Positions 1 through 64,000 of a stretch of 64,000 bases of DNA are shown here, piece by piece; the stretch's first letter is position 1; every line of letters starts with the position of its first letter. The position numbers and the translations under genes are program-made. The notes below the pieces were generated by a model that was not told where the DNA came from, did no database searches, and was given only the letters and a program-made list of their open reading frames with translations. The stretch is from Alteromonadaceae bacterium XY-R5 (GTDB lineage Bacteria > Pseudomonadota > Gammaproteobacteria > Enterobacterales > Alteromonadaceae). The stretch covers positions 992,001 to 1,056,000 of the forward strand of contig LXWE01000002.1 in assembly GCA_001660395.1 (NCBI GenBank), given 5' to 3'.

Positions 1-1261
1 CCCAGGTAGATTGAGTGGCTCTGTCGTCACCTAACATGGTCAGGGCGAAAATAATGTCTTCTGGGGCAGCATTTTCGGTTAGGCGTAACTGGGTTAGCTC
101 ATCGAAACGGTAGTCTAACACCACGAAATCCGCGTCTGTGCCAGGATTCAGGTTGCCGACGCTGTGTTCTAACTGCAGCGCACAGGCAGCACCCTGGGTC
201 ATCATATATAAGCCGGATAACGGCGATAAATTGGTGCCTTTAAGCTGACAAATTTTGTATGCCTCACCCAAAGTACGCAGCATATTAAAACTGGTGCCAC
301 CGCCTACGTCTGTGGCCAGGGTCATGTTAATGTCCAATTCGCGGGCTTTGGCTAAATCAAACAAACCGCTGCCTAAAAACAGGTTCGAGGTTGGGCAAAA
401 GGCGATGCTGGCACCTGTGTCCTTGATGCGTTGCCATTCGTCTTCTTCCAAATGCACACAATGGCCAAATACTGCACGCGGACGTACCATATGGTAATGG
501 TCGTACACATCCAGATAGTGTTTGGCTTGCGGGTACAGGGATTTCACCCACTCAATTTCCTGCTTGTTTTCCGACAGGTGCGTCTGGATAAAGATGTCCG
601 GATAAGCCCTGGCCAGTTCACCCAAACGCTGCATTTGCGCTTCGGTACTGGTTGGGGCAAAACGTGGGGTCAGGGCGTATTTTAAACGGCCGTTGTTATG
701 CCAGGCTTCAATTAGCGCTTTACTGTCTTCGTAGGCGCTGTCGGGGCAATCCTGTAACCAGTCCGGGCAGTTTCTGTCCATGCACACTTTACCCGCCGCT
801 AACAGCATATTGCGGGCTTTGGCGGCGCGAAACAGGGCATCGGTAGCCACTTTATGCACGCTGGAATACACCAGTGCGGTGGTGGTGCCGTTTTTCAGTA
901 ACTGTTGCAAAAAGATCTCGGCGATGGCAGCAGCGTACTCGCCATCGGCGAATTTGGCTTCAATGGGAAAGGTGTAGTTTTCCAGCCAGCTTAAAAGCTG
1001 TTCACCGTAGCAGGCCAGCATTTCCGTTTGCGGAAAATGCATATGGCTGTCAATCAGGCCTGGGATGATCAGCTTGCCGGAATAATCCATATGCTTAGCC
1101 TGCCCATAGCGAGGCAGCAGTTCTGCGGCCGAACCTATGTCGAGGATTTTATCGTTTTCAAGTACCAGCAGGCCGTCGGCAAAATAGCTAAGATCCGTAT
1201 CCGGTGACTGGGTTTTGTTAGCAAAGTGCAGCAAGCTGGCACGTAGCGTGGTGATGCTCAT
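1..1261 (-). CDS. guaD: Guanine deaminase, C-terminal end beyond window
   Basis: Hydrolyses guanine to xanthine and ammonia, feeding xanthine to the xanthine dehydrogenase encoded upstream in the same direction. It belongs to the amidohydrolase superfamily (TIM barrel, zinc). The first 420 residues are visible. They include the metal-binding HMH near residues 73-75 in PGLIDSHMHFPQTEM, the TPRFAPTS stretch, QTHLSEN, FGHCVHL and ATDVGGG, which together are typical of GuaD. E. coli GuaD has about 440 residues, so only the last few residues are probably missing. The ATG lies 9 bp after the uraH stop codon, so it is probably the distal gene of the xdhABC-uraD-uraH-guaD transcript. Identification is secure; the 3' end is not seen. 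Confidence 0.95.
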   Translation of the reverse strand, partial: MSITTLRASLLHFANKTQSPDTDLSYFADGLLVLENDKILDIGSAAELLPRYGQAKHMDYSGKLIIPGLIDSHMHFPQTEMLACYGEQLLSWLENYTFPIEAKFADGEYAAAIAEIFLQQLLKNGTTTALVYSSVHKVATDALFRAAKARNMLLAAGKVCMDRNCPDWLQDCPDSAYEDSKALIEAWHNNGRLKYALTPRFAPTSTEAQMQRLGELARAYPDIFIQTHLSENKQEIEWVKSLYPQAKHYLDVYDHYHMVRPRAVFGHCVHLEEDEWQRIKDTGASIAFCPTSNLFLGSGLFDLAKARELDINMTLATDVGGGTSFNMLRTLGEAYKICQLKGTNLSPLSGLYMMTQGAACALQLEHSVGNLNPGTDADFVVLDYRFDELTQLRLTENAAPEDIIFALTMLGDDRATQSTW

Positions 1262-1270
1262 AGTATCTCG

Positions 1271-1594
1271 TTAACTTCCACGGTAACTGCTAAAGCCGTA
1301 AGGCGAGATCAGCAGGGGAATATGGTAATGGCCGCCACTGGCTTCCATTTCAAAGTGAATATCGACAAAAGGATACAGCCCTTTGCCATGGTGTTGGGTC
1401 AGATAAGCGCCTGTATCAAAACGCAGTTGGTAAATGCCAGGCGTAAGGGAAATATCTCCCCATTGTTTGCAGCGGCCGTCGCTGTCGGTTTCCGCCCTGG
1501 CCACGTCGCCATTGGGGCAGGTTAAGGTCAGGGCCATCTGCGCAGCAGGTTTGCCTGTGGTGGTATCAAGCACATGGCTGGAAAGTGACAACAT
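1271..1594 (-). CDS. uraH: 5-hydroxyisourate hydrolase (transthyretin-like)
   Basis: Hydrolyses 5-hydroxyisourate, the product of urate oxidation, to OHCU, the substrate of the next enzyme UraD. The protein has 107 residues, the usual length of the cytosolic bacterial form without a signal peptide. It has the N-terminal SSHVLDTTTGKPA motif and ends in the family signature YRGS, both carrying active-site residues in transthyretin-related proteins. It lies 11 bp downstream of uraD and 9 bp upstream of guaD in the same orientation, so the three are probably co-transcribed. The symbol hiuH is also used. Confidence 0.95.
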   Translation of the reverse strand: MLSLSSHVLDTTTGKPAAQMALTLTCPNGDVARAETDSDGRCKQWGDISLTPGIYQLRFDTGAYLTQHHGKGLYPFVDIHFEMEASGGHYHIPLLISPYGFSSYRGS

Positions 1595-1605
1595 AGTAAA
1601 TATCC

Positions 1606-2118
1606 TTATTCAGCGGCTGCCAGGCCTTTATTCAGGCGTAGCAGGGTAATCTTAATTTGTTCACCGGCGGCAATCTGCAGCTCTTGGTCACGGGCGTTAT
1701 CTATGCGTGCTTTTAAGGCGTTGAGCATAGTCTCGGCACTGAGTCCGGTGGCGCAGATGATAAAAATAAAGCCGTTTTTTTTCAGGTAGGCGTGATTCAG
1801 TTCGCTCAGTGCCTGAAGGGTTTGCTCTGATGCCACTGCCGTGCCTGACTGCTCACCACTGGCCATGGCTTTGGTGTTGGCAAACTTTGCCCGCAACGAA
1901 TCCACATCGCCAATCATAGGGTGGGCGGTAAAGGCTTCCAGATAATCCTCTTCGGCCATGCTATCCCATAAGGTCTGAGCGGTTTTGAGCAGACTGTCCT
2001 GTGCTGCAAAAGGGCGCGCATTGACCATGCCATCTACCCAGTTTTGCGCCGCGCAGGTTTGGGTAAACCAGGTCGTGGCATCGGCCATCGACAGGGTGTT
2101 GAGTTGTTCCAGTGTCAT
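1606..2118 (-). CDS. uraD: 2-oxo-4-hydroxy-4-carboxy-5-ureidoimidazoline (OHCU) decarboxylase
   Basis: Decarboxylates OHCU to S-allantoin, the last step of the uricolytic branch before allantoinase. At 170 residues it is normal for the family. The proposed catalytic histidine is in TAHPMIGD and is followed by the SGEQSG segment and GFIFIICATG, both conserved in OHCU decarboxylases. The ATG overlaps the stop codon of xdhC by 4 bp (ATGA), suggesting translational coupling. Its neighbours uraH and the divergent puuE use the preceding and following intermediates. Confidence 0.95.
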   Translation of the reverse strand: MTLEQLNTLSMADATTWFTQTCAAQNWVDGMVNARPFAAQDSLLKTAQTLWDSMAEEDYLEAFTAHPMIGDVDSLRAKFANTKAMASGEQSGTAVASEQTLQALSELNHAYLKKNGFIFIICATGLSAETMLNALKARIDNARDQELQIAAGEQIKITLLRLNKGLAAAE

Positions 2119-2960
2119 AATTGGGCTTTTAGCTCCTTGCTTTGCTTCCAGGCCTGTTTTTGCTCGTCGCGGCTATGGGCGGCATCTTTGCTGTTCAGTT
2201 GCTGGACGATTTGTCCGGCAATGGAAATGGCCACTTCAATGGGGCGTTTGCCCGGTATATTCAGTAATCCCACGGGCGATATCAAGGCATCAATCAAAGG
2301 CGGTGGAGTACCCTGATGTTCCAGCCGGGTGCGAAAACGTCTGGCTTTGGTATCTGAGCCTATCATACCCACATAATCCAGATCGGCGCGCTTTAATGCG
2401 GCTTTGACTATGTCGTAATCCAGCTGATGGTTATGGGTCATTACCAGCACCCAGTCGCCGGATTTAAGCTGCGCAACATGATCCTGTGGCTCTTCTAACA
2501 GCACAGGTTTGATATTGCTGGCTTTAGGTGCCTGGACAAATAACTCAGGGCGATTATCCACCCAGTGAATTTGCAAAGGCAATTGCGCCAGAATCGGCAC
2601 CAGCGCATGGGCCACATGCCCGGCACCAAACAGGGCCAGGGTCTGGGTGTGCTGCACTATCACTTCAAACAGTACATTCACAGCACCGCCACAGCACTGG
2701 CCCAGTTTGCTAGAGAGTGGATAGTGTTCCAGCAGCTGGGTTTGTTTGGCACCTAACAGCAGTTCACGGCCTTTACGGGTGACTTCATGCTCCAGATGAC
2801 CGCCACCGATTGTATCGAAGGTGTCATCATCACAAATCACCATTTTCGCACCGGCTTCGCGCGGGGTAGAACCTGCGCTGCCAAGCACCGTGGCAATCAC
2901 ATAGGCTTTGCCCTGGGCCTGACACAGGCTGACAGCATCAAACCAGCGTTCGGCTCTCAT
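2115..2960 (-). CDS. xdhC: Xanthine dehydrogenase accessory protein XdhC
   Basis: Chaperone that binds molybdenum cofactor, promotes its sulfuration and delivers it to the XdhB subunit. The 281-residue protein has the XdhC/CoxI N-terminal region (VLGSAGSTPREAGAKM, then GGGHLEHEV) and a C-terminal Rossmann-like region with LFGAGHVAHALVP and the YVGMIGSDTKARR motif. Its start overlaps the xdhB stop by 4 bp and its stop overlaps the uraD start by 4 bp. Its position directly after xdhB is the usual arrangement for three-gene bacterial xanthine dehydrogenases. Confidence 0.95.
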   Translation of the reverse strand: MRAERWFDAVSLCQAQGKAYVIATVLGSAGSTPREAGAKMVICDDDTFDTIGGGHLEHEVTRKGRELLLGAKQTQLLEHYPLSSKLGQCCGGAVNVLFEVIVQHTQTLALFGAGHVAHALVPILAQLPLQIHWVDNRPELFVQAPKASNIKPVLLEEPQDHVAQLKSGDWVLVMTHNHQLDYDIVKAALKRADLDYVGMIGSDTKARRFRTRLEHQGTPPPLIDALISPVGLLNIPGKRPIEVAISIAGQIVQQLNSKDAAHSRDEQKQAWKQSKELKAQL

Positions 2961-5299
2961 GCGCCTAACTCCTGTTGTAAAGCCATAGCAGCCATCAGCA
3001 CTTTTTCTGGTGTCGCTGGGGTATCCAGCTTTGGATCAACCTTGTAATCACCGATGCTGGAGAGGGCATCTTTGATGGCGCACCATACGGAAATCGCCAG
3101 CATTAATGGTGGTTCACCCACAGCCTTGGAGTGATAGATACTGTCTTCGTCGTTGGCGCGGGGGTATAGATCGACGTTAAATACCGGTGGTGTGTCACCA
3201 ATGGCCGGAATTTTATAGGTCGCCGGGTTGTTACTAATCAGCTTACCCTTGGCATCCCATTTCAGCTCTTCTGTGGTCAGCCAGCCCATGCCCTGAATAA
3301 AGCCGCCTTCAATTTGGCCTTTGTCTAGCGCCGGGTTAATGCTGTTGCCCACATCATGCAGAATATCCACCTGATTAACACAGTATTCACCGGTTAATGT
3401 ATCCACAGTGACTTCAGATACCGATGCGCCATAAGCAAAGTAGAAGAAGGGGCGGCCTGTGCCTGTGGCACGGTCATAGTAAATCTTCGGGGTTTTATAA
3501 AAACCCGTTGAAGATAAGGAAATCCGCGCGAAATAGGCTTTTTGAATAAACTCGGCAAAGGGCCAGCTCTGATCACCAGAGATGACTTGCTGATTATCAA
3601 AGACCACGTCCTCGGCCTTGCCACCCGTTAGCTCGGCCGCAAACTCCGCCAAACGCTGCTTAATGCTTAAACAAGCATTTTGCGCGGCTTTACCGTTTAA
3701 GTCGGTACCGCTGGAGGCTGCCGTAGGCGAGGTATTAGGCACTTTGTCTGTACGGGTGGAGGTGACTTCCACATGTTCCACCGGAATGCCGAATTCATTG
3801 GCACAAATTTGGGCAATTTTGGTATGTAAACCCTGACCCATTTCGGTGCCACCATGGCTGATTTGCAAACTGCCATCTGTGTAGATGTGCAGCAGCGCAC
3901 CGGCCTGATTCAAATGCTGGGCGGTAAAGGAAATACCGAATTTCAGTGGGGTTAACGCCAGACCTTTTTTCAGAATTTGGCTTTTGGCGTTATAGGCCTT
4001 TATCTCTTCGCGGCGCTTCCAGTAATGGCTACTCTCTTCCAGGCGTGCAATCAAATCGCCAATCAGGTTGTGCTCTACTTCCATACCGTAAGGGGTGACG
4101 TTGCGCGCTTTATCCTGATACAGATTGCGCTTACGAATGATCAGCGGATCTTCACCCAGCTTGCGCGCAATGCCATCGAGCATGGCTTCGGCGGCAACCA
4201 TACCTTGCGGGCCACCAAAGCCACGAAAGGCGGTATGGGATACGGTATTGGTCATCCAGCGATGGCCAGTGACGCGTACGTCGCCCATAAAATAGGCGTT
4301 GTCGGCGTGGAACATGGCGCGATCGACGATACCGTCAGACAGATCCGGCGAGTACCCACAATTACCGCTGACGTCGATATCCGCAGCCTGGATCAGGCCC
4401 GTGTCATCAAAAGCAACATGATAGAAATTTTCAAAGGGGTGGCGTTTCCCTGTGGCCTGCATATCCTGCATGCGTGGTACACGCATTTTAACCGCTTTGC
4501 CGGTCCGCGAGGCGAGCAGGGCGGCGATACAGGACCACTGGGCGGCCTGAGATTCTTTACCACCAAAACCACCGCCCATGCGGCGCATATCAACAATTAC
4601 TTTATTCAGTGGGATATCCAGCACTTCGGCCACCAGCTTTTGCACTTCGCTGGGGTGCTGGCTGGAGGCGAATACACTGATACGATCATCTTCTTCGGGG
4701 ATCGCCAGTGAGATCTGGCCTTCCAGATACATATGTTCCTGACCGCCGACACTGGCATGGCCTTTTAAGGTGTTTTTGGCACTGGCCAATACCGTATCAG
4801 GATCGCCATTCAGATTTACATGCACAGGGCGTACGGTCTTATTCTCGGCACGGGCCTGCTTGACACTTAAACAGGCATCCAGCGATTCATATTCGACTTT
4901 TGCTAACTGGGTGGCTTTACGGGCAGCGTCGATACTGGTGGCAGCAACCGCAAATAAAGGCTGGCCCTGAAACAGCACTTTGCCATCGGCCAGCAGGGGA
5001 TCACCTTCAAACACTGCGCCTATGTCCGTATGACCTGGCACATCGTCCAACGTCACCACATCCACTACGCCCGGAAAACTGCGCACGGCTGATAAGTCCA
5101 TCGACGTAATCAGCCCATGGGTAATGGTGCTGATGCCAACGGCGCCATAGAGCAGGCCTTGGGGTTCCGGCATATCGTCTATATAACGGGCCTGACCCTG
5201 CACCTGACGCGTGGCACTTTCGTGAGGATGAGATTTCCCCGCTTTACTGGTGGGTTTAAAGGGCGAGGGTAGCCCTTGAGGTTGCACTAGTTTACGCAT
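2957..5299 (-). CDS. xdhB: Xanthine dehydrogenase molybdenum-binding subunit
   Basis: Large catalytic subunit that oxidises hypoxanthine and xanthine to urate at a molybdenum cofactor. It has 780 residues, as expected for the split bacterial XdhB. Recognisable segments are the N-terminal hammerhead domain (QGQARYIDDMPEPQGLLYGA), GGQEHMYLEGQ, MGGGFGGKESQA, TAFRGFGGPQGM, HGGTEMGQGLHTK, TSPTAASSGTDLNG and the C-terminal VGEPPLMLAISVW, whose Glu corresponds to the catalytic base of the xanthine oxidase family. It overlaps xdhA by 8 bp and xdhC by 4 bp. A long open frame on the opposite strand (3977-4711) is only a shadow of this gene. Confidence 0.97.
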   Translation of the reverse strand: MRKLVQPQGLPSPFKPTSKAGKSHPHESATRQVQGQARYIDDMPEPQGLLYGAVGISTITHGLITSMDLSAVRSFPGVVDVVTLDDVPGHTDIGAVFEGDPLLADGKVLFQGQPLFAVAATSIDAARKATQLAKVEYESLDACLSVKQARAENKTVRPVHVNLNGDPDTVLASAKNTLKGHASVGGQEHMYLEGQISLAIPEEDDRISVFASSQHPSEVQKLVAEVLDIPLNKVIVDMRRMGGGFGGKESQAAQWSCIAALLASRTGKAVKMRVPRMQDMQATGKRHPFENFYHVAFDDTGLIQAADIDVSGNCGYSPDLSDGIVDRAMFHADNAYFMGDVRVTGHRWMTNTVSHTAFRGFGGPQGMVAAEAMLDGIARKLGEDPLIIRKRNLYQDKARNVTPYGMEVEHNLIGDLIARLEESSHYWKRREEIKAYNAKSQILKKGLALTPLKFGISFTAQHLNQAGALLHIYTDGSLQISHGGTEMGQGLHTKIAQICANEFGIPVEHVEVTSTRTDKVPNTSPTAASSGTDLNGKAAQNACLSIKQRLAEFAAELTGGKAEDVVFDNQQVISGDQSWPFAEFIQKAYFARISLSSTGFYKTPKIYYDRATGTGRPFFYFAYGASVSEVTVDTLTGEYCVNQVDILHDVGNSINPALDKGQIEGGFIQGMGWLTTEELKWDAKGKLISNNPATYKIPAIGDTPPVFNVDLYPRANDEDSIYHSKAVGEPPLMLAISVWCAIKDALSSIGDYKVDPKLDTPATPEKVLMAAMALQQELGA

Positions 5300-6725
5300 G
5301 GTTCACCACCCGAATATCAATGGAGCCTTGTTGTTCGAGCCACAAACGCTGCCAAAGGTTCTGACAAACCAATTTACGGTACTGTGCCGTGGCGCGTACA
5401 TCATCAATGGGATTAAAGGCGTTATATAGCAGCGACTGGCCTAACTGGCTGGTGTGCTTATCGGCAAGTGTTAAGCCCCGAAGCTGCTGCTCGGCGTCGT
5501 TGGCGCTGACAGGGGTAGCAGCGACGCCGCCAAAACCTGTACGCAGTTTGCTGATTACGCCATTTTCCAATTCCAGCAGGAACACGGCACATACCGCTGA
5601 AATATCATCTTCATGACGTTTAGAGACTTTATAAGCACGCAGCAGGCTATTGGCCTTACGCTTAGGAAAATGAATGGCTTCAATCCATTCATCTGCCCCT
5701 AGCTGAGTTTGACGGTAGCCAGTGAAAAATTCACGGGCGGGGATCTGACGACGCGCACTACCGTTATCAACATGGATGACAGCGTCGAGCGCCAGCAATA
5801 CCGGTGGCATATCGCCAATCGGTGATGCATTGGCTACGTTGCCCCCCAGCGTCGCCTGATTGCGAATGGGATGAGACGCAAAACGTTCAATCAATTCCGC
5901 CAGTTCGGGTGAGTGGCGTAACAGCGCATCTGTGGCATCTGTTAACGGCACGGCTGCACCCAGGGTTAATCCCGTATCATCCTCAACCACAGCTAACAGT
6001 TCTTCAACCCGCGTCAGGGAAATTAACTGGGGCAGGGTTTTCCACTGCTGAGTAATTTCTAACGCCAGATCGGTACTGCCGGCGACCAAGCGTGCCTCTG
6101 GATATTGCTGACGCAATCTAGTCAGTTCATCCCTGGAGGTTGGCATAAACAGTTCAGCTAAGCCCTTTTCTGCAGATGCCTGTAATTGGGTGAGTGTTTG
6201 AACGGTCTGTGTTTCCTGACGGCTAAACTGATCATCTTGCTTATTACCGCAGGCTTTTAAGGTGGCATCAATAATAGGGCGATAGCCAGTACAGCGGCAA
6301 AGGTTGCCGGAAAGAGCATGCTGTACTTCAGTGCGATCGGGCTGCTTTTCCTCGTGATATAACGCAAACATCGACATTACAAAGCCCGGCGTACAAAAAC
6401 CACACTGAGATCCATGCTCGTCTATCATGGCCTGTTGTACTGGATGCAGGGTTTTACCGTCGGCTAAATGTTCAACGGTAATCAGTTGTTTGCCTTCAAG
6501 AGCGGATAACATAGTGACGCAGCTATTCACGCTGCGATAATGCAGTTTATCCTGCTTCGGGCTTAATTCGGCTAAAACAACCGTACAGGCGCCGCAATCA
6601 CCTGAGGCACAGCCTTCTTTGGTGCCCGTCAGCTTTCTGCGTTCGCGCAGGTAATTAAGCAGGGTCGTATCGGCCTGCTCATCAGTAATCTGTTCAACAG
6701 TGTTGTTCAGCATAAAGCTGATCAT
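5292..6725 (-). CDS. xdhA: Xanthine dehydrogenase FeS/FAD subunit
   Basis: Small subunit carrying two [2Fe-2S] clusters and FAD; it passes electrons from the Mo centre to NAD+. It has 477 residues. The plant-type ferredoxin domain has GCASGDCGACTVV (Cys39, 44 and 47). The second cluster domain has SQCGFCTPG and GNLCRCTGYRP. The FAD domain has LVAGSTDLALEI and NQATLGGNVANASPIGD. The start at 6725 is supported by GGGAG about 6 bp upstream. It is the first gene of the leftward purine operon. Its promoter appears to overlap a RutR-like operator (6801-6816). Confidence 0.97.
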   Translation of the reverse strand: MISFMLNNTVEQITDEQADTTLLNYLRERRKLTGTKEGCASGDCGACTVVLAELSPKQDKLHYRSVNSCVTMLSALEGKQLITVEHLADGKTLHPVQQAMIDEHGSQCGFCTPGFVMSMFALYHEEKQPDRTEVQHALSGNLCRCTGYRPIIDATLKACGNKQDDQFSRQETQTVQTLTQLQASAEKGLAELFMPTSRDELTRLRQQYPEARLVAGSTDLALEITQQWKTLPQLISLTRVEELLAVVEDDTGLTLGAAVPLTDATDALLRHSPELAELIERFASHPIRNQATLGGNVANASPIGDMPPVLLALDAVIHVDNGSARRQIPAREFFTGYRQTQLGADEWIEAIHFPKRKANSLLRAYKVSKRHEDDISAVCAVFLLELENGVISKLRTGFGGVAATPVSANDAEQQLRGLTLADKHTSQLGQSLLYNAFNPIDDVRATAQYRKLVCQNLWQRLWLEQQGSIDIRVVNHA

Positions 6726-6787
6726 AGGGTTCTCCCAAAAAGGTCATCGCCAAGTCCTTTGGCTGTCTTTGCTTTTCAATTGTTACA

Positions 6788-6816
6788 TAAATACAAAAAC
6801 CAGACCAACTGGTCAA
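6788..6816 (-). promoter_or_regulatory. xdhA promoter with overlapping RutR-like operator
   Basis: Reading leftward, TTGACC (6816-6811) and TATTTA (6793-6788) are separated by 17 bp and fit a sigma-70 promoter for xdhA. The -35 hexamer lies inside the palindrome at 6801-6816 (CAGACCAACTGGTCAA), which matches the E. coli RutR consensus TTGACCAnnTGGTCAA at 12 of 14 fixed positions. Binding there would block polymerase, so repression is the natural reading. The match was made by eye and no binding is shown. Confidence 0.6.
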
Positions 6817-7032
6817 CTTTTATGTGAGAAAATTACAAAAAGCGAAAACTGCTTAGAAAATGCCTTGCCAAATGTGTAGGTTTTCTATGCTTAAGTTTAG
6901 CAATTGGACACGTCTTGGACGAATAGCCGCTGCTCTTTGCTCGTAGAGGAAGCGTTCGAGCCCTTAGTTTTCAGGGCTATTGTACTCAAAGTGGTGATTT
7001 TCTGATTGATTGATAAAGATATTTTTTAAATT

Positions 7033-7063
7033 TTGACTATTTGGTCTGAAAAACGCATACACT
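7033..7063 (+). promoter_or_regulatory. Putative autoregulated promoter of the RutR-like gene
   Basis: The sequence TTGACTATTTGGTCTG at 7033-7048 matches the RutR consensus TTGACCAnnTGGTCAA at 11 of 14 fixed positions. Its first six bases also make a good -35 hexamer. A weaker -10 (TACACT, 7058-7063) follows at 19 bp, or CATACA at 17 bp. The regulator start codon is about 60 bp downstream. This suggests the regulator represses itself through a site like the one in front of xdhA. Confidence 0.5.
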
Positions 7064-7118
7064 TAGTCCATACATTTCGAATACAACGACATAAATAAGC
7101 GAAGGTAGATAGGAGTCC

Positions 7119-7769
7119 ATGGTTAGGCGTCGAACTATGAACAAAGATGGTGCAATACGTGCACAAAATCAGGCCAAAATCATTGCAGCGGCGGAAATTG
7201 CGTTCGCCCAACATGGTTTCAAAGGAACCAGTGTCCAAAAAGTGGCAGATGAAGCCGGTTTACCAAAAACGAACGTTCTGTATTACTTCAAAAATAAAGA
7301 AGGCCTGTACATGGCCGTACTGGAGCGGATCCTAAATTTGTGGAACTCCACCTTTGACCGCGCAACAGTAGCTGATGACCCCGCTAAAATCCTCGCCCGC
7401 TATATTGCGGAAAAGATGGAAGTGTCTCGGATTAAACCTTTGGCATCTAAAATATTTGCTTTGGAAATTATCAATGGCGCGCCGAATCTGAGCGATTTCT
7501 TCAAGCATGATCATGCGGAATGGATGCGTGGCAGAGTAACCGTGATAGAAGGTTGGATTGCTGCAGGTAAAATGAATCCAATCGATCCGCATTATCTGCT
7601 TTATAACATCTGGGCCAGTACTCAGCATTATGCTGATTTTAGTGCGCAGATCACCCATTTACGGGGCGAGGCGATGGCGCCAATGGATTACCGAGAGGCT
7701 ACTCGTACCCAAATCAGATTAATTCTCAACGGTTGTGGACTGGATGTTCCGACGGAATTTCAGTCCTGA
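7119..7769 (+). CDS. TetR-family regulator, RutR-like, probable purine catabolism regulator
   Basis: DNA-binding repressor of 216 residues. Residues about 17-65 form the TetR helix-turn-helix (AFAQHGFKGTSVQKVADEAG, then PKTNVLYYFKNKEGLY). The C-terminal part resembles E. coli RutR, most clearly at IDPHYLLYNIWASTQHYADF, where RutR has a nearly identical stretch. RutR senses uracil or thymine; the ligand here is unknown and could be a purine catabolite. The ATG at 7119 has AGGAG only 3 bp upstream, and a second in-frame ATG at 7137 is possible. It is divergent from xdhA and 32 bp upstream of puuE, so it probably controls both sides. I do not assign the symbol rutR because no rut genes are present. 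Confidence 0.88.
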   Translation: MVRRRTMNKDGAIRAQNQAKIIAAAEIAFAQHGFKGTSVQKVADEAGLPKTNVLYYFKNKEGLYMAVLERILNLWNSTFDRATVADDPAKILARYIAEKMEVSRIKPLASKIFALEIINGAPNLSDFFKHDHAEWMRGRVTVIEGWIAAGKMNPIDPHYLLYNIWASTQHYADFSAQITHLRGEAMAPMDYREATRTQIRLILNGCGLDVPTEFQS

Positions 7770-7801
7770 TTGTTGCTTAACCCATTTACCCAAGGATAGC
7801 T

Positions 7802-8707
7802 ATGAGTATTGTTGATTATCCAAGAGACTTAGTTGGATATGGAGCCAATCCGCCTCATCCAAACTGGCCAAATAAGGCAAAGATCGCAGTGCAGTTTGTG
7901 CTTAATTATGAAGAAGGCGGTGAGAACTGTGTTCTACATGGTGATAAAGCGTCTGAGATTTTTCTGTCGGAAATCATAGGCGCACAGGCTTATCCTGATC
8001 GCCATCTGAGCATGGAATCTATCTATGAATATGGTTCACGTGCAGGGTTTTGGCGTTTACATCGTTTATTGGAACGTTACAAGGTGCCAGTGACAGTCTT
8101 TGGTGTGACTATGGCCATGCAACGTCATCCAGAAGCCTTAGCCGCGATGCTGGAAGCCGATTGGGAAATTGCCAGCCATGCCATGCGGTGGATCCATTTT
8201 CAGGATATGAACGAGCAAACCGAGCGTGAGATGATCCAGGCATCTGTCGACTTGCATACTGAGTTAACGGGTACAGCACCAGCAGGCTGGTATACCGGAC
8301 GCACCAGCCCAAATACCTTAAAACTGATTGCAGAGCGTGACGATATTTTGTATTGCGCGGATTCTTACGCCGATGACTTGCCTTATTACGACAGGCATTA
8401 CAGTAAACCCCTGTTGATTGTGCCATACACTCTGGACACCAACGATATGCGCTTTGCCACGCCCCAGGGGTTTAATACCGGCGAGCATTTCTTTCAGTAT
8501 TTGAAAGATGCGTTCGATGTGCTGTACGCCGAAGGGGAATATGCGCCCAAAATGCTCTCCATTGGATTACACAATCGTATCGTCGGTCGTCCCGCGCGCA
8601 TGGCGGGGTTACAACGCTTTATCGAGTATGTGCAGTCCCATGAGCAGGTATGGTTATGTACCCGTGAGCAAATCGCTCACCACTGGCTGGATAACTTTCC
8701 CGCGTAA
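7802..8707 (+). CDS. puuE: Allantoinase, PuuE type (polysaccharide-deacetylase fold)
   Basis: Opens S-allantoin to allantoate. The 301-residue protein is of the metal-independent PuuE class, unrelated to AllB amidohydrolases. Diagnostic segments are YPRDLVGYGANPPHPNWP near the N-terminus, LNYEEGGENCVLHGD, SMESIYEYGSRAGFWR, GWYTGRTSPNT and GLHNRIVGRPARM. A local variant is SHAMRW where many homologues have SHGLRW. The start has AAGGA 8 bp upstream. It sits 32 bp downstream of the RutR-like gene, probably in one transcript ending at the hairpin 8731-8753, and acts downstream of UraD. Confidence 0.95.
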   Translation: MSIVDYPRDLVGYGANPPHPNWPNKAKIAVQFVLNYEEGGENCVLHGDKASEIFLSEIIGAQAYPDRHLSMESIYEYGSRAGFWRLHRLLERYKVPVTVFGVTMAMQRHPEALAAMLEADWEIASHAMRWIHFQDMNEQTEREMIQASVDLHTELTGTAPAGWYTGRTSPNTLKLIAERDDILYCADSYADDLPYYDRHYSKPLLIVPYTLDTNDMRFATPQGFNTGEHFFQYLKDAFDVLYAEGEYAPKMLSIGLHNRIVGRPARMAGLQRFIEYVQSHEQVWLCTREQIAHHWLDNFPA

Positions 8708-8728
8708 TTCTGCCTGGTCATAACAACC

Positions 8729-8756
8729 AAAAACCGCCTATTTATGGCGGTTTTTC
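8729..8756. terminator. Bidirectional terminator after puuE
   Basis: AAACCGCC (8731-8738) pairs with GGCGGTTT (8746-8753) around a 7-nt loop, with A-rich sequence on the left and TTTTT on the right. It can terminate puuE. The hairpin overlaps the last codons of the convergent glycosyltransferase gene. Confidence 0.85.
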
Positions 8757-9976
8757 GCTTCTATCCACTGGGCCATATATTTAGTGCTTTGGTGATGATG
8801 ATGATTGAGCATACTGCCGGTAAAGTTGGCTAAGCGATGTTGCACCAGTGTGTCCCGAAGTTGCTCAATTCTCTTTCCCAAGGCCTGTTGATGTTGTTGG
8901 CGGTTAAATTTGCTGTGTAACAGGACCGAAGCTTTATCTGCGCTTTGCTGCCAAAGTCCAGCATTCTGATAAAGGTGAATTGCTGCTTCAGCGAAATCAT
9001 TCGGATTATCTTCAACCAGTCCAGGCCAATCATCTGCACTTGCCATGCCCTCTATGCCAATAGTGGTTGTCACACTGGGCGTGCCTGTTTGCATGGCATC
9101 CGTCAGCTTGCCTTTAATGCCCGCGCCAAAACGCAGTGGCGCTAACAAGACTTTGCTTTGGCTGATCACTTCCAGGGCATCTTTAGCCCAGCCTTTGACT
9201 ACAAATCCCTGTTTGGGATTATGTAACTGCATTGCCTTAGGAGGTGGGTAGGCACCGTAAATATGTAGCTCTACCTGGGGCAAGGCTTTGCGAATGAGTG
9301 GCCAGATTGTTTGCTTAAGTTGTAGCACCGCATCCCAGTTGGGTTCATGACGAAAATTCCCAATGGCGATAAAATGCGCACGCTGATCATAAGGCACTTT
9401 AGGCTGTTGCTGAGTATGGCTGTCGAGCAAAAACGGCAAATGCCAAAGCAGATTGGCCGGTACGCCGAAGGTAGTTTGCAGTAATTGATATTCAGCATCT
9501 GAAATAATTAAGGTTACATCACAGCGGTAAATGGCGGCGACCTCGCGCATGGCAAGTTCGGATTTTATATCCCCTTCGCACATGTCACGGCCTGCTTTAA
9601 CCGCCTGATGCCTTGCCTGACGCAAACTGTGTAAGTCTTCCGTATCTAACACACACAAAGCGTTGGGGCAGTACTGACGTACCCGCCAGCCAAATTGCTC
9701 TTCCATCATAAAGCGGTCGAATAGCACCACATCAGGATTAAGCTGCTGAACATAGGTATCAAAGCTACTGCAATTAAGGGCAATGGCGTGTTCGGCAATG
9801 TCATCTTGGCTTAAATCGTACCTGTGTTCCCCAAGCTGTGCCGGACTGGCAAAAATGACCTTATATCCCCAGGCCTGAAAGCTGTGTAACAGCGACAGCA
9901 TATGCTTGCCGGCGGCCGACGAATTGGGCTCAGGCCATACGTAGCCAATCGCGAGTAATACAGGAGTTTGGGTCAT
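8738..9976 (-). CDS. Glycosyltransferase, GT-B fold (GT4-like)
   Basis: Predicted cytosolic sugar transferase of 412 residues; donor and acceptor are unknown. The N-terminal half looks like a Rossmann acceptor domain (LLAIGYVWPEPNSSAAGKHM, with a glycine/serine-rich loop). The C-terminal half has the donor-site features of Glyco_trans_1 enzymes: AIGNFRHEPNWDAV, VKGWAKD, then LLAPLRFGAGIKGKLTDAM and GTPSVTTTIGIEGM. The very C-terminus is rich in His and basic residues (NHHHHQS). It begins 1 bp after the rarD stop, so the two are probably co-transcribed, but the pairing suggests no shared pathway. Confidence 0.8.
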   Translation of the reverse strand: MTQTPVLLAIGYVWPEPNSSAAGKHMLSLLHSFQAWGYKVIFASPAQLGEHRYDLSQDDIAEHAIALNCSSFDTYVQQLNPDVVLFDRFMMEEQFGWRVRQYCPNALCVLDTEDLHSLRQARHQAVKAGRDMCEGDIKSELAMREVAAIYRCDVTLIISDAEYQLLQTTFGVPANLLWHLPFLLDSHTQQQPKVPYDQRAHFIAIGNFRHEPNWDAVLQLKQTIWPLIRKALPQVELHIYGAYPPPKAMQLHNPKQGFVVKGWAKDALEVISQSKVLLAPLRFGAGIKGKLTDAMQTGTPSVTTTIGIEGMASADDWPGLVEDNPNDFAEAAIHLYQNAGLWQQSADKASVLLHSKFNRQQHQQALGKRIEQLRDTLVQHRLANFTGSMLNHHHHQSTKYMAQWIEAKNRHK

Positions 9977-9977
9977 A

Positions 9978-10862
9978 TTAAGCCTCTGGAACCGGAAGCG
10001 GTTTACGTCTGCGGGAGTGCATCAGTCCGTAAGTAAAAATGGCCATCGCGACTAGCGTAGTGACGATGGTGACATAACGACTGGGTTGTACAGTCTCATC
10101 CAGTAAAGTGACGGCCCAGACAAACTGCAGTAAGGGATTTATATACATGATAAATCCAGCCACGTTTAAATTGAGGCTGCGCACGGCAGAGGCAAACATG
10201 AGTAGCGGAATTGCTGTAACTAAGCCTGAAAGGGCTAATAACGTCCATGTTTGCGTTGTATAAACTTCGGTGGCATCAAAATGGCTGTATTGCCAGGCCA
10301 AATATGCGAGGGCCAAAGGGAATGTCCACAGGGTTTCAAGGGTTAGGCCTGTAAGGCTATCGACGCTTTGTTGTTTGCGTACTAATCCATATAAGCCAAA
10401 GGTGATGGCAATAGAAAGGGACACCCAGGGCAATGAACCGAGTTGCCAGCATTCATAAGCAATAGCAACAGCGGCTATCCAACCGGCCAGTTTTTGCCAG
10501 ATATTAATTGGCTCTTTCAATAGCAATGCACCGAGTAATAAGCTCACCAAAGGTGTAATGAAGTAACCAAGGCTTGCTTCCACCACCCGTTGTTCACCGA
10601 CGGCCCATATAAAGACAAACCAATTCGTAGTGATGGTGATGGATGCCATCAGGCTAGGTAGTCGATTGCGACGTTGCCTAAGTGCGGCAAGCGCTTTTTT
10701 AAAGGTACCTGTAACGGCAAGTAACAGCAGGCTAACTATACATGCGTACACAATACGATTGGCCAGAACTTCAGTGGCGGGTACCTGATCAAGAAGACTG
10801 AAAAATAATGGGAAACAGCCCCAGATGACATAAGCACCCAGGGCAAATAACAAACCTTGCAT
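9978..10862 (-). CDS. rarD: RarD-like EamA/DMT-family inner-membrane transporter
   Basis: Drug/metabolite transporter superfamily protein of 294 residues with about ten hydrophobic helices; the substrate is not established for this family. It matches E. coli RarD over its length in typical segments: LFALGAYVIWGCFPLFF at the N-terminus, then NWFVFIWAV, VEASLGYFITPLVSLLLG, YGLVRKQ and TLETLWTFPLALAYL. The C-terminus is cytoplasmic and basic (HSRRRKPLP). It is followed within 1 bp by the glycosyltransferase gene. Confidence 0.85.
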   Translation of the reverse strand: MQGLLFALGAYVIWGCFPLFFSLLDQVPATEVLANRIVYACIVSLLLLAVTGTFKKALAALRQRRNRLPSLMASITITTNWFVFIWAVGEQRVVEASLGYFITPLVSLLLGALLLKEPINIWQKLAGWIAAVAIAYECWQLGSLPWVSLSIAITFGLYGLVRKQQSVDSLTGLTLETLWTFPLALAYLAWQYSHFDATEVYTTQTWTLLALSGLVTAIPLLMFASAVRSLNLNVAGFIMYINPLLQFVWAVTLLDETVQPSRYVTIVTTLVAMAIFTYGLMHSRRRKPLPVPEA

Positions 10863-10919
10863 AAAGATCCTGAATCGAGAAATAAACGGGGAAAGATGGC
10901 CTGATCTCAGGCCGGCGTA

Positions 10920-12161
10920 TTAAACGCTTTTTGCAATTTTTACGCAATTCCTACCGGCTTTTTTCGCATCATATAATGCCAGATCGGCTTGTTTCATGAT
11001 GTCAGCAAATTCAGTAAAGTCTGCGGTTCTGTGGGCGACACCAAAGCTACAAGTGATATGCACAGTCTTGTGATTGGACACAGGTGTGCCGCCGCTTTTT
11101 TTCTTCGGCGCCTTATCAGGACGGTTTTTATCCCTGATCACCATAGGATACGATGCCAGAGTTTCCCGAATAGCATCGACAAAAGCGATAGCTTCGGTGG
11201 ATTCCTTTCTGGGAAAAATGAGTGTGAATTCTTCGCCGCCATAACGAAAGGCTTTGCCGCCGCCAGAGATTTGACTTAGTTTACTGGCAACTAGTTTTAA
11301 TACCTGATCGCCTACGTCATGGCCGTAGGTATCATTAAATTTCTTGAAATGATCCACGTCGCCCATTACGACTGTATAGCGTTTGCCCATGCCCTGAACA
11401 TATTGCATCAAGGCGCGACGTGACGGTATACCCGTCAGTTCGTCGCGAAATGCCATATTAAAACTATCGATGATAACGGCGGTAATGCTGATAAGCGACA
11501 AGCCAATAAAAGGCAACATTGCATCATTGCTCTGGCCTTGAAAAGGTAAAGTGACTAACACAAGTAGGCCAAAAAACAATGCAATGTGGTTGTTGTCAGG
11601 TAACCACAAAACGCGGCCGAGCGCCATCAATAGACACACAATCAGTAATGCACATTCCAGTGGTGAAAAGGCCTGACTGGCGGTGGGACCAAGGTGGTAA
11701 AGCAAGGGATAAAAGCCGATCAATAGGTTATTCAATGCGCCTGCAAAGTGATCCAACCCTAAAAACAGGATGAATCCAAAGCCGGCCAGGCAGGCAAAAT
11801 TTAGAAAAAGATTGGTGGGCATAATGCCTTTTTCTGGTCGCCACATGAGAATAACCGTGAGTAACCATGCGCAGGTTGTCAGAGCATCCAGATAGAGGAA
11901 GTCGGAGGTGGTTGCACAGAATAAAACTACACCAGACAACAACGCCAGATAGATTAACCGGGCGCGTCCAAATTGGGCGCTGAGCAATATCATCGCCGCA
12001 AGGGCACCGTAGGTGATATAAGGTAACTGCTTTGACCAGTTAACCAACCACATCGGTTGCCAATAGCTCATGGTTATGGCGATAACGAAGATTGTGGTTG
12101 GAAAGGCAAAGCGTTTTAACAGGGAAGTCAGATACAGCAAAAACGGACCATGTAATAGCAA
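10920..12161 (-). CDS. Membrane-anchored diguanylate cyclase (GGDEF)
   Basis: Makes c-di-GMP from two GTP. The N-terminal half (residues about 1-235) is a run of hydrophobic helices without a recognisable sensor domain; the C-terminal GGDEF domain begins near DELTGIPSRRAL. The active site FRYGGEEFTLIFP is intact. The RxxD product-inhibition site expected five residues before GGEEF is absent (SQISGGGKAFRY). A basic insertion (RPDKAPKKKSGG) lies between the last strands of the domain. It is a single gene divergent from the HDOD gene, and c-di-GMP or stress signalling is the likely role. Confidence 0.9.
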   Translation of the reverse strand: MLLHGPFLLYLTSLLKRFAFPTTIFVIAITMSYWQPMWLVNWSKQLPYITYGALAAMILLSAQFGRARLIYLALLSGVVLFCATTSDFLYLDALTTCAWLLTVILMWRPEKGIMPTNLFLNFACLAGFGFILFLGLDHFAGALNNLLIGFYPLLYHLGPTASQAFSPLECALLIVCLLMALGRVLWLPDNNHIALFFGLLVLVTLPFQGQSNDAMLPFIGLSLISITAVIIDSFNMAFRDELTGIPSRRALMQYVQGMGKRYTVVMGDVDHFKKFNDTYGHDVGDQVLKLVASKLSQISGGGKAFRYGGEEFTLIFPRKESTEAIAFVDAIRETLASYPMVIRDKNRPDKAPKKKSGGTPVSNHKTVHITCSFGVAHRTADFTEFADIMKQADLALYDAKKAGRNCVKIAKSV

Positions 12162-12449
12162 TGGAATACCTCTAGTTTACCTGAACTGAAGGTCAGACTT
12201 AAACATCAGAACCAATAACCAGAAAAGAAAAACATTGGTAACTAATTAATTATCAATGGTTTTAGATTTTACCTAAAACCGTGCCAAGCTAATAATAAGC
12301 GACAGTTTTGCTCGTAAAATTTACGCAGTGTGTCTTATCTTGAGCTATACAAAGGTATGGTCACAGTACTCGGAATTTCCGCCTGTGCTGAGATAGTTAT
12401 CGTTTTTAAAGTTTCAGCCTAAAAACAATTATCTGGAGTATCGAGAAAC
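12162..12449. promoter_or_regulatory. Divergent intergenic region, GGDEF gene / HDOD gene
   Basis: This 288-bp AT-rich stretch has no gene that I can support. It contains a 13-bp palindrome CGTAAAATTTACG at 12313-12325, which could be an operator for either divergent gene. I cannot assign it to a known regulator. Confidence 0.3.
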
Positions 12450-13292
12450 GTGAATGTCCAACAATATGCACAGCGCGCCGGGAATATTTTTGTATTACCC
12501 GATGCAGTCACTCGCATAAAATCGCTGATAGATGATGATTCGGCAGATATGTCGGATATTGCGGATCTAATTCAATATGATCCGGCCTTAACCGCGCAAT
12601 TACTGAAGCTGGCTAACAGCGCATTGTATAAATTTCCGGCCCCCATCGATACCTTAGATAAAGCGGTTAAAATTATTGGCACTAAGTCAGTCTATGATCT
12701 GGTGATTGCGTATGGCGTTGCGAGTACCTTTGGTAACCTCGAAAGTCCAAGAGAGGATTTGGATAAATTCTGGGAAAAAAGTGTGTGTTGTGCGCTGTTT
12801 GCTAAGTTCTTAGCCGATGCATTAAAAGTCAGTGAGCCTGAGCGCCTATTTGTGTCAGGTCTGCTCTTTAATATCGGTGAACTGGTGGTGATTCAGTTGG
12901 ATCCGCAACGAGCCCACCAATGCTGTATCTCAAATACGCCGGATTCACGTAGCGAACAGTTAAAAATATTTGGCTTTACCTTCGCTGAAGTGGGCGCGGC
13001 TTTGCTACGTCAGTGGCAATTACCTGAAGCGATCATTAAACCGATTGAATCTCAGCACTTTGGGTTTGCGTCGTCTGATTCAATCGATGAAAAAATCATG
13101 CAGGCGGCCGTACATTTAACGGAAGTGAATTTGAGCCGGCAATATAGTGGTGACAGCATTGAACTTAACCCCGAGATTATTGCTCCGATTAAATTAGACG
13201 AAGACCTGATCCGTTCAGCAGAGGATTATATTAATTTGGAGTTGATGAACATTCTGATGATGATTTCGCCAACATCGACCATCGGTTACTAA
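12450..13292 (+). CDS. HDOD-domain signalling protein
   Basis: Protein of 280 residues made almost entirely of an HDOD domain, a catalytically impaired relative of HD phosphohydrolases used in signalling. Matching segments are AGNIFVLPDAVTRI, DIADLIQYDPALTAQLLKLAN, IDTLDKAVKIIGTKSVYDLV and FVSGLLFNIGELV. The canonical HD pair is not apparent. It starts at GTG (12450) with CTGGAG about 11 bp upstream; the nearby ATG at 12454 is out of frame. No partner gene is adjacent except the divergent diguanylate cyclase. Confidence 0.85.
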   Translation: MNVQQYAQRAGNIFVLPDAVTRIKSLIDDDSADMSDIADLIQYDPALTAQLLKLANSALYKFPAPIDTLDKAVKIIGTKSVYDLVIAYGVASTFGNLESPREDLDKFWEKSVCCALFAKFLADALKVSEPERLFVSGLLFNIGELVVIQLDPQRAHQCCISNTPDSRSEQLKIFGFTFAEVGAALLRQWQLPEAIIKPIESQHFGFASSDSIDEKIMQAAVHLTEVNLSRQYSGDSIELNPEIIAPIKLDEDLIRSAEDYINLELMNILMMISPTSTIGY

Positions 13293-13316
13293 AAAAAGCA
13301 GGCCATAGGGCCTGCT
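13291..13316 (-). terminator. Terminator of the TesB-like thioesterase gene
   Basis: AAGCAGGCC (13296-13304) pairs with GGCCTGCTT (13308-13316 region). On the minus strand the stem is followed by a run of seven T, complementary to A13291-13297. It therefore fits the leftward thioesterase gene. It lies just after the HDOD stop codon and has no T run for that gene. Confidence 0.75.
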
Positions 13317-13340
13317 TAGGTCAAACCGTTTCAGACGTCC

Positions 13341-14150
13341 TTAATCAAATACACCAACCGTTTGTCGACTTAGGGCGACCAAGCTACCATCCGGGTGCCA
13401 AATATTAGCCTCTGTGTGGGCATATCCGTCTGCGGCCTGACGCGTCTCTACCTGATAGCCAAACCAGTCAGTTGCTGCCGCAGGCTGATGAGGATGCAAA
13501 AATTCGATATTCCAGTTCATGGTGCTGGCAGGGGCGGGCCAACGTAAAAGTTGCAGTACTGTCGGAGGCCAGGCATCTATCATCGCAATCAAGTGCGCGT
13601 CAGTAATGGCAGCGGGAGGTTGTGTAAACCGCATCCAGCCATGGGTATGAGAAATCTTACTACCAGTAAAGGGCATTTTTCCTTCTTCCAGTGCCAGGTC
13701 GAAATGGCGTAGGAACTTCGGAGTAATCTTTGGGATTTGAGGAATAAATTTGGCCTTTGCTGGCAATGGCATGCTATGGGTCAGGCCGTTGGGAATCGAA
13801 ATTTTGGACTCACGATCCACCGCAAAACAGGCCTGAGCCAGTACAGCAACCTTGTCATCCTGAACAGCACGGGCCAGTAACTGGCTGGCGTTACGTCCTG
13901 TCCGCAACACTTCCACATGGATTTCAAAGGCTTTTTCTGCTTCTAACGGCCCGACAAAATTACAGTTAAAAGAACGTAATGGTCTGGCATCTTCAAGCGT
14001 CGCCTGCATTGCCCGGTACACCATCGCTGCCGAAATGCCGCCGAAGATGGTCCGGCCCTGGGTCCAGCTGGTTGGGATCGAAAGTGTGGGTTGCTGTTGC
14101 GGAGATTGAATATGGCTGGTAACTGTGGCCAACAGATCGTCAATGGTCAT
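13341..14150 (-). CDS. Acyl-CoA thioesterase, TesB-like double hotdog
   Basis: Predicted hydrolase of acyl-CoA thioesters, 269 residues, with two fused hotdog halves as in the TesB / 4HBT_3 group. The N-terminal half shows PTSWTQGRTIFGGISAAMVYRAM and RSFNCNFVGPLEAEK. The second half has HGWMRFTQPP, MIDAWPPTVLQLL and MNWNIEFLHPH, which are typical of this family. Chain-length specificity cannot be read. It is a single gene ending at the terminator 13291-13316. A FadR-like half site lies about 46 bp upstream of the start (14196-14210). Confidence 0.82.
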   Translation of the reverse strand: MTIDDLLATVTSHIQSPQQQPTLSIPTSWTQGRTIFGGISAAMVYRAMQATLEDARPLRSFNCNFVGPLEAEKAFEIHVEVLRTGRNASQLLARAVQDDKVAVLAQACFAVDRESKISIPNGLTHSMPLPAKAKFIPQIPKITPKFLRHFDLALEEGKMPFTGSKISHTHGWMRFTQPPAAITDAHLIAMIDAWPPTVLQLLRWPAPASTMNWNIEFLHPHQPAAATDWFGYQVETRQAADGYAHTEANIWHPDGSLVALSRQTVGVFD

Positions 14151-14195
14151 GAGGAATCCGACTACCCTGTACGTTTTGGCGAAGTTATACCGATT

Positions 14196-14210
14196 AACTG
14201 GTCGGATGTC
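14196..14210. promoter_or_regulatory. Possible degenerate FadR-like site
   Basis: The sequence AACTGGTCGGATGTC matches the left part of the E. coli FadR consensus (AnCTGGTCnGAC) but diverges on the right. It lies between the thioesterase gene and the alpha/beta hydrolase gene. Only one convincing half site is present, so this is tentative. Confidence 0.25.
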
Positions 14211-14329
14211 TAGCGCGCATTGTCACTCTCATTATCGATTACGTAATCAAAACCGCGAGGAAATGCGTTTAAAAACAGGAGAAAAGGAGGTATCTTCGAC
14301 GATTAAGCAAACTCATTGAGTATGAGAAC

Positions 14330-15139
14330 GTGAGTCAGGACAGCAATCAACACGCCATTCATTTTGCCCACGCTAACGGATTTCCCGCCGGCAGTTATCA
14401 CACCTTGTTTAGCTTGTTTCCAGATACCTGGCAGGTACATGCCGTCGATAAATTTGCCCATGATCATCGATTTCCTGTTGTGAGCAACTGGGCCAAACAA
14501 CCCGAAGAACTTGCCGAATACATTGCAACACAGGTGCGCGAACCTGTGATTGGCATCGGCCACTCGTTTGGTGCTGTGATTACCTACATGACAGCATGCC
14601 TGTTTCCTCAGTGGTTTAAAGGCGTCATATTGATTGATCCGCCACTGATAACCGGGGCAACCAGTTGGATGTTCAGAGCACTCAAATCAACGCCGCTCAT
14701 TGATAAAATAACGCCTGCGGGTAAAGCCGTTATTCGTCGTACCTGGTGGCCGAAAGACACTGACATGATGGCTTATTTTAAAGCCAGAGGATTGTTTCGA
14801 GGGATGCAGGATAGCTGCATTCAGGACTATATTGATTCTGCCATAGTAGAAAAGGATGACGGTCTGCATTTGGCGTTTGTCGCCAGTGTTGAAGCCAATA
14901 TATTTAGACACATTCCGCATAATCTGGGTAAATTTTCTGGTAAATTAAAATGCCCAGCAACATTGATTACCGCAGCCAATACGGATGTGTGTAAGCCCCA
15001 TATGGTTAAGCCTTTCGTCAGGGCAAATAAATTGGACCACCGGATTATGCCGGATGTAAGTCATATGCTGCCTATGCAAAATCCGCAATTACTGGCAACC
15101 TGGATTGAAGAGATTGTGCGTGGATGGCAGTTGAAGTAA
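14330..15139 (+). CDS. Alpha/beta hydrolase
   Basis: Serine hydrolase of 269 residues with unknown substrate. The N-terminal HFAHANGFPAGSYH forms the oxyanion-hole region typical of this family. The nucleophile elbow is GIGHSFGAV (Ser about residue 84). The likely acid is in AANTDVCKP and the catalytic histidine in PDVSHMLPMQNP. It starts at GTG (14330), because the ATG at 14322 runs into a stop at once. A strong AAGGAGG at 14284-14290 is too far away to serve this start. Its neighbour is a divergent thioesterase. Confidence 0.82.
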   Translation: MSQDSNQHAIHFAHANGFPAGSYHTLFSLFPDTWQVHAVDKFAHDHRFPVVSNWAKQPEELAEYIATQVREPVIGIGHSFGAVITYMTACLFPQWFKGVILIDPPLITGATSWMFRALKSTPLIDKITPAGKAVIRRTWWPKDTDMMAYFKARGLFRGMQDSCIQDYIDSAIVEKDDGLHLAFVASVEANIFRHIPHNLGKFSGKLKCPATLITAANTDVCKPHMVKPFVRANKLDHRIMPDVSHMLPMQNPQLLATWIEEIVRGWQLK

Positions 15140-15184
15140 AAGGCGTTCGCTGCCCGACTTTCAAGCAGCGATATTAACCTCATG

Positions 15185-16447
15185 TTAGACGTGTCGGTGC
15201 TGTCCAAGCATTTCTGCGGTTACTAATACCACCCCATTTGAGGTTACGCGGAACCCTCTGGCCTTATCTTCTTTAAGATCATAACCGATGGTAGTGCCTT
15301 CAGGAATCACACATCCGCGGTCGATAATAGCCTTACGAATCTTGCAGTGGCGCATTACCTCAACATCAGGTAATAACACAGATTCTCGTATCTCACTGAA
15401 TGAATGAATATGTACGTTAGAGAAGACTAAACTGCGCTTGAGCATAGAACCAGAGACTATACACCCACCTGAAACGGCAGAGTCTATGGCCATGCCTCGA
15501 CGGTCATCGTTATCCCAGACGAATTTCGCTGGAGGGAGCTGTTCCTGATAGGTCCAGATAGGCCAATCATGGTCGTAAATATTCAAGGCTGGCATCGGAT
15601 CAATCAGTTCCATATTGGCCTTCCAGAACGAATCTAACGTCCCTACATCTCGCCAGTATGCACTTGTACCATTTTCACCTACAAAGGGGTAAGCATACAC
15701 AGGAAAGTCTTCAATGATCGAAGGAATGATATCTTTACCAAAATCTCTGTCTGAACCTGAGCGTTCAGCATCTTTTTTAAGTTGCTCAAATAAGAATTCG
15801 GTTTCAAATACATAGTTGCCCATAGAAGCAAGACACATTTCCGGATTATTTGGCATCGGCTGTGGGCTAAGGGGTTTTTCGGTGAAGCCGGTAATCCGGT
15901 ATTTTTCGTCCACAGACATGACCCCAAATGCTCCCCGGGCTTCTTCGATGGGCACCGGAATACAACTTACGGTCATTTTAGCCCCGGATTCTACATGAGC
16001 GGCAAGCAAACCACCGTAGTCCATACGATAAATATGGTCGCCCGAGAGGATCATGACATATTTAGGCAATTCGTTTCTGATGATATCGATGTTCTGGAAA
16101 ACCGCATCAGCGGTACCTTCATACCAACTTTCAGAATAACGTTGCGAAGCAGGTAAAATCTCGATGGATTCACCGAGCTCTTTCTTAAAGTGTCCCCAGC
16201 CTCTGACAAGGTGGCGGATCAGAGAATGGGATTTGTATTGAGTCACGACGCCTACGCGGCGAATGCCAGAGTTAATACAATTTGATAAGGGGAAATCAAT
16301 AATCCGGAATTTACCACCAAAATGCACTGCTGGCTTGGCTCGCCAGTTGGTTAATTCATGTAAGCGAGAGCCACGGCCTCCAGCAAGGATCAGAGCATAG
16401 GTATCACGGGTGAGGTTACTTATGTAACGGGGGCTGGCATTATCCAT
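15185..16447 (-). CDS. glgC: Glucose-1-phosphate adenylyltransferase
   Basis: Makes ADP-glucose from glucose-1-phosphate and ATP, the committed step of bacterial glycogen synthesis. The 420-residue protein has the full bacterial GlgC pattern: [16 protein letters not shown] with the nucleotide-binding loop, [50 protein letters not shown] and [12 protein letters not shown], then the C-terminal left-handed beta-helix. No glgA, glgB or glgP is adjacent in this window, so the gene stands alone here. Allosteric control by sugar phosphates is usual for the family. Confidence 0.96.
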
Positions 16448-16745
16448 CCACAGACTCCATTCGGTTAATCAGTCTTGAAATCCAAGCAGCAAAGGGTCAA
16501 TCGCCACTTACGGCGCACTGCCAAACCCAAGTTTCAGTTTGGCAGGTAATTGAATTGAAAGCAATTTCTCATTGGCGCTTGGTTAACTTACGAAACTAAC
16601 TCATTACATTTAGGTTGATATGGATCAGGCTTCGTGTGATTTTCCGGCTGAAATTTAAGCGCTTAGAACAGTTCTGAGGCGAAAAGCTGGGCTTGTGCCA
16701 TGATTGTTGCTTAAATGCTTGTTTGTCATTTCATCAGGATTTTTT
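16448..16745. promoter_or_regulatory. Divergent intergenic region, glgC / nucleoside hydrolase
   Basis: This 298-bp stretch must hold the promoters of glgC (leftward) and the nucleoside hydrolase (rightward). I see no convincing operator, RNA gene or small coding frame. An AGGA at 16736-16739 serves the ATG at 16746. Confidence 0.3.
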
Positions 16746-17693
16746 ATGCAAACCACTCCACGACAAAAAGTGATTTTCGACCACGATGGTGGTGTTGATG
16801 ATTTACTTTCATTGATGTTGTTGCTCTCGATGGATCACGTTGACTTACTGGGTGTCACTATTACACCTGCTGACTGCTATTTGCCCGATGCGACGGAATC
16901 CACACTAAAGCTATTGCGGTTGTTTGGACGTGAAGAAGTGCCCGTCGCACTGGGTAATCTGCATGGTATCAACGCGTTTCCAGCTGAATGGCGAGCACAA
17001 CCTAAGATCTGTAATGCTTTTCCGATGATGTTGAACACGCCTGTTTCTGACGCTCAGCTTGATTGTCGTCATGCGCCACAGTTTATTGCAGACACTCTGA
17101 TTGCTAGTGACAGTCATGTGACTGTGCTAATGACAGGACCATGTACCAATTTAGTTGCGGCGTTGAAAGGAAATGCAGCCGCACAAGCCAAAGTCAAAGA
17201 GTTGGTGTGGATGGGGGGGGCAGTAGATGTCGCTGGTAATGTCTCTACACATAATCACAACACATCGGCAGAATGGAATGCGTTTTGGGATCCGATTGCT
17301 ACCCAGGATTTATTTGCGTTAGGCATTGAAATTCGTTTGATTGCATTAGATGCCACCAACGAGTTGCCGGTGAACAAAGCATTTTTACAGGACCTGGCAA
17401 AACAAGCCGACTATCCCATGTCGCAACTGGCTGGGCAATTTTGGGCGACCACGGTAAATTCCATTCCAGCTTATGAATTTACTTACTATATGTGGGATGT
17501 TTTGGCGACCAGCTATCTTGCGCTTGGGCATACCAGTTTTACCTTTGAGCGTGCAGAGCTTGCGGTTTCGGTGAAGGAACCGAATGCGGGCCAAACTTAT
17601 CGTAGCCCTGGATCTGATCAATGGGTGATGGTGGCGACCTGGGCAGACCGTGATCAAGTGTTGGACTATGTATTAAAACAATTTGCCCGATAA
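16746..17693 (+). CDS. Nucleoside hydrolase (inosine-uridine preferring family)
   Basis: Cleaves the N-glycosidic bond of ribonucleosides to base and ribose; substrate preference cannot be read. It has 315 residues from the ATG at 16746, which has AGGA 6 bp upstream; an upstream in-frame TTG is less likely. The calcium-binding N-terminal cluster reads IFDHDGGVDDLL (family form DxDxGxDD). Also typical are LMTGPCTNLVAAL, VWMGGAV, NTSAEWNAFWDP and the late EFTYYMWDVLA. An 8-G run (17213-17220) lies inside the coding region within Met-Gly-Gly-Ala. It could supply bases to the purine pathway 10 kb away, but it is not in that operon. Confidence 0.88.
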   Translation: MQTTPRQKVIFDHDGGVDDLLSLMLLLSMDHVDLLGVTITPADCYLPDATESTLKLLRLFGREEVPVALGNLHGINAFPAEWRAQPKICNAFPMMLNTPVSDAQLDCRHAPQFIADTLIASDSHVTVLMTGPCTNLVAALKGNAAAQAKVKELVWMGGAVDVAGNVSTHNHNTSAEWNAFWDPIATQDLFALGIEIRLIALDATNELPVNKAFLQDLAKQADYPMSQLAGQFWATTVNSIPAYEFTYYMWDVLATSYLALGHTSFTFERAELAVSVKEPNAGQTYRSPGSDQWVMVATWADRDQVLDYVLKQFAR

Positions 17694-17706
17694 TCGGGCA
17701 ATTTTT
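17683..17706 (+). terminator. Terminator of the nucleoside hydrolase gene
   Basis: TTGCCCGA (17683-17690) pairs with TCGGGCAA (17694-17701), with the TAA stop codon as the 3-nt loop, followed by TTTTT. The stop codon therefore lies inside the terminator hairpin. Confidence 0.75.
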
Positions 17707-17767
17707 CTCAGGTTAACATTTATTAATTGTTAACGTAATGTTATAAGTGGTATTTAGTGGAAACTGG

Positions 17768-18349
17768 ATGCCATTTATTACCATGATGCCTCACATTCGC
17801 CGCTATTTTGCTTATTTTGCCACTTTGCTGCTGTTACTGTTGTTAAGTGGTTTTATGTTACCTTCTGACTATCACTTACGTCGAAGTATTGTCATCAATG
17901 CGTCGCCTGATGTGATCTATCCCTATCTTGCTGATTTGTCCCGTTGGCCCCAATGGACGGTATGGCATAGAAGGGACCCCGCAATGAAAATTCAATTTAC
18001 TGGTCCCTCCGCGAATATAGGTATGAAAAGTCACTGGCAAAGCGATACGGAAGGGACAGGCAGCATTGAAGTGACAGAACTACGTGCAAACCAATTAGTT
18101 GTTTATCAGGTGGTATTACCCGACCAGGAACTGAGTAGTCAGGGTACCTTTGAGTTGGAATCCACTCGCAATGGCACGCGCTTAACCTGGAAGGATACCG
18201 GGGACTTTAAAGAGAGCCCTCTAAATGCATGGTTAAGTTTGTTCATGGACCAGTGGCTTGGAAAGGACGTGGCAACTGGGTTGGAAAATCTTAAAGTGAT
18301 TTGCGAAAACCAACCCGCACCAATATCAATAATAACAGAATCAAAGTAA
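17768..18349 (+). CDS. SRPBCC-domain protein with N-terminal membrane segment
   Basis: Protein of about 193 residues. An N-terminal hydrophobic segment (YFATLLLLLLLSGFML) is followed by a START-like SRPBCC domain with YPYLADLSRWPQWTVWHRRD, IGMKSHWQSD and TFELESTRNGTRLTWKDTGD, as in polyketide cyclase / lipid-binding proteins. A role in binding or carrying a hydrophobic ligand is an inference. The ATG at 17768 was preferred over an upstream GTG at 17747. It ends just before, or slightly overlaps, the desaturase gene, so a shared lipid-related transcript is plausible. Confidence 0.7.
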   Translation: MPFITMMPHIRRYFAYFATLLLLLLLSGFMLPSDYHLRRSIVINASPDVIYPYLADLSRWPQWTVWHRRDPAMKIQFTGPSANIGMKSHWQSDTEGTGSIEVTELRANQLVVYQVVLPDQELSSQGTFELESTRNGTRLTWKDTGDFKESPLNAWLSLFMDQWLGKDVATGLENLKVICENQPAPISIITESK

Positions 18350-18366
18350 CCAAGTGGACGCCAAAG

Positions 18367-19368
18367 ATGCATGCGAAATCAAACATTCCACCTTCCATCC
18401 TTTTGCCTGCCAGACTTTTAACGATCAAAGAAATGGCACCGTTTTTGGGTAAATCTGATTGGTATGGTATCTGGGCAGTGCTGGTAAATTATGGTCTGAT
18501 TATTCTGGCATTAGCGTTTGCTGCTATATGGCCTCATCCATTGGTAATTGTCATTTCTATGGTGGTGCTAGGAAATCGACAACTTGGGCTGGGAATATTG
18601 ATGCATGACTGTGTTCATTCCGCTTTGTTTAGGCAAAAGCGCTTAAATAAATTTTGCGGAACGTGGTTATTTGCTGCGCCTATTTTGGCTCAATATGACG
18701 GATATAAACGCTATCACCTCAACCATCATGCATTAGCGGGCACACAAGATGATCCGGATTATCAGAACTACTGTTGCTATCCCGTTAGCAAAGCGAGTGT
18801 GTTTCGAAAGTGCATAAGGGATATCTGTGGTATTACTGCTTTCAAAACCTTGTACTTAAGCTTACTTATGCACGCGGGTTTGATGAATTACGATATGGCT
18901 TATCAGCCCCAACAACGAAAAAAGAAAAGTGTGATGAATTGCTTTCGCGCACTGCTGAAAAATCTTGGGTCAGCATGCTGTGTACATGGGATCTTTATTT
19001 TAATCCTGGTTTCATTGGATGCGCTCTGGTTATATGGACTTTGGTGGCTGGCATTTATTACCTTTTTTGCTCTGTTTTCGCGGATCAGAAATGCGGCCGA
19101 GCATGCAAATGTGCCTGATTTACTTGCCCCGGATCCCAGGTTACATGCCCGTACGGTGAATGCGGGTTGGTTGGCCAAAATGACGGTGGCGCCAAATCAT
19201 GTTAATTTTCATCTGGAACATCATTGGCATCCAGGTATTCCACCGATAAATCTCAAGCGTTTCCATCGTTATCTTATCGCTAAGGGTCTGCTTGAGCAGA
19301 CCCAAGTCGCACCTGATTACTGGCATGTCATTCGCCAGTTAACAGTGGCGAAGCCTACTGTCACTTAA
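18367..19368 (+). CDS. Fatty acid desaturase family protein
   Basis: Integral-membrane di-iron enzyme of about 333 residues that would introduce a double bond or hydroxyl into an acyl or isoprenoid substrate. The three histidine boxes are visible: HDCVH, HLNHHAL and HLEHHWHPG preceded by NHVNFH. Hydrophobic helices lie at about residues 35-65, 160-180 and 205-230. The ATG at 18367 is preferred; an in-frame TTG at 18301 would overlap the SRPBCC gene by 49 bp. Its stop codon overlaps the end of the convergent enoyl-CoA hydratase gene by 8 bp. Confidence 0.85.
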   Translation: MHAKSNIPPSILLPARLLTIKEMAPFLGKSDWYGIWAVLVNYGLIILALAFAAIWPHPLVIVISMVVLGNRQLGLGILMHDCVHSALFRQKRLNKFCGTWLFAAPILAQYDGYKRYHLNHHALAGTQDDPDYQNYCCYPVSKASVFRKCIRDICGITAFKTLYLSLLMHAGLMNYDMAYQPQQRKKKSVMNCFRALLKNLGSACCVHGIFILILVSLDALWLYGLWWLAFITFFALFSRIRNAAEHANVPDLLAPDPRLHARTVNAGWLAKMTVAPNHVNFHLEHHWHPGIPPINLKRFHRYLIAKGLLEQTQVAPDYWHVIRQLTVAKPTVT

Positions 19369-20161
19369 GGGGGGGGTGCCATGGCGGCGGCATTTTATTT
19401 AAAAATGCGTTAAGGCCAGCCTGACCTTCTTCCGATACACGCTGCAAGGCAATGCGCAGCCCAGTTTTTGCATTTAACTCACTATCCTTTTGCTGATGCA
19501 TGACATCAAAGATAAGCGCTTTAGCAGCGCTGACAGCGGTTGGCGCGTTATTCAAAATGTACCGAGTGAATTTCTCTATGGTTGGCGTTAATTCTTCCTC
19601 GGTGACCGCTTCGGTAAGCAAACCTACAGATTTTGCCTCTGTAGCTGAAAATATTTCACCTGTTAAAAAATAGCGTCTCGCTGCACGCATGCCAATGGCA
19701 TCTATTACATAAGGACTGATGGTGGCAGGAATCAGGCCTAACTTCACTTCACTTAAACTAAATTGCGATAATTTACAGCCGAAGGCCATGTCACAACAGG
19801 CGATCAATCCAATGGCTCCACCGTAGGCCGAACCATGTACTCTGGCGAGAGTAGGTACCTTTAGGTGATTGAGTTTATATAGCATTTTCGCAAGCAGATT
19901 GGCGTCATGCAGATTGGTATGAAAATCATATTCAGCCATGCGGCGCATCCATTCTAGGTCTGCCCCCGCGCTGAAATGTTTGCCATTCGCGGCCAAAATG
20001 AGTAAACGAGTTTCTTTACTGCGCTCAATCCAGTCGAGTCTATCTGTAATCGCAGCAATCATGGATTCGTCAAATGCGTTATGCAATTGCGGGCGGTTTA
20101 AGGTAAGGGTTGCCACCCCACGTTCATCCTGATGAAACAGGATACAAGACGTATCAGACAA
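19361..20161 (-). CDS. Enoyl-CoA hydratase/isomerase family, possibly methylglutaconyl-CoA hydratase
   Basis: Crotonase-fold enzyme of 266 residues. The oxyanion-hole segments are GKHFSAGADLEWM and GSAYGGAIGLIACCD, and the SEVKLGLIPATISPYVI segment resembles LiuC-type methylglutaconyl-CoA hydratases of leucine and isoprenoid catabolism. No other liu genes are adjacent, so the specific substrate is only a suggestion. The C-terminus is odd (PPPWHPPLK) and is encoded over an 8-C run directly at the overlap with the convergent desaturase gene, so the exact C-terminus should be treated with care. Confidence 0.82.
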   Translation of the reverse strand: MSDTSCILFHQDERGVATLTLNRPQLHNAFDESMIAAITDRLDWIERSKETRLLILAANGKHFSAGADLEWMRRMAEYDFHTNLHDANLLAKMLYKLNHLKVPTLARVHGSAYGGAIGLIACCDMAFGCKLSQFSLSEVKLGLIPATISPYVIDAIGMRAARRYFLTGEIFSATEAKSVGLLTEAVTEEELTPTIEKFTRYILNNAPTAVSAAKALIFDVMHQQKDSELNAKTGLRIALQRVSEEGQAGLNAFLNKMPPPWHPPLK

Positions 20162-20288
20162 AGGCGATCTCCTGTCGTAGCTTCAGGCAAAGTGCATATT
20201 CTACTTTGCTTGTTCTTAGCGTGTAATTTTCCTTTATGTCAGCATTGGAACATGCAAAAATCAATAAGTTTTAACCTTATCTTAACAA

Positions 20289-20311
20289 TGTTGCTGGCAT
20301 AATCAGCAACA
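20289..20311. promoter_or_regulatory. Inverted repeat before the thiolase gene
   Basis: TGTTGCTG (20289-20296) and CAGCAACA (20304-20311) form an 8-bp perfect inverted repeat with a 7-bp AT-rich spacer that resembles a -10 (GCATAAT). It lies about 29 bp before the thiolase start, so it is a candidate operator. I do not recognise the regulator. Confidence 0.4.
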
Positions 20312-20339
20312 TATGTTCATGCGATTGCTTGGAGGCACA

Positions 20340-21515
20340 ATGAAAACACCTCTTATTATGATTATGTCGGCAAAACGCACCCCTATGGGAGCGTTTATGG
20401 GAGAATTAAGTGCCAAAAGTGCACCAGAGCTTGGTGCAACTGCAATCAAAGGGGTATTACAACCATTTGCGAGTCAAACAATAGATGAAGTACTCATGGG
20501 CTGCGTATTGACTGCTGGTGTCAAACAGGCTCCCGCACGGCAGGCCGCGTTACATGCAGGCTTACCAATTAGTACTGGCGCGACTACGCTCAATAAAGTG
20601 TGTGGTTCGGGTATGAAAGCAATCATGATGGGGCATGATATGATCCTCGCAGGTTCTGCCAGTACCATTGTCGCCGGCGGCATGGAAAGCATGACCAATG
20701 CACCTTATCTGATCGAGCGTGCCAGAGCAGGTCTGCGTATGGGTCACCAGAATATTAAAGATCATATGTTCTTAGATGGTCTGGAAAATGCCTATGATGG
20801 TCAGGCAATGGGATGCTTTGCAGATGACACCGCTATTGACGAAGGGATCTCACGTGAAGACATGGATGATTTTGCATTAGCATCGCTGACGCGTGCGCAG
20901 AAGGCACAACAGAGTGGTGCATTTAACGATGAAATTGTACCTGTATCGATTGATTATCGTGGCCAGATCACCACTGTTGCAGACGATGAAGGGCCTAAAC
21001 GCGCCAATGCAGACAAAATCCCAAAACTAAGACCAGCGTTCAGACCCCAGGGAGCGGTAACAGCAGCCAATGCCAGTTCTATCTCTGATGGTGCTGCCGC
21101 TTTGTTACTGATGAATGAGCCTTGTGCGCAGCGTCAGCAATTAGAACCTATGGCCTATTTGGTTGGGCATACCACAGTCGCGTTAGCTCCCGAAGCCTTT
21201 ACCCTGGCGCCAGTATCAGCGATCACGCTGTTACTCGACAGACTTAACTGGAGTAAAGATTCTGTTGATTTGTTTGAAATCAACGAAGCGTTTGCGATGG
21301 TCACATTGGCAGCAATTAAACGCCTTAAATTAGACCCGGAAAAAGTCAATGTACACGGCGGTGCATGTGCCCTGGGGCATCCTATTGGCGCTTCGGGCGC
21401 CAGAGTGGTTGTTACCCTCATTCATGCATTAAAACAACGTGGATTGAAAAGAGGTATTGCCAGTGTGTGCATTGGCGGTGGAGAGGCAACAGCCATAGCT
21501 GTGGAGGTCATTTAA
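20340..21515 (+). CDS. Acetyl-CoA C-acyltransferase / thiolase
   Basis: Condenses or cleaves acyl-CoA with acetyl-CoA. It has 391 residues from the ATG at 20340, which has GGAGG 4 bp upstream; the upstream ATGs are not needed. The nucleophile is Cys88 in LNKVCGSGMKA, the histidine is His347 in ACALGHPIGASGAR, and the second catalytic Cys is Cys377 in VCIGGGEATA. The overall pattern fits biosynthetic-type acetyl-CoA acetyltransferases (AtoB / PhaA-like), although direction cannot be inferred. It is a single gene, divergent from the enoyl-CoA hydratase. Confidence 0.92.
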   Translation: MKTPLIMIMSAKRTPMGAFMGELSAKSAPELGATAIKGVLQPFASQTIDEVLMGCVLTAGVKQAPARQAALHAGLPISTGATTLNKVCGSGMKAIMMGHDMILAGSASTIVAGGMESMTNAPYLIERARAGLRMGHQNIKDHMFLDGLENAYDGQAMGCFADDTAIDEGISREDMDDFALASLTRAQKAQQSGAFNDEIVPVSIDYRGQITTVADDEGPKRANADKIPKLRPAFRPQGAVTAANASSISDGAAALLLMNEPCAQRQQLEPMAYLVGHTTVALAPEAFTLAPVSAITLLLDRLNWSKDSVDLFEINEAFAMVTLAAIKRLKLDPEKVNVHGGACALGHPIGASGARVVVTLIHALKQRGLKRGIASVCIGGGEATAIAVEVI

Positions 21516-21573
21516 CAACGCGTTCGCGTAAGTAAATGTCATACAAAGTAAAATATTGCCTAGGTTGAATAGG

Positions 21574-23172
21574 ATGGTGCATACTTACATGTGTGCAAAA
21601 AAACATCAATTCAGCCTGGGTTTTTATGGTGTGACGACAATAACTAAGATAACTCAACGACACATTGATCAAACCTGTCTACTTTCTCAATCGGGAAAAG
21701 TTGCGCTCGGACTGTTGCTGTTATTGCTTACATGTTTCCCATCTTTTTCCCAAACTACACCGGATATAACCCTTAATTATTGTATCGATCCAGATTGGAT
21801 GCCCTATGAAGCATTTGAAGATAATAAGCATATCGGGATCTCCGCTGATTATCTTGAATTGATTGGTAGCTATTCGGGGATTGCATTTCGACTTCATCCT
21901 ACCAAAAGCTGGGCTGACACCATCGATGCCTTGAAAACAGGTCGTTGCCAGATGGCGGCAATGATAAATCGCTCTACCGATCGCGAAGAGTATTTGGCTT
22001 TTTCTGAGCCGTATTTCTGGTCACCCAATGTATTAGTTGCTCGGGAGTTCAGAGGGTATTTTCAGGATCTGGAACGTTTAACCGGACAAACACTGGGGGT
22101 GGTCAAAGGCTATCGGTTGGAAGAGTACGTCAGACGTTATTATCCCAATGTTGAAGTCCATCAGGTTGCCAGTGAAAAGGCCGGTTTATTGTTGTTAAAC
22201 AGCGGTAAAATCGATGTATTCGTTGGGGCGATGCTATCCACCAATGCATTACTCCATGAATTGCATCTGAATGATTTGAAAATTATAGGATGGGCGGGGC
22301 CCCATGATGAATTACGGATAGGGTTAGTCAAAGGTCTGGAGCCATTGTTACCCAGGATTAATCAGGCGATTGCGCGTATATCTGAACAGCAACAAATCGA
22401 TATTTACCGGCGCTGGACCAATATTGAATTTGAGCGTCAGCTAGATCCAATGCCATTTGTCATAGTGATCATAATCTGTATGTTGATTGTGGCGATTTTG
22501 TATTGGCGCAATTATAACATGCGTCGATTTAATCAATTGTTATCGGCTAAAAATGAACAATTAAGCGAGTTACAGGATGCATTAATCAAGAAGAACAAGA
22601 AGCTTGAATTCCTGTCTACGCACGATAGTCTCACCGCCATCTTTAACCGTCACTATATGCAGCAACGCTGCCAGCAGGAGATGGAAAGTATCCGCCGATT
22701 TAAGCATGACTCCTCATTACTGTTACTGGACATTGATAAATTCAAACTGATTAACGATAGCTTTGGGCATGCCAATGGTGATCAGATTCTGATTGAGTTA
22801 ACTCAGGTGCTGAAATCTAACGTGCGTAATATTGATGTACTTTGCCGATGGGGCGGGGAAGAATTCCTGATACTTTGTCCGCAAACGGATCTAGCCGAAG
22901 CTTGTTTGCTAGCAGGACGTTTACAAACTGCAATACATCGCAATGAATTTTGGAAAGTCAGTAAACTCACCTGTAGTTTTGGGGTAGGGCAATATAAGCC
23001 GTTTGAGTCATTTACCCAGTGGTTTGAACGCACCGATAACGCTCTATACTTTGCCAAAGATGCGGGACGCGACAGGATCTGCTATTCAAAAACGGATGGT
23101 GGTAAAGAAATATATGATGCCAATGCCGAAGAAGACGTATTAGGCCAATCATCGGCACCAGACGCACTGTAA
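21574..23172 (+). CDS. Periplasmic-sensor diguanylate cyclase (SBP_bac_3 - GGDEF)
   Basis: Predicted transmembrane receptor that makes c-di-GMP in response to a small ligand. After a signal or anchor helix (VALGLLLLLLTCFPSFSQ) comes a type-3 solute-binding domain (DPDWMPYEAFEDNKHIGISA, then EYLAFSEPYFWSPNVLVA). A membrane helix (FVIVIIICMLIVAILYW) and a short coiled coil lead to GGDEF. The active site RWGGEEFLIL is intact and the inhibition site RNID lies five residues before it, so feedback control is likely. The start is uncertain: ATG 21574 was chosen, with ATG 21589 as the alternative. Confidence 0.88.
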   Translation: MVHTYMCAKKHQFSLGFYGVTTITKITQRHIDQTCLLSQSGKVALGLLLLLLTCFPSFSQTTPDITLNYCIDPDWMPYEAFEDNKHIGISADYLELIGSYSGIAFRLHPTKSWADTIDALKTGRCQMAAMINRSTDREEYLAFSEPYFWSPNVLVAREFRGYFQDLERLTGQTLGVVKGYRLEEYVRRYYPNVEVHQVASEKAGLLLLNSGKIDVFVGAMLSTNALLHELHLNDLKIIGWAGPHDELRIGLVKGLEPLLPRINQAIARISEQQQIDIYRRWTNIEFERQLDPMPFVIVIIICMLIVAILYWRNYNMRRFNQLLSAKNEQLSELQDALIKKNKKLEFLSTHDSLTAIFNRHYMQQRCQQEMESIRRFKHDSSLLLLDIDKFKLINDSFGHANGDQILIELTQVLKSNVRNIDVLCRWGGEEFLILCPQTDLAEACLLAGRLQTAIHRNEFWKVSKLTCSFGVGQYKPFESFTQWFERTDNALYFAKDAGRDRICYSKTDGGKEIYDANAEEDVLGQSSAPDAL

Positions 23173-23175
23173 TCT

Positions 23176-23655
23176 TTAAGGCTCGTGGTAGTGGGCCATT
23201 TCGCTGCTAATTTTCTTACGCATTTCTACCAGTCGGCGTGCCGACTCACATTGTTCAATATCCTGTTGCGTTTGGGGTATCCACTCGGGCACCGCGGTAG
23301 GCTGGCCATGTTCGTCAACTGCGACCATGATCACAATACAATGGGTTGTAAGGTCACGTTTTTCGGTTTTTGGATCGCCAGCTCTTACGTCTATGGCGAT
23401 GTGCATGGATGTATTGCCGGTCAAAATAACCTTGGCCGATACTTCAACGATACTGCCAACCAGGATAGGTTTTACAAAACGTATGCCACCGGCATAGGCA
23501 GTAATGCAGTATTTACCGCTCCATCCGGCAGCGCAGGCATAGGCTGCTAGGTCAATCCATTTCATCACCGCGCCCCCATGTACTTTGCCACCAAAGTTTT
23601 GGTCAGCGGGTTCGGCTAAAAATCGAAGGGTAATTTGGCGTTCTACACCGGGCAT
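23176..23655 (-). CDS. Acyl-CoA thioesterase, YciA/BFIT-type hotdog
   Basis: Single-hotdog acyl-CoA hydrolase of 159 residues. The core motif NFGGKVHGGAVMKWIDLAAY and the following GIRFVKPILVGSIVEV are typical of the acyl-CoA hydrolase (cytosolic long-chain / YciA) group, with the GG-x-VHGG loop near the active site. The acyl specificity is unknown. It converges on the GGDEF gene, whose stop codon is 3 bp away. Confidence 0.85.
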   Translation of the reverse strand: MPGVERQITLRFLAEPADQNFGGKVHGGAVMKWIDLAAYACAAGWSGKYCITAYAGGIRFVKPILVGSIVEVSAKVILTGNTSMHIAIDVRAGDPKTEKRDLTTHCIVIMVAVDEHGQPTAVPEWIPQTQQDIEQCESARRLVEMRKKISSEMAHYHEP

Positions 23656-23824
23656 AGTAGCTCCTGATTGTTCTTATTGGGCAGGCTTTTATTTGTAATA
23701 CAATAATACATTAAAGTGTATCGTGTCCCAGCAGTAAATTGCTGATCAGAGCTGTACAGCCTTGACCTTACACCAACCGGAAGCGTCAGAATAGAGTTTA
23801 TACCTAAACTCTAAGGCTAATCGG

Positions 23825-24196
23825 ATGAAACACAGTAATCATAGGTTGAGTGATTTGATTGTTAACGCATTTAACCAAGCTTCTGCTGCTCAGCAATGCG
23901 GAGATATTGAATTGGCCTATAAACGTTTAGAGATGGCCCATATTCTCGGGCAGTATTCGACCTATTATCATACCAAGGCGCATATCAGCATGTTGCGACT
24001 GGCAATAAAACAGCGAGACGTAAAAGAAGGACTGGGCCAGCTCATGCGTATTATTGGGGCTGTTAGTAAAACCTGGTTGGGATGGCTGCCAAAAGGCAAT
24101 ACTGGTCGAGCTAATGTCAGTGCATTTAAACCAATGCCGTATAGTAAAGAAATTCAGGCCATTCTCGCACGAATAGAAAACGGGCAAGGACGTTAA
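23825..24196 (+). CDS. DUF3703 protein
   Basis: Uncharacterised protein of 123 residues. Its pattern LEMAHILGQYSTYYHTKAH, then GWLPKGNTGRANVSAFKPMP, fits the DUF3703 family, which has no known function. It has several His residues and no signal peptide. Its TAA stop shares the palindrome TTAA with the stop of the convergent response regulator gene, giving a 4-bp overlap of the coding ends. Confidence 0.75.
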   Translation: MKHSNHRLSDLIVNAFNQASAAQQCGDIELAYKRLEMAHILGQYSTYYHTKAHISMLRLAIKQRDVKEGLGQLMRIIGAVSKTWLGWLPKGNTGRANVSAFKPMPYSKEIQAILARIENGQGR

Positions 24197-25899
24197 GATA
24201 CTTCGCTATCCTTTGCGGATGAAACGGGGACGATCTTAAAGGAATCTGGGTCGCTGTTGATACGCTCAGACAAATTTGCCAGACGTTTATCATTACCGTC
24301 TTTGAGTGGAAGTAATTTGAGTTCTTCTAGCAAGGGGATAGTGTGCGCAAGCTTGTAATGAGACAGCTTCAGCTCAACCAGACATTGCAGCAAATTTAAC
24401 GCAAATGCTGGCTCTTCCATAAACAAGGTGTGCGCCTGATAAAAAAAGTCGATTGCTTCCTGATAGCGTTTTTTCAGGTAATGATCCATGCCTCGTTTAT
24501 TAAAACTAACCGCCCGCTCGCGCTTGGGGGGGAGGGCCTCGGCACTTTTATTAATTAGCATTGATGACAGTACTTTATCGCTTTCATCCTGAATACTGTC
24601 CAACCGTCTCTCACAAGCAAGCAGGATTTCCGACGCCAGCAGGTCGTTACCTAAGCCCAACCAGGCTTTAGCCGCATCGGCCATGGTCGACATTTCAGCG
24701 TGGGTGAAGTCGTCCATACCTTCTTTTTCGACAAATTCTTTTGCTTTTTCCGGATTACCTTCAAGGATCGCGACCAGAGCGTTCATGTAATCGCGTTTTT
24801 GCTGCAAACTGTCATCGACATTTTTGCGCCCGGCCGATCCAATTAAGAAGCGCGCAACCTGAAGGGATTGCGCCCGTTCATTTTGACCGCGTTTTTCTGC
24901 TTGGTGCAAATAACAACTAGCCAAATCAAGAGTCAGTTCATTAAAGCGTTCACGAATATTTCGATTGGATTCGCGTTTCCGCTCGAGCAGATTGATGGCG
25001 TCGTCCATCTTATCCTGAGCGATATAGAGGTTGGTTTTGAGCTTTATGCCCGTCAGAGATAAGTCGTTTTCTTTAATTTGCGAAATATAGTCCTCTGCAT
25101 CTTCGTATTTCTTGTTTTGAATACAAATACGCGTCAACCATTCACACGCCTTTTCCCTTGTCAGGCTGGTGTTGGTCATCTCCTTGAGCATATTTTCACT
25201 TTGGTTATTCTCTCCGGACAATAGCCTGCACTGAATTAAGCCCCATTTTGCCCAGATAATTTTGTCCGAACCTTTTAATACGCCCTGATATAAGCTTGCA
25301 GCCTCATTAAAACGTTCGAGTTTAATCAGGATCCTGGCTCTTAACTTGATAAAGGTTGTTCGTAATTTTGCCGACGCATTCTCGCGTATAATGGTATCTA
25401 ACACCGTTAAGGCCTGTTCAAAATGGCGCTTGTCCATTTCTTCAAATACAGGCATCAACATCGCCTGTTGTTTGATGGAGGCATTGAGGGTCTTTTCCAG
25501 ATTGCGGATGGTATAGGGCTTAAGAACCAAAGCGTCGGGATGTACGTCGACAATTTGTCCAATGATCATTGGCATGCGGTCCGACGTGATAAAAATGATA
25601 CTGGTGACAAAGGAAAGCAGGCCTTCTTTTTGTAAATCCTGCACCACCTCTACGCCATTTTTATTCTGACCGAGGTGATAATCCATTAACAGTAGATCAA
25701 ATTTTCGTTTTTTAAGTTCACCTTTTAATTCGCGGCCATGGTTATAGCAGCCGATATTGGTAAACCCCATTTCCAGCAAATGATTACGCAGGTTAATCCG
25801 CGCCATGCCATTATCCTCGACGATCGCAATACGGTAATTGCGTCGATCTAGCATAGGGGATTTGCTGGTAATATTTTGTGGCGTTTCGGGTATTAGCAT
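24193..25899 (-). CDS. Response regulator with C-terminal TPR repeats
   Basis: Signalling protein of 568 residues. Residues about 22-145 are a receiver domain: acidic pocket in AIVEDNGMA, phosphoacceptor Asp in DLLLMDYHLG, Ser/Thr in IIFITSD and Lys in LVLKPY. The rest is helical and consists of several tetratricopeptide-like repeats, without a DNA-binding or enzymatic output domain. Output through protein-protein contact is therefore likely. The kinase at 30551-31288 is the nearest candidate partner. Its stop overlaps the DUF3703 stop. Confidence 0.88.
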   Translation of the reverse strand: MLIPETPQNITSKSPMLDRRNYRIAIVEDNGMARINLRNHLLEMGFTNIGCYNHGRELKGELKKRKFDLLLMDYHLGQNKNGVEVVQDLQKEGLLSFVTSIIFITSDRMPMIIGQIVDVHPDALVLKPYTIRNLEKTLNASIKQQAMLMPVFEEMDKRHFEQALTVLDTIIRENASAKLRTTFIKLRARILIKLERFNEAASLYQGVLKGSDKIIWAKWGLIQCRLLSGENNQSENMLKEMTNTSLTREKACEWLTRICIQNKKYEDAEDYISQIKENDLSLTGIKLKTNLYIAQDKMDDAINLLERKRESNRNIRERFNELTLDLASCYLHQAEKRGQNERAQSLQVARFLIGSAGRKNVDDSLQQKRDYMNALVAILEGNPEKAKEFVEKEGMDDFTHAEMSTMADAAKAWLGLGNDLLASEILLACERRLDSIQDESDKVLSSMLINKSAEALPPKRERAVSFNKRGMDHYLKKRYQEAIDFFYQAHTLFMEEPAFALNLLQCLVELKLSHYKLAHTIPLLEELKLLPLKDGNDKRLANLSERINSDPDSFKIVPVSSAKDSEVS

Positions 25900-26038
25900 A
25901 AAAGGGTTTCTATCAAACTGCCCAAAAGCGAGTTTACTCCATTGTGGCGGTGATTGCCTGTCAATCCATATTTACGCAATTCAAGTCTAACTAATTGTCA
26001 CACAATAACAATGCACAAAAGATCACGAGGGATGCTTG

Positions 26039-26069
26039 ATTACATTGTGTTAACATACGCGAATGTAAT
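26039..26069. repeat. Inverted repeat ATTACATT / AATGTAAT
   Basis: ATTACATT (26039-26046) and AATGTAAT (26062-26069) form a perfect 8-bp inverted repeat with a 15-bp spacer. It may be an operator or part of the structured element just downstream. The function is not known. Confidence 0.4.
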
Positions 26070-26074
26070 TTGAT

Positions 26075-26143
26075 GTAAGGGATAACTAAATCCTATAAAA
26101 CGATAGCGAGAATTCCTGCTTCGCAGGAACCGATATCCCTTAC
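26075..26143. repeat. Nested palindromic element
   Basis: The outer arms GTAAGGGATA (26075-26084) and TATCCCTTAC (26134-26143) are a perfect 10-bp inverted repeat. Inside lies a tight hairpin, TTCCTGC (26113-26119) and GCAGGAA (26123-26129) with a TTC loop. As RNA this would give a two-tier structure, and as DNA it resembles a dispersed palindromic repeat. It lies 85 bp before the HIBCH-like start. Confidence 0.5.
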
Positions 26144-26227
26144 TGTTTTCAAACCATGCATGTGTCTTACTGAGTATAAAAGTAACCTAACAAATTTGTG
26201 TATGGTTTTTGATGCAAGGAAAATGTT

Positions 26228-27379
26228 GTGGAGCAATTTGTCGAGTTTCGTACGCTAAATACTAGCAATGGTAAGTTGATTGGTGTTGCCCGATTAACCC
26301 ATCTTAAAGCTTTAAATGCACTCAATGCAGCCATGATAGATATGTTGTACCCGCAGTTGCTTGAATGGCAACAGGATCCCCAAGTGGTATGTGTGATTCT
26401 GGAAGGAGAGGGAGAAAAAGCATTTTGTGCCGGCGGTGATGTGGTTGCTATGTACCATGCTATTCAATCTTCTCCGGGCAAAATACCACCGCAGGTTGAG
26501 CATTTCTTTGCTCAGGAATACAGGCTGGATTTTTTGATCCATCAGTACAATAAGCCAGTGTTGGTTTGGGCGAATGGCATTGTCATGGGGGGCGGTTTAG
26601 GGTTAATGGCCGGAGCCAGTCATAGAATCGTCACTGAATCCTCGATGATTGCGATGCCAGAAGTGACCATTGGCTTGTATCCGGACGTGGGGGGGAGTTG
26701 GTTTTTAAACCGAATGCCTGGCGGTAGTGGCCTATTTTTAGGCATTACCGGAGCACGTTTAGATGCTGCTGATGCGCTGTATTTGAACTTAGCCGAGCAC
26801 TTTATCCCTCATCATGAAAAGCTGGCGTTTATGGAACAGTTGGTTTTACTCAACTGGGGCGAAACTCAATCACTGAACCATCAGAAACTAACGGATTTAT
26901 GTCAGCGATTCCAGCAGTTGCACAGCACTGCCTTACCCAAAGGGAATGTAAAACGGTTACAACGCTGGATAGACCATGTCACGGATGCCGAAAGTATTTC
27001 TGAGGTGGTCACTAATATTCTATCGGAGGCCTCGGATGACCAATGGATTCAGCGTGCCCAAGCTACGTTGCAAAAAGGTTCGCCAATAACCGTCGCATTA
27101 GTGGCAGAGCAACTAAAACGCGGCGCAACCTGCACGTTAGCTGATTGTTTCAGGATGGAGCTGGTAATGTCATGCCGTTGTGCCGAAGTGGGCGATTTTG
27201 CTGAAGGTGTCAGGGCCTTGCTGGTGGATAAAGACCATCAGCCCAAGTGGCAATATGCAACTATTGATTCTGTACCAGAGGCATTAGTACAGCATCATTT
27301 TGTATCTCCCTGGGCGGAGGATGAACATCCGTTAGCGGAACTTGGTAGTGATGAGAGCAACAATACAACAGGTTTATAA
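26228..27379 (+). CDS. 3-hydroxyisobutyryl-CoA hydrolase-like (crotonase superfamily)
   Basis: Predicted to hydrolyse 3-hydroxyisobutyryl-CoA in valine catabolism. The length of 383 residues is longer than simple enoyl-CoA hydratases and fits HIBCH. Diagnostic stretches are EGEKAFCAGGDVVAMYHAI, VWANGIVMGGGLGLMAG, AMPEVTIGLYPDVGGSW and the following FLNRMPG. It begins at GTG 26228 with AAGGAAA upstream. The SDR gene begins 10 bp after its stop, so the two are probably co-transcribed. Confidence 0.87.
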   Translation: MEQFVEFRTLNTSNGKLIGVARLTHLKALNALNAAMIDMLYPQLLEWQQDPQVVCVILEGEGEKAFCAGGDVVAMYHAIQSSPGKIPPQVEHFFAQEYRLDFLIHQYNKPVLVWANGIVMGGGLGLMAGASHRIVTESSMIAMPEVTIGLYPDVGGSWFLNRMPGGSGLFLGITGARLDAADALYLNLAEHFIPHHEKLAFMEQLVLLNWGETQSLNHQKLTDLCQRFQQLHSTALPKGNVKRLQRWIDHVTDAESISEVVTNILSEASDDQWIQRAQATLQKGSPITVALVAEQLKRGATCTLADCFRMELVMSCRCAEVGDFAEGVRALLVDKDHQPKWQYATIDSVPEALVQHHFVSPWAEDEHPLAELGSDESNNTTGL

Positions 27380-27389
27380 GGAATAGGAT

Positions 27390-28151
27390 ATGGAATTGAA
27401 AGATAAAGTCATCGCCATCACGGGCGGCGCACAAGGACTTGGTTTTTCGATGGCGCAACTGCTGGGGGCATCGGGTGCAAAGCTCGCGTTAATCGACCGC
27501 CAAACAGAAACATTAAAGCAAGCGCAGGCAAGGTTAGCGCAGCAAAATATAAGCGTGTCTGTGTTTACAGCGGATATTACGGATGAAAGCCAGACTGAAA
27601 TGACCTTTCAACATCTGATAGATGAATTTGGACAGTTAAATGGACTGATTAACTGTGCAGGCATTATGCGCGATGGGTTGTTACTTAAAGTCAAAGATGG
27701 CCAAGTGACGGAAAAGCTTAGTTTAGCCCAATTTCAGTCTGTGCTTGACGTGAATGTGACAGGTACCTTCTTATGTAGCCGCGAAGCTGCCATGCACATG
27801 GTTGAAACGAAAAGTGAAGGTGTAATCATCAACATATCGTCAGTTTCTCGAGCTGGCAATATGGGCCAAACTAACTATTCAGCGTCAAAAGCTGCGGTAA
27901 GTACCATGACAGTGACCTGGGCAAAGGAGTTGGCACGGTTTGGTATCCGAACGGGCTGCATCGCACCAGGATTAGTCGACACGGCGATGGCCGCACAGAT
28001 GCGCCCTGAGATGCTGGAGATGTTTAAAAAAAGTGTTCCTGCCGGACGATTGGCTCAGGCAGAAGAGATTGCAGCCGGAGTGCGTTTTATATTCGAAAAT
28101 GATTACTTTACTGGCAGAACATTAGAAATTGATGGCGGCACCCGCATTTAA
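27390..28151 (+). CDS. SDR-family oxidoreductase
   Basis: NAD(P)-dependent dehydrogenase/reductase of 253 residues. The cofactor loop is TGGAQGLG, followed by the NCAG motif, ISSVSRAG and the catalytic YSASK. The C-terminus ends LEIDGGTRI as in many 3-hydroxyacyl-CoA dehydrogenases or 3-oxoacyl reductases. The tight spacing to the HIBCH-like gene suggests a role in acyl-CoA or branched-chain metabolism. The exact substrate cannot be read. Confidence 0.85.
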   Translation: MELKDKVIAITGGAQGLGFSMAQLLGASGAKLALIDRQTETLKQAQARLAQQNISVSVFTADITDESQTEMTFQHLIDEFGQLNGLINCAGIMRDGLLLKVKDGQVTEKLSLAQFQSVLDVNVTGTFLCSREAAMHMVETKSEGVIINISSVSRAGNMGQTNYSASKAAVSTMTVTWAKELARFGIRTGCIAPGLVDTAMAAQMRPEMLEMFKKSVPAGRLAQAEEIAAGVRFIFENDYFTGRTLEIDGGTRI

Positions 28152-28207
28152 CCAGCCTGATTTGCCATCGCGGGCGTAAGACTTTGTTATAATGCTTTCA
28201 TTTTTGG

Positions 28208-29092
28208 ATGGGTGTTATGTGGAAATGTCCTGCGTGCCAGCGCGAATTAACCCTGGTGAACGAAAGTTCCCGTTCTGTATGGCAATGTAGTGAAGGTCAT
28301 CACTATGACGTAGCTAAAGAGGGATACGTCAATCTGTTGCTGGCCAATCAAAAGCACAGTAAAGACCCCGGTGATAATAAAATTATGATTAATGCCCGTC
28401 GCCAGTTTTTGGAGGCGGGATATTATCAACCACTTGCCGTAAACCTCGCGCACCTGATGGAACGTTACATGCCCGAATTGGTAGCACAACATCGGCAGGT
28501 GCATTTGTTCGATGCCGGATGTGGCGAAGGTTACTACCTCGAACAAATCCGACAGTATTTGCAAAATGAAACCGGTTTAAGCGTTTCTGCAACCGGATGT
28601 GATATAGCCAAAAATGCAGTACAAAAAGCCGCGAAAAAATACACAGAAAACCACTTTTCGGTCGCCAGTACTTATCATTTACCCCTGCTAAGCCAGAGCC
28701 AGGATGTTGTGTTTCAAATTTTTGCGCCAGGCGATGCTGCAGAAATCCGCCGTGTATTAAAGCAACATGGTATTTGGCTGTGGGTTAACGCTGGACCTCG
28801 TCATCTGCAAGAGTTAAAGGCACTAATCTATCAGACGCCTGAGCTTCATACCTTGCCACAGCAAACTATGTTGGGATTTGAGCCCTTGTATCAGCAAACC
28901 TTAAGTTTTGAATTTACTCTTACGACAGATCAGGCGCGAGAAAGGTTGCTGGCGATGACACCATTTTACTGGGCAGCATCACAGCAGTTAGATAAAGTAC
29001 GAGAAAACCTGCATAACGTGACCGCAGAGTTTTATATTCAGGTTATGCGTAACTCTGAATCTATCGACCAGCAGTGTCAGCAACAGCAGTAG
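28208..29092 (+). CDS. rlmA: 23S rRNA (guanine-N1)-methyltransferase RlmA
   Basis: Methylates G745 in helix 35 of 23S rRNA using SAM. It has 294 residues. The N-terminal zinc finger is visible as CPAC (Cys7, Cys10) and CSEGHHYD (Cys27, His31), followed by the hallmark AKEGYVNLL. The SAM motif is HLFDAGCGEGYYLEQI. The start is ATG 28208, with ATG 28217 as alternative. It lies 7 bp upstream of gmhB in the same direction, so probably one transcript. Confidence 0.92.
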   Translation: MGVMWKCPACQRELTLVNESSRSVWQCSEGHHYDVAKEGYVNLLLANQKHSKDPGDNKIMINARRQFLEAGYYQPLAVNLAHLMERYMPELVAQHRQVHLFDAGCGEGYYLEQIRQYLQNETGLSVSATGCDIAKNAVQKAAKKYTENHFSVASTYHLPLLSQSQDVVFQIFAPGDAAEIRRVLKQHGIWLWVNAGPRHLQELKALIYQTPELHTLPQQTMLGFEPLYQQTLSFEFTLTTDQARERLLAMTPFYWAASQQLDKVRENLHNVTAEFYIQVMRNSESIDQQCQQQQ

Positions 29093-29099
29093 AGCATTA

Positions 29100-29678
29100 A
29101 TGTTAAGAAAAGTATTGTTTTTAGATAGAGACGGCATTGTTAACGTTGACCACGGCTACGTGTATAAACCAGAAGAATTTGAGTTTATGCCTGGGATATT
29201 TAGTTTGTGTCATACGGCGATTACGCTAGGTTATGAGCTGGTGGTTGTCACTAATCAATCAGGTATTGGGCGCGGGTATTATAGTGAAGCGCAATTCAAT
29301 TCATTAACCCAGTGGATGACGAGTCAGTTTACTGAGCATAAAGTGCCACTTCTTGGGGTTTATTTCTGCCCTCATCATCCTGACAATGCGCAGGGGAATT
29401 TTCGGCAGGCCTGTGATTGTCGAAAACCAGAACCCGGAATGCTGTTAAAGGCGGCTTCGGATTTGGGAATTGATTTGGCGCATTCTGTCATGTTGGGAGA
29501 TAAGGTAAGTGATATGCAGGCTGCTCAGCGAGCAGGCTTAAAGTATGCCTGGTTGTTAAGTCAGGATGAAAAAGAGCTGAGTAAACTATCTAACAGCATC
29601 AGACCAGAGAATTTTTTGGTAACCCCGGTCAAATCACTTCAAGAGGTTGAAGCGTCTCTGTTGGCTTCCGTAGTCTGA
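29100..29678 (+). CDS. gmhB: D-glycero-beta-D-manno-heptose 1,7-bisphosphate 7-phosphatase
   Basis: Removes the 7-phosphate in ADP-heptose synthesis for lipopolysaccharide core. The HAD-family protein has 192 residues. The nucleophile and acid are Asp9 and Asp11 in FLDRDGIVN. Then come VVTNQSGIGRGYY, the zinc-binding CPHHP...CDCRKPEPGML and the late motif MLGDKVSDMQAA. The family is also called HisB-like phosphatase, but the zinc loop favours GmhB. Confidence 0.93.
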   Translation: MLRKVLFLDRDGIVNVDHGYVYKPEEFEFMPGIFSLCHTAITLGYELVVVTNQSGIGRGYYSEAQFNSLTQWMTSQFTEHKVPLLGVYFCPHHPDNAQGNFRQACDCRKPEPGMLLKAASDLGIDLAHSVMLGDKVSDMQAAQRAGLKYAWLLSQDEKELSKLSNSIRPENFLVTPVKSLQEVEASLLASVV

Positions 29679-29687
29679 ATATTACAC

Positions 29688-29707
29688 GGCCACACATCTG
29701 CGTGGCC
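29688..29707. terminator. Weak hairpin between gmhB and the following convergent gene
   Basis: GGCCAC (29688-29693) pairs with GTGGCC (29702-29707) around an 8-nt loop. There is no T run on either side, so this is only a possible terminator. Confidence 0.35.
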
Positions 29708-29722
29708 TTATACGGAACACAA

Positions 29723-30490
29723 CTACCACTTTTTCTTGGGGGCAAAGAGTTCGTCTAACTCGTTGCGCTCAGCATCGCTGCGTCTGGCTCGGTCACTGGC
29801 ATTCGCATTTCTCAAACTATCCTGAATCTGGTTGAGCTGATTTTGCAGAATCGCTTTACGTTGAGTTATAAACTCGTCAACCTCTGTCTGGCTGTTTAGG
29901 GCTGCCATGGCTTTCTCAAAATACTGTCGAGCCGAACCAAGCATGTTGGTTTTAAGTGCACCCTGACCACGACGGGTAAGGGTATCGACATTAACACGCA
30001 ACTGCAGTTTACCCAGGCGTTTGTCTTCAGTCATAAAACTTTGTGTATCTACCTTACCCTTACTGTGTTCAGAGCGCAGTAGTATGCGGAGCTTTTTTAT
30101 GGCCTGGATGCACTGGATAATCAATTTATCGTTATCGGGCAGGGTAAAATTATCCTGAGATGGCGCAGGGGCATCCGTACTGTAAGATTTTTCTTTATCC
30201 TCCGCATCGCGCAGACGCTGTCGAATCTCAGGAGTACTAGGATTTAACTCATAGATAATTCGCAATGCGTTTTTGATGCGGGTATGCATGATACCAATAA
30301 GTTGCGGCGAAATCGGAATCTCGCTGGAGGCCATTAGTACATCTTCGGTGTCATCAATCACGGACTTTTGCTTCGCAATTTCCGTGCGTTTTTCCGCTTC
30401 AATTTTTTCGCGATGTTGCTGGAATGCATTGACCAAAATAGCCAGGATCACCAGCACGACAATCAAAATGATGACAATGGTTAGAAGCAT
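29723..30490 (-). CDS. Unrecognised membrane-anchored coiled-coil protein
   Basis: I do not recognise the family. The 255-residue product has one N-terminal hydrophobic helix (LLTIVIILIVVLVILAILV), then a charged segment, then helical regions rich in Lys, Glu and Gln that look like coiled coil. The C-terminus is hydrophilic and ends FAPKKKW. It is probably a type II or N-in single-pass protein with a cytoplasmic helical body. The kinase gene lies immediately upstream (61 bp), in the same direction. Confidence 0.7.
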   Translation of the reverse strand: MLLTIVIILIVVLVILAILVNAFQQHREKIEAEKRTEIAKQKSVIDDTEDVLMASSEIPISPQLIGIMHTRIKNALRIIYELNPSTPEIRQRLRDAEDKEKSYSTDAPAPSQDNFTLPDNDKLIIQCIQAIKKLRILLRSEHSKGKVDTQSFMTEDKRLGKLQLRVNVDTLTRRGQGALKTNMLGSARQYFEKAMAALNSQTEVDEFITQRKAILQNQLNQIQDSLRNANASDRARRSDAERNELDELFAPKKKW

Positions 30491-30550
30491 ATTTGTTTTA
30501 TTATCCGATGACTAATCACTGTAACGGCAGTAAGCGCCAAATTATTAATT

Positions 30551-31288
30551 CTATGGTAATTTTAGCGTAAAAACACCACCGCCCAAGCTTCCACCGTTAT
30601 CCAGACTGATACGGCCCGAGCGATCGTTATTCGTATGCGCTTCAGCGATAAGTCGGGCAAAGAACAAACCAAGGCCAGTTCTGCCCTGACTGAGGTCAAA
30701 TTCCTGCATTTTAGCGGTATTGGCTTTTAGCATGGCTGGCGGGTAGCCGGGGCCATCATCTTCAACCTGAAAAACGAGAAATTCGTCTTCTACATAGGCT
30801 TTCAGATTTAAGCGCTGCACACTGTACCGCATTGCGTTCACGATGACATCGTTTAATAGTAATAAAATCAAGTCGTTATCTAAATACCATGCAATTTCAC
30901 CCTGAATATCAAAACTGAGGGTCATTCCTTTATGTTTTATGTACTTCTCGTTAGTTGCGAGAATTTCATCAATCACATCATCAACAAAACATTCATCGAT
31001 ATGGACGGGCAGGGCTTCTTTATCTGCGCGATAAAGGGAAAGGAGCTGAACCAGATTGGTGTTCAGGCGGGACGCTTCGTAATGCACTGACGCCCACTTT
31101 GCTGAGGTCTCTTCGTCCTGAGGCATGATAGTACCGCTGAGACTTTCAATAGACTGAATCATCAGGCAAAGCGAATTTTTCATCTCGTGAACGACGGATG
31201 CCAGGACAGTGGAAAAATCGATATTCGTGTTTTGTGGTTCCATAACAACCAAAGAAGGGAAAAAGGATTCAACTGCAGATATAGCCAT
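30551..31288 (-). CDS. Soluble sensor histidine kinase
   Basis: Kinase of about 245 residues without a membrane segment. The phosphoacceptor box is ASVVHEMKNSLCLM, the N-box NDVIVNAMRYS, the G1 box VEDDGPGYPPAM and the G2 box GRTGLGLFFARLI. The N-terminus is too short for a sensor domain, so the signal probably comes from a partner protein. Upstream in-frame TTG (31300) and downstream ATG (31240) are alternative starts. The TPR response regulator 5 kb away has no kinase of its own, so they may pair; this is an inference. Confidence 0.88.
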   Translation of the reverse strand: MAISAVESFFPSLVVMEPQNTNIDFSTVLASVVHEMKNSLCLMIQSIESLSGTIMPQDEETSAKWASVHYEASRLNTNLVQLLSLYRADKEALPVHIDECFVDDVIDEILATNEKYIKHKGMTLSFDIQGEIAWYLDNDLILLLLNDVIVNAMRYSVQRLNLKAYVEDEFLVFQVEDDGPGYPPAMLKANTAKMQEFDLSQGRTGLGLFFARLIAEAHTNNDRSGRISLDNGGSLGGGVFTLKLP

Positions 31289-31447
31289 AGTATTTCTCAA
31301 ATAACAATCAAATACCTGTTATCTGTAATGTATTTAGAGAAAAAGTAGTGGTTTTACTAAAATTTTATGGAATTAATTTCGCTATCAGTATATAAAATTA
31401 GAATATCAAAACGTACAAAAACCACGCTTGTATTACCCAAGGTTTAA

Positions 31448-32425
<978 letters not shown>

Positions 32426-32437
32426 TTTTGACGTATG

Positions 32438-32466
32438 AAAAAGGCCGCAATTGCGGCCTTTTTTGT
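32438..32466. terminator. Bidirectional terminator, cysB / sdaA
   Basis: AAGGCCGCAA (32441-32450) and TTGCGGCCTT (32451-32460) form a perfect palindrome, so a loop of about 4 nt must open at the centre. Both flanks carry A/T runs. It serves cysB on the right-going strand and sdaA on the left-going strand. Confidence 0.85.
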
Positions 32467-32476
32467 GGGTATTCAC

Positions 32477-33850
32477 TTAACACTCGATGATATTAACGGC
32501 CAGTCCACCACGGGCAGTTTCTTTATATTTCGATTTCATATCATTGCCTGTATCCCACATGGTTTTTATGACTTTATCCAGAGATACCTTGTGTTCGCCA
32601 GTTCCTCGCAGTGCGAGACGTGACGCGTTAATGGCTTTAATCGCCCCCATTGCATTACGTTCAATACAGGGCACTTGTACCAGACCGCCAACCGGATCAC
32701 AGGTCAGACCGAGATTATGTTCCATGCCAATTTCTGCAGCATTTTCTACTGCTGCAACACTGCCGCCCAGAATCTCCGTTAGCGCCGCTGCAGCCATGGA
32801 ACAGGCAACTCCCACTTCGCCCTGACAGCCCACTTCGGCACCTGAAATAGAGGCATTCTTCTTATATAAGATGCCAATCGCGCCTGCGGTAAGCAGATAA
32901 CGACTGACGCTATCTTTGTCTACGGCCTGAACAAACTTGTCGAAATAACACAGTACCGCGGGAATGATGCCTGCAGCACCATTGGTGGGCGCTGTAACAA
33001 CTCTTCCTCCTGCAGCATTTTCTTCATTTACTGCAAGGGCAAACAGGTTTACCCAATCCATGGCCTGCATTGGATCATTGTTTTTTTCGGTGGATAACCG
33101 ACGGTAGAGGCCATGTGCACGTCGATTAACTTTTAGTCCACCTGGCAAAATACCTTCCGTGGCGATCCCATTTTCTACACACTCTTTCATTACCAGCCAG
33201 ATATGCCAGAGCTTATCTTTAATCGAGCTTCTCTCCTGAAAAACTTGTTCGTTTTTCATCATCAGTGAGCTGATAGATAGGCCATTTTCTTTGCATTGTT
33301 GCAACAACTGACTGGCTGTTTCAAAAGGATAGGGGACGGATTGGGCATCATGCTTAAGTGCAGTCGCTTTTTCTTTTTCGAAATCCTGATCGCGGATAAT
33401 GAAGCCGCCACCAATAGAATAGTACGTCTGGCTAAGGATAAGCTTTTCACCACAGTATGCATGTAACGTCATCCCATTGGCGTGTTTAGGCAAGGCCTTA
33501 CGGCGATGAAACACAATCGCGCCTTCTTTTGGAAAATTAACGCTATGGGCATGGTCAAGACTAAGTGTTTGCGTGCGCTGAATGTCTGCAAGCAATGGCT
33601 CAACTACGCTTACATCTATGGTTTCCGGTTCATATCCGCACAATCCTAAGATGACCGCTTTGCCTGTACCGTGACCAATGCCGGTTTGGCCTAATGAGCC
33701 GAACAATTCAGTTTTAACAAAAGTGATCTGTTCAAATTGATTTAGCTCGCGTAATTGCAGGCAGAACGCCTTTGCCGCGCGCATTGGACCAACAGTGTGG
33801 GAGCTTGAAGGGCCAATACCCACACTAAACATATCAAAAACACTAATCAT
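32477..33850 (-). CDS. sdaA: L-serine ammonia-lyase, single-chain iron-sulfur type
   Basis: Converts L-serine to pyruvate and ammonia using a [4Fe-4S] cluster. The 457-residue protein matches the E. coli SdaA/SdaB length. Diagnostic motifs are [20 protein letters not shown] at the N-terminus, [37 protein letters not shown] and the C-terminal [20 protein letters not shown], where the two cysteines are likely cluster ligands. It is transcribed leftward and ends at the palindrome shared with cysB. Confidence 0.95.
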
Positions 33851-33982
33851 CAGAGGTTACTCTTATCCTTATTATACCTACATTCTGGGCATGAATCTGG
33901 ATAAGGACAAATGAGAAAATCTTATCTTAAGATAAGCAGCGTTAATCGTATGTAAATTACATGACCAATTAGTCTGGTTTAA

Positions 33983-34579
33983 TTAATGTTGGTTAACTAA
34001 ATTCGACAGGTTGCGAACAAATGCCGCAGTCGCCCCCCAGATACAGGTGTCCTGCCAGGGAATAAAATAGACAGGGTGTTTACTGCCTCGACGGTCAGCC
34101 CAATGGATGAAGTGGTTCTTCTGGTCCAGCAGATAATCGAGAGGCACTTCAAAGACACTTTCAACTTCATTCTGGTCTAGGGTGAGTTTTATTGGCGGTT
34201 GGATCAAACCAACAAATGGCTGCACCAAGAAGCCGGTGATAGTGCGATACTGAGGTAACTGGCCAATAACGTCGATATAGGTTTCGTCTAAGCCAATCTC
34301 CTCAGCCGATTCGCGCAGGGCAGTATGGAGGGGAGAAATATCCTCTTGTTCCTGCTTGCCCCCTGGAAAACTGACTTGTCCTGCATGATGACGAAGGTGC
34401 TTAGCTCGTTGGGTGAATAATACACTCAACCCATCCGAGCGATCGATAATAGGTACCAGTACGGCCGCTGGGCGTGGTGCTTTACGCAATGGATAATCCG
34501 CCTCAGGCTGAGGCGGTACAAATTGGTAAAACCGGTTAAGAAATGTCCCTTTGTCCATGCTCGGTATCATAGTCATCAC
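33983..34579 (-). CDS. nudL: Nudix hydrolase, probable CoA pyrophosphatase NudL
   Basis: Predicted to cleave CoA or a similar nucleoside diphosphate. Its 198 residues show the NudL pattern PRPAAVLVPIIDRSDG, TQRAKHLRHHAGQVSFPGG and then KQEQEDISPLHTALRESAEE, a Nudix box with the wider spacing seen in NudL proteins. Start GTG 34579 overlaps the pabB 3' end by 44 bp; the in-frame ATG at 34558 is an alternative. Coupling to pabB translation is likely, as in the common gammaproteobacterial pabB-nudL arrangement. Confidence 0.9.
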   Translation of the reverse strand: MMTMIPSMDKGTFLNRFYQFVPPQPEADYPLRKAPRPAAVLVPIIDRSDGLSVLFTQRAKHLRHHAGQVSFPGGKQEQEDISPLHTALRESAEEIGLDETYIDVIGQLPQYRTITGFLVQPFVGLIQPPIKLTLDQNEVESVFEVPLDYLLDQKNHFIHWADRRGSKHPVYFIPWQDTCIWGATAAFVRNLSNLVNQH

Positions 34580-36032
34580 GCTGTATCGAACTACTTTGTT
34601 CTAATACAGGCAAAATCTTTGCCACTTTATCCAGGGTTTCCTGGTATTCAGCATCCGCATCGGAGTCTAGGACGATCCCACCACCGGCCCAACAATATAC
34701 AGTGCCTTGTTCACAGAGTAGTGTACGAATACAAATATTGGTATCCATGTCGCCGTTTACACTCAAATATCCAATACTTCCGCAATAGATGTTACGCGCA
34801 TCGGGTTCAAGTTCATCAATAATCTGCATTGCTCGAATTTTGGGCGCACCGGTAATTGATCCACCAGGGAACGCGTCTCTGAGCAAATTTAAGGAGGTAC
34901 TTTCCTGGTTCAACTCTCCTACCACGGTACTTACCAAGTGATGAACCGCGGGAAAGCTTTCAATTGCAAACAGGTTGGGGACGTTGACTGAGCCTGGCTG
35001 GCAATGTTTACTGACGTCGTTACGCAGCAAATCAACAATCATAAGATTTTCAGCCCGATCTTTTTCTGCGTGCTGTAATTCATCGGCCGCTTGTTGATCT
35101 TGAATAGGGTCCAAGTAACGCGGACGCGTACCTTTAATCGGTTTGGTTTGTACTTTGTCCTGTTTTACCTGCAAAAAACGCTCAGGTGAAATGCTTAAAA
35201 TAGCACTTTGGGGTAATCGAATAAATGCCGAGAAAGGTGCGCGATTGGCCTGGCGTAATGCTAGATAGGCCTGATACTCATCACCTTGATAACTAGCATG
35301 GAATCGCTGCGCAAAATTTACCTGATAACAATCGCCTGCACGTAAATAGTTATCGATCTGCGCCATTTTGGACAAATAGTTATCTTTGTTCAGATTACTG
35401 TGCCAGTGGCCTGATAACGAAAATGGTGTCTGAGAAGTTTGCGAGGTGTTTTCTTGCGCTGAAGTTGAATGTAACCAATCTGCTACGTCTTTCTCACTGG
35501 GATGAGGGTAACCGGGCAAATAGCAAAAATAGATAATGCCATTATGCTTGTCTTTCAGCAGACTCCAGCTATAGATTCCTTGTGCCATATCCGGTGTGGA
35601 ATATTGCGGTCTGGGTAACAATGAATCGCGCTCAAATCGACGCCCTAAATCATATCCATAATAACCTACTGCCCCACAGCCAAAGGGCAATCCGAATTTG
35701 GCTAACTCACTTACATCAGCATGCCCTAACAATGTCTGACTCAGACGATGTAATAAGCCAATAGGATCATCTTGTTCGGCCAGATTAAAACCGGTTGGCG
35801 CAGCAATGCCGGAAGCGAAGCAAATTTTTGAATCGTCTCCTGTTGTTTCGATTGTCGCAATTGGTGCACTCACCAAAATATCAAAGTGACTGTCAACATG
35901 ATCACTGTTGCTGCTATCGAGCAAGATTGACCAGGGGCGGGCGGCAAAATGCTGAAATACTTGGTGTAGTTCAGTAACCTGAGATGCTTTAAAAGGAATG
36001 ATTCTCATTACTGCGGAAATCAACGAATTCAT
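34536..36032 (-). CDS. pabB: Aminodeoxychorismate synthase component I
   Basis: Converts chorismate and ammonia or glutamine to 4-amino-4-deoxychorismate for folate synthesis. It has 498 residues. The C-terminal chorismate-binding domain has PIKGTRPR, whose Lys distinguishes PabB from TrpE (PIAGTRPR). It also has DLLRNDVSK, AFPGGSITGAPKIRAM and CGSIGYLS. The N-terminal start MNSLISAV lines up with E. coli PabB, so M1 at 36032 was kept. PabA is not in the window. Confidence 0.93.
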   Translation of the reverse strand: MNSLISAVMRIIPFKASQVTELHQVFQHFAARPWSILLDSSNSDHVDSHFDILVSAPIATIETTGDDSKICFASGIAAPTGFNLAEQDDPIGLLHRLSQTLLGHADVSELAKFGLPFGCGAVGYYGYDLGRRFERDSLLPRPQYSTPDMAQGIYSWSLLKDKHNGIIYFCYLPGYPHPSEKDVADWLHSTSAQENTSQTSQTPFSLSGHWHSNLNKDNYLSKMAQIDNYLRAGDCYQVNFAQRFHASYQGDEYQAYLALRQANRAPFSAFIRLPQSAILSISPERFLQVKQDKVQTKPIKGTRPRYLDPIQDQQAADELQHAEKDRAENLMIVDLLRNDVSKHCQPGSVNVPNLFAIESFPAVHHLVSTVVGELNQESTSLNLLRDAFPGGSITGAPKIRAMQIIDELEPDARNIYCGSIGYLSVNGDMDTNICIRTLLCEQGTVYCWAGGGIVLDSDADAEYQETLDKVAKILPVLEQSSSIQRDDYDTEHGQRDIS

Positions 36033-36237
36033 CTGATATATAACAAGTTTTTTTTAAGAAACTGGGGTGGTTAAACCTTGGAGCATTGATGCTCGGAGGT
36101 TATCATATTGCGCCATGACTCACGACAGTTATTACATCTGACTGACTGTTACAGCAGAAATTTCATTCATAATTTCTGACTCAATCGGTCGTCGTTTGTA
36201 AAACTTGTTCACTTACCCTGTACACTACGAGGCGCTT

Positions 36238-37761
36238 ATGACGGTCATCCGCCAACAAGATTTTATCGACAGCATTGAAGATGCTCTGCAGTTTATCTCT
36301 TACTATCATCCGCTGGATTATGTAAAAGCCGTTGAAAAAGCTTATTTAAAAGAGCAAAACCCTGCGGCCAAAGACGCGATGGCGCAAATTCTGATCAATT
36401 CACGTATGTCAGCTGAAGGTCACCGCCCAATTTGTCAGGATACAGGTATCGTGACCTGTTTCGTAAAAATTGGTATGGCAGTTCAGTGGGATAAGCACGA
36501 TATGACCGTGCAGCAAATGGTTGATGAAGGCACTCGTCGCGCATACACCAACCCAGATAATCCACTGCGTGCATCTATTGTCGCCGATCCTGCTGGTGCT
36601 CGCAAAAACACCAAAGATAATACCCCGTCAGTGGTACATATCGACATGGTGCCTGGCGATAAAATCGAAGTGATGATCGCAGCGAAAGGCGGCGGCTCAG
36701 AAAACAAATCGAAAATGGTGATGCTCAACCCAAGTGATGATATTGCTGAATGGGTTGTAAAAACCTTACCAACAATGGGGGCGGGTTGGTGTCCTCCAGG
36801 TATGTTGGGCATAGGTATTGGTGGTACCGCTGAAAAAGCCGCGGTATTGGCCAAAGAAAGTTTGATGGATCCGGTTGATATCCAGGAGTTAATGGAGCGC
36901 GGTGCGGAAACTACCGAAGAAAAACTGCGTTTAGACATTTTTAAAAAAGTTAACGATTTAGGCATTGGTGCGCAAGGCCTGGGTGGATTAACGACCGTTG
37001 TTGATATTAAGATCAAATCAGTGCCTACCCATGCGGCGTCTAAGCCAGTTGCGATGATCCCGAACTGTGCAGCAACTCGCCACGCGCACTTCCATTTGGA
37101 TGGTTCTGGTCCCGCTGAACTTAAAGTTCCTAAGTTGGAAGACTGGCCACAAGTGACCTGGGAAATTGGTGGTAATGTACGCCGTGTTAATATGGACGAC
37201 GTTACACCAGAAGAAGTTCAAACCTGGAAAGCCGGCGACACTGTTTTGTTATCTGGCAAAATGCTGACCGGACGTGATGCAGCGCACAAACGTATTCAAA
37301 CCATGATGGATAGTGGTGAAGGTCTTCCAGAAGGCGTAGATTTCACTAATCGCTTTATCTATTACGTAGGTCCGGTGGATGCCGTAGGTGATGAGGTGGT
37401 TGGTCCAGCAGGTCCTACCACTGCCACCCGTATGGATAAATTCACCGACTTAATGCTAGAAAAGACGGGGTTGTTAGGCATGATCGGTAAAGCCGAGCGT
37501 GGGCCGGCAACTGTTGAAAGCATTGCCAAACACAAAGCGGTGTATCTCATGGCTGTTGGTGGTGCCGCATACCTGGTATCGAAAGCCATTAAGAAATCGC
37601 GTGTGGTAGCGTTTGAAGATCTGGGCATGGAAGCGATTTACGAGTTCGAAGTCGAAGACATGCCGGTTACTGTCGCTGTAGACAGCACAGGCAACAACGT
37701 ACATGCTACCGGCCCAGCTATTTGGAAAGGTAAAATTGCCGAGCTGGAAGCTGCTAAATAA
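36238..37761 (+). CDS. Class I fumarate hydratase (iron-sulfur)
   Basis: Reversible fumarate/malate interconversion in the TCA cycle, using an oxygen-sensitive [4Fe-4S] cluster. It has 507 residues from the ATG at 36238 (GAGG 5 bp upstream), which is usual for FumA/FumB. The N-terminal cluster residue lies in RPICQDTGIVTCF; other matches are VVHIDMVPGDKIEV, AAKGGGSENKSKM, WCPPGMLGIGIGGT and, late, LLSGKMLTGRDAAHKR. It is a single gene with its own terminator. Confidence 0.95.
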   Translation: MTVIRQQDFIDSIEDALQFISYYHPLDYVKAVEKAYLKEQNPAAKDAMAQILINSRMSAEGHRPICQDTGIVTCFVKIGMAVQWDKHDMTVQQMVDEGTRRAYTNPDNPLRASIVADPAGARKNTKDNTPSVVHIDMVPGDKIEVMIAAKGGGSENKSKMVMLNPSDDIAEWVVKTLPTMGAGWCPPGMLGIGIGGTAEKAAVLAKESLMDPVDIQELMERGAETTEEKLRLDIFKKVNDLGIGAQGLGGLTTVVDIKIKSVPTHAASKPVAMIPNCAATRHAHFHLDGSGPAELKVPKLEDWPQVTWEIGGNVRRVNMDDVTPEEVQTWKAGDTVLLSGKMLTGRDAAHKRIQTMMDSGEGLPEGVDFTNRFIYYVGPVDAVGDEVVGPAGPTTATRMDKFTDLMLEKTGLLGMIGKAERGPATVESIAKHKAVYLMAVGGAAYLVSKAIKKSRVVAFEDLGMEAIYEFEVEDMPVTVAVDSTGNNVHATGPAIWKGKIAELEAAK

Positions 37762-37802
37762 GGCCTGCTAAGCAAGCTATTCGTCGCAAAACATGCGATA
37801 GT

Positions 37803-37839
37803 AAAGGCGTCATACTGCGAGACAGTTGACGCCTTTTTT
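37803..37839 (+). terminator. Terminator of the fumarase gene
   Basis: AAAGGCGTCA (37803-37812) pairs with TGACGCCTTT (37827-37836), followed by further T. It is an intrinsic terminator with a 10-bp stem. Confidence 0.85.
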
Positions 37840-37871
37840 ATTGAGATTGATAAGAGAATTAAAACCACATT

Positions 37872-39380
37872 ATGGATAGCAATCAGATTCTTCTATATTG
37901 CATCGGCAGCGCAGTTTGTGCCGGTGTTATCGTATTCGTTGCCAGCTTTTTCCTGCTAAAGCGCAGTCAGAATAGTCTGTTGCAAACTCAGCGCGAAACC
38001 TTACAGCGCGAATTCGACCATCAACAATTACAACTTCATCAGCAGCAAAGTTTTATTTCATCTCAGTTGTCTGAGAGTCGTGAACAGATATTGGCACTCA
38101 ATACTGAGATCCAGCAATTGCGCCACCAACAGTTACAGGGGCAACAGCAGTTAGGTCAGTTGCAACAGCAGGCGCAGTTAGTTCCACAATTCCAGCAGGA
38201 GGTGCGTGAGGCTCGAGCCAGTCTGGATGATGCAAATGCCCGTGCGGCAGATTTACGAACCCAATTAGAAGCTCAGGCCGCTGGATTTGAAAAAGAACAA
38301 CAAGCCTGGCAGGAAAAGGTCGCTTTATTGCAGGCTGCTGAACAACGTTTGCAGGAACAGTTTGAAAATCTTGCCAATAAAATTTTTGACAAGAAACAGG
38401 AAAGTTTTGCGCAAAACAGCAAGGCTGGCTTAGACGCACTGTTGAATCCGCTTAAAGAGCAGATCGAAGGATTTAAAAAGCAAGTTACTGATCAATACGT
38501 GCGTGAAGGGCAGGAACGTGCATCTTTAAAAACAGAGATTATGGGGTTAAAAGAGCTTAATCAGAAAATTACGGAAGAAGCTGCAGCCTTAACCAAAGCG
38601 CTCAAAGGCGACAACAAACAGCAGGGGAACTGGGGCGAACTGGTACTTGAACGAGTACTTCAGGAATCTGGTTTGCGCGAAGGTCACGAATACGAAACCC
38701 AGGTGTCATTGAAAAATGACAGCGGTAAAACGTATCAACCTGATGTAATTGTTCATTTGCCAAATGAGAAAGATGTCGTCGTTGACTCAAAAGTATCCTT
38801 GGCCGCATATGAGCGCTATTACAACGCTCAGGACGATGAAGCAGGACGCGATGCCTACTTGTCAGAGCATGTGAATTCTCTGCGCACCCACATTAAAGAG
38901 CTGGGCAAAAAGGACTATCAGCAACTGCAGGGTATTCGGACTCTTGATTACATACTGATGTTTGTACCGATTGAACCGGCATTTTTACTCGCCGTTGAAA
39001 AGGCGCCTGATTTGATCAAGCTAGCATTGGATAACAATATCATGCTGGTGAGCCCAACTAATTTGTTAGTGGCCTTACGCACCATAAACAACATCTGGCA
39101 ATACGAATATCAAAACCAAAATGCTCAGAAAATTGCCGCTAACGCGGCCAAGCTATATGACAAATTTCACGGTTTTGTCAGTGATATGGAAAAGATTGGC
39201 AAGTCATTGGAATCCGTTCAGAAAAACTATGAAGGCGCATTTAGTAAACTCTCTAGTGGTCGTGGCAATTTGATTCGTCAGGTAGAAAGCTTTAGAACTC
39301 TGGGCGTTCAAAGTGCCAAGAAGCTTGATAAACAGTTGCTGGAACAAGCGCTCGACCTGGATGAAGAAATCATCGATTAA
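37872..39380 (+). CDS. rmuC: DNA recombination protein RmuC
   Basis: Membrane-anchored nuclease-fold protein that limits recombination at inverted repeats. The 502-residue protein has one N-terminal helix (YCIGSAVCAGVIVFVASFFL), a long Gln-rich coiled coil (about residues 35-170) and the RmuC domain with NWGELVLERVLQESGLREG, PDVIVHLPN, VVVDSKVSLAAYERY, DYILMFVPIEPAF and SPTNLLVALRTINNIWQYE. It is a single gene with terminators on both sides. Confidence 0.94.
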   Translation: MDSNQILLYCIGSAVCAGVIVFVASFFLLKRSQNSLLQTQRETLQREFDHQQLQLHQQQSFISSQLSESREQILALNTEIQQLRHQQLQGQQQLGQLQQQAQLVPQFQQEVREARASLDDANARAADLRTQLEAQAAGFEKEQQAWQEKVALLQAAEQRLQEQFENLANKIFDKKQESFAQNSKAGLDALLNPLKEQIEGFKKQVTDQYVREGQERASLKTEIMGLKELNQKITEEAAALTKALKGDNKQQGNWGELVLERVLQESGLREGHEYETQVSLKNDSGKTYQPDVIVHLPNEKDVVVDSKVSLAAYERYYNAQDDEAGRDAYLSEHVNSLRTHIKELGKKDYQQLQGIRTLDYILMFVPIEPAFLLAVEKAPDLIKLALDNNIMLVSPTNLLVALRTINNIWQYEYQNQNAQKIAANAAKLYDKFHGFVSDMEKIGKSLESVQKNYEGAFSKLSSGRGNLIRQVESFRTLGVQSAKKLDKQLLEQALDLDEEIID

Positions 39381-39390
39381 ATGAAAAGAA

Positions 39391-39420
39391 AAAAGGAGAG
39401 CGATGCTCTCCTTTTTTTTG
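39391..39420. terminator. Terminator between rmuC and murI
   Basis: AAAAGGAGAGC (39391-39401) pairs with GCTCTCCTTTT (39405-39415) with a GAT loop and eight T on the right. It is a strong terminator for rmuC and may also work for murI on the other strand. Confidence 0.9.
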
Positions 39421-39446
39421 TGACTCAATAAATGCAGGTCGCTGTT

Positions 39447-40292
39447 TTACACATCCAATACATAGTGCTGTCTAATTCCGAATGCAGTCATCGCCGGGAG
39501 CAAGGACATTATTTCGGGAGTTTGACTGGTAAATACCGCTTGATGCTCAAGCGTTACGGCATTTGGCTGAGAAGCAATAGGCCCTAGCAATTGCGAAACC
39601 CTGCGGGCGATGGCTTCACCGGAATCTAAAAGTTGAATTGATTCAGGCAGCATCTGAATCAATTCATCTGCCAACAGCGGGAAATGGGTGCAGGCCAATA
39701 CCAGTCTATCCATTTGCTTTGCGTTTGGATGTGAAAGCAATTTGTCTATTTCAGTGGCTAACGCCTTTTTATCTACGTTGTGTCCTTGTAACTTTAGTTC
39801 AGCCATTTCCACCAGTGCGCTGCTACCTAAGCTAATCACTTCACACTCTTTTGCAAAGTCCTGGATCAGCCTTTGCGTATAAGGACGCGTGATGGTGGCT
39901 GGTGTAGCAAGCAGACCTATGACTTTTGACTGACTTTGTTCAGCAGCCGGTTTAATCGCAGGTACCACGCCGACAATGGGTAAAGAAAACTTACTACGTA
40001 ACAATGGTAACGCCAGTGTGCTGGCTGTATTACAGGCAATGACCAGCATATCGACCGGAAAGCGCATCAAAGTAGTAGATAGTACCTTGTCAATGCGATT
40101 TAACAGTATGTCTTCTGTTTTCGTACCATAGGGGAAAAAACCGTTGTCAGACGCATAGGTAAGTTGTACAGACGGTAGCTGTTGACGAATGGCCTGCAAA
40201 ACACTGAGTCCGCCGACGCCTGAATCGAATACTAAAATATGGGGCAGTGGACTTGCAGTGGAAGACGAAGAAAACGAGGTTGAAAATTCCAT
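39447..40292 (-). CDS. murI: Glutamate racemase
   Basis: Interconverts L- and D-glutamate for peptidoglycan. It has 281 residues from the ATG at 40292; the in-frame TTG one codon upstream is unlikely. The two catalytic cysteines are in VIACNTAS (Cys87) and LVLACTHFPLL. The substrate-binding start is VFDSGVGGLSVL and SDNGFFPYG. A Ser-rich N-terminal tail (about 14 residues) precedes the usual start of the domain. The tRNA genes lie about 320 bp upstream. Confidence 0.95.
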   Translation of the reverse strand: MEFSTSFSSSSTASPLPHILVFDSGVGGLSVLQAIRQQLPSVQLTYASDNGFFPYGTKTEDILLNRIDKVLSTTLMRFPVDMLVIACNTASTLALPLLRSKFSLPIVGVVPAIKPAAEQSQSKVIGLLATPATITRPYTQRLIQDFAKECEVISLGSSALVEMAELKLQGHNVDKKALATEIDKLLSHPNAKQMDRLVLACTHFPLLADELIQMLPESIQLLDSGEAIARRVSQLLGPIASQPNAVTLEHQAVFTSQTPEIMSLLPAMTAFGIRQHYVLDV

Positions 40293-40608
40293 CAAAAGAA
40301 GAAAAGCACTCAGGTGGGATTATTTGGAGCGGAATTCTAACGGTTGATGCAACAAAATCCCAGTTGTAGTTTGTATAAATCCAGTTTTGTATGGCTCGTT
40401 GGGAGAAGCTTAATTTAGGTTATTCTCAGAAAGTTCGCTACCGCACAGAAATTGCGTTGCATGAATTGAATGCTTTATATACGCCATAGTCTAATAAGTA
40501 AGCGAACAGTTCCGAATTACTAATAAAACGCAATTAATGCCTTGCATCAATAAGTTTGCTGTGTAGAATGCACCTCCCTCAGCAAGTCAAGTTGCTGAAA
40601 GTGTCGGT
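40293..40608. other. Intergenic region, murI / tRNA genes
   Basis: About 316 bp without a coding gene. It contains the promoter of the tRNA genes near its right end (40542-40569) and must hold the leftward promoter of murI. I see no other recognisable element. Confidence 0.5.
40542..40569 (+). promoter_or_regulatory. Promoter of the tRNA-fMet genes
   Basis: TTGCAT (40542-40547) and TAGAAT (40564-40569) are spaced by 16 bp. A GC-rich discriminator (GCACCTCCC) follows, typical of stable-RNA promoters under stringent control. Transcription would start near 40576. Confidence 0.65.
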
Positions 40609-40685
<77 letters not shown>

Positions 40686-40718
40686 ATTTACTTTCGAATA
40701 CTTGTTGATATTTTCGGT

Positions 40719-40795
<77 letters not shown>

Positions 40796-40915
40796 ATTCT
40801 CTTACAGATTTCTGTATCACATTATTTTTAAGTGTCCTCTATTTAGCTGTTAGCCGTTGCACCTGGCGCTTAGCTTTTCTACCATTGCTCACCTTTCTAT
40901 CATGCAAAGAAGCTT

Positions 40916-41563
40916 ATGCACGCAGATTTTTGGCATCAAAAATGGTTGAACAATGATATTGGTTTTCATCAAAGTGTTGTTAATCCATTTCTCAATACTC
41001 ACTTTTCGGCCCTGAATCTCAAGCCGAACAGCAGAGTGCTTGTTCCTTTATGTGGTAAAAGCGGCGATATGGTCTGGCTATTAGCTGAAGGCTTTAGGGT
41101 CGTTGGCGCTGAGTTGAACGAAGGCGCTGTTCGTCAGTTTTTTGCTGAACGGGGGATTGAACCAGAAATCAGTAGCTTCGATGGGGCTGACTGCTTTTCT
41201 TATCAAAACATTGATATTTGGGTGGGAGATCTGTTTGCACTGACATCCGATATGATTGGACAGGTAGATGCAGTGTATGATCGAGCGGCGTTAGTAGCCC
41301 TGCCAGCCGAGATGCGATCTGACTACGCCAATAAACTCATTGAACTGAGTCATAGTTCGCCACAGTTACTGATCACCTATTGCTATGATCAATCAGTTGT
41401 TGCTGGGCCACCGTTTTCTGTCGGTGCCGCAGAAGTGGCTTCACATTATCATCAGCACTACAGAGTGGTTGAGCTTGAACGCAAGAATGTTGCCGGTGGT
41501 ATGAAGGGAAAGTGTGCCGCAGACGAAAGCGTCTGGCTGCTAGAAAATAGGGAATCGGCATAA
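40916..41563 (+). CDS. tpm: Thiopurine S-methyltransferase
   Basis: SAM-dependent methyltransferase that acts on thiopurines and, in related bacteria, on selenite and tellurite. The 215-residue protein has the bacterial Tpm signature: ADFWHQKWLNNDIGFHQ at the N-terminus, then RVLVPLCGKSGDMVWLLAEG and VVGAELNE. It follows the second tRNA by 120 bp and has its own start at ATG 40916. An open frame starting at 40702 in the tRNA region is spurious. Confidence 0.93.
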   Translation: MHADFWHQKWLNNDIGFHQSVVNPFLNTHFSALNLKPNSRVLVPLCGKSGDMVWLLAEGFRVVGAELNEGAVRQFFAERGIEPEISSFDGADCFSYQNIDIWVGDLFALTSDMIGQVDAVYDRAALVALPAEMRSDYANKLIELSHSSPQLLITYCYDQSVVAGPPFSVGAAEVASHYHQHYRVVELERKNVAGGMKGKCAADESVWLLENRESA

Positions 41564-41686
41564 AGTTTGACGATAACTAGGCCTTTTTCTTATTTTTGTT
41601 AAAAAATTGTATATATGGCTTGTGGTTAACCTCAGCTCTGCTTTAATAAAGATGGGAATTATCCCAGTCCGCTAAAGGAAAGCCCC

Positions 41687-41866
41687 ATGGCCTATAAGTC
41701 CATACAAAGAGGTTTACGGATTGAAGAATCTGGCGGTTTTAGAAAAGATTTTCAATTGGTGCTACAAACATTTAAGCAGTTTACGCCGTTATGCTTATTT
41801 ACCGTCTTTTCAATGATGCTGATTATGGCTACAGGCCTGATGTTATTCAGTTATGTGGGAGACTAA
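41687..41866 (+). CDS. Small single-pass membrane protein, 59 residues
   Basis: A short gene that is easily missed. ATG 41687 has AAAGGA about 7 bp upstream. The product begins MAYKSIQRGLRIEESGGFRK, has a basic and amphipathic N-terminal half, and ends with one hydrophobic segment (LCLFTVFSMMLIMATGLMLF) and SYVGD. It is probably an inner-membrane protein. I do not recognise the family. The stop codon lies inside a 9-bp hairpin. Confidence 0.7.
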   Translation: MAYKSIQRGLRIEESGGFRKDFQLVLQTFKQFTPLCLFTVFSMMLIMATGLMLFSYVGD

Positions 41867-41875
41867 CTCCCACAT
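41853..41875. terminator. Hairpin at the end of the 59-residue gene
   Basis: ATGTGGGAG (41853-41861) pairs with CTCCCACAT (41867-41875) around ACTAA, which includes the stop codon. There is no T run, so termination is less certain than RNA stability or protection. Confidence 0.5.
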
Positions 41876-41886
41876 CTGACGAAAGA

Positions 41887-43089
41887 CTAACGTGCGGATT
41901 TGAGTTTTCTCAAATCCGCAAACCACCAGGCCCCACCTGCAGCGACAATAGCCGCACAAATTCCGCCAGTGAAAGCAGCGCCTACGGGACCCAGGGCTGC
42001 AGCTATGCTTCCAGCTCGAAAATCTCCAAGTTGGTTTGAGCAGGCAATAAAGATCGAATTCAGTGCGCTCACTCGGCCTCGCAATGCATCTGGCGTATTG
42101 TGCTGTACGACAGCACCGCGGATCACTACGCTGAACATATCGGCGGCACCGTACACAAACAGCGCAGCCGCTGATAACCAAAGTACGTTTGATAACGAAA
42201 ATACCAGTACAGACGCGGCAAATACGCCAAAGGCAATAAAAAGTGTTCTACCAATATGTGCAAATTCACTTTTGTAGCGTGAAAGGTATAACCCTATCAA
42301 AACTGCACCTGTGGCAGGCATGGCGCGTAACAACCCTAAACCACTTGAACCGACGTGCAATACATCTGCGGCATAAACAGGTAATAGCGCAATCACACTG
42401 CCAAGCAGCATAATAAGAAGATCAAGGCTAAGGCTACCAAGCACGATTGGATTGGCCTTCAAAAAACGCACGCCACCCAATAAATCTTTCCTGCCGTCCT
42501 GTGTCCTGTTCGATACACTGATTGGGGGTAAATGGGTAAAGCTGAATAGAGTAATAAGTGAAATGCCTAACAGATACCAATAGATGTTTCTGTCAACCCA
42601 GGCCAGCAGCAAGCCCGCTGCGAAAGGGCCAACCGTCAGTGCAATATTCCAGGCGGTGCTGGTAAGTGCCAGAGCTTTACTCAGGTGACTGGCGGAAACT
42701 ATATTGGGTAGCGCGGCCTGCAATGCAGGAGACATAAAGGCTTTACCTACGCCGTAAAGACTAATACAAAGCAGAAGGTGCCATTTATTGAAGTCAGGGC
42801 TTTGCATTTGCATTGCCACGCTTATCACGACGATAAACTGAATGACTGCACCAGCAATCAGGATCTTCTTGCGTGAAACATGATCGACAACCCAACCAGT
42901 CACTAAAAATAATGCAAGGACCGGTGTGATTTGAAATAAGCCCACCAGGGCAAGGTCAAACGGATCTTTGGTTGCCTGATAGAGATGCCAGGCAACGGCA
43001 ACTGACATCACTGAATCAATCAGGCTAAAGGTTGCCCTGCCGACTAAAAAGCGGATAAATGCATTAGAATAGATAGAGTTTTCACGCAT
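41887..43089 (-). CDS. MFS transporter (EntS-like MFS_3 group)
   Basis: Twelve-helix major facilitator of 400 residues. The N-terminal half shows FIRFLVGRATFSLIDSVMSV, then the loop VTGWVVDHVSRKKILIAGAV, typical of the A-motif region. EntS-like members export siderophores, but no siderophore genes are adjacent, so the substrate is unknown. It is a single leftward gene, followed by the hairpin 41853-41875. Confidence 0.85.
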   Translation of the reverse strand: MRENSIYSNAFIRFLVGRATFSLIDSVMSVAVAWHLYQATKDPFDLALVGLFQITPVLALFLVTGWVVDHVSRKKILIAGAVIQFIVVISVAMQMQSPDFNKWHLLLCISLYGVGKAFMSPALQAALPNIVSASHLSKALALTSTAWNIALTVGPFAAGLLLAWVDRNIYWYLLGISLITLFSFTHLPPISVSNRTQDGRKDLLGGVRFLKANPIVLGSLSLDLLIMLLGSVIALLPVYAADVLHVGSSGLGLLRAMPATGAVLIGLYLSRYKSEFAHIGRTLFIAFGVFAASVLVFSLSNVLWLSAAALFVYGAADMFSVVIRGAVVQHNTPDALRGRVSALNSIFIACSNQLGDFRAGSIAAALGPVGAAFTGGICAAIVAAGGAWWFADLRKLKSAR

Positions 43090-43260
43090 AACGTTATGTG
43101 TTTACCGAATAAAATGGGCCAATGTCCGTATGGGGAGAGCGCAACAGCGTAACGTATTACGATTGTTCTGTGGCGGAGATTGGGTAAAGTAGGCATGAAT
43201 TTTATCGCGTTAGCACACTGACGCTAAGTCTGTTCAGCGATAACAAAGAAGCGTTTAACG

Positions 43261-43287
43261 AAAAAGGCATTACCCGTGGTAATGCCT
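43261..43287 (-). terminator. Terminator of the yejM-like gene
   Basis: AGGCATTACC (43265-43274) pairs with GGTAATGCCT (43278-43287) with a CGT loop. On the minus strand it is followed by TTTTT. Confidence 0.8.
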
Positions 43288-43294
43288 GTTGTTT

Positions 43295-44842
43295 TTATTC
43301 GTTACCTGAGAAACGGGACAAATGTTTAATTGCCTGACTCAGTAAGCCAGTATTCAAATTCCCGGAAATCTCTTCTTCCGTGCCCAAGTGATATAACTTG
43401 TAGTGCCCGTTTTTAAGTACTTCAACACGCTCATTATCGCGTAGTACCAGCACTTTGCTGCCCTGCGTGGAAACAAGCCAGTTACGCCGCGGCTGGATAA
43501 GATTCTGGCCGGTACTGTAACTATCGCTGTTGATGCCGCAACCCATGGCATGTAGCAGTGTCGGTGCTAAATCTTCGTTACTGGAAAGACCCTGGCTAAG
43601 GTGCATATTCGTGTAGATTTTGCTGCCACCGATGGGGTTATTCTGTGATTTAAGCTCTATCACCATTACCTCGTTTGTAGCGACCAGGGCAGGGGAGAGC
43701 AAGGTATCAAGCTGTTCGCTGTCGACTAAAGCAACCGCCAGTTTGGGGCCTGGTTGCTGGGCATCCTGTAGAAAATCTTCCCATTTCAACTGATACTGGC
43801 CGATCTTAGGCATATGTATGGCTGATTTTGCGTACAGGTACACAGGCATCTGTAATTTAGAGGGTAAGTCTAACAGTACCGGAGAGCTGTTTTTCAGCGC
43901 TTGATGATAAATCTCCGGCAATCCATACAATGCGCTGATCAGGGCGTTGCCCGCAGAAGAACTAATGTCATAGTGCTGTTCTTTTGCTATCAGGCCCAAT
44001 TCTTCCCAATTTGGCTCATTGCCGCCATCGTTAATGTGCAACAACAGTAGCTGGCTTGTTTGCCCTGACACTGCGCAATACATTGGAGCGGCAGGATAAC
44101 GAAGCGCACCAATACTGCGATTGAATTGCAACTGCTTTCGCTGTTGGTAATTTTCGATGTCCAGCAACCCGTACTTCGCCATCAGAGTTTTGGCTGTGGC
44201 CGGATACGACAGTGGGAACATATCATCCTGTTGCACAATAGGTTGATACAAATTGGCATCAGCCCAAATGTGTAGTGCATGGCTTGTTGTAAAGCAAAGC
44301 ACAAAAACCGAACTTACTAATAAGCCGATTCGACGCTTTTGAAAACGTTCAATACGTTGCCACAATGCATTTGCGATTATCAGCTGCAGACATAACCAGG
44401 CTATGAATATCAGCAGAAGTACGCCCCATTGTGGCCATGAAAAGTTGGCGATATACGTTGCGGTTTCGTTTTTGATCAGTTCCGCCGAACCTAAATTTAG
44501 ATGCAAGCCATATTTGTTATAGAGCAAGCCATCAAACGCCAGCATCGCCAATCCTATTGACGCGACTGTGGCACCAATGGATTTCACCAGCTTTGCGTTT
44601 GGAATCAGGTAGCACAGGGGCAACACCAGAATGACAAATCCCATAAAGGTTAAAAAGCCGATATGGCTGAACCAATTACAGAATAAATACAGTGTGCCCA
44701 GGGCAGAATCCGGGGCAGGGGAATTAAACAGGTACACCGACGCAATAACGATACCTATCAGTATATTGGTAAAGGTGAACCAATGGCCCCAACTTACCAG
44801 TCGGGTAACGAGCTTACGTCTGGGGGTTTCTGAGTAAATCAT
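43295..44842 (-). CDS. YejM/PbgA (LapC)-like inner-membrane protein, shortened sulfatase-like domain
   Basis: Member of the DUF3413 / sulfatase-like YejM family, which in E. coli controls LpxC degradation and lipopolysaccharide supply. It has 515 residues, against about 586 in E. coli. The N-terminal part keeps LVSWGHWFTFTNILIG, five membrane helices, a long linker with HIWADANLYQPI and LSYPATAKTLMAKYG. The periplasmic domain is degenerate: LLLLHINDGG replaces the usual LLITVDGLN-type metal-site start, and it is shorter. It lies 15 bp downstream of yejL in the same direction. Confidence 0.85.
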   Translation of the reverse strand: MIYSETPRRKLVTRLVSWGHWFTFTNILIGIVIASVYLFNSPAPDSALGTLYLFCNWFSHIGFLTFMGFVILVLPLCYLIPNAKLVKSIGATVASIGLAMLAFDGLLYNKYGLHLNLGSAELIKNETATYIANFSWPQWGVLLLIFIAWLCLQLIIANALWQRIERFQKRRIGLLVSSVFVLCFTTSHALHIWADANLYQPIVQQDDMFPLSYPATAKTLMAKYGLLDIENYQQRKQLQFNRSIGALRYPAAPMYCAVSGQTSQLLLLHINDGGNEPNWEELGLIAKEQHYDISSSAGNALISALYGLPEIYHQALKNSSPVLLDLPSKLQMPVYLYAKSAIHMPKIGQYQLKWEDFLQDAQQPGPKLAVALVDSEQLDTLLSPALVATNEVMVIELKSQNNPIGGSKIYTNMHLSQGLSSNEDLAPTLLHAMGCGINSDSYSTGQNLIQPRRNWLVSTQGSKVLVLRDNERVEVLKNGHYKLYHLGTEEEISGNLNTGLLSQAIKHLSRFSGNE

Positions 44843-44857
44843 ACCTGGATTATTTTT

Positions 44858-45076
44858 TTACTTTCCGTTGATACTTTTAAGCAGGACTTGTGTAAACTGT
44901 TCGGCCATTTTTTCGCGCAGTCCTGGCTCTACCTGCTGTTCAAAAATCGTGGTGATCACATTACCTAATACCATAAGGGATAAATCCCGGTTGGCATGAT
45001 TTTTTTCGATAGCATAAATGATATCGTGCATCAGGGTTTCAAACTGTGCGTCAGTGTACTTGGATTGTTGTGGCAT
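44858..45076 (-). CDS. yejL: YejL family protein (DUF1414)
   Basis: Small conserved protein of 72 residues with unknown function. It matches E. coli YejL in MPQQSKYTDAQFETLMHDII and DLSLMVLGNVITTIFEQ. Upstream of and co-oriented with the yejM-like gene, and divergent from yejK, as in E. coli. It is probably co-transcribed with yejM. Confidence 0.92.
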   Translation of the reverse strand: MPQQSKYTDAQFETLMHDIIYAIEKNHANRDLSLMVLGNVITTIFEQQVEPGLREKMAEQFTQVLLKSINGK

Positions 45077-45286
45077 GTGATTGTCTCAAAAAGAATATGG
45101 CGCGATAGTAACAATCGTCCATAGAAATTGCGAGTATACCGCACCCGACAAACACTTAATTGCTTAATGTTTGTCTAGGTTAAGGGCCGTTGGCCATAAA
45201 AATCACACTATAATCCTTTGGCATCAGGTGATTTCTCGACCTGAGCCAGGCCTAAAAGCAGATGTAAAAAGTGAGTAAAGAGTAAC
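45077..45286. promoter_or_regulatory. Divergent region yejL / yejK
   Basis: A perfect TATAAT at 45209-45214 is a good -10 for yejK, with no clear -35 at 17 bp. An imperfect inverted repeat follows: TCAGGT (45225-45230 region) and ACCTGA (45239-45244), extended by GGC and GCC outside. Confidence 0.4.
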
Positions 45287-46342
45287 ATGAGCGCTGTGAT
45301 CCATAATTTTATCGTTCATCAACTAGTGGTTAATCAGGCCCAGGAACTGGAGCTAATAAAGAAGCACTCGTGCTTTGATGTCACCCCAGAAATCGAGCAA
45401 TTGGCGGAACAAATTAATCAGGCGTTTAACGCCAAGCCGGGAAAAGGCGTCGGAGGTTTCCTTACTGGAGAATCTGACGTTGATGAAGTATTAAAGGAAA
45501 ACAGCCAACAGTTTCGCCAATGGCTATCGGATTTAGGCGACAGCAGCCTGGGTGAAGAAGACCGTGATTTTCTGGGCTTTAGCCAGCGCGCGGCAGATAA
45601 ACTTAAGAAAACCCTGCTGGATTTTGCCACCATAGAAACTGGGTTTCTGGTATTTTGCCACTACGAATTTCTTGCTACTGATTATCTGATGGTGGCGTTG
45701 CTGACGACCAAACAGCACGCACAAATTAATGCCAGCCTTGAACTGACCTACAGTGATCACCTCGACCTGGCCAAGATGCAACTAGCAGTACGTATCGATT
45801 TAACGCAGTTGCGTATTAATGCAGACCAGCAGCGTTACATCAGCTTTATAAAAGGTCGCATGGGTCGAAAGGTATCTGATTTTTTCATGGCCTTTTTAGG
45901 CTGTGAAGAGTTGGTTGATGTTAAGCAGCAGAATAAGCAGCTTATTGCAGCCGTAGATGACTATATCGCGGTTGAAGGTTTGGATCCCACTGAGAAACAG
46001 CAAACGCGAGACATGGTCAGCGACTATTATAAAGAGAAGCTGGAGATGGGAGAGGATATTCAGCTTCGTGAACTGGCAGATAAATTGCCAAAGAGTGATA
46101 GCGGCAACGACTTTATGGCGTTTAATCAACAAGTTGAAACGCCCCTAGAGGAAAATTTTCAGGCAGACCGAGCGGCCTTGAAATCCTTGGCCAAATTTAC
46201 CGGACAAGGCGGTGGTATCAGCTTAAGTTTCGACCGTAAGCTCTATGGTGATCGCGTGCAGTATGATGCTCAGAATGATCGTCTTGTGATCCATGGGATC
46301 CCGCCAAACTTGAAAGATCAGCTATTAAAATCTCAGGGTTAA
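45287..46342 (+). CDS. yejK: Nucleoid-associated protein YejK (NdpA)
   Basis: Nucleoid-associated protein of 351 residues. The N-terminus fits the family (IHNFIVHQLVVNQAQELEL, then EQINQAFNAKPGKGVGGFL), and the core YLMVALLTTK and FIKGRMGRKVSDFFMAFLGC are conserved in YejK. The C-terminus ends ISLSFDRKLYGDRV. The gene pair yejK / yejL-yejM in divergent orientation matches the E. coli order. Confidence 0.93.
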   Translation: MSAVIHNFIVHQLVVNQAQELELIKKHSCFDVTPEIEQLAEQINQAFNAKPGKGVGGFLTGESDVDEVLKENSQQFRQWLSDLGDSSLGEEDRDFLGFSQRAADKLKKTLLDFATIETGFLVFCHYEFLATDYLMVALLTTKQHAQINASLELTYSDHLDLAKMQLAVRIDLTQLRINADQQRYISFIKGRMGRKVSDFFMAFLGCEELVDVKQQNKQLIAAVDDYIAVEGLDPTEKQQTRDMVSDYYKEKLEMGEDIQLRELADKLPKSDSGNDFMAFNQQVETPLEENFQADRAALKSLAKFTGQGGGISLSFDRKLYGDRVQYDAQNDRLVIHGIPPNLKDQLLKSQG

Positions 46343-46445
46343 CCTGAAAATCCGCCGTTCTGTCGTCAAAATCGTCGGCAAATATGTCATGACCGAGCGG
46401 CAATGGATATAATCAACGCTTAAAGAGTAAAGAAGACAAATACCT

Positions 46446-47321
46446 ATGCAACTATTTGTAAACGATTTAACTGTGATGGATTTCTCTTACTTATGCCCGG
46501 AACGAGGCATGGTAGGTGAGAGTTGGATCGTTGATGTAATCTTAAATGGTGCTCTAAATGAAGAGAGCATGGTGCAGGACTTTGGTAAGGTAAAAAAAGA
46601 ACTGAAGTATCTGATTGATGAATACGTAGATCATAAGTTATTGGTGCCGATGGAACACCCGTATGCTCAGGCGAAAACGGACCAGTTAACAGACACAGTG
46701 CGCGTCGATTTTCTGCGACCTGAGGGTAAATCTATTCACTTGAATTGCCCGGCTGATGCATACGCGTTTGTTTACGCCGAGCGAGTGACTAAAGCATCCG
46801 TAGGGCAGTACCTAAAGGAAGTGCTGGCCACTCACCTGCCAGAAAACGTTGAAGACATTACGCTTACTTTGCGTGAAGAAGTCATTACCACCCCGTTTTA
46901 CCATTACACTCACGGCCTGAAAAAGCACGATGGCAATTGTCAGCGTATTGCCCATGGCCACCGTTCAAAGATTCGTATAGTTGCTGATGAACAGGATAAT
47001 CTGGAATATCAGCAATACTGGGCTGAGCGCTGGCAGGACATTTACATAGGTTCAGAAGAAGATATCGTTGCCCTGGCCGATACAGAATTACCTGTCCAGC
47101 TAGCCGATGCATCGGCACACTACATTTTTAGCTATGAAGCCTCTCAGGGCCGATTTGAACTGGCCATCCCAAAATCAGAATCTGAAATTATCGATACTGA
47201 TTCTACTGTAGAGTGTCTGGCGCAATATGTGGCCAATGAGCAAAAACGTTTACACCCGCAACACAGTTATCAGATTTTTGCTTATGAAGGTGTTGGAAAG
47301 GGAGCTATCGCCTATGCCTAA
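46446..47321 (+). CDS. Double-domain 6-pyruvoyl-tetrahydropterin synthase-like protein
   Basis: Belongs to the PTPS / QueD (6-carboxytetrahydropterin synthase) family but has 291 residues, about twice a typical QueD. The first half carries an Asp-His pair (Asp62-His63) in the place of the catalytic dyad but lacks the HGH zinc ligands. The second half has His156, Cys165 and the HGH at 170-172 (THGLKK, then NCQRIAHGH) and the late Glu near 281 (AYEGVGKG), but no matching dyad. It could be a fused pair of complementary domains. Function is not assigned; a pterin or deazapurine role is only family-based. The stop overlaps the next gene by 8 bp. Confidence 0.75.
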   Translation: MQLFVNDLTVMDFSYLCPERGMVGESWIVDVILNGALNEESMVQDFGKVKKELKYLIDEYVDHKLLVPMEHPYAQAKTDQLTDTVRVDFLRPEGKSIHLNCPADAYAFVYAERVTKASVGQYLKEVLATHLPENVEDITLTLREEVITTPFYHYTHGLKKHDGNCQRIAHGHRSKIRIVADEQDNLEYQQYWAERWQDIYIGSEEDIVALADTELPVQLADASAHYIFSYEASQGRFELAIPKSESEIIDTDSTVECLAQYVANEQKRLHPQHSYQIFAYEGVGKGAIAYA

Positions 47322-48147
47322 ACTGACTCGACTGACGTTTTTCACCGCGTTAATAATGCAGTGTTCCGCTGCATTTTGTGGTTCTGGAGTGTCACTCACG
47401 GGTGAAATGACCCAGGGAAGCCTCATTCGTGGAAAAGTCGAAGCGGGCAGTCAGGTATGGTTAGATGGCGAGTCTATTCAAGTGTCGTCACAAGGTAATT
47501 TCGCATTTGGATTTGGCCGAGATGAAAGCTTAAATCACACGCTAAGTTACCAGCAGCCAGGTCAGAAGAAGCAAACACAAGCCATAGTGTTAACTGAGCG
47601 CCAGTACAATATACAGAAGATTGATGGTTTGCCTCAGAAAATGGTGACACCACCGGCATCTGTAACCGAACGCATTCGAAAGGACAATGAACAAGTTGCT
47701 CAGGCAAGAAGTTTACGCGATGACCGCAATGACTTCAGTCAAGCCTTTATCTGGCCTGCTGATGGCCCAATAAGCGGTGTTTATGGCTCGCAGCGTATCT
47801 TAAACGGTGAACCCAAGTGGCCTCACTATGGCGTAGATGTCGCTGCGCCAACAGGCACACCGGTCTATGCACCAGCGGATGGCAAAGTGACCTTGTTTGT
47901 ACCCGATATGTATTACTCCGGCGGAACAATGATCATTGACCATGGTCTGGGGGTGTCATCTACGTTTTTGCATATGAGTAAAGGCATAGTAAAGGCTGGC
48001 GATTGGGTAAAACAGGGGCAATTAGTAGGTGAAGTTGGTGCGACAGGAAGAGCGACTGGTCCGCACTTAGACTGGCGGATTAATTGGGGTAGTGTCCGTT
48101 TAGATCCTGCATTGTTAGTGCCTACACGTCCAGCAAAAGCACCTTAG
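47314..48147 (+). CDS. Secreted M23-family peptidase (LytM-type)
   Basis: Predicted exported zinc endopeptidase acting on peptidoglycan. It has 277 residues from the ATG at 47314, supported by GGGAG about 9 bp upstream. A signal peptide (MPKLTRLTFFTALIMQCSAA) is followed by a small N-terminal beta domain. The LytM domain has HYGVDVAAPTGTPVYAPADG, with ligands His171 and Asp175, and the other histidines in FLHM (220) and GPHLDWRIN (251). All zinc ligands appear intact. It overlaps the PTPS-like gene by 8 bp, so the two are translationally coupled. Confidence 0.88.
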   Translation: MPKLTRLTFFTALIMQCSAAFCGSGVSLTGEMTQGSLIRGKVEAGSQVWLDGESIQVSSQGNFAFGFGRDESLNHTLSYQQPGQKKQTQAIVLTERQYNIQKIDGLPQKMVTPPASVTERIRKDNEQVAQARSLRDDRNDFSQAFIWPADGPISGVYGSQRILNGEPKWPHYGVDVAAPTGTPVYAPADGKVTLFVPDMYYSGGTMIIDHGLGVSSTFLHMSKGIVKAGDWVKQGQLVGEVGATGRATGPHLDWRINWGSVRLDPALLVPTRPAKAP

Positions 48148-48172
48148 TTAACCTGCCACGTCTGGCATTGTT

Positions 48173-48193
48173 AGCGGTGTTTATGACACCGCT
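48173..48193. terminator. Hairpin at the cdd 3' end
   Basis: AGCGGTGT (48173-48180) pairs with ACACCGCT (48186-48193) around TTATG. It spans the last codons of cdd. There is no T run, so it is a weak or bidirectional candidate. Confidence 0.4.
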
Positions 48194-48618
48194 TCCAGGT
48201 TGTGGCGATCCAAATCAGACTTATCAAATGAATAAGGCAGCAGCTCCGCCATGGTGACTGTGGTGATATCGCCTGATGCTGTCGACATATGCACTAAGGT
48301 GTCAGCACTGGAAAACTCCAGCAACTTTTGACGACAGCCTCCACACGGTGGACATAGGTTATCGTTAGGGCTTAACACCAGAACCTCTTTAATTGTTGTC
48401 TTTCCGGAGCCAATCATGATCCCGATTGCACTGGCTTCTGCGCATTGGCTTAATGGAAACGCGGCATTTTCAACATTACAGCCACTATGGATGCTTCCGT
48501 CATCGCAACGGATAGCTGCGCCCACTTTAAATTGAGAATAGGGTGAATAGGAAAGGGCCTGTGCGGCCTGTGCCGCTTGGAACAATTCTAACGCGTTCGC
48601 CGTTGTTTTTATTGTCAT
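48181..48618 (-). CDS. cdd: Cytidine deaminase, homotetrameric type
   Basis: Deaminates cytidine and deoxycytidine. The short (145-residue) form is the homotetramer with three zinc cysteines: Cys59 and Glu61 in CAEASA, and Cys92 and Cys95 in CPPCGGCRQ. E. coli uses a longer dimeric form. The N-terminus has SYSPYSQFKVGAAI. It lies alone, convergent with the peptidase gene. Confidence 0.93.
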   Translation of the reverse strand: MTIKTTANALELFQAAQAAQALSYSPYSQFKVGAAIRCDDGSIHSGCNVENAAFPLSQCAEASAIGIMIGSGKTTIKEVLVLSPNDNLCPPCGGCRQKLLEFSSADTLVHMSTASGDITTVTMAELLPYSFDKSDLDRHNLEAVS

Positions 48619-48926
48619 AGTAGTCTCCTGATGACAGGCTTGGCGCTAAGTTTTACCATTTGGTAGAGGAATAATCCAGCAATATCGACTGATACCATGG
48701 GGTGAACTTTACTTTTTGATTCAAATACGCCACCCTAGCGGCAATGAAAGTTGCTTACTGTCACCAAGTTGCCCGGATAAGCAAAGACCGTTTGTATGTA
48801 TATCCTAATCTATAATCAAACGAGTGTATTTGCTTGAATTGAATTGAACTTTTCCGGAGAGGCCGGGCCTTATTTTCGTCCTCCATTAGCCAAGTGTCTA
48901 AGCCTAAAGCGTGGTCTTTTTACCCT
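48619..48926. promoter_or_regulatory. Divergent region cdd / nlpI
   Basis: About 308 bp. A perfect TATAAT at 48811-48816 lies about 110 bp before the nlpI ATG, but no good -35 lies 17 bp upstream. A small inverted repeat (AGGCC-G-GGCCT) lies near 48860. No gene is seen. Confidence 0.35.
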
Positions 48927-49835
48927 ATGCGAAATACGTTTTTATTATCTTTTAGTTTTCTGTGTGCCTCTGTTTTGAGTGTGACCGGTTGTAGCACTAT
49001 GACCCCTCATAGCAGCGATTCTCCGCAAATGGCTAACCTGTTGCTAGCGGAGCCAGCCCCTGTCAGTGTTCGGTCGCAAATGGCCATTGCCCGCTACAAT
49101 CAAATTTTGGCAGAAGCACCGTTGAAAGATAATGAACGGGCAGAACTGTTTTATCAGCGTGGAATGCTGTACGACAGTGTGGGTCTATCTGGCCTAGCTC
49201 GAGCTGATTTTACTCAGGCGATACAGTTAAAACCTGATTTAGCCGAAGCGTACAATTCAATCGGCATTCATTACATTCAGCAGATGGATTTTATCCAGGC
49301 CTATGAGGCGTTTGATTCAACTCTGGATATCAATCCAGAGTACGATTTTGCGTTGTTAAACCGTGGAATCGCCCTGTATTACGGTGGCCGAGCAGATTTG
49401 GCGATAAAAGATCTGCAAGATTTTTACGCGAAGGATGAGGCTGATCCGTATCGTGCATTATGGGCATTTATCGCCGAACAGGCAGTCGCCCCTGAGTCGG
49501 CTTCAGCACATTTACGCGTTGCCAGAGATAAATTAGATGCTAAAAACTGGGCGGTGCTAATTGTTGATTTTTATCTTGGCCGCATTGGCGAAAACGATTT
49601 GCTGAATGCATTGGTTATCGGTGTTACCAGTCAGAATCAATTGACGGATCGTTTATGTGAAGCCTATTTTTACTTAGGTAAATTTCACAATGCGTTAGAG
49701 CACCGTGGCATCGCTTCCAATTACTTCAAACTGGCCTTGAGTACCAACGTGTATGAGTACGTTGAACACAGATACGCCAGACTCGAACTTAACCTGTTAC
49801 GTGAACAGGCTTTTCGCGACGTTCAAGCTCAGTAA
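48927..49835 (+). CDS. nlpI: Lipoprotein NlpI
   Basis: TPR-containing outer-membrane lipoprotein that in E. coli brings the protease Prc and peptidoglycan endopeptidases together. It has 302 residues from the ATG at 48927. The signal peptide ends at a lipobox with Cys (SVTGCS). The TPR region closely follows E. coli NlpI: AELFYQRGMLYDSVGL, LKPDLAEAYNSIGIHYIQ and LNRGIALYYGGRADLA. An in-frame upstream GTG (48894) is not needed. The next gene starts 9 bp downstream. Confidence 0.92.
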   Translation: MRNTFLLSFSFLCASVLSVTGCSTMTPHSSDSPQMANLLLAEPAPVSVRSQMAIARYNQILAEAPLKDNERAELFYQRGMLYDSVGLSGLARADFTQAIQLKPDLAEAYNSIGIHYIQQMDFIQAYEAFDSTLDINPEYDFALLNRGIALYYGGRADLAIKDLQDFYAKDEADPYRALWAFIAEQAVAPESASAHLRVARDKLDAKNWAVLIVDFYLGRIGENDLLNALVIGVTSQNQLTDRLCEAYFYLGKFHNALEHRGIASNYFKLALSTNVYEYVEHRYARLELNLLREQAFRDVQAQ

Positions 49836-49844
49836 TCTTTATTT

Positions 49845-51314
49845 ATGAGTTGGTTACGCTATTTAGCGTTGGGGTTATTCCCAGCGCTTTTCTGCTGGCT
49901 TCCTGGAAGCCAAAGTCAGGATCCAGCTGCCTTACGCCTGGTTGCAGACAAAGCAGAGAATCCTGCTCCCTGGTGGTATCAATCGGCATCATTCGGCGAT
50001 GATGAGAGCCTGAAGCTCCTTACTGACTATGCACGATTTAATCAGGATAATTTTTGGTTACAGAAGGCCGCAGACCTAAATTCAGTCGTCGCATTGTATA
50101 GCCAGGCAATGAACGAAAATACCAGTGGCAAGCAATTAAAGTATTTCCTGAAAGCTGCCTCCCTCGGCCATGCCGACAGTCAGTTTGAGTTGGGGATTAT
50201 CAGCGAACAGCCTGCGGTAAAAGAAAAATGGCTCACCCTTGCCGCAGAGCAAAATCATTTAAATGCACAAGTTGCCTTATATCAGTGGTATGTGCTGAAT
50301 AACCAATGGCAGCAAGCCATTCCCTGGATGAAAAAGGCGGCATTGGTTGACGCGGCCTCTGCAACACGTTTAGCTCGTTATTTTTGGCGTAAACGCGAAT
50401 ATGCGCAGGCGAAGCAGTATTTTAAACAGGCCGGTGATTTGGGCAGTCAGGAGGCGTCCGCTCTGCTCGATTACATCAGCCGTTACTGGCAGGGTGAAAA
50501 CAGCGTTAAGGTGGCAAGTAACCGCCTCGCCGTTGAACATGCACAGTGCATTATTCGTCTGCAGTTTGTGGCGACATCGCTGACCGCAATTGCAAAAGCC
50601 GGTGAATTTGTTAAACAGTTTAGGCAGGATAAAAGACTCAAGACATTGCCGGTTTGCTTAAATGAACCCGTATGGGTCAACGCCAAGAATCTACCTTGCA
50701 ATAATAATTGGCAGGGGGGCAAACGACTTGGATGCAGTATCGCCACGCTGGCAGAACAAGCCAGTAGCGCAGATTTTACTCATCTGGCTGTCTTTGCTGA
50801 ACAAGGCAAAGCCAACGTACAAAACGGCATTATGTTTTTAGATTTAGCCGATACCTATTCGGTTTTCGTGCATGAACTGGCGCACTTTGCCGGCTTTTTA
50901 GATGAATATCCGTTAAGCAAACAACTCGCGGAAAGAGTCTGTAGCAACCGAAATGCGCCGAATCTTGTGATCGTGCCACAAGATCAGCCTTTACCTTCTT
51001 ATGAACAGATACCCTGGTCCTACACCGGTGATGTGACATTATCCCCGGCGCGGACTTGTAATAATACTGACGCGCGAGCCTTTAAACCTGTGAGTGAGAT
51101 GACGTTTCTGGAATTCTACGATCAGGAAAATATCCCCGATGTTTATCTACAGATCTGGCAGCAACAATTACAAAAACGGACTAGCCTTATTCCCGTCTAT
51201 GTAAACTTTGCGCAGTGGTATGAAAAGCAGGGCAATCCTGACAAGGCAGACATCTGGTGGCAGGCATACCGACGTTATACAGGCAGCTTGCCAGCACAGG
51301 TTGGTCAACCTTAA
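49845..51314 (+). CDS. Secreted Sel1-like repeat protein with HELAH metallopeptidase signature
   Basis: I do not recognise the full protein. The 489 residues begin with a signal-like segment (LRYLALGLFPALFCWLPGSQ) and then Sel1/TPR-like helical repeats up to about residue 215 (ALYSQAM, AASLGHADSQFELGI). A second region contains HELAHFAGFLDEY at about 343-355. The HExxH plus trailing Asp-Glu-Tyr resembles zinc peptidases such as M64-like proteins. Several cysteines suggest a periplasmic site. It follows nlpI by 9 bp, so it is probably co-transcribed and might work with NlpI. Catalytic activity is not shown. Confidence 0.7.
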   Translation: MSWLRYLALGLFPALFCWLPGSQSQDPAALRLVADKAENPAPWWYQSASFGDDESLKLLTDYARFNQDNFWLQKAADLNSVVALYSQAMNENTSGKQLKYFLKAASLGHADSQFELGIISEQPAVKEKWLTLAAEQNHLNAQVALYQWYVLNNQWQQAIPWMKKAALVDAASATRLARYFWRKREYAQAKQYFKQAGDLGSQEASALLDYISRYWQGENSVKVASNRLAVEHAQCIIRLQFVATSLTAIAKAGEFVKQFRQDKRLKTLPVCLNEPVWVNAKNLPCNNNWQGGKRLGCSIATLAEQASSADFTHLAVFAEQGKANVQNGIMFLDLADTYSVFVHELAHFAGFLDEYPLSKQLAERVCSNRNAPNLVIVPQDQPLPSYEQIPWSYTGDVTLSPARTCNNTDARAFKPVSEMTFLEFYDQENIPDVYLQIWQQQLQKRTSLIPVYVNFAQWYEKQGNPDKADIWWQAYRRYTGSLPAQVGQP

Positions 51315-51470
51315 GAATCTGATTTGTTGGGTGTTTATAAAGATACATTTGTGTATCTTTATATCCTCAACAACCTGCAAAATTCGTAATATCCGCCGCA
51401 CTATTCCACTATTGTTAATGTCTCAGGAAAAGCTATTTTTCCAATGCGACTTTCGCGGGGAGACTTTTAT

Positions 51471-52925
51471 ATGAAGCTGAAAGACAAAGGACTACTGAAA
51501 ACCCAACTCTTTTATCAGGGGCAATGGCAGGAAGGTGATGGTAGTTACAGCGTGACCAATCCCGCCAATATGCAACCAATTACGAGAGTATCTGCAGCTG
51601 CCGAGCGTCAAACAATGCTAGCCATCGAAAGCGCTGAACAAGGCCTGGTGGGATGGCGCAAACTCACGGCTATTGCGCGCAGCGAATTACTCCAGGCCTG
51701 GGCGGACCTAATGCTAAGTCATAAGGACGATCTTGCGACTATTATGGTCAGCGAGCAGGGTAAACCTAAAGCTGAAGCTCTGGGAGAAGTTGTATATGCG
51801 GCTAGTTTTTTAAGCTGGTTTGCCGCTGAGGGGCAACGTGCCTATGGCGATATCATTCCGTCATTTAAGCCTGACGCGCGGATTTTGGTGACCAAACAGC
51901 CCGTGGGTGTGGTTGCGGCAATCACGCCATGGAATTTTCCGCTAGCGATGATTACGCGCAAAGCTGGTCCTGCGCTGGCTGCTGGCTGCAGTATCGTTAT
52001 TAAACCGTCAGAGCTTACGCCATTAAGTGCCGCCGCCTTAGTCGAACTCGCACTCAGGGCCGGTATACCAGCCGGTGTAGTTAACCTTGTGAGTGGCGAT
52101 GCTGTGGCGATTGGCAAAACCTTGATGGAATCTTCTAAGGTACGCAAAATCTCTTTTACCGGTTCAACTAAAGTTGGCAAGCTACTCATGGCTCAGGCAG
52201 CACCGACACTGAAAAAGCTATCTTTAGAACTTGGCGGAAATGCGCCGTTTATTGTATTCGACGACGCTGATATTGATAAAGCTGTAGCCGGTGCCATTGC
52301 GTCTAAATTCCGTAACAGCGGTCAAACCTGTGTCTGTGTGAATCGCTTTTTGGTGCAAGATGCTATCTATGATGAATTTACCGCTAAATTTGCGCAGGCA
52401 ATCCAAGGATTAAAAGTTGGAGATGGATTTAGTGAAGGTGTCACACAAGGCCCGCTGATCAATCATGATGCCCTGACTAAAGTTAAGCGCCATATCGAAG
52501 ATGCCATTACTAAGGGCGGCAGGGTTCTCACGGGTGGCGATAGACACGCTCTGGGCGGCACCTTTTACCAACCAACCCTGATAACTGAAGCCAACGATAA
52601 AATGCTGTTAGCCAAAGAAGAAACCTTCGGCCCTGTGGCTGCCTGTTTTCGGTTTAGGACAGAAGCAGAAGCCATTAATCTGGCTAATAATACTCAGTTT
52701 GGGCTAGCAGCTTATTTCTATACGCGCGACATAGGCCGGGTATGGCGGGTCGCTGAAGCCTTGGAATCAGGGATTGTCGGTATAAATGAAGGAATAATCT
52801 CTACAGCGGTAGCGCCTTTTGGCGGAATCAAAGAATCCGGCGTTGGCAGAGAGGGATCAAAGTATGGTCTGGATGATTATCTTGAAGTCAAATATATGCT
52901 GATGGGCGGATTAGACGACGAATAA
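51471..52925 (+). CDS. gabD: Succinate-semialdehyde dehydrogenase (NADP-type)
   Basis: Oxidises succinate semialdehyde to succinate. The ATG at 51471 has GGGGAG about 8 bp upstream, giving 484 residues, as in E. coli GabD. Signatures are PWNFPLAMITRKAGPALAAG, KPSELTPLSAAAL, FTGSTKVGKLL, LELGGNAPFIVFDDAD with the catalytic Glu, and the nucleophile region NSGQTCVCVNRF. The late GIKESGVGREGSKYGLDDYL is GabD-type. No gabT is adjacent. Confidence 0.9.
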   Translation: MKLKDKGLLKTQLFYQGQWQEGDGSYSVTNPANMQPITRVSAAAERQTMLAIESAEQGLVGWRKLTAIARSELLQAWADLMLSHKDDLATIMVSEQGKPKAEALGEVVYAASFLSWFAAEGQRAYGDIIPSFKPDARILVTKQPVGVVAAITPWNFPLAMITRKAGPALAAGCSIVIKPSELTPLSAAALVELALRAGIPAGVVNLVSGDAVAIGKTLMESSKVRKISFTGSTKVGKLLMAQAAPTLKKLSLELGGNAPFIVFDDADIDKAVAGAIASKFRNSGQTCVCVNRFLVQDAIYDEFTAKFAQAIQGLKVGDGFSEGVTQGPLINHDALTKVKRHIEDAITKGGRVLTGGDRHALGGTFYQPTLITEANDKMLLAKEETFGPVAACFRFRTEAEAINLANNTQFGLAAYFYTRDIGRVWRVAEALESGIVGINEGIISTAVAPFGGIKESGVGREGSKYGLDDYLEVKYMLMGGLDDE

Positions 52926-52950
52926 GCAGGTTAAGCTTTGCAAAAGTCAT

Positions 52951-52979
52951 AAAAAAGCGGCATTTCAGCCGCCTTTTTT
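52951..52979. terminator. Terminator between gabD and cysZ
   Basis: GCGGC (52957-52961) pairs with GCCGC (52968-52972), extended by A and T runs on the two sides with one bulged C. T tracts follow in both directions, so it can serve both convergent genes. Confidence 0.75.
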
Positions 52980-53724
52980 ATCTGCTTAGTTGTTCATCAC
53001 GTAACTCACCGACCCACATAGCTGTGGCGCCACATATTGCCACAGGCATCACTAGAAAATTGACTAGTGGCACCATGGCGAATGCGCTGGAAATTACGCC
53101 AAAGGAAAAGCTCTTACCGCGATGCTGATTGAGACACTGGCGCATCTGCTTAAAACTGATTTTATGATTATCAAAGGGGTAATCTAAGTATTGTATCGCC
53201 ATCATCCAGGCACAGAACATAAACCATAATACCTGCCCGCCGACTGGTAGAATAAAAAACAGCAACAAAAAACCAACCGCACGCGGCAGATAATAAGCGA
53301 ATTTCGCGCACTCACGATTCAGGGTACGGGGAATGTCTTTAAATACACTGAGTAAACCTTCGCTACCCAAGCTCTCACCTGTTAAATGACGCTCAACTTT
53401 TTCAGCCAATAAACCATTAAAAGGAGCGGCGATCCAGTTTGCCAGGGTGCCAAATATCAGTGCAAAGACCAATAAAACGCTAATCACAGCTAATGGCCAC
53501 AGAAAATATTGGATCCATTCTTTAATCGTCCCCAGCCAGTCAGGGATCCAGTTCACTACCCACTGAATGCTGTGGCTGATTTCACCCAAAAGGAAATAAA
53601 ACGCCACGGCAAACAGGATTAAATTGACAGCAAGTGGCACAAATACAAAGCGCTTTAAGCCTTTGGTCGTGATTAATTGAAATCCGGACAGAAAATATTC
53701 AAAGCCGCTGCGCTGCGTTCGCAT
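52978..53724 (-). CDS. cysZ: Sulfate permease CysZ
   Basis: High-affinity sulfate importer for cysteine synthesis. The 248-residue protein follows E. coli CysZ: FLSGFQLITTKGLKRFVFVP, then hydrophobic helices, APFNGLLAEKVE, CAWMMAIQYLDYPFDNHKI, and RGKSFSFGVISSAFAMVP. The cysB regulator is also in the window. It is divergent from smc. Confidence 0.93.
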   Translation of the reverse strand: MRTQRSGFEYFLSGFQLITTKGLKRFVFVPLAVNLILFAVAFYFLLGEISHSIQWVVNWIPDWLGTIKEWIQYFLWPLAVISVLLVFALIFGTLANWIAAPFNGLLAEKVERHLTGESLGSEGLLSVFKDIPRTLNRECAKFAYYLPRAVGFLLLFFILPVGGQVLWFMFCAWMMAIQYLDYPFDNHKISFKQMRQCLNQHRGKSFSFGVISSAFAMVPLVNFLVMPVAICGATAMWVGELRDEQLSR

Positions 53725-53903
53725 CTTGTCAATATCCTTAATCTATTGAAAATTATGAAAAAACAGGGTTTAGTATAACTATGTGTCGGTAACCCTCCAA
53801 AGCCTAATTGTGGCACCGGGGGAGATTTGATACAGTCTCGAATTGCAACAAATTATAACGATAACAGCAAATCGCACCTCTCAAGGGATTGGTTAATCAC
53901 TGC

Positions 53904-56900
53904 ATGCGCCTGAAAAAGATAAAACTGGCTGGTTTCAAGTCTTTCGTTGATCCAACAACGATACCTTTTCCGGACGATATGACCGCCATCGTCGGGCCCA
54001 ATGGCTGTGGAAAATCCAATGTTATCGATGCAGTGCGCTGGGTACTGGGGGAAAGCTCGGCTAAAAACCTGCGCGGCGATGCGATGACCGATGTTATTTT
54101 CAATGGTAGTACCGCTCGCAAACCCGTGTCCCAATGTTCCGTTGAATTGGTGTTCGACAATTCATCCGGCCGTATTCAGGGCGAATTTGCTAACTACAAC
54201 GAATTATCCGTTAAACGACTTGTGACCCGTGATGGTCAGTCAAACTACTTCCTAAATAACACAAAATGCCGTCGTCGTGACGTGACAGACTTATTTCTGG
54301 GCACAGGGTTGGGTCCGCGCAGTTATGCCATCATCGAACAGGGCATGATTTCCCGTTTAATCGAATCCAAACCCCAGGAACTCAGAATTTTTATCGAAGA
54401 AGCAGCCGGTATCTCTAAATATAAAGAACGGCGACGCGAAACCGAAAACCGAATCCGCCATACCCGGGAGAATCTCGAGCGACTCCAGGATGTACGCACA
54501 GAGCTGGGGCAACAGTTAGAAAAATTGCAGCGCCAGGCAGCAGCGGCAAAGCGTTACAAAGAACTCAAGTCAAAAGAGCGCACCTTAAAGGCTGAATTAT
54601 CAGCGTTACGCTGGTTAAAGCATAGTGAACAGGTCGAGCAACTTCAGCTAAAAATTCAACGTCAGGAAGCTGAAATAGAAGCCTTTATCTCTCAGCAGCG
54701 TGGCGATGAAAGGGATGTTACCCGCCGACAGGAACAACAGCAGGATTTGAAACAGCGCCTCGCTGACGAACAGAAAACCTATTTTCAACTGGGCGCAGAT
54801 ATCAGTCGCTTAGAACAAAGCCAAATTCATAGCAAACAACGTCGTCAGCAAATAGAGCAGGAACTGTTAACGCTGCGAAGCAGCATGGCAGCTGTTGAAG
54901 AGCAAATACTACAAGATCAAAGTACGCTAGATGAACTTAATGCTACGTTAATGGACCTTGCTCCTCTACAGGAACAATTAGAAGAGCAGCGACTTCAGGC
55001 CGAAGACATATTGCTCGAGACTCAGGAATCAAGAGAACGAAGCCAGTCTCAATGGCGTCAGCAGGAACAAGGATACCAACAGACCAAACAACAATTACAG
55101 GCATGTCACAGTGAGATTCAATCTACATTGAACATGCAATTGCGTACTGAGCAGCGCTTGTCTGAGTTAGGCGTTGAGATTAATGAAGCTAAATCTTCGC
55201 AAACAAATGCCTCTCTGGATGAGATTGATGCGCAACTGGAACATCTCGCCGAAACACTGTTGATAGCAGAGACGAATGTAGTTGATACAAATAAGTTAGC
55301 GATTGGGAGTGAGTTACGCGTAACAGATTCTTTAGAGAAAAATCAAACACTTGGCATCGAGCTGCAGCAACTGCAGGGACGTTTAAGCGGATTAAAGGCA
55401 ATGCAGGAATCCGATGCTGATGTGGCCCAGTTAGAACAAGCCTTTGCAGCTAACGAAATGAATTATTGTCCTTTGTGGCAATATCTGGATGTAACAGATG
55501 GCTGGGAAATCGCGATTGAACTTGTATGCGAACACTGGCAAAACGCACAGCTCCTGGCACCGGAACAAACATTCCAAACGTTCCAGAAGATAACGGGTTT
55601 GAAGGGGTTATCACCTGATGCCATGACCAGCACAAAGCGCGCAAACAGCTTAGCCGAAAAGTGCAAAAACTCGCTGGTACCGTTTTGGTTAAATCAGATA
55701 ATGATTGTGTCGGATGAACAGCAGGCACAACGACAATGCGCTGAGTTGAAAGACGACGAAAGTCTCATTACGGCCGATGGTAAGTGGTTCGGTCGAACCT
55801 GGTGGGTGAATGGTCCACATCTAAAAGCCAAAGGGGCGATTAGCCGAGCGGCTGACATGCAACGCTGCGAGCACTTAATTTCGGAGACACAGGACACGTT
55901 GGCTTTAAGCCTCAATGAGCTAGAACGGCGAAAAGACGAAGCTAAAGCGGTTAAAGAAACATTAGAACGCGCTAAGCTACATGTTCAGGAATTGATGTCT
56001 CAGCAGCGTCAGTATCAGGGAGAACGTCAGTTTTTGCTGCAACAACAAAAGGTATCGCATGAGCGTTTGAGCAGGTTGTTACAGGAACAGGAAAAGTACC
56101 AATCTCAGGTGGCAAATGAGCAAGAACAGCTAGACCTGCTGAATGAAAAAGTCGAATTGCTTGAAAGTCAGGTAATGGAACTCGAAGAGCAAAGTTTCGC
56201 CTCACAACAACAACGTGAAGACTTCGAACAGCGACTGACAACTCAACGCACTAAAGTTGAGGAATATACCCGAACTCTGCACGAGTACGCGCTAAAACGT
56301 CAAGGCGTAGACGCCAGATTATTAGGACTCAATGAGAGTATTAGCCGGGCGACTCAGCAGCAAAGCCATATGCTTGTGCGCAAAGATGTGTTGGAACAGG
56401 AATTCCAGGAATTGTCCTTACCTATGGAGGAACAAGGCGTACGTTTGTGCGATTTACTGCAGCAAAGGATGGAAACTGAACTAAGGCAAACTGCAATCTC
56501 AGATCAACTTGCCGAGGTAGAGGAAACCCTTACTCAGTTGCAAAAGGGTCAGCGTGGTATTCAGGAGAAAATCGCGCAAATGCGTGGATTACTTGAAAGC
56601 GATAAACTCGAATATGAAGGGTATCGCGTCCGTGCTACCAGCATTATGGAAAACCTCCAGGAAATGCAGGTGTCACTGAAATCCGTCCTTGATACCTTGC
56701 CTGAAAACGCGAACGAAAAAGCCTGGCAGTCCGACTTGGAGACAACCACAACGGCGGTAGCTCGATTAGGGGCGGTAAACCTGGCGGCAGTGGAAGAATT
56801 TGATATCCAGTCAGAGCGTAAACGTCATTTGGATGAGCAGAATGATGACCTCGAAGGGGCGTTGGATACGCTTGAAAGCGCGATTCGTAAAATTGATCGG

Positions 56901-57380
56901 GAAACCCGCGCGAGATTTAAAGAAACCTTCGATCAGGTTAATGACGACCTAAAAATGTTATTCCCTAAAGTCTTTGGTGGTGGCTCGGCATACTTAGATT
57001 TAACCGATGATGACCTGTTGGAAACGGGGGTAACGATTATGGCGCGACCACCAGGCAAGAAAAATAGCACAATTCACCTTCTTAGCGGTGGAGAAAAGGC
57101 GCTGACCGCTTTATCATTGGTGTTTGCAATTTTTCGTTTAAATCCAGCGCCTTTCTGTCTTTTGGATGAAGTGGATGCGCCGTTGGACGATGCAAACGTA
57201 GGGCGTTTCTGTAAGCTGGTTTCAGAGATGTCAAAAAGCGTACAATTTATTTATATCACCCATAATAAAATAGCGATGGAAATGGCAACCCACCTGACGG
57301 GGGTAACCATGGCAGAGCCCGGTGTATCCAGAATGGTAGCCGTGGATGTCGAAGAAGCCATAGCCATTGCGCAAGCATAA
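53904..57380 (+). CDS. smc: Chromosome segregation protein SMC
   Basis: ATPase that organises and condenses the chromosome. It has 1158 residues from the ATG at 53904. The N-terminal head has GPNGCGKSNVIDAVRWVLGE (Walker A). Coiled-coil arms flank a hinge at about residues 520-640, and the C-terminal head has LLSGGEKALTALSLVFAI (signature) and FCLLDEVDAPLDDANV (Walker B). No scpA or scpB is adjacent. It is followed 21 bp later by zipA. The upstream in-frame GTG (53889) is an alternative. Confidence 0.95.
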   Translation: MRLKKIKLAGFKSFVDPTTIPFPDDMTAIVGPNGCGKSNVIDAVRWVLGESSAKNLRGDAMTDVIFNGSTARKPVSQCSVELVFDNSSGRIQGEFANYNELSVKRLVTRDGQSNYFLNNTKCRRRDVTDLFLGTGLGPRSYAIIEQGMISRLIESKPQELRIFIEEAAGISKYKERRRETENRIRHTRENLERLQDVRTELGQQLEKLQRQAAAAKRYKELKSKERTLKAELSALRWLKHSEQVEQLQLKIQRQEAEIEAFISQQRGDERDVTRRQEQQQDLKQRLADEQKTYFQLGADISRLEQSQIHSKQRRQQIEQELLTLRSSMAAVEEQILQDQSTLDELNATLMDLAPLQEQLEEQRLQAEDILLETQESRERSQSQWRQQEQGYQQTKQQLQACHSEIQSTLNMQLRTEQRLSELGVEINEAKSSQTNASLDEIDAQLEHLAETLLIAETNVVDTNKLAIGSELRVTDSLEKNQTLGIELQQLQGRLSGLKAMQESDADVAQLEQAFAANEMNYCPLWQYLDVTDGWEIAIELVCEHWQNAQLLAPEQTFQTFQKITGLKGLSPDAMTSTKRANSLAEKCKNSLVPFWLNQIMIVSDEQQAQRQCAELKDDESLITADGKWFGRTWWVNGPHLKAKGAISRAADMQRCEHLISETQDTLALSLNELERRKDEAKAVKETLERAKLHVQELMSQQRQYQGERQFLLQQQKVSHERLSRLLQEQEKYQSQVANEQEQLDLLNEKVELLESQVMELEEQSFASQQQREDFEQRLTTQRTKVEEYTRTLHEYALKRQGVDARLLGLNESISRATQQQSHMLVRKDVLEQEFQELSLPMEEQGVRLCDLLQQRMETELRQTAISDQLAEVEETLTQLQKGQRGIQEKIAQMRGLLESDKLEYEGYRVRATSIMENLQEMQVSLKSVLDTLPENANEKAWQSDLETTTTAVARLGAVNLAAVEEFDIQSERKRHLDEQNDDLEGALDTLESAIRKIDRETRARFKETFDQVNDDLKMLFPKVFGGGSAYLDLTDDDLLETGVTIMARPPGKKNSTIHLLSGGEKALTALSLVFAIFRLNPAPFCLLDEVDAPLDDANVGRFCKLVSEMSKSVQFIYITHNKIAMEMATHLTGVTMAEPGVSRMVAVDVEEAIAIAQA

Positions 57381-57401
57381 CAAAAGGGTTTCGGTAGTTA
57401 G

Positions 57402-58673
57402 ATGGAAGATTTACGACTGTTATTATTACTTCTAGGCGCCTTCGTTATCGTCGGCATTTTCATTCATGGTGTCTGGACCATTCGCAAAAATGCTAAAGGA
57501 CGAGAGCAGGCGCGATATGAACCCAGAGAATGGAAACAGGAAGAAGACTTTGATCTGGAAGATGATGAGATATCTGGGTTAGGCCAGGATGATATCATTG
57601 ATGCAGATATTTCCGCAGATGATGGCTTTGCTCATCTTTCTGCTACAAAAAAAGAACCTCAATACGACGAGTTAGGCGTTGGAGCGGTTAAAGTGGTGTC
57701 AAAGCCCAGTTCGCAGCCTGTGGTCGAAAAGCCAGGCTCTCAAGCGACACCGACAACACAAGATGCTGAATCAGATTCACCAAATTCCGCCATGACTGCG
57801 CGTGTTGAACCAACGAAGACTGAGCCTAAACCAGAGCCGGTCAAAATTTATAAAGATGTGGTGACCCGCCCAAAACCAGGTTACGTTAGTTCTGCACCCA
57901 GCGTAAAAGATGCTTCTCCCGCAGCGACTATTATCCCTGAACCGCCTCAATTTTTGCTAATTAAGGACAAAGATGAGCCAGTCGCAGAGCCTGAATTAGC
58001 GAGTGCTAAACAGCCACTTGATACGCCAACCGAACAAGAAACTTCGGCATCAGTCAGGGTAGAGACCCGATCAGCGTCGAGTTTAGCGGACAGGGCCAAA
58101 CGTTTCGTTCAACCAGCGAAAAATGAGCGTAAGCGACGTGAGCCGAAAATTGCTGATGATCAAATGAGTATCGATTTTGGCGGGGAGGATGCTACATCGT
58201 CTCAACAACCATCAAAACCTGCGCAAACATCCCCACAAGGTCTTGAGCCGGAAGTACTGATTTTGAATGTGAAGGCGAGAGACGACCAACCAATTCAGGG
58301 CGCGGCATTATTGCCCATGTTGCTTACACTAGGTTTTAAATTTGGTGATCAGGATATATTCCATCGCCATCAACATACTGACGGCACAGGCCCGGTGTTA
58401 TTTAGCCTTGCGAACATGTTTAAACCAGGCGTGTTTGATATCGATAATTTAGAGAACTTTACCACCCAGGGTATTTCATTATTTATGATATTACCGATGG
58501 AAAGTGACCCTCATCAGGTCTTTAATATGATGCATAATGCCGCACGCAAGCTTGCCGACGAGTTTAGTGCCACAGTGTTAGACGGACGTCGCAGTTCGTT
58601 AAATAAACAAAGCTTGCAGCAATATGTAGAAAAAATCCGCGAGTTCGAACGTAAGCGTATGATCGCCCGTTAA
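57402..58673 (+). CDS. zipA: Cell division protein ZipA
   Basis: Anchors FtsZ to the inner membrane at the septum. It has 423 residues, longer than the 328 of E. coli. The N-terminal helix is LLLLLLGAFVIVGIFIHGVW, then a basic-acidic region, a Pro/Glu/Ala-rich linker (about residues 90-275) and the C-terminal FtsZ-binding domain with PEVLILNVKARDDQPIQGAA, GLKFGDQDIFHRHQ and FDIDNLENFTTQGISLFMIL. The extra length is in the linker. Confidence 0.92.
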   Translation: MEDLRLLLLLLGAFVIVGIFIHGVWTIRKNAKGREQARYEPREWKQEEDFDLEDDEISGLGQDDIIDADISADDGFAHLSATKKEPQYDELGVGAVKVVSKPSSQPVVEKPGSQATPTTQDAESDSPNSAMTARVEPTKTEPKPEPVKIYKDVVTRPKPGYVSSAPSVKDASPAATIIPEPPQFLLIKDKDEPVAEPELASAKQPLDTPTEQETSASVRVETRSASSLADRAKRFVQPAKNERKRREPKIADDQMSIDFGGEDATSSQQPSKPAQTSPQGLEPEVLILNVKARDDQPIQGAALLPMLLTLGFKFGDQDIFHRHQHTDGTGPVLFSLANMFKPGVFDIDNLENFTTQGISLFMILPMESDPHQVFNMMHNAARKLADEFSATVLDGRRSSLNKQSLQQYVEKIREFERKRMIAR

Positions 58674-58698
58674 CCTCAGAACAACGTTTCCCAGTGAG

Positions 58699-58722
58699 AG
58701 CCGCCAGTTGGCGGCTTCGTTA
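58699..58722 (+). terminator. Possible terminator between zipA and ligA
   Basis: AGCCGCC (58699-58705) pairs with GGCGGCT (58710-58716) around AGTT, with a loose T-rich tail (TTCGTTATTTT). It may terminate or attenuate readthrough to ligA. Confidence 0.5.
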
Positions 58723-58728
58723 TTTTAG

Positions 58729-60786
<2,058 letters not shown>

Positions 60787-60788
60787 TG

Positions 60789-61112
60789 ATGCAGGAAATG
60801 TTAGTAGCCTTTAGTCAGTGGCTACATCCCTATTTTCAGGAAATTGCACTGATGCTGGTTGCAACAGTATTAGTGATATATGGGGATGTGATTAATAAGC
60901 ATCTAAAAAAGGCCCTGTCTTCGTATCACTTTGTTTTACGTACTTTGGCCTTTGTGTTGATCTGTGCATTTGGCTACGGGGCATTAACCAATTTAGCATT
61001 GCCGTTGGTGGTTAAAGTACTGTGGCAAATTCCGGTATCCTATCAGGGCGTCAGTATCCTTGGCTGTATGTTAGTACTAGGGTATTTAGCCGAAAACCGT
61101 CGCTATATCTGA
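60789..61112 (+). CDS. DUF3392 inner-membrane protein
   Basis: Uncharacterised membrane protein of 107 residues with about three hydrophobic helices (EIALMLVATVLVIYGDVINK, then VLRTLAFVLICAFGYGALT). It matches the DUF3392 pattern. The ATG at 60789 starts 2 bp after the ligA stop, so it is probably co-transcribed with ligA. Function is unknown. Confidence 0.85.
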   Translation: MQEMLVAFSQWLHPYFQEIALMLVATVLVIYGDVINKHLKKALSSYHFVLRTLAFVLICAFGYGALTNLALPLVVKVLWQIPVSYQGVSILGCMLVLGYLAENRRYI

Positions 61113-61142
61113 TAAACGCGTCGTATTTTCTCTCTTTCTGGT

Positions 61143-61162
61143 AGCCTGCGTGATAGCAGGCT
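61143..61162 (+). terminator. Hairpin after DUF3392
   Basis: AGCCTGC (61143-61149) pairs with GCAGGCT (61156-61162) around GTGATA. Only a weak T-rich tail follows, so this is a candidate terminator. Confidence 0.5.
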
Positions 61163-61259
61163 GCCTAATTATCCATCAATCAGTTCATGTATTTCGATTC
61201 CTGTTGATCTTAACCATCTCCAGCTACGTTTAATGGAAACGGATAAACAGGAGTGTCAT

Positions 61260-62204
61260 ATGATCCACGTAGCAGTCAGCGCCTGCGTCCTTGGCGACAA
61301 TGTGCGTTTTGATGGCGGCCACAAGCGCTCAGCCTTTGTTGATGTTCATTTAAGTAAACATTTTAAGTTGATGCCGATTTGCCCTGAAGTTGGCATGGGA
61401 ATGCCAGTACCACGCCCTCCGATTAGAGTTACTCAGTCCGGTGACGCTCATAAGCTAACCGATAGTCGAGATGTACAGATCGACCACACTGAAAAATTGA
61501 ATGATTTTTATCAGGGCCAAGTCAGTAAGATCTCCAAGATTGATGGATATATCTTCGCCGCAAAGTCGCCGACCTGTGGCATTGAGCGGATAAAAGTCTA
61601 TGACGAGCAGGGGGGATTGATACACCGTAAAGGGATGGGGTTATTTGTGCAACACTTGGTGAAAGACTTTCCCCACTTACCCATTGAGGAAGATGGCCGC
61701 CTAAATGATCAGGGCTTACGCGAAAGCTTCATCACACGCGTGTATGTACATCAACATTTTAGACATGACGTGCAACAACGAGAAGAGTATAAAGCGAGGG
61801 ATTTAGTCGAGTTCCATAGCAAACATAAATTGTTAGTAATGGCCTATAGCCCCCAAATGTATCGTGAATTAGGGCGTCTGGTTGCACGCAGTGGTAGCCA
61901 TCATCATTTACCCACTCTGTTCAATGAGTATTTGGGACTACTGATGAAAGCACTCTCAAAACCGACAAACCGTAAAAAACACACCAATGTGCTGATGCAT
62001 ATCCAGGGCTATTTCAAGAAAGTGCTCGATAAGCAGGATAAGCAGGAATTGTCTCTTCAAATCGATAAATATCGCAGAGGCTACTTGCCCCTAATGGCAC
62101 CTGTCGCGCTGTTGCAACATCATTTAAATCATTTTCCAAATGATTACCTGTCTCAACAGGTGTATTTACAACCTTATCCAGAAGAATTGGGATTACGCGC
62201 TTAA
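61260..62204 (+). CDS. DUF523 and DUF1722 (YbgA-like) protein
   Basis: Two-domain protein of 314 residues. The N-terminal DUF523 has AVSACVLGDNVRFDGGHKRS, then PICPEVGMGMPVPRPP and KSPTCGIERIKVY, with conserved cysteines that could bind metal or sulfur. The C-terminal DUF1722 (YbgA) has ARDLVEFHSKHKLLVMAYSP, then FNEYLGLLMKALSK. The ATG at 61260 has AGGAG 6 bp upstream. It overlaps phrB by 1 bp (TAATG). E. coli also places ybgA next to phr. The function is unknown; the context points to light or DNA repair. Confidence 0.88.
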   Translation: MIHVAVSACVLGDNVRFDGGHKRSAFVDVHLSKHFKLMPICPEVGMGMPVPRPPIRVTQSGDAHKLTDSRDVQIDHTEKLNDFYQGQVSKISKIDGYIFAAKSPTCGIERIKVYDEQGGLIHRKGMGLFVQHLVKDFPHLPIEEDGRLNDQGLRESFITRVYVHQHFRHDVQQREEYKARDLVEFHSKHKLLVMAYSPQMYRELGRLVARSGSHHHLPTLFNEYLGLLMKALSKPTNRKKHTNVLMHIQGYFKKVLDKQDKQELSLQIDKYRRGYLPLMAPVALLQHHLNHFPNDYLSQQVYLQPYPEELGLRA

Positions 62205-63670
62205 TGACCTCAGCAGTAGTTTGGTTGCGCAGTGATTTACGCGCAACATGGCATTCACCTCTTGATTACGCCATTGACAACCATGACAGTGTTGTCGCGG
62301 TTTATTGCTTAACGATGCAGCAATGGCAGCATTATGGCTGGGCTGCGTGCCGTATTAACCTTATCTTACAACGTTTAGCCGCATTAGAGGCCGAGTTAGC
62401 AAAGCGCCAGGTGCCGCTAATTATCATTAACGCAGATACCTTCGCAAACAGCCCTGATGCGTTGACACAATTTGTTGCTGGTGTGAATGCCGAAGCGATT
62501 TATTTTAATGCAGAATATGAACTGGATGAGCGTAAAAGAGATAAGCAGCTCAAGCAGTTGTTACCAGAAAACATTACCGCTGGGATGTTTCACGATACAT
62601 GCTTGATCAATCCTGCCACATTGAAGAACAAGCAGGGCTCACCCTTTAAAGTATTTACCCCGTATTTTAAAACCTGGTTAGACGCTGCGTTTCAAACCCC
62701 CGTGCATTTAAATGCTCCCTCTAAAGCTCGTCGTAGCATCACAGTGAATAATGACGCTTGTGGTCAGTACTCAATATTAACGCCAGGGGAACTGAAAGTA
62801 TTTCTCATAGATGAAGAATTAGAACAAAAATGGCCTTCAGACGAGGAACACGTGCAGCTGCAGGTAGGCACGTTTATTCGAGAACGTGTCGCAGATTATG
62901 GTGAAGCCAGAGATTATCCCGCGACAGAGGGCACCAGTAAAATTTCGCCGTACCTGTCTATAGGCGCCATTAGCGTTAAACAACTCTTTATTCAGTTGTT
63001 ACAGGAAAACGCAGAAGGTATACGTAACATGGATGGTAGCGGAGAATATATTTGGCTGAAGGAATTAGCATGGCGGGATTTCTACCGTTATGTAATGTTT
63101 CACTTTCCTCATGTCTGCCAGGACTTGCCCTTTTTACGGCAATATAAATACTTTCCCTGGAATCAATCCCCAAACCTGTTTGATGCATGGTGCAAAGGAA
63201 AAACGGGATATCCATTAGTGGATGCTGCAATGCGTTGTTTAGTGGCCACGGGTTGGATGCATAATCGCTTGCGCATGGTAGTGGCCAACTTTCTGAGTAA
63301 AGACTTGTTATTGTCGTGGCAGCAAGGCGAAGCCTTTTTTATGGCGCACCTGATTGATGGTGATTTCGCCTCAAATAATGGCGGCTGGCAATGGAGTGCG
63401 TCAGTAGGAACGGATGCTGCGCCCTACTTTAGAGTCTTTAACCCAGTATCTCAGAGTCAAAAGTTTGATCCTTCGGGAGAGTTCATACGCCGATGGATAC
63501 CGGAATTAGCGAGTCTGTCCGCTAAACAAATTCATGAACCCTGGAAGTATGCGGACGTGATTAAACTGGGCTATGTGACGCCAATTGTCGATCATAGACT
63601 CGCGTCTGCCGAGTGTAAGAATCGCTTTAAACATTGGCTTGAACATCAAAAAGCATTGGCGTCTGTTTGA
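62204..63670 (+). CDS. phrB: Deoxyribodipyrimidine photolyase
   Basis: Light-driven repair of cyclobutane pyrimidine dimers using FAD. It has 488 residues. The FAD-domain motifs are WLKELAWRDFYRYVMFHFP, WCKGKTGYPLVDAAMR, TGWMHNRLRMVVANFLSKDL and DGDFASNNGGWQWSASVGTD. The N-terminal antenna domain starts VVWLRSDLRATWHSPLDYA, where most photolyases have LRNDLRxxDNPAL, so this loop is unusual. A class I CPD enzyme is most likely. It ends at a strong terminator. Confidence 0.93.
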   Translation: MTSAVVWLRSDLRATWHSPLDYAIDNHDSVVAVYCLTMQQWQHYGWAACRINLILQRLAALEAELAKRQVPLIIINADTFANSPDALTQFVAGVNAEAIYFNAEYELDERKRDKQLKQLLPENITAGMFHDTCLINPATLKNKQGSPFKVFTPYFKTWLDAAFQTPVHLNAPSKARRSITVNNDACGQYSILTPGELKVFLIDEELEQKWPSDEEHVQLQVGTFIRERVADYGEARDYPATEGTSKISPYLSIGAISVKQLFIQLLQENAEGIRNMDGSGEYIWLKELAWRDFYRYVMFHFPHVCQDLPFLRQYKYFPWNQSPNLFDAWCKGKTGYPLVDAAMRCLVATGWMHNRLRMVVANFLSKDLLLSWQQGEAFFMAHLIDGDFASNNGGWQWSASVGTDAAPYFRVFNPVSQSQKFDPSGEFIRRWIPELASLSAKQIHEPWKYADVIKLGYVTPIVDHRLASAECKNRFKHWLEHQKALASV

Positions 63671-63681
63671 GATACGGGTAT

Positions 63682-63710
63682 AAAAAAACAGGCAAGACGC
63701 CTGTTTTTTT
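63682..63710. terminator. Bidirectional terminator after phrB
   Basis: CAGGC (63689-63693) pairs with GCCTG (63699-63703) around AAGAC, with seven A before and seven T after, which extend the stem. It serves phrB and the convergent partial gene. Confidence 0.9.
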
Positions 63711-63732
63711 GCTTAGCAGTAACACCGCGTCA

Positions 63733-64000
63733 TTAACGTGGTTGAATGCTTCCCGCTTGAAGCTGGCTGTTCCAGAACGCTTTTACGCTGAAACCCGTTG
63801 CTTTTGCAGCTTTTGTTTTCTTTGAAGTTGCTGCGGCAGGTTTAGTGGCCTTGGCTTTTGAAGGTGCAGGTGTTGTATCAGTAGAGCCCAGGCTTTGTGC
63901 CAGTTCTTCTAACTGCGCCAAACGCATGTTCTTACCACCATCAACTGTATACCAACCGCCTTTAGCCTCGATTACCGGCGTTTTGCCATTTGCAGCTTCA
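63733..64000 (-). CDS. Unrecognised protein, C-terminal end only
   Basis: The reading frame continues beyond the right edge, so the start is not seen. The visible part begins EAANGKTPVIEAKGGWYTVD and continues into GGKNMRLAQLEELA. It then becomes rich in Lys, Ala, Thr and Pro (SKAKATKPAAATSKKTKAAK) and ends SQLQAGSIQPR. The basic tail could bind nucleic acid or be a disordered linker. I do not recognise the family. Confidence 0.6.
   Translation of the reverse strand, partial: EAANGKTPVIEAKGGWYTVDGGKNMRLAQLEELAQSLGSTDTTPAPSKAKATKPAAATSKKTKAAKATGFSVKAFWNSQLQAGSIQPR

Follow-up and report, generated by a model that had tools for sequence, protein, structure and literature searches.

Which genes does a RutR-like regulator control when it stands among genes for purine breakdown, and to which signal does it answer? 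The question was raised by a 64-kb stretch of DNA (the window, i.e., C112:992001-1056000 of the 5.1-Mb genome G000), in which the plus strand carries a TetR-family regulator gene and puuE, the latter starting 32 bp 3′ of the former, and the minus strand carries, in this order, xdhA, xdhB, xdhC, uraD, uraH, guaD and, past the window edge, puuD. The genes, as assigned with Pfam and NCBIfam, are the following:

7119..7769, plus strand: TetR-family regulator, RutR family, 216 aa (PF00440 and PF08362)
7802..8707, plus strand: puuE, allantoinase PuuE (TIGR03212, 515 bits, cut-off 424.6)
5292..6725, minus strand: xdhA, xanthine dehydrogenase FeS/FAD subunit (PF00111, PF01799, PF00941, PF03450)
2957..5299, minus strand: xdhB, molybdopterin subunit (PF20256, PF02738, PF01315)
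2115..2960, minus strand: xdhC, maturation factor (PF13478, PF02625)
1606..2118, minus strand: uraD, OHCU decarboxylase (PF09349)
1271..1594, minus strand: uraH, HIU hydrolase (PF00576)
1..1261, minus strand: guaD, guanine deaminase (TIGR02967, 566 bits; at its 3′ end the gene runs about 31 bp past the window edge)
L011:4643-5866, minus strand: puuD, urate oxidase, after guaD and past the window edge (PF06181)

Judged by these families, the genes of the locus jointly encode the pathway from guanine to allantoate. The original prediction had the regulator standing with xdh, ura and puuE genes and without rut genes beside it, and the assignments confirmed this.

Family placement of the regulator

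Both domains of the regulator, TetR_N (PF00440, 48.8 bits) and TetR_C_3 (PF08362, 165.4 bits), scored above cut-off, and the protein was matched to the structure PDB 3loc with E=6.8e-43. Of the matches, 586 were confirmed, and among the top 80 its nearest named relatives came from Alteromonas, Paraglaciecola, Aliiglaciecola and other Alteromonadaceae. The resemblance to RutR that had been claimed was borne out by the PF08362 family, by the contact residues and by the predicted operator at the regulator's own genes (boxes of 12/14 and 11/14, the xdhA box being kept in 33/35 genomes; see below), but it did not extend to the equivalog, whose cut-offs were missed (TIGR03613, 194.4 against 368 bits; NF011584, 169.1 against 230), nor to a position within the rut-type branch.

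The tree on which this placement is based held 94 rows and was rooted at its midpoint, with a long E. coli branch about which the program issued a warning; of the 61 Pseudomonas-type proteins besides L239 and L249, one was lost to the length filter and every fifth of the other 60 was used. The Alteromonadaceae clade (52 rows) had a support of 92/87, below the program's star, and its closest clade consisted of the Pseudomonas-type proteins, with a joint node at 98/87. Nine rut-type proteins, including that of E. coli, formed a separate branch (100/100), eight of the nine having adjacent rut genes, and the pyd-linked paralogs and further members also fell outside the joint Alteromonadaceae–Pseudomonas clade. 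Two nearby clade members, L219 and L225, lie on one contig of an uncultured Paraglaciecola, one of them on a long branch, and xdh genes were not found in their flanks.

The Pseudomonas-type loci (n=63, L230-L292) comprised 61 from Pseudomonas or Stutzerimonas, one from Marinobacterium and one from a MAG. That they represent PydR-type pyrimidine regulators was considered and rejected, as homologs of PreA, dihydropyrimidinase or RutA were present in the flanks of 0/63, and at least one purine marker in 55/63; five others had only a nearby ABC transporter ATPase, and three had none. The neighbours included 8-oxoguanine deaminase (41 loci), adenosine deaminase (27) and xanthine permease (21), with xdh/puu genes at L239 and L249, and genes for beta-alanine aminotransferase and MMSDH were found near 53/63. 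A palindrome search upstream of the regulator in 60 of these loci gave 16 matches to an AGCGA-type palindrome, and a RutR-type box was not found there. Because the nearest Pseudomonas relatives, too, sit among purine genes, the comparison supports the view that the window regulator is a TetR protein of a purine-linked branch of the RutR family.

The predicted operator between xdhA and the regulator gene

All scores out of 14 refer to TTGACCANNTGGTCAA, which we take to be the RutR consensus, with its 14 fixed positions. Three features of the xdhA–regulator gap have to be considered:

6801..6816, minus strand: candidate operator box 1 (the xdhA box), CAGACCAACTGGTCAA, read as TTGACCAGTTGGTCTG on the xdhA sense strand; 12/14
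7033..7048, plus strand: candidate operator box 2, before the regulator gene, TTGACTATTTGGTCTG; 11/14, weakly supported
6788..6793, minus strand: TATTTA, proposed as the -10 element of xdhA; 17 bp from TTGACC, 3/6 to TATAAT

The two scores had been counted by eye in the original prediction and were correct. Box 1 is the sole 12/14 site in the 64 kb, and box 2 is one of five 11/14 sites. When the 393-bp intergenic region was shuffled 5000 times with its dinucleotides preserved, a score of at least 12 was reached in 6 shuffles, at least 11 in 117, and two sites of at least 11 in a single one, so that box 1 and the pair exceed chance and box 2 by itself is marginal. In a control on the 14-kb rut region of E. 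coli K-12, the top match was an 11/14 site in the rutA–rutR gap. The RutR operator is described as a palindrome of about 16 bp in the account given in PMC10891134.

The orthologous regions were then compared. A search of 196 family genomes for the regulator gave 35, including G000, with a match of at least 52% identity, the remaining matches listed having at most 46%. A box of at least 11/14 was found in 33/35 of the orthologous xdhA–regulator regions (window locus counted), so that the loss of the box from relatives with the same gene order, which had been named as grounds for refutation, did not occur. Within the 32 loci that were parsed together, box 1 scored 14 in three, 13 in thirteen, 12 in eight and 11 in six (30/32), and L034, L060 and L066, scored apart from these, had 13/14 each. 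The two exceptions are L042 (10/14) and L043 (9/14), in genomes G087 and G159, each of which is without an exact site; the operator may have drifted there. In none of the other 31 loci did the regulator side show a counterpart of box 2 scoring at least 11: a different palindrome in L020 scores 11 and lies near xdhA, and L021, L022 and L035 have a 10-scoring site near the regulator. Because box 2 is not conserved, autoregulation would stand on one weak site. A [GC]TTTT flank follows 31/32 of the xdhA boxes versus 13/64 of the wider sites described below, and it was rejected as a general part of the operator on the latter count.

It had further been proposed that the boxes overlap the -35 elements of both divergent promoters, and this was not established: a sigma-70 consensus scan of 6650-7200 found no promoter (shuffle mean 1.1), and no -10 was conserved. 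For xdhA, the 17-bp spacing between TTGACC and TATTTA is as claimed, but TATTTA matches at 3/6 and is not kept in relatives; for the regulator gene, the supposed -35 in box 2, TTGACT, has only CATACA at 17 bp. Some -10-like hexamer of at least 4/6 is present at spacers of 16-19 in 21/32 loci, and the best one begins 36-37 bases after the box start in 8 of the 32; as letters and spacing differ among the loci, a conserved promoter architecture at the xdhA box was not adopted. These observations bear on an alternative, namely that TTGACC, which resembles TTGACA, is just a -35 element and the palindrome around it incidental. Such a reading is hardly credible, given that both half-sites are conserved, with the right half inside the would-be spacer, that no -10 spacing is conserved, and that the sites are enriched in genomes with the regulator.

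Sites across the genomes and the protein that would bind them

The genome-wide motif search that had been suggested as a check was run with the pattern YWGACCANNTGGTCWR, and enriched palindrome sites were found outside the xdhA locus. In the 35 regulator-bearing genomes, which add up to about 165 Mb, there are 94 sites, 29 at xdhA and 65 elsewhere, with 4 for the reversed pattern. The control set consisted of 35 genomes of the family, about 140 Mb in total, with a PF08362 protein in 0/35; 10 of these contain 14 sites, three of them in G047 (85% complete), with 7 for the reversed pattern. The density, on rounded genome sizes, is 0.57 per Mb with the regulator versus 0.10 per Mb without, and the chance expectation is about 0.26 per 4.7-Mb genome, assuming independent bases at 45% GC. 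The position of 64 sites (63 elsewhere and one at xdhA) was examined: none is inside an ORF of more than 200 aa, one in G179 is within a 158-aa ORF, and one has its nearest gene start more than 350 bp away. Both of the non-xdhA sites outside this set lie upstream of genes.

Targets were grouped by clusters of neighbour genes at most 350 bp from a box, with Pfam run on representatives. Smaller clusters are present besides those named here:

pfkB-type ribokinase: 12 genomes, with a gap of about 325 bp in four
TonB-type receptors: 11 genomes
uridine kinase: 10 genomes, or 11 when a further check is counted
adenosine deaminase-like proteins: 5 genomes
NMT1-like binding protein: 5 genomes
rhodanese-like neighbours: 5 genomes
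Endonuclease I cluster: 4 genomes, plus an LTD/Exo_endo_phos protein in G081
purine nucleoside permease: 3 genomes
PF00860 permease: 3 genomes, and another PF00860 permease with adenosine deaminase in 2
lpxC-like gene (named by eye): 3 close relatives

In G000 itself there are three full-palindrome sites, at xdhA, at nup (L114) and at a ribokinase with a nucleoside hydrolase (L327). Boxes of 12/14 also occur at L009:4877-4892 and 8504-8519, about 120 bp upstream of two tandem genes for large proteins with Endonuclease I and Exo_endo_phos domains. These two nuclease boxes are suggestive as targets; on a rough estimate, chance would give about 16 sites of 12/14 in every 5 Mb. Two looser patterns tried in G000, TTGACYNNNNGGTC (13 matches) and GACYANNTGGTC (17 forward), were not enriched over the reversed pattern and were dropped. 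Elsewhere, a 2OG-Fe(II) oxygenase-like gene follows the box in two genomes (L148:7605-7620 and L158:3559-3574), and in a third genome a similar-looking gene, at L323:5627-6466, lies downstream of genes for uridine kinase and for a nucleoside transporter. A 14/14 box in G081 (L325:8749-8764) has a LysR gene on one side and, on the other, the beta-alanine aminotransferase gene of a pyd operon with PreA. The lpxC-like gene has an exact box 55-57 bp upstream in L130, L132 and L138 (G182, G163 and G120), with no evident purine link.

The regulator had been thought to be a RutR-family protein dedicated to purine catabolism. The purine-linked branch agrees with this, but "dedicated" is too narrow for the distribution of the boxes, because boxes also stand at genes for nucleases, uridine kinase and ribokinase and at the pyrimidine operon of G081. 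The model arrived at is that of a regulator, within the purine-linked RutR-family branch, which governs the scavenging of purines and nucleic acids, and as a whole it is judged probable. The sequence comparison shows that the xdhA box is conserved, that sites are enriched where the regulator is present, of what kind many of the targets are, and that the nearest relatives have purine genes around them; from such comparison we infer binding, repression, autoregulation and release by a ligand. A dimer of the regulator would bind the near-palindrome [CT][AT]GACCANNTGGTC[AT][AG] shortly upstream of xdhA and repress the guaD-puuD-ura-xdh operon, and possibly, through box 2, its own puuE-linked gene. 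A nucleobase-like ligand would loosen the protein from the DNA, and repression would be relieved, which is the likely mode by analogy with RutR. The same protein may act in G000 at the copies of the box beside the ribokinase–nucleoside hydrolase genes, the purine nucleoside permease gene and perhaps the two nuclease genes, and in relatives at those beside genes for uridine kinase, TonB-type receptors, adenosine deaminases, nucleobase permeases and nucleases. The recognition segment, KTN-LYYF as in E. coli RutR, speaks for the model; against it are the 14 exact sites in 10/35 genomes without PF08362, and recurrent neighbours without an evident link, such as the lpxC-like gene.

E. coli RutR binds a consensus similar to these boxes, and G000 contains a second PF08362 protein (L045:7419-8054), a pyd-linked paralog with 46% identity to the regulator; both facts would suit the alternative that not the adjacent regulator but a different PF08362 protein, a pyd-linked or rut-linked paralog, binds the boxes. 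This is nevertheless very unlikely. The xdhA-linked regulator is the sole PF08362 protein in 22/35 genomes, most of which have boxes, among them boxes beside uridine kinase (7), ribokinase (3), the nuclease cluster (3) and permeases. Four rut-type paralog regions (two with rutA-rutF, one with only rutE/rutF-like genes and one with none) had no box of at least 11 in the gap upstream of the regulator. The pyd-linked paralog, moreover, has distinct boxes in its own cluster, TTTACCNNNNGGTAAA. It has the same uracil-contact residues as the window regulator, but its recognition segment reads KQLLIYYF versus KTNVLYYF, and its neighbours are pyrimidine-degradation and F420-biosynthesis genes. These boxes of the TTTACC....GGTAAA type, TTTACCAAATGGTAAA / TTTACCTTTTGGTAAA at L045:7167, 12382 and L176:11914, lie upstream of cofG and of an amidohydrolase gene and represent a symmetric variant of the RutR box; 2/3 of the exact matches in G000 are in the cluster, and 2/3 of those in G148 in the cluster there. 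Because genomes without the pyd-linked paralog also have 0 to 3 such matches each, the assignment of these boxes to the paralog stands on their location and their repetition in two genomes; the match between its changed recognition helix and the variant box is suggestive. The adjacent regulator accordingly is kept as the protein that would bind the xdhA-type boxes.

The pyrimidine cluster in question (L045:717-15285 and beyond, C24:68000-84000; also L176 in G148) contains genes for F420 biosynthesis, cofE and cofD by family search and cofG, cofH and cofC by eye, as well as an F420 reductase (TIGR01915) and a TIGR03842 F420-dependent oxidoreductase. A PreA-type dihydropyrimidine dehydrogenase was found in neither G000 nor G148 (best E 2.3e-4 and 7.7e-5), and G081 has one (4.9e-95). 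The F420 genes together with the missing PreA-type enzyme in G000 and G148 suggest that the first step of uracil reduction in this cluster may be F420-dependent.

Ligand and comparison with known systems

Uracil is contacted in E. coli RutR by W77, Y97, W167, Q171 and Q179′, and DNA binding is lost upon uracil binding, according to the account in PMC10891134. All five residues were invariant in 47/47 rows of the window regulator's clade, 45 of them distinct. This constancy would suit uracil or another pyrimidine as the ligand, in which case the pyrimidine signal of nucleic acid being eaten would switch on purine catabolism, and so would the recurrence of uridine kinase among the targets and the situation in G081, where no PF08362 protein other than the xdhA-linked regulator is present and the 14/14 box stands before the pyrimidine-reduction operon. 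The core neighbourhood, however, is purine in the window clade and in the sister clade alike, and position 78, beside the stacking W77, is N in 47/47 clade rows, versus L in 9/9 rut-type and D in 60/60 Pseudomonas-group proteins. A pyrimidine ligand is considered rather unlikely, and less likely than a purine.

The other reading, that the ligand is a purine-derived compound, has to accommodate the same retention of all known uracil contacts and the box at the pyrimidine operon of one genome (G081). It draws on the link of the regulator to the guanine-to-allantoate pathway, on the sister clade with its xanthine permease, 8-oxoguanine deaminase and adenosine deaminase genes (a purine marker in 55/63), and on two residues common to both purine-linked clades, F81 (51/52 in the Alteromonadaceae clade and 62/62 in the Pseudomonas-type) and R141 (52/52 and 62/62), each found in 0/28 of the other family members aligned. 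Xanthine would be the most likely compound, because its pyrimidine ring shows the same dioxo face as uracil, and urate or allantoin would be less so. The neighbourhoods thus lean toward a purine, and since the loci of the sister clade turned out to be purine and not pyd loci, the purine reading was raised from a modest possibility to one just short of an even chance, and the pyrimidine reading, which had stood somewhat better at the outset, was lowered to its present rank.

Taken more widely, and held only tentatively, the argument is that the RutR family has a purine-linked branch extending over Alteromonadaceae and Pseudomonas, in which a single Alteromonadaceae protein might control every stage of the route: first nuclease and the uptake of nucleosides, then deamination and the salvage of ribose, and at the end the oxidation of the purine ring. 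It would be insulated from the pyd-linked paralog, where one persists, by a recognition helix and an operator that have changed in step (TTGACC versus TTTACC), and the sensor may read xanthine with its uracil contacts kept. If this is true, RutR-family proteins are not solely pyrimidine sensors, and the paired difference in helix and operator would make the two paralogs of a single genome a clear example of insulated regulation. The defined protein, box and target list make the question of uracil or xanthine a testable one.

Among open-licence PMC papers, no description of a regulator of purine-ring catabolism in Alteromonadaceae was found; a curation paper on Alteromonas macleodii, in its passage on the puuD region, notes that region without a regulator. 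RegPrecise RutR regulons cover 68 genomes in 13 groups, and the motif is reported to change from taxon to taxon (Leyn et al. 2016, PMC5343134), and RutR is presented in the corresponding passages of that paper as a regulator of pyrimidine catabolism, with no purine targets named there; some of the targets found here may already be contained in those regulons.

The Pseudomonas purine-linked proteins (e.g., L240, L256 and L249) are closest to the window regulator, as members of the sister clade with 50-56% identity that have F81 and R141 in common with its clade, but they differ in the HTH (KANLHYYF versus KTNVLYYF, positions 53 and 56) and in that no RutR-type box was found upstream of them. 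PydR of Pseudomonas putida has been published as a RutR-like protein that represses a gene of a pyrimidine pathway (Hidese et al. 2012, cited in PMC7332683); in G000, the pyd genes have another paralog and other boxes, and it is in G081 that a 14/14 box is found at a pyd operon. With E. coli RutR, finally, the window regulator shares the TetR_N and TetR_C_3 domains, the HTH KTN-LYYF, a near-identical predicted 16-bp operator and the five uracil-contact residues, but it reaches 194.4 of 368 bits, has no adjacent rut genes and belongs to a branch separate (100/100) from that of RutR, and its box-bearing genes centre on the use of purines and nucleosides.
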